This document shows, in pieces, positions 1-23,126 of a DNA stretch of 23,126 nucleotides. This DNA comes from a virus. The notes beneath the pieces were generated by a model. That model saw nothing but the letters and a program-made list of their open reading frames with translations. It had not been told where the DNA came from and made no database searches. The position numbers and the translations under genes are program-made. The stretch covers positions 1-23,126 of IMG/VR virus record IMGVR_UViG_3300041809_002661; one strand, written 5' to 3'. Positions within the stretch are counted from its first letter, which is position 1. The number at the start of each line of letters is the position of its first letter.

Positions 1-1139
1 GATTCTACCGGCCCGAGCGCGGGGTTATAGGTGACCGGCGTCCCCGGTTGCATCTGGGGCATGCCGGGACCGACCAACAGCCCTTCCTGGAAGGCCTTAT
101 TCTGCACCGCCGTTTCCAGAAGCTTCTGGACGCGGACGCGGTACCCCGACAGCACGGCGGTTGGATCGCCGCCGGTATTCGTAGCGGCGTACATGTCGCC
201 GACCATTCCGCCGAACCCGCTCTTGCCTTGAATCAGTTCGGTGATATCCTTTGTGCCGGCCTGGCGGCCGAGGATCTCGGCGAAGGTTCCAGGCGCATTC
301 TTCTGCGCCAGTTCCGCGAAGGACCGGAGGCTCTTGTCCATCCTCTCGGACAGGTTCAACGCCGCCGTGGCCGCCTCGTCGATAGCAATCTTGAGGTTGT
401 TCTCCGGCTTGTGCTGCAACTTCGCTATCGCGTTTTCGAGTTGATCGTTGGTGGTTTTCAGTTCCAGATTCGCGAGCTTCTGCGAATCGGCGAAACGATC
501 AAACTCGGCGGCGTTCTTTTCCGCAGCCGTGTGGAGGTCATCGAGAGCCTTGCGGAACTCCAGAACCTTCTTCACCGCCTCGTAAATCACCGCGATCAAC
601 GCGATGATGGCCACCGCTTTGAACGACACATCCAAGGCCTGCCCGACGCCGGGCAGCATGGTGATGAACGTCCGCAGTTGCCTGGGGATGTGGACGCCAA
701 TCTCCTCGCCCATCAGCGCCAGCGACGCCTTCGACTGCTGCGCCGCGTACCCCATGCTCTGAATGCCCGCCGCGCCCTGGCCGGCGGCGTCTGCCGCCAG
801 CATCTTGGCGTAGGACTCGTTAACCCGGTCGATCATCCCCTTCTCGTCGCCGAGTTTCTTGATGATCCGGTCGCGCTCCGCGACCATGCGCTCCGCGTTC
901 GTCTTGCCGTAGGCGGCGGCCTGCTTCTCGATGGACTGCGTCAACCGCTCCATCGAGTTGCGCGAGCGGTCGTTGACCTTGAGCAGCAGATCCGCGGTGC
1001 GGTCGATGGCCTTCTGCATCTTCTCGTTGGCCGAGCCATGGGTCTTTTCATAGCCCTCCATCGCAGAGTTCATCTGCTTGATGGCACCCAGGACGGATCG
1101 CGGATCGATATCGAAGGCTACGGATTCTTGATCGGGCAT
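1..1139 (-). CDS. Phage tail tape measure protein, N-terminal part (runs off left edge)
   Basis: The ATG at 1139-1137 opens a frame that stays open to the window edge, so only the first 379 codons are visible. The translation is Lys/Glu/Ala-rich and helical over residues 1-120, with a region starting KQMNSAMEGYEK that looks coiled-coil. A hydrophobic segment at about residues 172-191 (AIIALIAVIYEAV) is followed by a second long helical stretch. Helical repeats plus an internal hydrophobic segment, placed directly after the tail assembly chaperone, are typical of tape measure proteins, which set tail length and help DNA entry. The start lies 3 bases after the previous stop, as expected in a tail operon. 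The opposite strand carries a 505-codon open frame here, which I treat as an antisense shadow. The missing C-terminus leaves total length and any lysozyme or peptidase domain unknown. Confidence 0.72.
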   Translation of the reverse strand, partial: MPDQESVAFDIDPRSVLGAIKQMNSAMEGYEKTHGSANEKMQKAIDRTADLLLKVNDRSRNSMERLTQSIEKQAAAYGKTNAERMVAERDRIIKKLGDEKGMIDRVNESYAKMLAADAAGQGAAGIQSMGYAAQQSKASLALMGEEIGVHIPRQLRTFITMLPGVGQALDVSFKAVAIIALIAVIYEAVKKVLEFRKALDDLHTAAEKNAAEFDRFADSQKLANLELKTTNDQLENAIAKLQHKPENNLKIAIDEAATAALNLSERMDKSLRSFAELAQKNAPGTFAEILGRQAGTKDITELIQGKSGFGGMVGDMYAATNTGGDPTAVLSGYRVRVQKLLETAVQNKAFQEGLLVGPGMPQMQPGTPVTYNPALGPVE

Positions 1140-1142
1140 GGT

Positions 1143-1574
1143 CTATGCCACCCTCTGGAACCGCACAATGCGCTTCGTGCGCAGCGTGGCCAGGACGATC
1201 TCGGTCAATGCATTGCGGTCCCCGGGCGACACGCCGAAGGCGCGCTCGCGGAGGTTGTTCACGTGCGCGATGCCATCGGTTTCCGGGTCGGAGAAACCAA
1301 TCACCACGTGATTCTCATTGGCGCTCTTGACCGACAAGGAGCGCAACGTCCGCCCGCGCCAGGTCCAGTCGCGGATCGGGTTCAACCCGCGCCGGGTCTT
1401 CTGCTTCTCGTACCCCGGCTTCAACGCCTTCGAAGGGTTGTCTTCCACGTTCACGCCACTCTCGATGCGCCGCCGGATGCGTTCGCACATGAACGTACCG
1501 ATGATGGCCATGTCCTCTGCGGAGAAGGGGCCGAGGACGAACCGGGCGCGCGTGATTTTAGGTAGATACGGCAT
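1143..1574 (-). CDS. Probable tail-completion / virion morphogenesis-like protein
   Basis: This 143-residue protein begins MPYLPKITRARF. I chose the ATG at 1574 because it lies two bases after the stop of the upstream frame; the longer frame reaching 1829 is only read-through over that gene. Features are a basic N-terminal helix with an RRR pair, a central YEKQKTRRG segment, then RTLRSLSVKSANENHV followed by VIGF and an HVNNLRERAFG segment. The order 'helix, SLSV, VxIGF, AxxNxxRxxxFG' resembles phage virion morphogenesis (gpG/Z-like) and HK97 gp10-like tail-completion proteins. These cap the tail tube or join it to the head. The family match is from pattern memory only. Its position between the assembly chaperone and the tape measure supports a tail role. 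Confidence 0.5.
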   Translation of the reverse strand: MPYLPKITRARFVLGPFSAEDMAIIGTFMCERIRRRIESGVNVEDNPSKALKPGYEKQKTRRGLNPIRDWTWRGRTLRSLSVKSANENHVVIGFSDPETDGIAHVNNLRERAFGVSPGDRNALTEIVLATLRTKRIVRFQRVA

Positions 1575-1576
1575 CG

Positions 1577-2014
1577 CTATTCTCGCGGCTTCTTCGCCTG
1601 TTCTCGTTGGTACCGGTCGCGCTCGTCGGCCAGGATGCGCAGGCCGAGCGCTTCTTCCGCCGTCACGTCGGCCCAGTCCACCCGGAACTTCGCTACGTCG
1701 AACTCCAGATCGGTAAGGCGGTTCAGCAACCGGCCCGCCGCGGAATGAGATCTGGCATGATCCAGGTCGTTCAACGGGCATCGGGCGCAGCGGTTGACCC
1801 GCGCGCTCTTCTCCCCGCAGTTGGGGCACTTCGGGATGCAGTTGGTGTCCTCAACTTCGAACACATGGCCGCACGGAATGCACGTCACGTCGTTGGCTTC
1901 CGGACATGCGTGCGGGCCATCTTCGCCGCCATCGCAAAGATCGTAGGCCCGCACGGTGCGGTGCACCAGGAGCCGGAGCGGGACTGGACTGGGCCACTCG
2001 CCCGGCGCTAGGAG
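1577..2014 (-). CDS. Tail assembly chaperone C-terminal extension (T part), reached by -1 frameshift; zinc-ribbon type
   Basis: This frame has no convincing start codon where a separate gene should begin. It lies exactly in the -1 frame relative to the preceding gene and overlaps its stop at 2008. Read through the slippery site at 2014-2020 it adds 145 residues to the 212 preceding ones, giving a 357-residue fusion. In lambda, gpG and gpGT are made the same way and act as tail assembly chaperones, with T recruiting the tail tube protein. The extension contains at least eight cysteines, including CIPC, CPNC and CARC, with the spacing of one or two zinc ribbons. It ends in a charged helix (ILADERDRYQREQAKK). 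Independent initiation from a GTG at 1966 is possible but lacks a ribosome binding site. Confidence 0.62.
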   Translation of the reverse strand, partial: LLAPGEWPSPVPLRLLVHRTVRAYDLCDGGEDGPHACPEANDVTCIPCGHVFEVEDTNCIPKCPNCGEKSARVNRCARCPLNDLDHARSHSAAGRLLNRLTDLEFDVAKFRVDWADVTAEEALGLRILADERDRYQREQAKKPRE

Positions 2015-2020
2015 TTTGGG
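1972..2020 (-). promoter_or_regulatory. Programmed -1 ribosomal frameshift signal (CCCAAAC plus stem-loop)
   Basis: On the minus strand, bases 2020-2014 read C CCA AAC in the zero frame, a canonical X XXY YYZ slippery heptamer. It sits two codons before the TAG at 2010-2008. Seven bases downstream a stem can form: GCCGGGCG (2006-1999) pairs with CGCTCCGGC (1980-1972), with one bulged T. The spacing and stem are what -1 frameshift stimulators normally have. The -1 frame entered here is open for 146 codons to 1577. Confidence 0.72.
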
Positions 2021-2649
2021 TCTGGAAGTTCCGGATCGAGGTCGCCAACCGCGCTCACCACCTCCAGCACGATGCTCGATTTGTGATGCGGAGGAACGTC
2101 GGCGGCTTTGATCGAATCCACGTACCCGGAAATGGAGACCACGCTGGCGTCGTACAGGCGCTCGGCCGCCTCGGGCGGGTACCGGCGCTCCTCGACGCCG
2201 TGCGGCAGGTCGATGGCTTTGAACACGGTGCGCCGGTAGACGGCGAGGTCCTTCTCGAAGGGGATGTTGACGACGTGCTGCGTCTCGCCCAGCACCGTCA
2301 GCAGCGTGACGCGGTAGGTTTCGCCCTCGCGTTCGCATTTGGTGACGCGCTGCCGGGTAAGCAGCCCGATAGCTCTGGCCGCTTCCGCCTCGTCGAAGTC
2401 CGGGCCTTTGTCGATGCGAATGCGGGTGAACAGATCGAGGTCGGACTTGGGATTCGGGACGCTTTCGCTCTGGCCCTTGCGGCGCCCGAGGTCGCGGTAC
2501 AGCGTCTTCTGCTGGTTGAGGTAGCCACGCATCTCCGGGTTCGTGGGCAACCGGAGCACGGCGGTCTTGGCGGGGCGAAGGATCTGGACCGGGAAGCCGT
2601 GAACGGCTTCGCCGGTGGACGTTTGAATTTCGGGAAGTTCTCCGTACAT
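2008..2649 (-). CDS. Tail assembly chaperone, short form (gpG-like)
   Basis: This 213-residue protein starts MYGELPEIQTSTGEAV. An AAGAGGA ribosome binding site lies just upstream of the ATG at 2649. The N-terminal 40 residues look like beta strands; the middle is charged, with DLFTRIRIDKG and FDEAEAARAIGLL; the C-terminal part has EERRYPPEAAERLYDA and a conserved-looking VSISGYVD. I do not recognise the exact family. Position (after the tail tube, before the tape measure), size, and a downstream overlapping frame joined by a slippery heptamer identify it by analogy as the G component of a G/GT chaperone pair. The short form ends at the TAG at 2008 and should be the more abundant product. Confidence 0.62.
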   Translation of the reverse strand: MYGELPEIQTSTGEAVHGFPVQILRPAKTAVLRLPTNPEMRGYLNQQKTLYRDLGRRKGQSESVPNPKSDLDLFTRIRIDKGPDFDEAEAARAIGLLTRQRVTKCEREGETYRVTLLTVLGETQHVVNIPFEKDLAVYRRTVFKAIDLPHGVEERRYPPEAAERLYDASVVSISGYVDSIKAADVPPHHKSSIVLEVVSAVGDLDPELPDPNS

Positions 2650-2736
2650 GGGTGTCCTCTTATAGAAGTTGGGGCCGGCGGCCTGTCGGATGCGCCGGCT
2701 CGAAATGACGAATAGAACGATGAGGGCGGACAGGGT

Positions 2737-2892
2737 TCAGTGTTCTTGTGGCGACGGCGCGCTCACTTTCGGCGGACTCCCGCGCCCAGGCGCCACTTTG
2801 AACGAGAAGGGGGCCTCCTCAGTCACGTGAACGCTGCGGACTGTCACGTTCCCTTTTAGAGTCAACAACTTGCCAGGCAGCTCGTTGAGCAT
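2737..2892 (-). CDS. Small 51-residue ORF upstream of the chaperone gene, possibly a truncated phage gene
   Basis: The frame starts at the ATG at 2892-2890 and ends at TGA 2739-2737, coding for 51 residues (MLNELPGKLLTLKGN...). The sequence reads like real protein: beta-rich VTVRSVHV, then a proline- and basic-rich tail. There is no clear Shine-Dalgarno sequence and an in-frame stop lies eight codons upstream. It has the same orientation as the phage operon and abuts the foreign-looking plus-strand block, so it may be the surviving 3' part of a tail gene cut by that insertion. Function unknown. Confidence 0.35.
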   Translation of the reverse strand: MLNELPGKLLTLKGNVTVRSVHVTEEAPFSFKVAPGRGSPPKVSAPSPQEH

Positions 2893-3097
2893 TAGTGAGG
2901 CGTGAGGACTTTCTCAGCTATGTATCTGACAACAATTGTGGCGACGGCACGTGCCAAGGGCCTGTCAATACGCGGTTTTCAACATGGGCGACTCTCATTA
3001 CGAAATGTGGCGGGTGCTTCCTAATTGGTACAATCAGATCGTATTACCCCGTGACCGGATCGCTTGGGTCGCTTTTGCTGGCCGGTTGTGATGGAAC

Positions 3098-4753
3098 ATG
3101 GGCGAGAATATGGAGGCGACTGTGGTTCATCAACCTGATCCACGGAACTCGAAAACAGATCATGTGGACGTTCTCTTTGTCACAGCGCTTGAGGACGAAT
3201 ATAATGCGCTGATCGCCCTCTTGCCGAACGCTAAGGTGGACGTCTTCGATACCGTCGCATCGGTTCAGCGTTCCGGCTCGCCGGAGTCATATAGAGTTGC
3301 AGTAATCGTCACGGGACAAACTACGGCACTTGCGGAAGCTGCCGTAAAGGATGCGATCGTCCGCCGCGCTCCACGAGCAGTCATTCTTGTTGGTATTGCT
3401 GCCGGCTTTCCCGAAGCTAGCGTCAGTTTGGGCGACATCCTCATACCGTTTTGGATCTTTCCCTATGAGCACGCGAAGATCACTGAAGAGAGCACAGCTG
3501 GCAATCCGGTGCCCCCGACCGATCTCGCCGAAGCAGTTCATCCGCATCTGCTGAACCAGCATCGCGGCGAGCTTCGCGACGTCTCGCATTCGCTTTGGAA
3601 CGCCGCTAAGAACTTGAGTCGCGATCATGAATGTCCTTGGCTCGCCCGGATCCCTGTGCCGCGACCATCGTCGGAGGGTATTGCGCCCAAGATTCACGCC
3701 GATCTGAACTACATACTTGGGAGCGGCGACAAACTCGTGGCCTCCAAGTTTGCTGAGGTACGAGAGTGGCTGATCCATAAATACCGTTTGAATGCGATTG
3801 GCCTTGAAATGGAAGGCTACGGTGCCATCATTGCGTGCCGCAGCGCAGATACACCCTTTCTGCTCGTCAAGGCTATGCAGGATACTGCTACCGGAGCCAA
3901 GGATGACCCCGGAACTAAGGACCTCTGGCGAAATTACGCTGCCGCCGCCGCCGCCGCTTTTGCAATGACCCTCGTTGAACGCTACCGCTTTCCATCCGAC
4001 CGAACTGAGCTTACCGCGGTAAGGATTGAAGACTTTTCAGTTGACACGACGAGCACCAAGAATCGACGGAAATTGCATTCACTGCCGGACGATAGAGTGT
4101 GGAACGACCTCGTCAACGATGCGACCGCTTTAGAGCGCGACAAGGCGGTATTGCACTTCATCGACGCGCTAGAGAAGCGTATGTCGGACCCTGCTGGCGA
4201 TCTCCTCATGGTGGATCTGACAGCCGCTGCTACCGAGTTTCGAAACTGGCTCTACCATCCGCTCTATCAGCAGATCCTCCTGATGGATTCCCGTTACCTT
4301 GCTCGGTACCGCGAACGCCACGGCGAGAAGGGCGCTGGCGTCGTGAGAACATTTATCATTGATCCGTCGAAATTGAGTGAGACGATGATCACGAATGCCG
4401 AACGGACATTGCTCCGTCATGTCCAATTCGGGCTTCAGGCCAGCATTATCTATAGGGGATCGAACGTCCCAGACGATGTCATCGGGGATCTCGCCAATTT
4501 TATGGACGAGTTGACGCTAGATTTTGGGGATCACGAGCACTTGTTCAGAAAGGATATGACGGTCCGCGAAGTGGTCGCACAAAAAGGAGATCCCGGTTTT
4601 GCGGCGATACGGGACCGTGTGGCGTGGACGCTAGACGTTCGAAACATCGACAAGATTGTGCGGGCCGTGGGCGATGTGGACGAGGTGGTTCGCGACCTTC
4701 GAGCCAAGCTTAAGGGCAATCTCCAAACTAACGCGAACATCAAGCGGTCCTAG
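3098..4753 (+). CDS. PNP/MTAN-fold nucleosidase fused to an uncharacterised C-terminal domain (candidate defence effector)
   Basis: A 551-residue protein. Residues about 22-296 form a nucleoside phosphorylase/MTAN-type (PNP_UDP) domain. It begins with VDVLFVTALEDEY, followed by AVILVGIAAGF (94-104), the ribose-binding GLEMEGYG (235-242) and VKAMQDTATG with the expected catalytic Asp at 262. After this comes DLWRNYAAAAAAAFA, the pattern seen where this fold is an effector domain in bacterial and fungal NLR-like proteins. Catalytic residues look intact, so hydrolysis of an N-glycosidic bond in a purine nucleoside or nucleotide is likely. Residues about 330-551 are a separate mixed alpha/beta domain I cannot identify; they include RYLARYRERHGEKGAG, VVRTFIID and QASIIYRG segments and may be a sensor. 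The gene sits alone, antisense to the tail genes, and is less GC-rich than they are. The ATG at 3110 is an alternative start. The defence role is inferred from fold and setting; housekeeping salvage is less likely because of the C-terminal domain. Confidence 0.8.
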   Translation: MGENMEATVVHQPDPRNSKTDHVDVLFVTALEDEYNALIALLPNAKVDVFDTVASVQRSGSPESYRVAVIVTGQTTALAEAAVKDAIVRRAPRAVILVGIAAGFPEASVSLGDILIPFWIFPYEHAKITEESTAGNPVPPTDLAEAVHPHLLNQHRGELRDVSHSLWNAAKNLSRDHECPWLARIPVPRPSSEGIAPKIHADLNYILGSGDKLVASKFAEVREWLIHKYRLNAIGLEMEGYGAIIACRSADTPFLLVKAMQDTATGAKDDPGTKDLWRNYAAAAAAAFAMTLVERYRFPSDRTELTAVRIEDFSVDTTSTKNRRKLHSLPDDRVWNDLVNDATALERDKAVLHFIDALEKRMSDPAGDLLMVDLTAAATEFRNWLYHPLYQQILLMDSRYLARYRERHGEKGAGVVRTFIIDPSKLSETMITNAERTLLRHVQFGLQASIIYRGSNVPDDVIGDLANFMDELTLDFGDHEHLFRKDMTVREVVAQKGDPGFAAIRDRVAWTLDVRNIDKIVRAVGDVDEVVRDLRAKLKGNLQTNANIKRS

Positions 4754-4944
4754 TAAGGTAGGGGCACGTCGAAGACGCGCGAGCGGCACCACTCTTTCCA
4801 CGCCAGTCATACCATTACTCTGGCGAAGCCGTATCAGTTCAACTTGACGGGAAAGGCCCAACCCGCGGATTGGAGGGCGTCCTACCGCAAGCAGCCCATG
4901 GCATCGGCCTGACGAAGTCTGCGGCCCGCCTCAGCCTCCTCCGC

Positions 4945-5955
4945 CTACTGCGCGATGCCGGTGATGCCGCACTTGCCCACGAACGTCAGAATCCCGTTCG
5001 TCGCGTTGTACTGCGGCGCGACCGTCACGGTGCACGCCACAATTCCATCGGCCTCGGTGTTCTCGACCACCTGGTAACTGATCTGCTGCCAGGTCCACTG
5101 CGCCGAGTTGTTCGCATCGTAGCTGACCGTCAGGACCGCCGTGCCGGTGGTCTGCGCGACCAGCTTGGTGTACTCGTCGGAGCCAGACACCAGCCGCACA
5201 GTGAAAGTAAGCGACGGCACGCGGGAGCCGATTTCCAGGCGGCCGCGGGTGGCATACCCGTTCTGAAGACCCGAGCCAGGGAAGAATCCCGCGCTGAGCA
5301 TCAGGTTGTTCTTCCAGGCGATGGACCCGGAGAGAATCCGCTTGTTGGAGACGTAGTCCACGCCGTTGATGGTGAGCGCCATGCTCTGCGCGAGCATGTG
5401 CTTTTCGGTTTGCAGCGCCGGAACCACCACGCCGCTCGGCTGCGTCAGCAGGCCGGAGCCAGCCCAGTTAACCAGGCACTTGCTGGACGCGCGCCCAGGG
5501 CCGTAGCTGAACTGGTACGTCACGTCCTCGATGGCGCAACCGACGTACATGTTGTCGATGGCGCTACCGCCGCCCTCGGGCACCTGCTCGATGACCGAGA
5601 AGTAGGGCAGCTCCAATCCTGTCGCCGGATTGATGGGCACCACGGTCAGGATGAAGTTCGGGGTTGCCCCGCTCTCCACCACGCTGCCGAGCGCATACGC
5701 CCAGGCCCACGCGGTGAACTCCGCGCTGGCGAACTTTTCGATGCGGTTGGCGACGTCGTAACTCACCGGGTAGACCGCGCTGATGAACTCGTTCCCTTTG
5801 CCGATTTCCGCGGCATCATTCTCCGTGACCGCGTGCGGACTCGTGAGCGTCGTGTCGATCTTCTTGAACCTCAAGAAGGTGGCGCTCGGGGTAGCGATGT
5901 TGGCCTGTTTGTTCTTCCCCAGGCCGAGGATTAGACCCTGTACTCTTGCCGACAT
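4945..5955 (-). CDS. Probable phage tail tube (major tail) protein
   Basis: This 336-residue protein begins MSARVQGLILGLGKNKQ. It is rich in beta-strand-like segments, small residues and Thr/Val, ends VGKCGITGIAQ, and has few charges in the second half. Position after the head-tail joining genes and before the tail assembly chaperone is that of the tail tube protein (lambda V-like), whose rings stack into the tube. No sheath-like gene is visible next to it, which favours a siphovirus. The ATG at 5955 lies three bases beyond the upstream stop. The assignment rests mainly on order and composition; I cannot match it to a named family with certainty. Confidence 0.6.
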   Translation of the reverse strand: MSARVQGLILGLGKNKQANIATPSATFLRFKKIDTTLTSPHAVTENDAAEIGKGNEFISAVYPVSYDVANRIEKFASAEFTAWAWAYALGSVVESGATPNFILTVVPINPATGLELPYFSVIEQVPEGGGSAIDNMYVGCAIEDVTYQFSYGPGRASSKCLVNWAGSGLLTQPSGVVVPALQTEKHMLAQSMALTINGVDYVSNKRILSGSIAWKNNLMLSAGFFPGSGLQNGYATRGRLEIGSRVPSLTFTVRLVSGSDEYTKLVAQTTGTAVLTVSYDANNSAQWTWQQISYQVVENTEADGIVACTVTVAPQYNATNGILTFVGKCGITGIAQ

Positions 5956-5958
5956 GGT

Positions 5959-6132
5959 TCACTCTCCCTTGGCCGGGTTTGCCGGCGTGAACTTCTGGTA
6001 CCCCTGAATCATCAAGGGCGTGAGGCTTTCCGGCGTGGCCTCGACTTCCTGAACATCGCCGGTGAGCGGATGGCGCAGCGTCACCCAATCGGTGACGTTG
6101 TGCGGGTGGTGAACGTGCTGCGGATCTTCCAA
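5959..6132 (-). CDS. Small tail-region protein (57 residues), TTG start
   Basis: The frame preceding the tail tube gene encodes 57 residues ending PANPAKGE. The chosen start is the TTG at 6132-6130, one base after the previous stop, with GGAG nine bases upstream; no ATG or GTG fits. The longer open frame reaching 6549 is an overlap shadow of the neighbouring gene. The protein is His- and Pro-rich at the N-terminus (DPQHVHHPHNVTDW), followed by LRHPLTGDVQEVEATPE and a short LMIQGYQKF motif. The last part resembles the small proteins with a YxxF-type C-terminal motif found beside tail tube genes. Function unknown. Confidence 0.5.
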   Translation of the reverse strand: MEDPQHVHHPHNVTDWVTLRHPLTGDVQEVEATPESLTPLMIQGYQKFTPANPAKGE

Positions 6133-6133
6133 T

Positions 6134-6628
6134 TTAGTTATCTCCGATCTCAGGAATGATAAAGACGGCTTTGAAACGGTCGACCAGATCCTCGTCGAGG
6201 GCATGATCGATGCTCGGCGTGTCCATAATGTCCAGGCCGGCGGCAATCTGGATATTGCGAATGTTCGGTCCAGCGGCGGCGCCGGTCGAGCCGTTGCAGG
6301 TGAGCGCCCACAGATCCTCATAGCCGACCGGAACAGCGAGGCCCGCCGCGTTGCCCATGCGGTAGTAAATCCCCCACCGGTGCTTCCAAATCGTCTGGCC
6401 GTCGAAGTTGCCGCCCTTGCTTCCCTCCCAGGCCACCAGCATCGATGGCGCGGGCATTCCGTAGACCGCCTCGGCGAGACGGTGATCCTGGCCCAGCAGG
6501 TAATGGAACGCGGTGATTCGAACGACCGGCGCGCCAGAGGCGTCCACAACCGTCATGGCGGCGGCCAGGTCCGTAATCGTTTTCAGCACAGCCACAATCG
6601 CGTCGGTGACCGCCGAGGTGTTCAGCAT
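6134..6628 (-). CDS. Phage head-tail or minor tail protein, unknown (164 residues)
   Basis: It starts MLNTSAVTDAIVAVLKTI at the ATG at 6628, adjacent to the TAA of the upstream gene. The N-terminal helix 'A/VxxAIVxxLKT' is common at the start of tail terminator and minor tail U-like proteins, which cap the tail and bind the connector. The rest has aromatic segments (IWKHRWGIYYRMG) and ends FKAVFIIPEIGDN. Length and order (joining protein, this gene, tail tube) fit a tail terminator, but no decisive motif is visible. Confidence 0.5.
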   Translation of the reverse strand: MLNTSAVTDAIVAVLKTITDLAAAMTVVDASGAPVVRITAFHYLLGQDHRLAEAVYGMPAPSMLVAWEGSKGGNFDGQTIWKHRWGIYYRMGNAAGLAVPVGYEDLWALTCNGSTGAAAGPNIRNIQIAAGLDIMDTPSIDHALDEDLVDRFKAVFIIPEIGDN

Positions 6629-6949
6629 TTAGGAAATCCTCAGTTTGAGGACCGCGCCGCCCTGCGTGTCCACATCCAGGTCGGCCACAACGTACGCAAC
6701 GCCGTTGATCGTGATGGCGTCGCCGTGCTGCGGCGCCGGCGCGATGACCGTGAATTGCACGAACAGGCGAACGACCGACGCGCCCAGGATGCTCCCAGGC
6801 AGACTGTCCTCCCCCATCGCGGGCTTCTGGATGATTCCGGTGATCTGCTGGGCGCCGGAACCATCCTGCGGGGTGAACGTTACCGGGATGCCGAACGCAG
6901 CCAGCACGGCGGCGTTCAGCATCCCAAAGTGTGAGCCGAATGCGCTCAT
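6629..6949 (-). CDS. FII-like head-tail joining protein
   Basis: This 106-residue protein starts MSAFGSHFGMLNAAVLAAFG. The helical N-terminus is followed by short beta strands (PVTFTPQDGSG, ITGIIQKPA, VRLFVQFTVIA) and ends with GDAITINGVAYVVADLDVDTQG. The 'GDxIxxxGxxYxVxDxxxDxxG' ending is characteristic of small FII/gp16-like proteins that attach at the bottom of the connector and receive the tail. The size matches and the place, right after capsid and decoration genes, is correct. Confidence 0.65.
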   Translation of the reverse strand: MSAFGSHFGMLNAAVLAAFGIPVTFTPQDGSGAQQITGIIQKPAMGEDSLPGSILGASVVRLFVQFTVIAPAPQHGDAITINGVAYVVADLDVDTQGGAVLKLRIS

Positions 6950-6958
6950 GGCGTTGGG

Positions 6959-7672
6959 CTAGGCCGACGCGATAGCGTAGAGCACCCAGGCCTCGATGAC
7001 GCCAGCCGTCAACGGGCCGGTCGCGACGACAATCGAGGGTTTGCCATCCGCCGTCATCTTGAACGGGGCGGCCTCGCACGTCGGGGCAACCACCGCGTCC
7101 AAGCCGAGGGCCGCCTTGCCGGTTGCGCCCAGGATGGAGCCCGCGCCCGATCCGGCGCTAGTGGTAATCGCCACCGTCGCCGCGCCGGCGGCGGTCACTG
7201 CGGCCGTGGCATTCACCACGCCGCCGAAGACCACAGCGTTGTTGGGGATGGTGTCGCTGTTGGCCGGCGTGCAGGTGGCGCCGCCGTCGACCGCGAAGTC
7301 GAACAGCATGTGCGCGACCTTGACGCCGTTGACCTGCCCCGAGAAGCCGGGCACGCCATACAGTTTCACGCGCACCGTAGCGGCGCCCGTGACGGCGCCG
7401 GTTTCAACCGCGCCGATCAGCAAGTTGTTGCCCACCGTGGACGTCGCCACCTTGTTGACGTCGTCCCAGTAGGCCTGATCGCCCTGGCTGAAGACGCTGG
7501 CATCCTTGGCGAGGTCGTAGACCCCTTCGACGTTGCACTCGACGTCGGCGCCCTGAAGAGTGTCGTTGGAGGCAACACCGAAGACGTTGCCTACCTTGAA
7601 GCCGTCCCCAGACAGTACGTTGTAGGGGGCCACGAGCGTGAGATTTTCACCGCGTTTCACAAAGTTCGTCAT
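6959..7672 (-). CDS. Capsid decoration/cement protein, DUF2190-like N-terminus
   Basis: This 237-residue protein starts MTNFVKRGENLTLVAPYNV at an ATG with CAGGAGA upstream. Residues 1-105 follow the DUF2190 pattern: AP...SGDGFKVGNVFGVA, then VEGVYDLAKDA, GDQAYWDD, and NLLIGAVETGA...VRVKLYG. DUF2190 proteins cap or cement the capsid lattice. Residues 115-237 form a second Ala/Thr/Gly-rich, beta-like region (AHMLFDFAVDGGA...) ending in WVLYAIASA. That region is not part of the usual short DUF2190 protein and may be an extra surface domain. Immediately downstream of the capsid gene. Confidence 0.7.
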   Translation of the reverse strand: MTNFVKRGENLTLVAPYNVLSGDGFKVGNVFGVASNDTLQGADVECNVEGVYDLAKDASVFSQGDQAYWDDVNKVATSTVGNNLLIGAVETGAVTGAATVRVKLYGVPGFSGQVNGVKVAHMLFDFAVDGGATCTPANSDTIPNNAVVFGGVVNATAAVTAAGAATVAITTSAGSGAGSILGATGKAALGLDAVVAPTCEAAPFKMTADGKPSIVVATGPLTAGVIEAWVLYAIASA

Positions 7673-7713
7673 AAGATCCGTTCTCCTGTTCCTGCCTTCT
7701 TGTTGTGCGCGGA

Positions 7714-7729
7714 GGGCCGTCGCCGGCCC
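7714..7729 (-). other. Intercistronic hairpin between capsid and decoration genes
   Basis: GGGCCG and CGGCCC form a perfect 6-bp stem; on the minus strand the loop is GCGA, a GNRA tetraloop. It lies in the 83-base gap after the capsid stop, upstream of the decoration gene's ribosome binding site. There is no U-run after it, so it is more likely an mRNA processing or stability element than a full terminator. Confidence 0.35.
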
Positions 7730-7755
7730 GCCGCACGTTGCCTGCGCAGTTCCCC

Positions 7756-9867
7756 CTACGCCAAGGTGTTCTTCTGCAAGCCGCGATAATCGATGGCCGC
7801 GGCGGCGAAGTCCAGGCGAGCCTTGATCTCGACGCCGTCCACCTCGAAGCCCTGCCGGGTCTCGATGTAAACGCCCTGCTGCCCTTCGAGATAGCAGTAC
7901 TCAATGGTGTCAATCGAGCTCGGGTCGGCCGCCGTGAACCAGTTGGTCTCGCCGAGCGGGCCGACCGCGTCCAAGCGCGGTTCCACAATCGGCACCATGG
8001 CGCGCACGAATGCCGGCACGTCGACCGAAGACGCGGTTGCCGCCAGGTTGATCGGGTTGGTGATCTGGACGGCAATCCCCTCGAGCGCCGCCGGGACGAT
8101 CAGATACCTGGGAATCAGGTTCAGGATCGTCCCCTTGGGGGCAGTCTGCTTGCGCATCCCCATGCGCGCCGCAGTGATGTTGGCCACCGCCGTGAGGGCA
8201 TTCGTGGCGGTCAGATTCTTGTGTGCCGCGTCGAACAGAGGCACGCCATCGGCCATGTTCGCGTTGGCCGTGATCACGGCCCACACGGCGTCGCTTTCCA
8301 GCGTCGCTGCCGCGATGCCCAGACCGGCGGGAATCCGCGTCAACGCCTGGAGGTCGTCGTTAAGGACCACCTTTCTGGTGATCGGAACGATTCCGCCCCA
8401 GGTCGTGAGCGCGTAGGACTCCTTCGAGTCGCTCAGATAAATGCGAACGAACTCCCCGTTTTCGTTGGTCTTCTGCAAGGCGGCGATGTCGCTCAACTGG
8501 ATGCGGTTCACCGGCTTGAAGTCGGCCGCAGTGACCTGGCGGCAGAACGGAACGAAGGTGCGCGGCGCCGCTTCATACGCCTGGCGCAGGGTTTTGTTGG
8601 CGACGTTCGCCAGGATGTTGGGAAGGTCGCTGGTGGTCATGGAGCCCTCGAAATACTCGGACGCCCCGTTGCGGCCCTGCAGCGCCACACGAGCGATCTC
8701 GTGGCGGTCCATCCCGCGCGTCTTCACGCCGCAGGCGCTCAGGCACTCGCGCGCCATGTCCACCAGCGTGAGTCCGGCGTACTCCCGGCCCTTCTCGACC
8801 ATCTCGCGCGACGCGCGCGGGTCGCCCCTCAGGAGCAACGCCGCCTCCATCCCTTCGCGTCGCTTGTCCGCCTCGTCCTGGCCTCCGCCCGAGGCGCCCG
8901 GGTTGAGCGGCTGAGTCGGGCGCTTCCGGTACTCGGCATCCAGCTTCGTCATGATGCGCTCCCGAGCGGCATCCACGGACACGCCCTCGTCGATCAGCGC
9001 TACGAGGAAGGTCTCCTCCACCTTGAAAGGGCCGGTGGCAATCGCGCGAATGGTGCTCGCGCGCAACCGCTCCGCCTTCACCGCCTCGTCGCGCGCGGCG
9101 GCGAGGGCAACTTCGTTTTGACGGGCCTCAACGCCCGGATCCTGCGTGGTCGTTTCCATCTCAGGTTTCTCCTTTATGTGGGCTGTTGCCCGTTGCGGTT
9201 CCACTACACTCGGTTGCGCCGGCGGCAGTATTGCCGCCGACATAAAAGTTGTGTTCGCGTCGCCAGGAACCGGCACGAGAGAGATCTCGAACGGTTCCCA
9301 ATCCGTCGCGGTGAATTCCTTGCGCTCCTGGCCCTTGGGGGTGGTATCCACCTTGCTGTAAATCCACATCCCCGGACTGAGGTTCTGAATGATGCCGCCC
9401 TTCACGTCGTTCCAGATGGGCGTTACGTCGTCCCGCTTACTGAACTGGATGGTGGCTACGCCCGTACCCTTCTTGGCCCAGGCTTTTCGCACCACGCCCA
9501 GTTGGTCCGCGACGCCATACGCGGCGTGCGAGTCCAGCACCGGACCGCCGTTGTTGAGGCGGTCCAGCCGGCAGCCCTTCATGTCGAGGATGAGGTCATA
9601 TTCCACGCCAGTGCGCCAGTCGAACCGGGGCACTTTGGCGCCCGTGTACCAGACCGCGTCAATGGTTCGGGAGTCATCGTTGGCCGACGGCGGAGCGAAG
9701 CTCGCCGCCACGGCGAAGCGCTCGACCTGGATCTCCGGGCTTTCCTGCTGTTGCTCCGGTGGCGTTCGAGCGGCGACGGCTTCCTCCGGGGCGGTCGCCG
9801 GCAGTGTTGCGGCGGCGACTTCTACCGGGGCGGTCTCCGGCACCGTCCCCGCGATTTCTTCGGGCAT
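7756..9867 (-). CDS. Prohead protease - major capsid protein fusion
   Basis: A 703-residue protein. Residues 1-45 are an Ala/Pro/Glu-rich leader. Residues about 48-210 form a prohead-protease-like domain: GGPVLDSHAAYG with His114, GIIQNLSPGMW with Ser164 as the likely nucleophile, and EPFEISLVPVPGD. Residues 215-390 are Glu/Lys/Ala-rich and probably serve as scaffold (delta domain). Residues about 400-703 look like an HK97-fold major capsid protein, with EYFEGSMTTSDLPNILANV and FRIQLSD-like strands through YRGLQKNTLA at the end. In most phages protease and capsid are separate genes; here one polyprotein would be self-processed during prohead maturation. No internal stop or frameshift is visible across the junction. 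The start ATG lies 27 bases after the portal stop. Confidence 0.8.
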   Translation of the reverse strand: MPEEIAGTVPETAPVEVAAATLPATAPEEAVAARTPPEQQQESPEIQVERFAVAASFAPPSANDDSRTIDAVWYTGAKVPRFDWRTGVEYDLILDMKGCRLDRLNNGGPVLDSHAAYGVADQLGVVRKAWAKKGTGVATIQFSKRDDVTPIWNDVKGGIIQNLSPGMWIYSKVDTTPKGQERKEFTATDWEPFEISLVPVPGDANTTFMSAAILPPAQPSVVEPQRATAHIKEKPEMETTTQDPGVEARQNEVALAAARDEAVKAERLRASTIRAIATGPFKVEETFLVALIDEGVSVDAARERIMTKLDAEYRKRPTQPLNPGASGGGQDEADKRREGMEAALLLRGDPRASREMVEKGREYAGLTLVDMARECLSACGVKTRGMDRHEIARVALQGRNGASEYFEGSMTTSDLPNILANVANKTLRQAYEAAPRTFVPFCRQVTAADFKPVNRIQLSDIAALQKTNENGEFVRIYLSDSKESYALTTWGGIVPITRKVVLNDDLQALTRIPAGLGIAAATLESDAVWAVITANANMADGVPLFDAAHKNLTATNALTAVANITAARMGMRKQTAPKGTILNLIPRYLIVPAALEGIAVQITNPINLAATASSVDVPAFVRAMVPIVEPRLDAVGPLGETNWFTAADPSSIDTIEYCYLEGQQGVYIETRQGFEVDGVEIKARLDFAAAAIDYRGLQKNTLA

Positions 9868-9894
9868 GAAGTGCTCCTTGTTTTAGGGGTTGAC

Positions 9895-11469
9895 TTACGA
9901 CTGGTAGCTTCTGGTTGGCGAGTCCCACTGCCTGCCGGAGTACTCCGCAGACGCCTTCGCCGTACTCGTTTTGGTAGAAGGCGGATCGGGGGCTTTCTCC
10001 CCGCTGGCCGTGGGCTGCTCGACGCCCTTGTCGTTCACGTTGCGCGGATCGCAGTCCAGGATGATCTCCAGCGAATCGAGCAGATCGTTCATCCGCTTGA
10101 TCTCCTGCAACTGCTTCTCTGGGTCGTAGCCGTTCTGCGCGATCGCCTCCGACAACGTCAACGTGCCGGTGCGGATGCGCTTTAACTCGGCCATGGCATC
10201 CTTCAGCGGATCTACCGATTCGAACTTGGGCGCCGTCCATTGAACGCCATAGTTGGCTGCGGGAATCCTCCCGATGAACACCAGGGTGTCAATGAACCTC
10301 CGCCACGTCGGACGGCAGAACATCGGTATCAGCGTCAGCCACCGGAACGCCTCAATGGTGTTCCGGAAGCCCAGCATGCCGGCGCGATACGAAGAGTAGT
10401 TGACGTTCGAGAGGTCGCCCGACAGCAACTCGTACGGCACGTCCACGCCGGCGCCGATCCCCTGCAGTTCCGTCATCAGATACTCGCGGTAGCCGCCCGC
10501 GGGGGCCGGAGCGTTGAACTTGATGTCCTCGCCCGGCTTCAGATACTCGATCATGCCGGGGTACATGCGCTCCAGCGTGTTGCCCGTCCTCGGGTCCGTG
10601 GACACCGCGCCAATGGGCGGGCCGCTCGCACCCTCCGGCCGCGTCACGATCCCCGCCAGGCACGCCTCAGTCTTCTTCCGCATGCGCTCGGCGTCGCGGT
10701 AGTCGTCGAGGTCGCGCATTGCCAGCATGACGGGAGCCAGCCACGGCACGCCGCGCACCTGGCCGGGCCGCAGGATGCAGTATTGATGCATCACCTCGGA
10801 GGCGGGCACCGGCTGGCTCAAGATGCCGCCCCGCGGATTCAGCATGAAGACGCCGCCCGGATGGTAGTTGTAGAGCCAGTAGGCTTCCCGCTGCCCGATC
10901 ATGTTGAACTGCACGCCCTGGACGATGTGCCCGTTGGCAATGCCCATCGTCCGCGCCACGTCAAGGAAGTCTCCCTCCAGCACCTGCAATTGGAGCGGCA
11001 CGCGGAAGTCATCCGTCAACAACCGCGGCCGGAACCGGACGATCCCGTCGCCGCTCTCGGCGGTGGTCCGCACGATGAGCGCCTGCATGCCGTAGAAATC
11101 CAACTGCCCGCCCGGATCGCAGTTCTCCGCGAAGAAGGGCCACTCCCCGTCGATGAGCTTGTCGAGCGCGGAGCTGCCGGTCTTCGCCTGGGGAACGATC
11201 CCGGTCCCCACGGCGTTGCCCACTAGTTCCGTGATAGCCTTGCTGGCGTACGGATTGTTGCGCAGCAGGTCCCGCGACCGGTTGCGCAAGTTGATCAGGG
11301 ACGCACCGACCTCGGTGTTGGCGTCGCCGCCGGCCGCTACCCAGCCGTCCGTGCGCCGCCCGGACATTGCGCCGTCGTATGCGAGCGTCTGCGTCGCGCG
11401 GCGGAACTGCGCGCGGCGGTACGCCCGCTCCGGCGAAAAGTAGCCGATTGCCTTGTCGAGAGCGTTCAT
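9895..11469 (-). CDS. Phage portal protein, lambda gpB type
   Basis: This 524-residue protein starts MNALDKAIGYFSPERAYRRA. It shows the lambda-portal hallmarks: SLINLRNRSRDLLRNNPYAS, AITELVGNAVGTGI, VLEGDFLD, IVQGVQFN, YWLYNYHPGG, ASEVMHQYC, LRPGQVRGVPWLAPVM and YELLSGDLSNVNYSSYRAG. The portal is the dodecameric vertex ring through which DNA is packaged. Its start directly follows the stop of the gpW-like gene without a gap, which fits the terminase-W-portal order of lambdoid phages. The last 60 residues are low-complexity (Ser/Thr/Lys/Pro). Confidence 0.9.
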   Translation of the reverse strand: MNALDKAIGYFSPERAYRRAQFRRATQTLAYDGAMSGRRTDGWVAAGGDANTEVGASLINLRNRSRDLLRNNPYASKAITELVGNAVGTGIVPQAKTGSSALDKLIDGEWPFFAENCDPGGQLDFYGMQALIVRTTAESGDGIVRFRPRLLTDDFRVPLQLQVLEGDFLDVARTMGIANGHIVQGVQFNMIGQREAYWLYNYHPGGVFMLNPRGGILSQPVPASEVMHQYCILRPGQVRGVPWLAPVMLAMRDLDDYRDAERMRKKTEACLAGIVTRPEGASGPPIGAVSTDPRTGNTLERMYPGMIEYLKPGEDIKFNAPAPAGGYREYLMTELQGIGAGVDVPYELLSGDLSNVNYSSYRAGMLGFRNTIEAFRWLTLIPMFCRPTWRRFIDTLVFIGRIPAANYGVQWTAPKFESVDPLKDAMAELKRIRTGTLTLSEAIAQNGYDPEKQLQEIKRMNDLLDSLEIILDCDPRNVNDKGVEQPTASGEKAPDPPSTKTSTAKASAEYSGRQWDSPTRSYQS

Positions 11470-11682
11470 CTATTCCCTGCTGTGCGTCGCCAGTGTGAAG
11501 GAGGGCGTGGTGATGCCCGCCGCCTTGGCGATTTGCACGTCCAGATCCGCCAGCGCCTTCCGCATCTCGTCCACGCCGTTGTATTCAACCGAGCGGTCCG
11601 TGAACTGCACGCGGCGCACGCCGCTGAAGATGGCGCGTTGCAGCGTGTCCCTTGTGGCCTGAAGTTCAGTGGGTTGAATCAT
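11470..11682 (-). CDS. gpW-like head-tail joining protein
   Basis: A 70-residue protein. The ATG at 11682 overlaps the terminase stop in an ATGA arrangement; the longer frame to 11733 is read-through. The sequence LQATRDTLQRAIFSGVRRV, then FTDRSVEYNG and EMRKALADLD, matches the gpW pattern (helix, beta hairpin, helix). gpW binds the portal and is needed before the tail joins. Length matches lambda gpW (68 residues) and the position between terminase and portal is the same. Confidence 0.82.
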   Translation of the reverse strand: MIQPTELQATRDTLQRAIFSGVRRVQFTDRSVEYNGVDEMRKALADLDVQIAKAAGITTPSFTLATHSRE

Positions 11683-13613
11683 TTGAACCAGTCCTTGCCG
11701 CCCAGCGTCCCTCCGCGCCCGCCGGCGCCCCAATACCCATCGAGGGGCCGACTGGCGCGCGGCGCCTCCGTTGGGGACTTCCCCTCAAGCGCGGCCCAAT
11801 CCGCCTCAGAAAACGAATCGAGACCGCAGATGGCCGCCGCCGCCCGGCAAAGCACCGCCAGATCCAGCGGTTCGTTCCTGACTGACTTATCCGGTATCCA
11901 CTCGACCTTGCCGTTCGCCCGGATGATCCGCGACTCCGAACACAGGCCCCGATAGAAGTCCTGATCCCCGTAGGCGTAGTGCTGAAATCCCGGCGGGAAG
12001 CTGCCATCGTCTGGCAGCGCGATCCGCAGCCAGTCGTAGAACTCCTGCTTCGCCCAGTGCGTGCCGATGTGCCAGATGCGCACGTTCTGCCGCTTGCGCG
12101 CCGCGTCCGTGGGCGACACCCTGGCGATCAACTTCAAGAAGTCTGGTGTGCCCTTGGTCGGGACCACCGTGCGCTGCGCATAGACGCGGTCGCCAGCCGG
12201 GCCATGCGCCGGCTGCGGGTGGCGCGCGGCGAAGTCGTAAACCATCTGCGGCCTGAACCCGGTGTCGACAGCCATCGCCATGATCGGCATCGTCCCGCCC
12301 GCCGCGCGCGGCCACTCCGCGGCCAACAGCACTTCCAGTTCCTGCCACACCTCCGGCGAGGACGTTTTGAGCGCCTGGCCGGCGGCGTCCGGAATCTGAA
12401 TCACGCGGTAGTCTACCGACCAGGACTCCTTGCCGCGTCCGTACGCCTTGACCTCAACCTCCAGCCGGTCGTCCTGCACGTCCACGCCGGCCACCAGCAG
12501 CGACGCTTGCGCAGGCACCGTGCCCAACGGGTACTCCTCGCGCCGGAGGTAGATCTTCTCCCAATCCGGCGCCGACCCGCGCTCTACCCAAAGCTCCGCC
12601 AGGACCGTGTTCAAGAACCCCTTGAGCGTCTCCACCGACTGGTGCGCAACGTCGAACTCCGAGGCGATGATCCCCCACCCACGCTTCGGAGAGATCAACT
12701 GCGTAACGCAGAAGCCGGGGATCGGCGACCCCGGATTCTGCGCGCGGTACTCGCCGTGCTCCACCATCCACGACTTCTGGTGATGCGGAATCTCCTGCCG
12801 GCATTCCTCGCAGCGGTAGACTGCCTTCTCCGGCTCGCCCTTCGGCCACACCAACCCGCCCGCCGTGCCGTCCCCCAGGACGAGCACCTGGAAGTGATTG
12901 CACATAGGGCAAGGCACGAAGTACTTGCGCTGGTCGCTCGCCTCCCACGCCGCTTGTATCCGGCTCTCCCCGTCGATGGTGGGCGTCGAGCAGATGAGCA
13001 CCTTCTTGTTGTGCTCGAACTCGCCGGTGCGCTGCATCGCCAGAAACACCGGGTCACCTTCAGAACCGGCGCTCGCCGGATACCGGTCCACCTCGTCCAG
13101 CAGCAGATACCGGATCGGCCGCATGGCCAGGCCGGAGGGCGAGATCGCGCCCGTGAACGTGATGTGCCCCGAGCCGTTGGCGAACACCTTGTGCATCGCC
13201 GTGTTCTGCGAGTCGCGCGACTTGACCGCCGCAATCCTTCCACGCAGCACCGGCGAGTGCCGAAACAACGGGGCGACGCGGTCCTTGGAGAGCGACTTGG
13301 CGTCGTCCGATCGCGGCTCCACAACCAGCGTCGGCCCCGGATCTACATCCGCGATGTACCCCAGGAAGTTCACCAGCACGCTGGTCTTGAGCATCTGGGC
13401 CGCGCTCATCAGCACCACCTGCTTGCACGGGTGGTTGGGGCCGAGGCAGTCCATCGGCTCGCGCTGGAATCGCCGCGTATGCCACTGGCCGCGTTCCGCC
13501 GAACCGGATCCGATCAGGACCACGTTCTCGTCGGCCCAATCGGAGACGGAGATGTCGCGCGGCGGCAGCAACGCCTGCGAGCCGACCTCGTACATCGAAA
13601 ATGGCGTCGTCAT
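11679..13613 (-). CDS. Terminase large subunit, GpA family
   Basis: A 644-residue protein starting at the ATG at 13613-13611, which overlaps the TAA of the small subunit by one base. The ATPase part has a variant Walker A-like SAAQMLKTS (residues 70-78) and Walker B LLLDEVD (170-176), followed by ICSTPT coupling residues. Two cysteine pairs, CPMC (235-238) and CEEC (268-271), form the zinc-finger-like insertion common in GpA terminases. The nuclease part starts at GVDVQDDRLEVEV (376-388) and includes AVDTG (448-452). It cuts and translocates genome DNA into proheads with the small subunit and portal. Complete length and intact motifs suggest it is functional. Confidence 0.9.
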   Translation of the reverse strand: MTTPFSMYEVGSQALLPPRDISVSDWADENVVLIGSGSAERGQWHTRRFQREPMDCLGPNHPCKQVVLMSAAQMLKTSVLVNFLGYIADVDPGPTLVVEPRSDDAKSLSKDRVAPLFRHSPVLRGRIAAVKSRDSQNTAMHKVFANGSGHITFTGAISPSGLAMRPIRYLLLDEVDRYPASAGSEGDPVFLAMQRTGEFEHNKKVLICSTPTIDGESRIQAAWEASDQRKYFVPCPMCNHFQVLVLGDGTAGGLVWPKGEPEKAVYRCEECRQEIPHHQKSWMVEHGEYRAQNPGSPIPGFCVTQLISPKRGWGIIASEFDVAHQSVETLKGFLNTVLAELWVERGSAPDWEKIYLRREEYPLGTVPAQASLLVAGVDVQDDRLEVEVKAYGRGKESWSVDYRVIQIPDAAGQALKTSSPEVWQELEVLLAAEWPRAAGGTMPIMAMAVDTGFRPQMVYDFAARHPQPAHGPAGDRVYAQRTVVPTKGTPDFLKLIARVSPTDAARKRQNVRIWHIGTHWAKQEFYDWLRIALPDDGSFPPGFQHYAYGDQDFYRGLCSESRIIRANGKVEWIPDKSVRNEPLDLAVLCRAAAAICGLDSFSEADWAALEGKSPTEAPRASRPLDGYWGAGGRGGTLGGKDWFK

Positions 13614-14176
13614 TAGAACCCGGCGTCCGAAACTGCTTTCGCCATCTTGCGCCGCAAGGCGTTCGTCTCGCCCACGAGAATCCTGTGGATCTCCGCTTCG
13701 GTCTTCGCCGCGGCGACGAGCGGGGCCACGCGATCCGGGTACGCCGACAGGGCGTCCCCCACGATCGCGGACCACTGCGCGGCATACTCCCCGGCCTTAG
13801 TAGCCTGAATCAATTTGCCGGCTCGCTCCTCATACTCCAGCTGCGCCGTCTTCGCCTTGAACGTCTCGTTCACAGCGCGCGCCCGGAGGTAGGCGGCGAC
13901 AGGATCGTTCGAAACATCGGGCTGGCCCGACATGCCGGAACCGCCACGCTGCGGGGCGGCGCGCGGGGCCGGCGGCGCCGCCTGAGGCTGCTGGTCGCCC
14001 ATCTGGTGGAGCGTCCTGCCGGCGAACGTGTTCCGTTCCCACTCGGCATTCGCCGTCGCCGGGTCGATGGTCCCGTCCGCGCCCAACGAGATCCGCTTTG
14101 TCGCGATGGCCTTCTGGACCGCCCGGAGCGTCACTCCGCGAAGCCTGGCATACGCCCGCTGCGAAACGCCCGTCAT
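13613..14176 (-). CDS. Terminase small subunit-like DNA-binding protein
   Basis: This 187-residue protein starts MTGVSQRAYARLRGVTLRAV. The first 50 residues fit a winged-helix/HTH of Nu1 type: SQRAYARLRGVTLRAVQKAI is a recognition-helix-like stretch, followed by the wing RISLGADGTIDPATANAEW. A Pro/Ala/Gln-rich linker (60-90) leads to a helical C-terminal part with FKAKTAQLEYEERAGKLI, as in Nu1-like subunits, where it mediates assembly. It ends one base into the large subunit gene (TAATG), so the two are translationally coupled. It would recognise the packaging site. Confidence 0.78.
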   Translation of the reverse strand: MTGVSQRAYARLRGVTLRAVQKAIATKRISLGADGTIDPATANAEWERNTFAGRTLHQMGDQQPQAAPPAPRAAPQRGGSGMSGQPDVSNDPVAAYLRARAVNETFKAKTAQLEYEERAGKLIQATKAGEYAAQWSAIVGDALSAYPDRVAPLVAAAKTEAEIHRILVGETNALRRKMAKAVSDAGF

Positions 14177-14230
14177 GCCTTGCCGCCCATTCGCCGCTCC
14201 TCGCCGCCAGCAGGGTGACTACCCGACTAC

Positions 14231-14353
14231 CTACCGTGACGACCTCGTAAATCCGCAGTAACTAAAGACTTTTCGGAACCGGTCCACCCGCCGCGCGCCG
14301 AGGCGTTGCAGCACCTGGGATTTGGCGCGGCCGCAGGGCTGGCACTGTTTCAC
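14231..14353 (-). CDS. Possible 40-residue ORF between HNH and terminase genes
   Basis: A GTG at 14353-14351 opens a 40-codon frame ending at 14231. It encodes VKQCQPCGRAKSQVLQRLG followed by a basic stretch; the CQPC pair could hold a metal. No good ribosome binding site is seen and coding signs are weak. The 233-base gap (14177-14409) holds nothing else I can support; a packaging (cos/pac) site would be expected about here, but none can be recognised by eye. Confidence 0.2.
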   Translation of the reverse strand: MKQCQPCGRAKSQVLQRLGARRVDRFRKVFSYCGFTRSSR

Positions 14354-14409
14354 GCACCCGTGGGCCCCGTTGCGCCCAGCCCCTCTGCCTGGCGCAAGGC
14401 CACGACCCG

Positions 14410-15240
14410 TCAAGCCGGGGCGTCCTGTGCGCCAGCACCGGCGATCAGGCCAGCGTACGCCGCGAAAAGCGGCAGCCTCCGATCCGATGGCGGGTGGCGC
14501 GCGATCCACAGGCGTTGGACTCGCACCCGGTGCTCGGGCTGGACCCGTTCGATCCACTGCCCGCACGTCAAGGAAGCCTTCCGCGCGTTGCACGGGCGGC
14601 AGACGATCACGATGTTGCGCATGCTGTGCTCGCCCCCGTGACAGACCGCCACCATATGATCCGTCTGCTTCTCGGCGTCTTCGAAGGGGCAATCGCAATA
14701 GGCGCACCGGTGCGCCGCCGTCTTGGCATCCAGAATGCTTTCCTTCGTAACCGTCCCGTCGCACGCCGCAGCGATGCGCGCATTGCGGGTCTGCCCGTAG
14801 ATGCTGACTGCCTCCGGGTGTGCCGCTTTGTACGTCGCCGTTCTGAGCCGTTCCTGCGCCAGGTTTCTCTGGTAGTCGGTCCGCGCCTGCGCCGCTTGCT
14901 CTTTGCGTAGGGCCGATACCACCTCGAGGAACGCCGTGGCAGCGAGCCGATTGAACTCCTTCAACAGGGAACGAACGAAACTGCGACGGATCCGCTTCGC
15001 GGCGTCCTCAACGACCCGCACGGCCGCCCGGTGTGCGGCCAGCCGCTCTCGATCCTCGCGCGGGATATATCCACACAGCGCGCGCCGTTGCTTGGCGGCG
15101 GCCCGCTCGCGTTGGAGACGCTTGTATTCTTTGCCTTGCCAGTAGCCGGGCACCTTGGGCGGCGCGGGTGCCGCCGCCATCCTGGATCGGATCGTCGCCA
15201 TCAGTGCGGCGTGATGCGTCACCTCGTGTGGTTGCGGCAT
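14410..15240 (-). CDS. HNH endonuclease domain protein
   Basis: A 276-residue protein. Residues 30-140 are strongly basic and helical, probably DNA-binding or coiled-coil. The HNH module follows: CAYC (179-182), TDHMVAVCHGG with DH at 194-195, Asn209 in SMRNIVIVC, and CRPCNARK (214-221). All four zinc-binding cysteines and the His/Asn catalytic positions are present. HNH proteins next to terminase genes are common in phages and in HK97-type systems assist cohesive-end cutting; a free-standing homing-type nuclease is the alternative. The start could also be the ATG at 15201. Confidence 0.75.
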   Translation of the reverse strand: MPQPHEVTHHAALMATIRSRMAAAPAPPKVPGYWQGKEYKRLQRERAAAKQRRALCGYIPREDRERLAAHRAAVRVVEDAAKRIRRSFVRSLLKEFNRLAATAFLEVVSALRKEQAAQARTDYQRNLAQERLRTATYKAAHPEAVSIYGQTRNARIAAACDGTVTKESILDAKTAAHRCAYCDCPFEDAEKQTDHMVAVCHGGEHSMRNIVIVCRPCNARKASLTCGQWIERVQPEHRVRVQRLWIARHPPSDRRLPLFAAYAGLIAGAGAQDAPA

Positions 15241-15264
15241 GTTCGGGTTCGTGTGGGGAGGGGG

Positions 15265-16521
15265 TCAGTTGACCGGAGACCGCTTTGCGGCCAAGGCATC
15301 AAACAAATCGCCGGAGGACTCAAGCACCGCATTCCGCCCGACATGCGATTGCCAGCGCCGAACTATCACATCGCAGTAGCACGGCTCCAACTCGATCACC
15401 CGCGCCTGGCGCCCGGCCTTCTCGCACGCGATCAGAGTCGTCCCAGACCCTCCGAACGGGTCCAGCACCGTGTCACGCGTCTTGCTGCTGTTCCGAATTC
15501 CGCGTTCCACCAGTTCGACGGGCTTCATTGTCGGGTGCAGATCGTTAACGTGCGGCTTCTTGATGAACCAGACGTCGCCCTGGTCGCGCGCCCCGCACCA
15601 GAAGTGGTCCGCGCCCTCGCGCCAGCCGTAGAGGATCGGTTCGTACTGCCGCTGGTAGTCCGACCGCCCCATCGTGAAGGTGTTCTTTGCCCACACCACA
15701 AACGTGGACCAGTGGCCGCCGGCCTCGCGGAACACCCGCTGCAGGGTGTGGATCTCCGAGGACGACATGCAGACGTAGATCGCGCCCTTGCAGACCGCCA
15801 CCATGTTCACGCACGCCTCCCGCAGGAACTGCTCGAAGTCGGAGCCGAGGTTATCGTTGGCGATGGGCCGATTCGTGCCCCGAATCTTGTCTTTCATCGT
15901 CGCGCCGTAGTTCACGTTGTACGGTGGATCGCAGAAGACCATGTCGGCGAGGCCGCCTGCCAACACCTTCTCGACATCCGTCATGATCGTGGCGTCGCCG
16001 CACAGCAACCGGTGGTCGCCCAAGATCCAGACATCGCCCGGCACGGTCACAACCGCCGCTTCCGTCTCCGGAACGGCATCCTCGTCGGTCAAACCCTCGC
16101 TGGTTCCTTCTGGACCAGCCAGGATGCTCTCCACTTCGTCTGCGGAGAAGCCGATCAGCTCCAGGTTGAACCCGCTTACGTCGAGGTCCTGCATCTCGAC
16201 GCGCAACATCTCCTCGTCCCAACCCGCGTTTAGCGCGAGCTTGTTGTCGGCCAGAACGAGCGCGCGCCGCTGCGCCTCCGTGAGGTGGCCGAGCACAATC
16301 ACGGGCACCTCGACCATTTTCAATTTGCGCGCGGCCAGCAACCGCGCATGGCCGGCGATAATCACACCGTCCGCGGCAACGAGGACGGGATTTGTCCAGC
16401 CAAACTCGATGATGCTGGCGGCAACCTGGGCGACTTGGGCGTCCGAATGCGTCCTAGAATTCCTCGCGTAAGGAATCAGCCGGTCGATGGGCCACTGCTC
16501 AACTTGGAGAACGGCTGTCAT
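15265..16521 (-). CDS. ParB-like domain fused to DPPY-type DNA adenine methyltransferase
   Basis: A 418-residue protein. Residues 1-100 are a ParB/sulfiredoxin-like domain: IDRLIPYARNSRTHSDAQV, NPVLV and the GHAR motif (57-60), then LADNKLALNAGWD. The methyltransferase has CDPPYNVNYG (DPPY 198-201) before the AdoMet-binding DPFGGSGTT (354-362), the beta-class order, and HPTMKP between them. DPPY points to N6-adenine methylation. The start overlaps the previous gene's stop (ATGA), so it is coupled to the second methyltransferase. No matching restriction nuclease is adjacent. Probable roles are protecting phage DNA from host restriction or marking replication or packaging DNA; the target sequence is unknown. 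Confidence 0.85.
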   Translation of the reverse strand: MTAVLQVEQWPIDRLIPYARNSRTHSDAQVAQVAASIIEFGWTNPVLVAADGVIIAGHARLLAARKLKMVEVPVIVLGHLTEAQRRALVLADNKLALNAGWDEEMLRVEMQDLDVSGFNLELIGFSADEVESILAGPEGTSEGLTDEDAVPETEAAVVTVPGDVWILGDHRLLCGDATIMTDVEKVLAGGLADMVFCDPPYNVNYGATMKDKIRGTNRPIANDNLGSDFEQFLREACVNMVAVCKGAIYVCMSSSEIHTLQRVFREAGGHWSTFVVWAKNTFTMGRSDYQRQYEPILYGWREGADHFWCGARDQGDVWFIKKPHVNDLHPTMKPVELVERGIRNSSKTRDTVLDPFGGSGTTLIACEKAGRQARVIELEPCYCDVIVRRWQSHVGRNAVLESSGDLFDALAAKRSPVN

Positions 16522-18044
16522 GACGCCTTCCTTCGCGGCCCGTAGTGCGGGTTCGGCCCGTGGTGTTTGATGGCGCCCCTGTCCTGCGCCTTGGGGTTCA
16601 ACGCCTGCCCCGGATCGACCCCGCGCGCGGCCGCGATCTTCGCGAACGTCGCGCCCGACTCATGCGTCGCCTCGTTTCCGGTCAAGCTCATCATCCTGTT
16701 CAAGATCACATCGCAGTAGCCAGGCGAGATCTCGCAGCCGTATCCGATCCGGCCCAGCACTTCCGCGGCTGCCATCGTGGTTCCGCTTCCCATGAATGGA
16801 TCGAACACCACATCGCCCGCGTCGGTGAACGCCAGGACGAAAAACTCCACCAGGGCGCGCGGAAACGGAGCGGAGTGCGATCCCTGCGAGGACTCGCTCT
16901 TGACCTCGATCACGTTCGAGGGGCGCGCGATGCCCTCATGCCGCCCGTCCACCAGCTTGCGGCGCATATTTCCCCAACCCTGCGATCCCTCGGGCGGCGA
17001 CGAGGCGGATTCGCCGCGCGGTCCGGTCCCCAGTAAGCCGCTACCAGACTTCGACACCGGATTGTCGGGGGAGTAATCGAAGCAGTCTTCAGACACGTGT
17101 CCAACCGCTTCAGGCCGAAACTTGATCTCCCCTTGGCGGCTGAAGTGGTAGACCGGCTCGAAGGCATTCTTAAACCTGTTCCCCCAACCGCCCGGCACGC
17201 CGTTGTCGGTTTTTCGCCAACAGAATTCGTCCACGAACATCCAACCCCAGAGGCGCTTGTGTGCGATGACCAAGTCGGCCACGTACAAGTTCCGCTCGCC
17301 ATCGTCGGCGTGCGCCTTGATGTTCAGGAAGTACGACCCGTCCGGCGCCAGGATCGACTCGATGCCCGCCGCCACAGCCTGAAACCAGGCGACGTACTCA
17401 GCGGGCGGAATCGGCAGGAACCCACTCGACGGGTCGTATTTTCGCTGCGTGGCGTAGGGCGGCGACGTGATGGCCACGTTCGCCTGCGCCGGCCCGAATA
17501 ACGCGCGAATGATACTCGCGTCCCTGCAATCGCCGCACACCAGGCGGTGCGCCCCAATCTGCCAGATGTCGCCGGGTTGCGTGACGGGCGTCGCCGGAGG
17601 CTCGGGAACGACCTCGGGCGCTTCCTCGACCGGTGCCTCGTCGCCGGGCAGCAATACTTCCAGTTCGGCGGTGGTGAAGCCGATCAGCGCAAGATCCACG
17701 CCGGCCAGCGTCAAGTCGCCGAGTTCCTCCGCGAGGAGCTTCTCGTCCCAACCAGCATTCAACGCCAGCTTATTGTCGGCGATGATGTAGGCGCGCCTCT
17801 GAGCGTCGGTGAGGTGATCGAGCACCACCACCGGCACTTCTGCCAGGCCCAACTGCCGCGCCGCCAGCAGCCGACCGTGACCGGCGATGATTCCGTCGTT
17901 GCTGTCGACGAGGACCGGGTTCACAAACCCGAACTCGACGATGGACGCTGCGATCTGCGCCACCTGTGCGTCCGAGTGCGTCCGGGCGTTCTTGGCGTAG
18001 GGCCGCAGCCGCTCGGTCGGCCAAATCTCGATGTTGCGAGCCAT
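16518..18044 (-). CDS. ParB-like domain fused to SPPY-type DNA methyltransferase (probably N4-cytosine)
   Basis: A 508-residue protein from the ATG at 18044 (MARNIEIWPTERL); the longer frame to 18107 reads over the preceding small ORF. Residues 1-100 are ParB-like, with NPVLVDSNDGIIAGHGRLL and ADNKLALNAGWD, and are closely similar to the next gene's N-terminus. A Glu/Pro-rich linker (134-158) leads to the methyltransferase: TSPPY (193-197), a long insertion (200-405) that probably recognises the target, and DPFMGSGTT (415-423). SPPY with this order is typical of N4-cytosine enzymes, though some methylate adenine. It has the same neighbours and likely the same protective role as the DPPY enzyme, with a different specificity. 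Confidence 0.83.
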   Translation of the reverse strand: MARNIEIWPTERLRPYAKNARTHSDAQVAQIAASIVEFGFVNPVLVDSNDGIIAGHGRLLAARQLGLAEVPVVVLDHLTDAQRRAYIIADNKLALNAGWDEKLLAEELGDLTLAGVDLALIGFTTAELEVLLPGDEAPVEEAPEVVPEPPATPVTQPGDIWQIGAHRLVCGDCRDASIIRALFGPAQANVAITSPPYATQRKYDPSSGFLPIPPAEYVAWFQAVAAGIESILAPDGSYFLNIKAHADDGERNLYVADLVIAHKRLWGWMFVDEFCWRKTDNGVPGGWGNRFKNAFEPVYHFSRQGEIKFRPEAVGHVSEDCFDYSPDNPVSKSGSGLLGTGPRGESASSPPEGSQGWGNMRRKLVDGRHEGIARPSNVIEVKSESSQGSHSAPFPRALVEFFVLAFTDAGDVVFDPFMGSGTTMAAAEVLGRIGYGCEISPGYCDVILNRMMSLTGNEATHESGATFAKIAAARGVDPGQALNPKAQDRGAIKHHGPNPHYGPRRKAS

Positions 18045-18055
18045 CGCGGGCGTAA

Positions 18056-18214
18056 TCACTGTTGCGGCCTCTGAGTGGCCTGCGCTGTGGGAACAACCAC
18101 GACGCATAGGTCGGGAAGGCCCAGCAGGCGAGCCGCCAGAAGGCGGCAGTGGCCGGCAATCACTACGCCCGCGGAGTCCACGATGATCGGGTTCTCTGCC
18201 AGGGAAGTCGTCAT
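18056..18214 (-). CDS. Short ParB-like fragment (52 residues)
   Basis: An ATG at 18214 opens 52 codons ending with TGA at 18058-18056, twelve bases before the next start. The translation contains NPIIVDSAGVVIAGHCRLL and then AARLLGLPDL, which lines up with the NPVLVDS...GIIAGHGRLLAARQLGL segment of the downstream methyltransferase. It covers only that ParB core, with no DNA-binding helix or methyltransferase. It is either a very small stand-alone ParB-like protein or the remnant of a third duplicated copy. In the GH-R motif the usual Gly/Ala is replaced by Cys. Confidence 0.55.
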   Translation of the reverse strand: MTTSLAENPIIVDSAGVVIAGHCRLLAARLLGLPDLCVVVVPTAQATQRPQQ

Positions 18215-18232
18215 CGTGTGGATCGGAGTTTC

Positions 18233-18490
18233 TTAACTGGCAGGGTTGGGGGCGCTGGACGGTACCTTGGCGGCGGTGGCCGCCGCGATCAGTTCATCCA
18301 GCACGGCGTTGAACGCCGTGGCGGCGTCGCCTTCCGTCTGGTCTGCCGACTGCTTGCCGGCGACGGCGGCGTCGTACTTCGCCTGCGCCGCCTGCTGGCT
18401 ACTTTCGGCATTCGTGAGAGTCGTCTGCGCGCTCTCCACATCCGAGATTGCTTGTGCCAAACTCGGCGTGGTCGTTCCTGTCGGTGTCAT
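18233..18490 (-). CDS. Small coiled-coil protein, unknown
   Basis: This 85-residue protein is preceded by GGGAGG eleven bases before the ATG. After a Thr/Pro-rich start, residues 10-75 are almost purely Ala/Gln/Ser/Asp/Glu with heptad-like spacing (AISDVESAQTTLTNAESSQQ), predicting one long helix or coiled coil. The tail is KVPSSAPNPAS. There is no membrane segment. Such proteins near phage morphogenesis genes can be scaffold-like, but I do not recognise it. Confidence 0.6.
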   Translation of the reverse strand: MTPTGTTTPSLAQAISDVESAQTTLTNAESSQQAAQAKYDAAVAGKQSADQTEGDAATAFNAVLDELIAAATAAKVPSSAPNPAS

Positions 18491-18521
18491 CGTTTTTAAA
18501 TCCTCCCTGTGATAAATCGAA

Positions 18522-18551
18522 ACGCCGCCAAGGATCGCTCCGTGGCGGCGT
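18522..18551 (-). terminator. Perfect 8-bp hairpin followed by a T-rich run; possible terminator or processing site
   Basis: ACGCCGCC (18522-18529) and GGCGGCGT (18544-18551) are exact inverted repeats with a 14-base loop. On the minus strand the stem is followed by TTTCGATTTAT. It separates the tRNA-like gene from the coiled-coil gene, so it may attenuate the late transcript or help release the tRNA-like RNA. The interrupted T-run makes it a weak terminator. Confidence 0.45.
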
Positions 18552-18569
18552 CATGTACTCGAAACTTCG

Positions 18570-18630
18570 GGGCGGGGGCTGTATTCGAACCAGCGGCTTG
18601 CGGATTATGAGCCTGCCGCGCTACCCCGCG
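18570..18630 (-). tRNA. Shortened initiator-like tRNA, anticodon CAU, lacking a D-arm
   Basis: The minus strand reads CGCGGGG at the 5' end and CCCCGCC at the 3' end, giving a six-pair acceptor stem with an unpaired C1:C72, reminiscent of the C1:A72 mismatch of bacterial initiator tRNA. The anticodon loop is CTCATAA (CAU), on a stem with an A-C mismatch and a G-T pair. The variable loop has five bases, and the T loop is TTCGAAT with one mismatch in the stem. Only seven bases separate the acceptor and anticodon stems, so the D-arm is missing: total length 61 instead of about 76. No CCA is encoded. It is either a decayed phage tRNA gene or an unusual functional one; standard tRNA scanners may miss it. 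Confidence 0.6.
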
Positions 18631-18643
18631 AATGAATCGTTTC

Positions 18644-18994
18644 TCACGCCGCCGTCATGCAATCCAGCACCACGCGCAGGAAGATCGGCCGCACAGCGTC
18701 CGGCGCCAGATCGCGCTCCTCGCGCGGGTTGTCGCCCAGCGGGCGCAGGCGGAAGCAATAGTGGCCGTCTTTGAGGTGCTGCCGGAACGAGTACTTCGTC
18801 CCACTGTAATCGGTTAGGAACGAAGGGCGCGACTCGCCGGGCCGCTGGCACAGGTTGACCCGCGAGATGCGGCCCGAACGCCGTTTGTGGACGCGCGCGA
18901 CGTTCCCGCTCGCGACCAGGCGCGCGAGGCGCTTTTCGTCGATCCACTGAACCAGTGCGCCGTCGCAACTGTAGACGGCAATATTGCGCTCCAT
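18644..18994 (-). CDS. Unknown phage protein, first gene of the leftward operon
   Basis: A 116-residue protein. I prefer the ATG at 18994 because GAGG lies eight bases upstream; a GTG at 19033 would add 13 residues but lacks a site. Residues 1-45 (MERNIAVYSCDGALVQWIDE then KRLARLVASGNVARV) look like a small alpha/beta fold, followed by a basic KRRSGRISRVNLC. Later come SFLTDYSGTKYSFRQHL and a YCFRLRPLGDN strand. It has the look of a small phage protein with nucleic-acid-binding character, but I do not recognise it. It starts about 120 bases downstream of a good promoter. Confidence 0.6.
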   Translation of the reverse strand: MERNIAVYSCDGALVQWIDEKRLARLVASGNVARVHKRRSGRISRVNLCQRPGESRPSFLTDYSGTKYSFRQHLKDGHYCFRLRPLGDNPREERDLAPDAVRPIFLRVVLDCMTAA

Positions 18995-19121
18995 GATGAT
19001 GGCCTCGGTGGTGAAATTGGGTGACTCGGACACACTTCGTGGAAAGGAATGCGGGAGAGGGTTGTTATCGAAGCGTCCCGGCGCTCCGCTATGAGAAGGG
19101 GCGAGTCCCTGTGCCCTAGGG

Positions 19122-19151
19122 TTTATCGCAAAAAACAGGATCGGTTGTCAA
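19122..19151 (-). promoter_or_regulatory. Candidate sigma70-type promoter for the leftward phage operon
   Basis: On the minus strand TTGACA (19151-19146) matches the -35 consensus fully, and GATAAA (19127-19122) matches four of six -10 positions, with an 18-base spacer containing a T-run. An 8-bp palindrome, CCCTAGGG (19114-19121), lies at the expected start site and could be an operator. No leftward gene exists upstream of it for hundreds of bases. Confidence 0.5.
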
Positions 19152-19258
19152 TGTTCTTTTTTCGTAGGCTGCTCAACGAGTTACAAGGGAGGTGCAGGAG
19201 TTACGTGGTCATGGACGCGAAAAACGGGAGAGAACTCGCGTAGCGCCGATGCCGTCGG

Positions 19259-19578
19259 TGCGCGTGGTGCGCGTGGCCGGAAAGCTTGTGTTGTCGCACT
19301 ACAACAACAAGCGCATCCACGGTCACCATCCACCCCATCCGCACCAAGACCTTGACGACGAGGCGGATAGTCCGACGAGCACCGATACCACATCCACACC
19401 GGCCCAGTTTGGGAGCAATGCGCGCAGTGCGCACGGCCGGAAAAACGGGTGGGTCTATAGGAGGATTTCAAATGTTGTCGTACCACAACAACAAGCACCG
19501 TTACGGTTACCATCGATACCATCCGTACCAACTCGTTGATTACAAGTCAGGTAGGATAACCAACACCGATACCACATC
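19259..19578 (+). repeat. Diverged tandem repeat, unit about 184 bp, two copies
   Basis: Three markers recur. The 25-base block TGCGCG..GTGCGC..GGCCGGAAA occurs at 19259-19283 and 19419-19443 (21 of 25 identical). A dyad GTTGTCGYACYACAAC type occurs at 19290-19305 and 19474-19489. CACCGATACCACATC is identical at 19380-19394 and 19564-19578. The last two pairs are both 184 bp apart; the first is 160 bp apart because the second copy carries 24 extra bases with CTATAGGAGGATTTCAA. Differences are mostly C/T changes that swap His and Tyr codons in one frame. Confidence 0.65.
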
Positions 19579-19684
19579 AGTACCGGAGGCAGCTTGGAAC
19601 TTCACTTGCATCGCGTACGCGCGCGGTTGCAGGAGCTTTCTAAATGTCGTTGTAGTACAACAACATTTGAATTCCTCCTATAGA
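19454..19684 (+). repeat. 231-bp element with 39-bp terminal inverted repeats (MITE-like)
   Basis: The left end 19454-19492 and the reverse complement of the right end 19684-19646 agree at 35 of 39 positions, beginning TCTATAGGAGGA. Each end contains a ribosome binding site, an ATG and the palindrome GTTGTNGTACNACAAC (left 19474-19489, right 19649-19664). There is no transposase inside and no clear target-site duplication. The left end is shared with the second unit of the tandem repeat. A non-autonomous mobile element is one reading; a regulatory dyad pair is another. The rest of the stretch 18,995-19,865 holds only a promoter candidate, these repeats and a short CGGCATGTGGC direct repeat at 19731 and 19744. 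Confidence 0.55.
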
Positions 19685-19726
19685 GACACCGCTATTTCGG
19701 CCCCACCTGTGCCAGGGGCGATGTGA
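19472..19726 (+). CDS. Possible small Tyr/His-rich protein (84 residues) inside the repeat element
   Basis: An excellent ribosome binding site (AGGAGG, seven bases before the ATG at 19472) precedes MLSYHNNKHRYGYHRYHPYQ, a remarkably Tyr/His/Asn-rich start, followed by a TNTDTTSVPEA segment. The upstream repeat copy encodes a parallel GTG-started frame (19288-19539) whose first 40 residues align, with LSHYNNK and TSTDTTS in the same places, but without the strong site. The right inverted end encodes only MLLYYNDI then stop on the minus strand. The residues after about 45 are not shared. It may be a genuine small-protein family or a by-product of the repeats. Confidence 0.3.
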   Translation: MLSYHNNKHRYGYHRYHPYQLVDYKSGRITNTDTTSVPEAAWNFTCIAYARGCRSFLNVVVVQQHLNSSYRDTAISAPPVPGAM

Positions 19727-19865
19727 ACACCGGCATGTGGCATCGGCATGTGGCGGCTGCGAATCGGTCCGGTGCCGATTCTCCGCGGCTGTTACCTCCG
19801 GCGGATTCCCCGAAACGCAGGCGTGGACATGTCCTTGTGGTGTTCGGGCGGGCGTTCGGGCGCGG

Positions 19866-20696
19866 TCAGGACGCACGGCGAACTAGCCGAAGACCGATTT
19901 CGTCGTTCGGCCCGACTGGGATGCCGCCGCGAACTGGTGGAAGATCAATCACGCATCGATTTCCATTGCGGGCCATCTTCTCTGCCCATTTGCCAACTCG
20001 CTCAGACAACTCACCCACTTGGCCCAAGTGTCGGGCGTGCTGATCAACGCCCACGGCAAGACATCCGAACTCCTGAAACCATGCGCCAGTCGGCTGAACA
20101 ACCTCCACAAAGACCATGCCGATCGCAGGATCAAGCGGCCGGCCCTTTATGAATTGATAGAGGCGCCGGAATGTGTCCGCGCTAGTACCACGATGCAGAA
20201 CGCTGGCCGTCGAGTTTCGTTGGCCATCGATCATCACCAGGGCAAGGCCATAGACGCGGTCAAAGCCACAGCGTATCGTTTCATGACATTGTTGAATCAA
20301 AGTGTCGAGCTTCCCGCCATCGAGACTGACCCGATCTCCCCCATCGCACAAAGACACCTTGAAGCGTTTGGCCTGAACCGCCACAGCCTCGCGGGGATCT
20401 CCATCGGGCACTGCCAAGAGGTCGATGTCGCCACCTCCATGGCGTGGCAGGAATGGATGGGACACTCCGACATCAAAACAAACATGGTCCTTCATCCCGA
20501 ACGAGCCAAGCAAGAGCTGAAACAAGTCCGGTCGGCCTGCCAGCCAGCGGAGGAAGGCCGTCTCATGAGTGCTGTCAATCGAACGGTGGCCCTCCGCTGA
20601 TGTCGGAAATAAATCAATCGCGGAGGCGCAAGGGTGGTCCGTCGGAACGAACGCCTCGCGGAAAGCTTGAAAGCGGAATAGAATTCTGGATTGCAA
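19866..20696 (-). CDS. PD-(D/E)XK-like nuclease-fold protein, unknown
   Basis: The frame is 276 codons with a TTG at 20696 as its only upstream start; an in-frame stop lies seven codons before it and the ribosome binding site is weak. The core shows GGGDIDLLAV (residues 87-96) and AVAVQAKRF (104-112), a D...QxK arrangement typical of the Mrr-like branch of PD-(D/E)XK nucleases. Further helices include LIQQCHETIRCGFDRVYG, then LALVMIDG. It therefore probably binds or cuts nucleic acid. It is transcribed away from the plus-strand nuclease/NTPase pair, with about 180 bases between, so a shared regulatory region is possible. No family name can be given. Confidence 0.55.
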   Translation of the reverse strand: MQSRILFRFQAFREAFVPTDHPCASAIDLFPTSAEGHRSIDSTHETAFLRWLAGRPDLFQLLLGSFGMKDHVCFDVGVSHPFLPRHGGGDIDLLAVPDGDPREAVAVQAKRFKVSLCDGGDRVSLDGGKLDTLIQQCHETIRCGFDRVYGLALVMIDGQRNSTASVLHRGTSADTFRRLYQFIKGRPLDPAIGMVFVEVVQPTGAWFQEFGCLAVGVDQHARHLGQVGELSERVGKWAEKMARNGNRCVIDLPPVRGGIPVGPNDEIGLRLVRRAS

Positions 20697-20879
20697 GTAT
20701 CGTTGCTCTTGTTTTTAGCATATCGCAGCACCCTGTGGCCCTTTCGCGGGGTTGCGGCGCCAACCGCATGACCAGGATGTACCGCCCAGGGCGGGGGGCC
20801 ATCGATGCGGTCACAAAGACATAATCTGCGCTTCTTGTTTACGCCATGTTCTAAAATGGAGTCTGCAGGGAACTTCTGG

Positions 20880-21671
20880 ATGAAACCCGCGGTTACGCTA
20901 CAATCTATCGTCGACCCCTTCGTCAAGGGGCTTCAGGGGGAACTTGTGGCGGACATGGTCGGCAATAACAATCCGCCGCCTAGCGCGGATTATTTGTTCC
21001 GCCGACATAACGTCATTGCCGAATTGAAGGCGCTTGAGGCGGACAGCTTTGGCGAGTCGTTTCGGAAAAAGCTCGGCGACCGCGCGGCGGTCTGGCAACG
21101 CAGGGGCCAACTTCTTGTTTACGGCACGGCCCGCGTTGACAGCCACCGGCTCCCCCTGGCGTGCCAGCAAGAGCTATTGGACCTAATGGCGGCGCCGGTG
21201 CAGCGGATTGTTAGAGCGGCCGATGCCCAGATCGCAAGTACGAAGGAAATCCTCGGCCTTCCGACCGCCAGGGGATTGCTTTGGATTGCCAGCGACGGCA
21301 ATCAGGACCTACAGCCCGATACGGTCTGGTTTCTCGTTACCCGCATCCTGCGAAAGAGGCAAGGGGACGGCACTCCCCAATACCGGCATATTCACGGGAT
21401 GGCCTATTTCAGCCCTCGCATGATCGCCGCGATGCCGCAAACTACCCTTCCGGTACTGTTCTGGTTCGGCGGGGCGCGGGAAGACGGCGATCAAGAAATG
21501 AGGGCCGTTCTCGGTATGCTGGGTGCTGCCTGGCCGCAGTACGTCGCGTCGGCCCAGGGGGTTCAGCTTCACCTTGTTGACAAAGTAAACACGTTGTCGG
21601 ATCTTCGCTTTGCCGGGCCGCCTCGCCCTCTGCCAATGATCTACATGAGCGATCCCTCGCACGGGGACTAG
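20880..21671 (+). CDS. PD-(D/E)XK-like nuclease-fold protein, partner of the downstream NTPase gene
   Basis: I chose the ATG at 20880 because AGGGA lies eight bases upstream; ATGs at 20805 and 20856 are possible. In the 263 residues, SADYLFRRHNVIAELKALEA supplies Asp37, Glu48 and Lys50 of a D-ExK nuclease core near the N-terminus. The rest is mixed alpha/beta (RGLLWIASDG, VWFLVTRILRKR, YRHIHGMAYFSPRM, LPVLFWFGG) and unrecognised. Only 29 bases separate it from the next gene on the same strand, implying one operon. The setting suggests a restriction or phage-defence function, but that is inference. Confidence 0.6.
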   Translation: MKPAVTLQSIVDPFVKGLQGELVADMVGNNNPPPSADYLFRRHNVIAELKALEADSFGESFRKKLGDRAAVWQRRGQLLVYGTARVDSHRLPLACQQELLDLMAAPVQRIVRAADAQIASTKEILGLPTARGLLWIASDGNQDLQPDTVWFLVTRILRKRQGDGTPQYRHIHGMAYFSPRMIAAMPQTTLPVLFWFGGAREDGDQEMRAVLGMLGAAWPQYVASAQGVQLHLVDKVNTLSDLRFAGPPRPLPMIYMSDPSHGD

Positions 21672-21700
21672 ACGGGCCCGTAGGACAGCGGTGTTCTGTT

Positions 21701-23126
21701 ATGACCAACACGAGTCCAGCCTCCAGCGGACCGGCAGGCAGCCATTTTGAGGGCCAAGTGGGCGCCTCATATCTGCTGTCTTTGTTGGTGGGCGTGGAAC
21801 CTCGAGGGTTGCCCGGCACAACCATCGATCGCGTGGCTTTCCAACGAGCCGCAGAAGGCCATCCGCTCGATGACGTGATCGTACAGGCCCACGACGCGCA
21901 GGGGAAACCCGCCACTCTGGAAATTCAGGGCGCATCTCAAGCAAGGATGGTGGTGCGGCTCACGACGACGAAGCCGTCTGGCAGCTTCTGCGCAGGCTGC
22001 AGATCCTTGTTTTCGACTTCACTGCGACGGGTTCCGCTTCGGAAGAGCTGGCAAAAGAACGTGCTGCGCGCGCGCTTCATCCCGAAGAAGTATCGCGTGC
22101 CGGCAACCTCTGGCACGAGCTCACGGAACTCGCCATCAAGATCGCCACGGCGGGAGGTGATCGCAAACGCGACGAGTTGCGAAATGAACTCGCAGAAAAG
22201 ACGTTTCGACTTTCCGGAGATCGTCACAACCTGCCCGCACTCGGCGCGCTGGCCGATGCATCCCAGAACACGCTCGCGGACATAGATGATCGCGTGGGCG
22301 GGGTGACGCTCACACGGCACGAACGCGTTGCTTCCGTTCATAGCGCTCTTGACCGTGGCCGTTGGGTGGAAATACGAGGCGATGCAGGCGTGGGCAAGTC
22401 GGGACTGCTGAAGCACTTCGCCATGCAGATTTCCGCCGAAGCCCAGGTAGTCGCCTTAAGTCCGGCCCGCACGATAGCCAAAGGCTGGCTGGCCATGCGA
22501 TCCGTTCTCAGATTCGACGGCAGTGCGCACGACCTGCTCTCCGATTTGGCCGCCAGCGGCGCGGTCGTGCTCTTCATCGACAGCCTGGATTTTTACGGTG
22601 AAGAAGAGCGCCTTACCGTTATAGACCTAGTCCGGGAGGCGGCCAAGGTTCCCGGCATATCCGTAATCGCCACCGCGCGACGCGACTTCGGTGTCGACGA
22701 GCCTAGCTGGCTGCCTGCTGATGCGCTGGACGCGCTTGGTCGTGCGGAGCCGGTCGTAATCAACGAACTGAGCAACGGCGAAACCGAAGAATTGCGGAGT
22801 GCAGCGCCACAGTTGACGGCGCTGTTAGCCGATAGCCATCCAGCACGCGCAGTTGCGCGAAACCTGTTTCGTCTTTCACGTCTCGCCAACCGGCTTTCAG
22901 GCACTCCGATGCCGCGCACGGAAGTGGAAATGGCTGAGCAGTGGTGGCAATCAGCTGATGGGGCCAGAGACGAGGGCCATCGGGAACGTGCACGGGTGCT
23001 CGTGGCGCTCGCGGAGCAGGCGCTCTCCCGCGTCGAGCAACTGAGCGTCAGGGGCCAATCGGCGGGTGCGGTCAACGCTTTGGTGGCAAGCGAAACCTTG
23101 CGCGACCTGGGAAGCGACCGAGTGAT
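21701..23126 (+). pseudogene. Nuclease/P-loop (STAND-type) NTPase gene, internally deleted and frameshifted, cut by the right edge
   Basis: The ATG at 21701 starts SHFEGQVGASYLLSLLVGVE, then DRVAFQRAAEGHPLDDVIV and ATLEIQ up to 21928. This is the first half of a PD-(D/E)XK nuclease domain in which LDDVIV and LEIQ should be followed by VKR. At this point sense ends in the starting frame, which runs on in unrelated Arg/Ser-rich residues to a stop at 22285. Sense resumes in another frame (open from 21874 to the window end): AAHDDEAVWQLLRRLQILVF, Walker A GDAGVGKS (22378-22401), Walker B VVLFIDSLD (22564-22590), then VISVIATARRDFGV-like and SWLPADALDALGRAEPVV segments. That frame has no ATG or GTG before 22294. 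In intact relatives, as I remember them, about 100 residues lie between the halves, so a deletion rather than a one-base error is likely. The intact type would be a large ATP-dependent defence-like protein. Confidence 0.68.

Follow-up and report, generated by a model that had tools for sequence, protein, structure and literature searches.

A metagenomic virus record of 23,126 bases (the whole of this stretch is hereafter referred to as the window), a fragment whose minus strand carries genes for head and tail, very probably contains a programmed -1 ribosomal frameshift of the kind found in the lambda gpG/gpGT tail assembly chaperone genes. A previous sequence-only reading had interpreted the junction as a -1 frameshift, and this interpretation is supported by the conservation of the slippery heptamer, by selection acting on the -1 frame and by gene order.

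The 0 frame of the gene (positions 2008 to 2649, minus strand, as for all window coordinates below unless indicated) encodes 213 residues with the C-terminus DPELPDPNS, ends at a TAG stop (2008 to 2010) and, based on a 43-row family alignment and its place before the tape measure gene, is predicted to represent the short form of the chaperone. Ten nucleotides ahead of this stop lies the heptamer CCCAAAC (2014 to 2020), a canonical XXXYYYZ site in the correct phase, just as had been noticed from the letters alone. Its phasing, C_CCA_AAC, would enable both codons to re-pair, as CCC and AAA, upon a slip of one base. The -1 frame is open in the window from 2659 to 1577, and the portion following the shift (1577 to 2014, with its stop at 1579 to 1577), which is conserved and under purifying selection, comprises 145 residues. 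If the shift comes after decoding of AAC, the predicted fusion amounts to 212 + 145 = 357 residues, the length proposed earlier. Owing to an in-frame ATG at 2338, situated 106 codons upstream of the heptamer, the list of open reading frames (ORFs) gives a misleading ORF of 253 residues (2338 to 1577); ORF finding splits the product in two and mis-starts the fusion, as had been anticipated for gene callers, and a frameshift would account for both errors. CCCAAAC by itself is not rare, with three occurrences in the window against 2.65 expected, and it is conservation that decides whether the site exceeds chance.

Conservation was examined in a clade set comprising the window and 43 de-duplicated relatives, taken from viral contigs of soil and from genomes of Acidobacteriota. 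The searches for relatives yielded viral contigs and seven genome contigs, the latter all titled Acidobacteriota (Solibacteraceae, Bryobacterales, Acidobacteriia), and the virus appears to be a phage of soil Acidobacteria. CCCAAAC was found exactly 10 nt ahead of the 0-frame stop in 44/44 sequences, so that both heptamer and frame are kept among homologues, a check which the sequence-only reading had suggested. The pattern that it had named as contradicting a frameshift, namely homologues whose two frames lie far apart, or in which the heptamer is missing and the second frame is preceded by a conserved start with its ribosome binding site, was looked for and not encountered. Among the fetched relatives only two deviate from the CCCAAAC rule: one belongs to a sister clade (L037), and the other (L038), whose 0 frame ends early, is probably a broken gene. 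In the first 24 genes, other in-frame XXXYYYZ motifs (Y = A/T) occur at 4 of ~4,900 codon positions, compared with 24/24 at the slip site. Furthermore, GAC-CCA-AAC correspond to the only three of 108 conserved 0-frame columns permitting synonymous choice in which no synonymous variation is seen, and CCA, which accounts for only 8% of the proline codons at other places in the clade genes (52 of 637), is used in 44/44 cases at the heptamer. Two relatives (L081 and L085) have an altered residue preceding the slip site and retain the heptamer.

The extension is alignable from the heptamer onward (PKLLAPDEWPxPVPLRLLI...), and median pairwise dN/dS values of 0.165 for the extension and 0.117 for the 0-frame part indicate purifying selection on both. 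Comparison of the window with its nearest relative reveals that the excess of third-position substitutions shifts to the -1 frame past the heptamer. Start codons were surveyed over the same 44 sequences, and no start conserved across the clade was found in the -1 frame, which is thus a coding frame without a family-wide start of its own. The earlier claim that this frame has no start holds in part: several relatives lack a usable one and none is conserved, but the window itself has both GTG codons and the upstream ATG. Moreover, in seven relatives a -1-frame stop immediately precedes the heptamer and closes the frame.

A stimulatory RNA structure downstream of the slip site is usual for -1 frameshifting, though not obligatory. 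Starting seven nucleotides after the heptamer, the arm GCCGGGCG (1999 to 2006) is predicted by folding to pair with the arm CGCTCCGGC (CGC-U-CCGGC; 1972 to 1980) through eight base pairs and one bulged U, which corresponds to the eight-pair stem previously described at this spacing. The stem by itself has a predicted energy of -13.5 kcal/mol, and the 43-nt segment reaches -17.6 in its best fold. Relative to synonymous recodings of the -1 protein, the 56 nt downstream of the site gave a mean z of -1.68 across 40 sequences (19 at p < 0.05), as against mean z values of -0.10 to -0.52 for five control windows in the same genes. For the window alone, the excess in stability over synonymous recodings does not reach significance (z -0.82, p 0.19). 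No covariation of the stem was detected (pairing 89.0% compared with 88.6% in shuffled data) in this conserved and coding region, and scans of the window for Rfam families and tRNAs returned no matches. From the stability excess at the family level, it is plausible that the hairpin stimulates the shift within the family. In one relative (L053), an inverted-repeat insert of ~54 nt is located directly behind the 0-frame stop (from 6603); it is predicted to form a strong hairpin, and the -1 frame stays open.

Under the proposed mechanism, most ribosomes would terminate at the TAG (2010 to 2008) and release the 213-residue chaperone. In a minority, tRNA-Pro and tRNA-Asn positioned on C_CCA_AAC would move back by one base onto CCC-AAA, and these ribosomes would read on in the -1 frame, adding a zinc-ribbon-like domain of 145 residues to give 357 in total. 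By analogy with lambda, the N-terminal part shared by both products would be the one that binds the tape measure protein, recruitment of tail-tube subunits would fall to the extension, and the frequency of the shift would thereby set the ratio needed for tail assembly. The slippage, its frequency and what each part binds are inferred. Since it is C_CCA_AAG, and not a site ending in AAC, that published data from E. coli (PMC5009743) pick out as especially prone to shifting, the efficiency of CCCAAAC may be low.

Gene order points to a tail assembly chaperone of the lambda gpG/gpGT type. Upstream lies the gene for a tail tube-like protein of 336 residues (4945 to 5955), which matches phrog_290 'minor tail protein' (E 9.6e-8), its tube role being suggested by position, and which is 65% identical to a homologue on a relative (L073) where that gene adjoins the chaperone gene. 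Downstream, the gene for a putative tail-completion protein of 143 residues (1143 to 1574), with a weak match to phrog_26 (E 0.036) and the same place in relatives, separates the extension from the tape measure gene, of which only the portion for the N-terminus (3 to 1139) is present because the record ends within it. The latter assignment derives from similarity to L073: the ORF from 1139 to 3 shares 65% identity over 130 residues with the N-terminus of an L073 ORF of 1,283 residues that itself matches tape measure PHROGs (phrog_12506, E 1.5e-8). Longer relatives present the order tail tube-like gene, chaperone, extension, a gene of ~150 residues, and an ORF of 1,200 to >1,500 residues, with further genes inside that order on some contigs. 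The candidate gene is thus flanked by a tail tube-like gene on one side and, beyond a single further gene, by the tape measure gene on the other, and the chaperone label, originally given by position, gains support from this synteny. At the level of sequence, short and long forms with a common N-terminus are linked by the frameshift.

The domain encoded solely in the -1 frame is predicted to be a zinc ribbon, as judged from alignments of a structural model, weak profile matches and conserved cysteines. Its cysteine-rich, zinc-ribbon-like part (1778 to 1936) contains C29, C39, C47, C50, C65, C68, C78 and C81, and these eight cysteine columns are invariant or nearly so in the family alignment. 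The model of the extension (pLDDT 85.5) aligns almost exclusively with small zinc or metal ribbons, with Z up to 4.2, and a sequence search of the PDB yielded only weak zinc-ribbon matches (best E 0.022).

Alternative explanations for this arrangement were weighed against the same data. Instead of a fusion, the extension might be a separate protein produced by coupling or re-initiation at a GTG or TTG located 12 to 27 codons past the heptamer. Suitable codons do occur, including window GTGs at 1966 and 1954 (the -1 frame has another at 1888) and a TTG or GTG at codon 16, 17, 22 or 27 in many relatives. However, no start position is common to all clade members, ten of the 44 lacking any ATG, GTG or TTG within the first 30 codons of the -1 frame, and the conserved protein starts at the heptamer, ahead of the candidate codons. 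Separate initiation would furthermore leave the absence of synonymous variation in CCA-AAC unexplained, and we consider it very improbable. Even less credible is an independent overlapping gene of 253 residues in the -1 frame starting from the ATG at 2338, to which the heptamer would be incidental: despite the frame being open across this ATG in the window, the codon is unconserved, most relatives possess -1-frame stops between it and the junction, and substitutions upstream of the heptamer track the 0 frame (90 of 124 fall at its third positions). As the window is a metagenomic virus record, a change of frame could in principle be mimicked by an error in sequencing or assembly, or by a gene that is broken; dozens of independent contigs, and bacterial genomes as well, show the same layout, which together with purifying selection on both frames makes this scarcely conceivable. 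Separate initiation, the overlapping gene and assembly error were rejected on the grounds of conservation.

A further possibility, which we regard as improbable, accepts the frameshift as real and assigns it to another tail-module protein with a zinc-ribbon extension. Consistent with such a protein, the 0-frame product lacks a match to a chaperone family among profiles or solved structures: no Pfam or PHROG profile was matched, a PDB sequence search with the 0-frame profile returned nothing, and a fold search with the 0-frame model (pLDDT 86) retrieved no convincing PDB match. In BFVD, the model matched one viral protein of 175 residues (E 6e-4, TM 0.49). Isolated-phage records contained no relative of the chaperone, of the extension or of two sister-clade chaperones. 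The extension resembles a zinc ribbon, and zinc-ribbon T domains were not described in the papers found. Conversely, a position between tail tube and tape measure combined with a -1 shift at the end of the first ORF is the established signature of the chaperone. Chaperone families are moreover very divergent, with sequences known to resemble one another little from phage to phage (PMC5009743), so that the missing matches decide nothing. The tail assembly chaperone accordingly remains our preferred reading.

Beyond the clade of the window, the junction displays considerable variety in its slip sites. A Solibacteraceae metagenome-assembled genome (G002) carries six chaperone copies, three within the clade of the window (L033-L035) and three distant from it (L104-L106), which suggests several related prophages. 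One of the distant copies (L106) has A_AAT_TTT at the same junction, and a sequence from another genome (L101) has G_GGA_AAC. Searches seeded with L037 and L106 delineated two large sister clades, A (L037, L104, L105 and L107-L186; n=69) and B (L187-L266; n=65). The 65 sequences of clade B comprise 31 with CCCAAAC, 17 with AAATTTY and five with GGGAAAC; the remaining 12 feature AAGTTTY, AACTTTT or GAGTTTT before the stop, and so have no canonical heptamer while keeping T_TTY. Clade A has no canonical heptamer, and all but three of its 69 members share the junction GAC-CCG-GAA-stop. In members keeping the residues, synonymous variation is absent from the last four codons, and the -1 frame is conserved downstream of the junction, opening no more than 13 nt from the stop in 28 members and no more than 7 nt from it in one. 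We therefore propose GAC-CCG-GAA-stop as a candidate conserved, non-canonical recoding signal. The three exceptions carry CTCGGAA or ATCGGAA instead, variants which leave either slippage of GAA beside the stop, or re-initiation at an overlapping AUA/AUG, as possible routes in clade A. The non-canonical junctions of the sister clades include CCCGGAA-TAG and GCAAGTTTTTAG.

When mapped onto a tree built with the junction residues excluded, a quick reconstruction with some long branches, the five site types require at least nine changes, where four would be the least possible. With some reserve, we lean towards a scenario in which the Acidobacteria-associated chaperone junction has repeatedly swapped its slip signal (CCCAAAC, GGGAAAC, AAATTTY, AAGTTTT-type and CCCGGAA-stop), with the non-canonical signals operating through G:U re-pairing or P-site slippage beside the stop, and with a zinc ribbon as the domain reached only by frameshifting. 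If true, this exchange of slip sites would provide a natural series for working out what governs -1 slippage in a phylum that has received little study. A full-text search found no report of such junctions for Acidobacteria prophages.

Several other genes of the window were also noted. A gene of 551 residues on the opposite strand (3098 to 4753, plus strand), inside the interval 2650 to 4944, splits the tail tube-like and chaperone genes, which in the nearest relative (L039) are adjacent, the insertion being absent. It matches the phosphorylase-superfamily domain PF01048 and PADLOC effector models, and may represent a phage-carried defence gene. Two methyltransferase genes lie side by side (15265 to 16521 and 16518 to 18107) towards the terminase end of the block of head genes, and a single PADLOC type II methyltransferase model matches both. 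An ORF of 703 residues (7756 to 9867) matches the capsid domain PF25209 only at residues 370-700; its N-terminal half, for which no Pfam match was found, may represent a prohead protease that is joined to the capsid protein in one chain.

Compared with known systems, the mechanism is one already described, and the protein family is one not covered by Pfam or PHROGs, such that the present analysis adds a large Acidobacteria-associated chaperone family to a classic recoding system. With lambda gpG/gpGT, the window shares two predicted products from one start and a -1 shift shortly before the first ORF ends (PMC5009743), as well as placement in the tail tube-tape measure block, a canonical XXXYYYZ site and an extension in the -1 frame. 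In lambda, the short form binds the tape measure protein and the extension binds the tail tube, neither product stays in the virion (PMC5009743), and their ratio is ~30:1. The window differs from lambda in its heptamer (CCCAAAC, which places Asn AAC in the A site), in the zinc-ribbon-like character of the extension and in an additional gene ahead of the tape measure gene; moreover, no sequence similarity between its chaperone and known chaperone families was detected.

Heptamers ending in AAC close to the stop are common to the window, to KL1, whose gp18/gp19 use GGGAAAC (PMC3483164), and to the chaperone genes of the Caulobacter phage phiCbK (AAAAAAC) and of Colossus (GGGAAAC) (PMC3556154). 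The archaeal viruses HCTV-1 and HCTV-2 use GGGAAAC and AAAAAAC (PMC5009743). KL1 resembles the window also in having an intervening gene ahead of the tape measure gene, an arrangement compared in that study with HK97 (PMC3483164). A literature search for CCCAAAC in a phage-tail setting returned no instance. With regard to non-canonical sites, the authors of PRFect independently named CCCGGAA ('threetwotwo') a likely motif through G:U re-pairing (PMC10274946). Such motifs correspond here to CCCGGAA directly before the stop in clade A and to the AAGTTTT-type sites of some clade B members, whereas the window itself is canonical. The evidence from the sister clades derives from viral contigs of soil and from genomes of Acidobacteriota, and not from actinobacteriophages. 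The sister clades may consequently serve as a natural test set for the non-canonical motifs of PRFect, with conservation at the codon level as independent support.

Follow-up and report, generated by a model that had tools for sequence, protein, structure and literature searches.

The window, by which we mean the whole 23,126-nt stretch of virus record IMGVR_UViG_3300041809_002661 that we analysed, contains a short tRNA-like element with a CAU anticodon and no D-arm (Table 1). A preliminary description had placed this element inside a phage operon, and the neighbouring genes bear this out. The stop codon of a 129-aa ORF lies 13 nt ahead of the element, and further down the same strand are two ParB/DNA-methyltransferase genes, an HNH nuclease, a terminase (gpA type), a portal, and a capsid protease. 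The two methyltransferase genes are adjacent (15265-18107), and in each of them an N6/N4 DNA methyltransferase is joined to an N-terminal part that resembles ParB. The hairpin downstream of the element (I11) forms in the predicted fold of the element with its flanks. It is not among the results of our terminator scan, which gave one terminator-like site, away from the element; the promoter scan gave no promoter.

Using tblastn, we found homologues of the 129-aa protein upstream of a methyltransferase in 40 of the 167 collected loci, although peptide patterns for this protein matched nothing in the viral contigs. Because portal relatives lie in 13 loci from genome contigs whose titles name Acidobacteria, Acidobacteriia, Terriglobia or Bryobacterales, the sequences suggest that the hosts are Acidobacteria. 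Elsewhere in the window, the intergenic stretch 19275-19703 holds direct repeats of 114 nt that are 74% alike at a spacing of 184, a 35-nt unit present three times, and a 59-nt inverted repeat (81% complementary). At 14387-14457 there is a weak match to the Twister-sister ribozyme (26.6 bits, with a gathering score of 34), which most likely arose by chance.

Table 1. The tRNA-like element, its parts, and the adjacent features of the window.
Feature	Position	Strand	Basis or remark
tRNA-like element, D-armless, 61 nt, CAU anticodon (probable tRNA pseudogene)	18570..18630	-	RF00005 27.5 bits; phage tRNA-Met likeness
Acceptor 5' strand CGCGGGG, C1 unpaired	18624..18630	-	sequence and cmscan alignment
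GGTAGCGC, single copy, putative deletion junction	18618..18625	-	compared with two copies 13 nt apart in intact phage tRNA L298
Anticodon arm GCAGG-CTCATAA-TCCGC, A29.C41 mismatch, G31.U39	18600..18616	-	
T-arm GCTGG-TTCGAAT-ACAGC, G53.A61 mismatch	18578..18594	-	sequence, cmscan alignment, CAU tRNA comparison
Acceptor 3' strand CCCCGCC, then no CCA	18571..18577	-	sequence
129-aa ORF, just upstream, conserved in relatives	18644..19033	-	no Pfam/PHROG family
Inverted repeat I11, 13 bp, 4-nt loop, terminator-like hairpin	18522..18551	-	18 nt downstream of element
85-aa ORF downstream, GGGAGG before ATG	18233..18490	-	no homologue among collected loci
ParB-N / N6-N4 DNA methyltransferase, start of packaging operon	16518..18107	-	

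Read along the minus strand from 18630 to 18570, the 5' half of the element is CGCGGGG-TAGCGC-G-GCAGG-CTCATAA-TCCGC, and AAGCC-GCTGG-TTCGAAT-ACAGC-CCCCGCC-C follows. The parts that had been described before are all there: an acceptor stem (6 bp, GCGGGG/CCCCGC) with an unpaired first base (C1.C72), a CAU anticodon in the loop CTCATAA, a variable loop of five bases (AAGCC), and the T-loop TTCGAAT. The D-arm is indeed gone, as the Infernal alignment skips it and alignments to intact tRNAs show a 13-nt gap.

Infernal, which the preliminary description had proposed as a check, aligned the element to the complete model of the tRNA family RF00005, passing over 11 D-arm positions. The score of 27.5 bits falls below the gathering score of 29 bits (E = 0.055 over all 4227 Rfam families, or 1.3e-5 for RF00005 alone on the window record). 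ARAGORN found no tRNA genes in the window. When we compared the surrounding 501 nt to 50,697 phage records with blastn, the lowest E value was 8e-5, for two records that match without gaps at 81.5% over 54 nt. In both of these records, ARAGORN identifies a normal D-armed tRNA-Met at the matched place, and the remaining matches listed are mostly annotated tRNA-Met. Because these ungapped matches fall on D-armed tRNA-Met genes, the likeness of the element to a tRNA is more than chance. The ungapped match starts at GGTAGC, which is D-loop plus 3' D-strand in the intact genes, and therefore a stretch of the D-arm is missing, rather than the element having an odd small D-arm. We also considered whether the element belongs to a tRNA of full length whose 5' end has been displaced, but by eye there is no acceptor strand at the right distance in the 5' flank, and ARAGORN reports no such tRNA. 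The element is tRNA-derived.

The parent was not necessarily an initiator tRNA. Bacterial initiator tRNAs are marked by a mismatch at 1.72, by A11-U24 in the D-stem, and by GGG/CCC at 29-31/39-41. The element has no Watson-Crick pair at 1-72, but it has AGG/UCC instead of GGG/CCC; A11-U24 is absent, since the 5' D-strand is deleted and the remaining 3' strand (GCGC) has G24. Of the earlier label "initiator-like," then, the 1.72 mismatch and the acceptor hold up and the GGG/CCC run and U24 do not, and these features support the label weakly. Still, a similar acceptor occurs together with a GCGC 3' D-strand in five CAU tRNAs of our comparison set, so the parent may have been of the initiator type. 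The tRNA matches in 8 Acidobacteria genomes and in 151 genomes of the class were ordinary CAU tRNAs with 72-82% identity, and the nearest Acidobacteria genes, as judged by eye, were Ile2-like, Met-like and fMet CAU tRNAs.

We propose, with a probability of roughly 0.8, that the element is the decayed pseudogene of a phage-borne CAU tRNA. The closest genes of this kind are the CAU tRNA genes of Pseudanabaena phage Pan5, of Mycobacterium phage Myrna, and of three viral loci (L219, L298, and L205), with up to 82% identity. They share the loop CTCATAA and the T-loop with the element, and most of them the acceptor GCGGGG. Unlike the element, they keep the D-arm, the G53-C61 pair and usually the full anticodon stem; in the element the D-arm is missing and two stem pairs are broken.

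These and other CAU tRNAs indicate how the D-arm may have been lost. Among the 709 ARAGORN tRNAs in the collected loci are 174 CAU tRNAs, which are not a random sample because many loci were picked by a D-armed CAU pattern. Aligning the element to each of the 174 most commonly gave a single 13-nt gap (33 cases); other outcomes were one 11-nt gap (25), one 12-nt gap (18), or no gap (16). With the intact CAU tRNA of viral contig L219, 50 of the 61 positions are identical and there is a single 13-nt gap. The intact phage tRNA of L298, which has the same CGCGGGG acceptor, contains GGTAGCGC twice, offset by 13 nt, behind the same CGCGG start, and this pair of repeats sits where the gap of the element falls. 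The first 14 letters of the element equal the L298 type minus one repeat unit. (This reading of the L298 repeat is our own, because the aligner split the L298 gap into two pieces, with 49 of 61 positions identical.) L205 has GTAGCGC twice at a 13-nt offset, and TAGCGCGGCAGGCTCATAATC is common to L205 and the element. Among 158 distinct CAU tRNAs, 43 carry a direct repeat of at least 5 nt across the D-arm, as compared to about 11% of shuffles.

We infer that the parent was a normal 74-nt tRNA gene (not counting CCA) with GGTAGCGC...GGTAGCGC or a similar direct repeat across its D-arm, and that one 13-nt repeat unit was lost by slippage or short-homology recombination. The 5' D-stem would have disappeared with this unit, along with most of the D-loop. 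Without its elbow, the RNA could presumably no longer act as a tRNA, and the further hits in the T-stem, the anticodon stem and the 3' end may have come afterwards. Some points go against the pseudogene reading. First, the best intact matches belong to other phages and share about 79-82% of the 61 nt with the element, so none of them is likely to be the direct parent. Second, the 6-bp acceptor helix and four of the five T-stem pairs are still intact.

The preliminary description did not mention that the stems are damaged, that CCA is absent, or that the predicted fold differs from a cloverleaf. Position 53-61 is G-C in all 122 CAU tRNAs with a scorable T-arm, but G.A in the element. The anticodon stem has the A29.C41 mismatch along with G31.U39, and A29.C41 alone is not rare, because 26 of 164 scored CAU tRNAs have one anticodon-stem mismatch (137 have none and one has two). 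The best predicted fold of the element is not a cloverleaf: it pairs GCGGC with GCCGC, at -23.4 kcal/mol, as compared to -15.9 for the D-armless cloverleaf. The mean anticodon-pair probability is 0.0015 in the element, versus a mean of 0.62 across 148 CAU tRNAs; values as low or lower occur in two of the 148. Since these two are intact, folding predictions for unmodified RNA are a weak guide. Together, we would expect the lesions to disable the element as a tRNA.

Among the records searched, the element also appears to be confined to this virus. The preliminary description had suggested looking for the same element in relatives, and we found it in none of 48 related records or 40 equivalent intervals. 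In the RF00005 scan, which took in the 48 records and left 21 further entries aside, five had a tRNA above the cut-off and one had a weak match only. The 40 intervals follow the same upstream gene: they come from the loci with a homologue of the 129-aa protein upstream of the methyltransferase, some of which share a contig. (Queries with the portal and the methyltransferase had given 160 loci from viral contigs.) ARAGORN tRNAs were absent from 39 of the 40 intervals, and the other one, in L105, has a normal tRNA-Thr. The interval that holds the element is variable, with a conserved small gene on one side and the methyltransferase gene on the other. In L105, the intact tRNA-Thr(CGT) lies directly before the methyltransferase match (1674-1749), with a tRNA-Val further upstream. 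For L005, L006, and L012, the nearest relatives as judged from portal or tail proteins, the contigs stop short of the interval, so that the comparison covers less closely related phages.

We also scanned the 167 loci with relaxed geometric rules. Besides the element in the window, this gave nine matches in nine loci, and only the match in L166 had a CAU loop. A tight pattern for the same D-armless element had no match in the IMG/VR viral contigs, and neither did a long pattern for the parent. A shorter parent pattern matched two stretches in viral contigs: L205, with its intact tRNA, and L204, where ARAGORN finds no tRNA.

The element might instead be, or have been, the attP or attR site of a phage or satellite whose tyrosine integrase targets a CAU tRNA gene of the host. 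Its 3' part would then be a copy of the host tRNA, and its 5' part would be phage sequence. An integration remnant was also raised in the preliminary description. Attachment sites in tRNA genes do leave tRNA fragments in phage DNA, as an excerpt of PMC4383910 describes (Islander; tRNA-dependent lysogeny). When we searched for further D-armless CAU elements with this acceptor, the pattern matched four viral stretches, as compared to at least 120 for the D-armed pattern, and all four look like integrase attachment sites. L165 and L167 have a PF00589 integrase gene within about 300 nt, the element of L166 runs into the start of such a gene, and the flanks of L168 are those of L165 and L167. From the anticodon stem to CCA, L166 is identical by eye to the fMet genes of Acidobacteria (L198-L200). 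An integrase was above the cut-off in 11 of the 33 relatives searched. Yet PF00589 has no match in the 23-kb window record, which may be a fragment, and there is no integrase among 20 window ORFs compared to PHROGs or 10 compared to Pfam. The element has the packaging operon as its neighbour rather than an integrase. Its tRNA likeness does not just run from the anticodon to the 3' end but continues 5' through the D-loop (GGTAGC) and the 3' D-strand. The G53.A61 mismatch would damage a host tRNA, and the 3' half, even with position 61 free and position 39 as C or T, has no match in genome_contigs (84,980 species). We therefore consider an attachment site unlikely, and less likely than a decayed phage tRNA.

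The four attachment-like elements have features of their own. The one in L166 (2127-2190; IMGVR_UViG_3300000651_000002) has a reduced D-arm, full anticodon and T stems, and CCA. It scores 45 bits with RF00005, above the cut-off, and looks like an fMet attachment site; a second integrase and an ORF with a TIR domain lie near it. The other three (L165:4162-4215, L167:1694-1747, and L168:304-357) form a conserved D-armless CAU element in related phage loci, near a phage RNA polymerase gene in L165 and L168. Their T-stems differ by compensatory changes, as expected if each copies the tRNA of its own host. L165 and L167 also contain type II hammerhead ribozymes above the gathering score (L165:495-564, L167:6806-6870, and L167:5420-5491). 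Two related phage records have three consecutive tyrosine recombinase genes (G038:C1:6971-9323 and G047:C1:11624-13976).

It is more doubtful still that the element encodes a selected, working D-armless RNA, such as a decoy for initiator-binding factors, a synthetase or host nucleases. The acceptor helix and the anticodon loop are intact, and the element is flanked by two ORFs of the same orientation and followed by a hairpin. According to PMC11555353, phage tRNAs can counter tRNA-targeting defences, which we count in favour of this idea. But the element is found in one contig only, it has two stem mismatches and no CCA, its predicted fold is not a cloverleaf, and this fold has no extra stability beyond shuffles (z of -0.94, or -0.48 with flanks). 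No searched relative keeps the element, and the earlier suggestion of a decoy or regulatory copy of initiator tRNA is not supported by the data and is less likely than a decayed gene. The specific version, in which an Acidobacteria phage expresses an elbow-less CAU decoy for tRNA-binding host factors or tRNA-cleaving defences, we regard as very unlikely. The junction is a short direct repeat in a single virus record, so an intact tRNA gene might have collapsed at the repeat during metagenome assembly. But at about 8 nt, the repeat is much shorter than sequencing reads or assembly words, and the mismatches in the stems have nothing to do with the gap. An assembly or sequencing artefact is the least probable explanation, again below a decayed phage tRNA.

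Decayed tRNA genes have precedents in phages: tRNA pseudogenes are mentioned in excerpts on phage XacN1 (PMC5852040) and on T4-like phages (PMC1524935), and these, as far as the excerpts describe them, are like the element in being decayed tRNA-like sequences in a phage genome. The D-armless tRNAs of metazoan mitochondria are also short, but they are organellar and served by adapted factors, and an excerpt of the same source calls bacterial tRNA genes surprisingly uniform (PMC4033280). Unlike those tRNAs, the element is not conserved. Our literature search, in which subscription journals were mostly missing, returned no report of D-armless phage tRNAs.

We conclude that the element of this soil phage is probably a broken gene of the ordinary sort and not a novel type of RNA. 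As a pseudogene, the element is of little importance; should it prove to be expressed and functional, it would count as a very unusual D-armless tRNA of the bacterial type. Because the four other D-armless CAU elements look like attachment sites, such calls need care: D-armless CAU "tRNAs" in viral contigs may be decay relics or attachment sites. The element shows how a phage tRNA gene could drop its D-arm in one step, via a repeat that some tRNAs carry across this arm.
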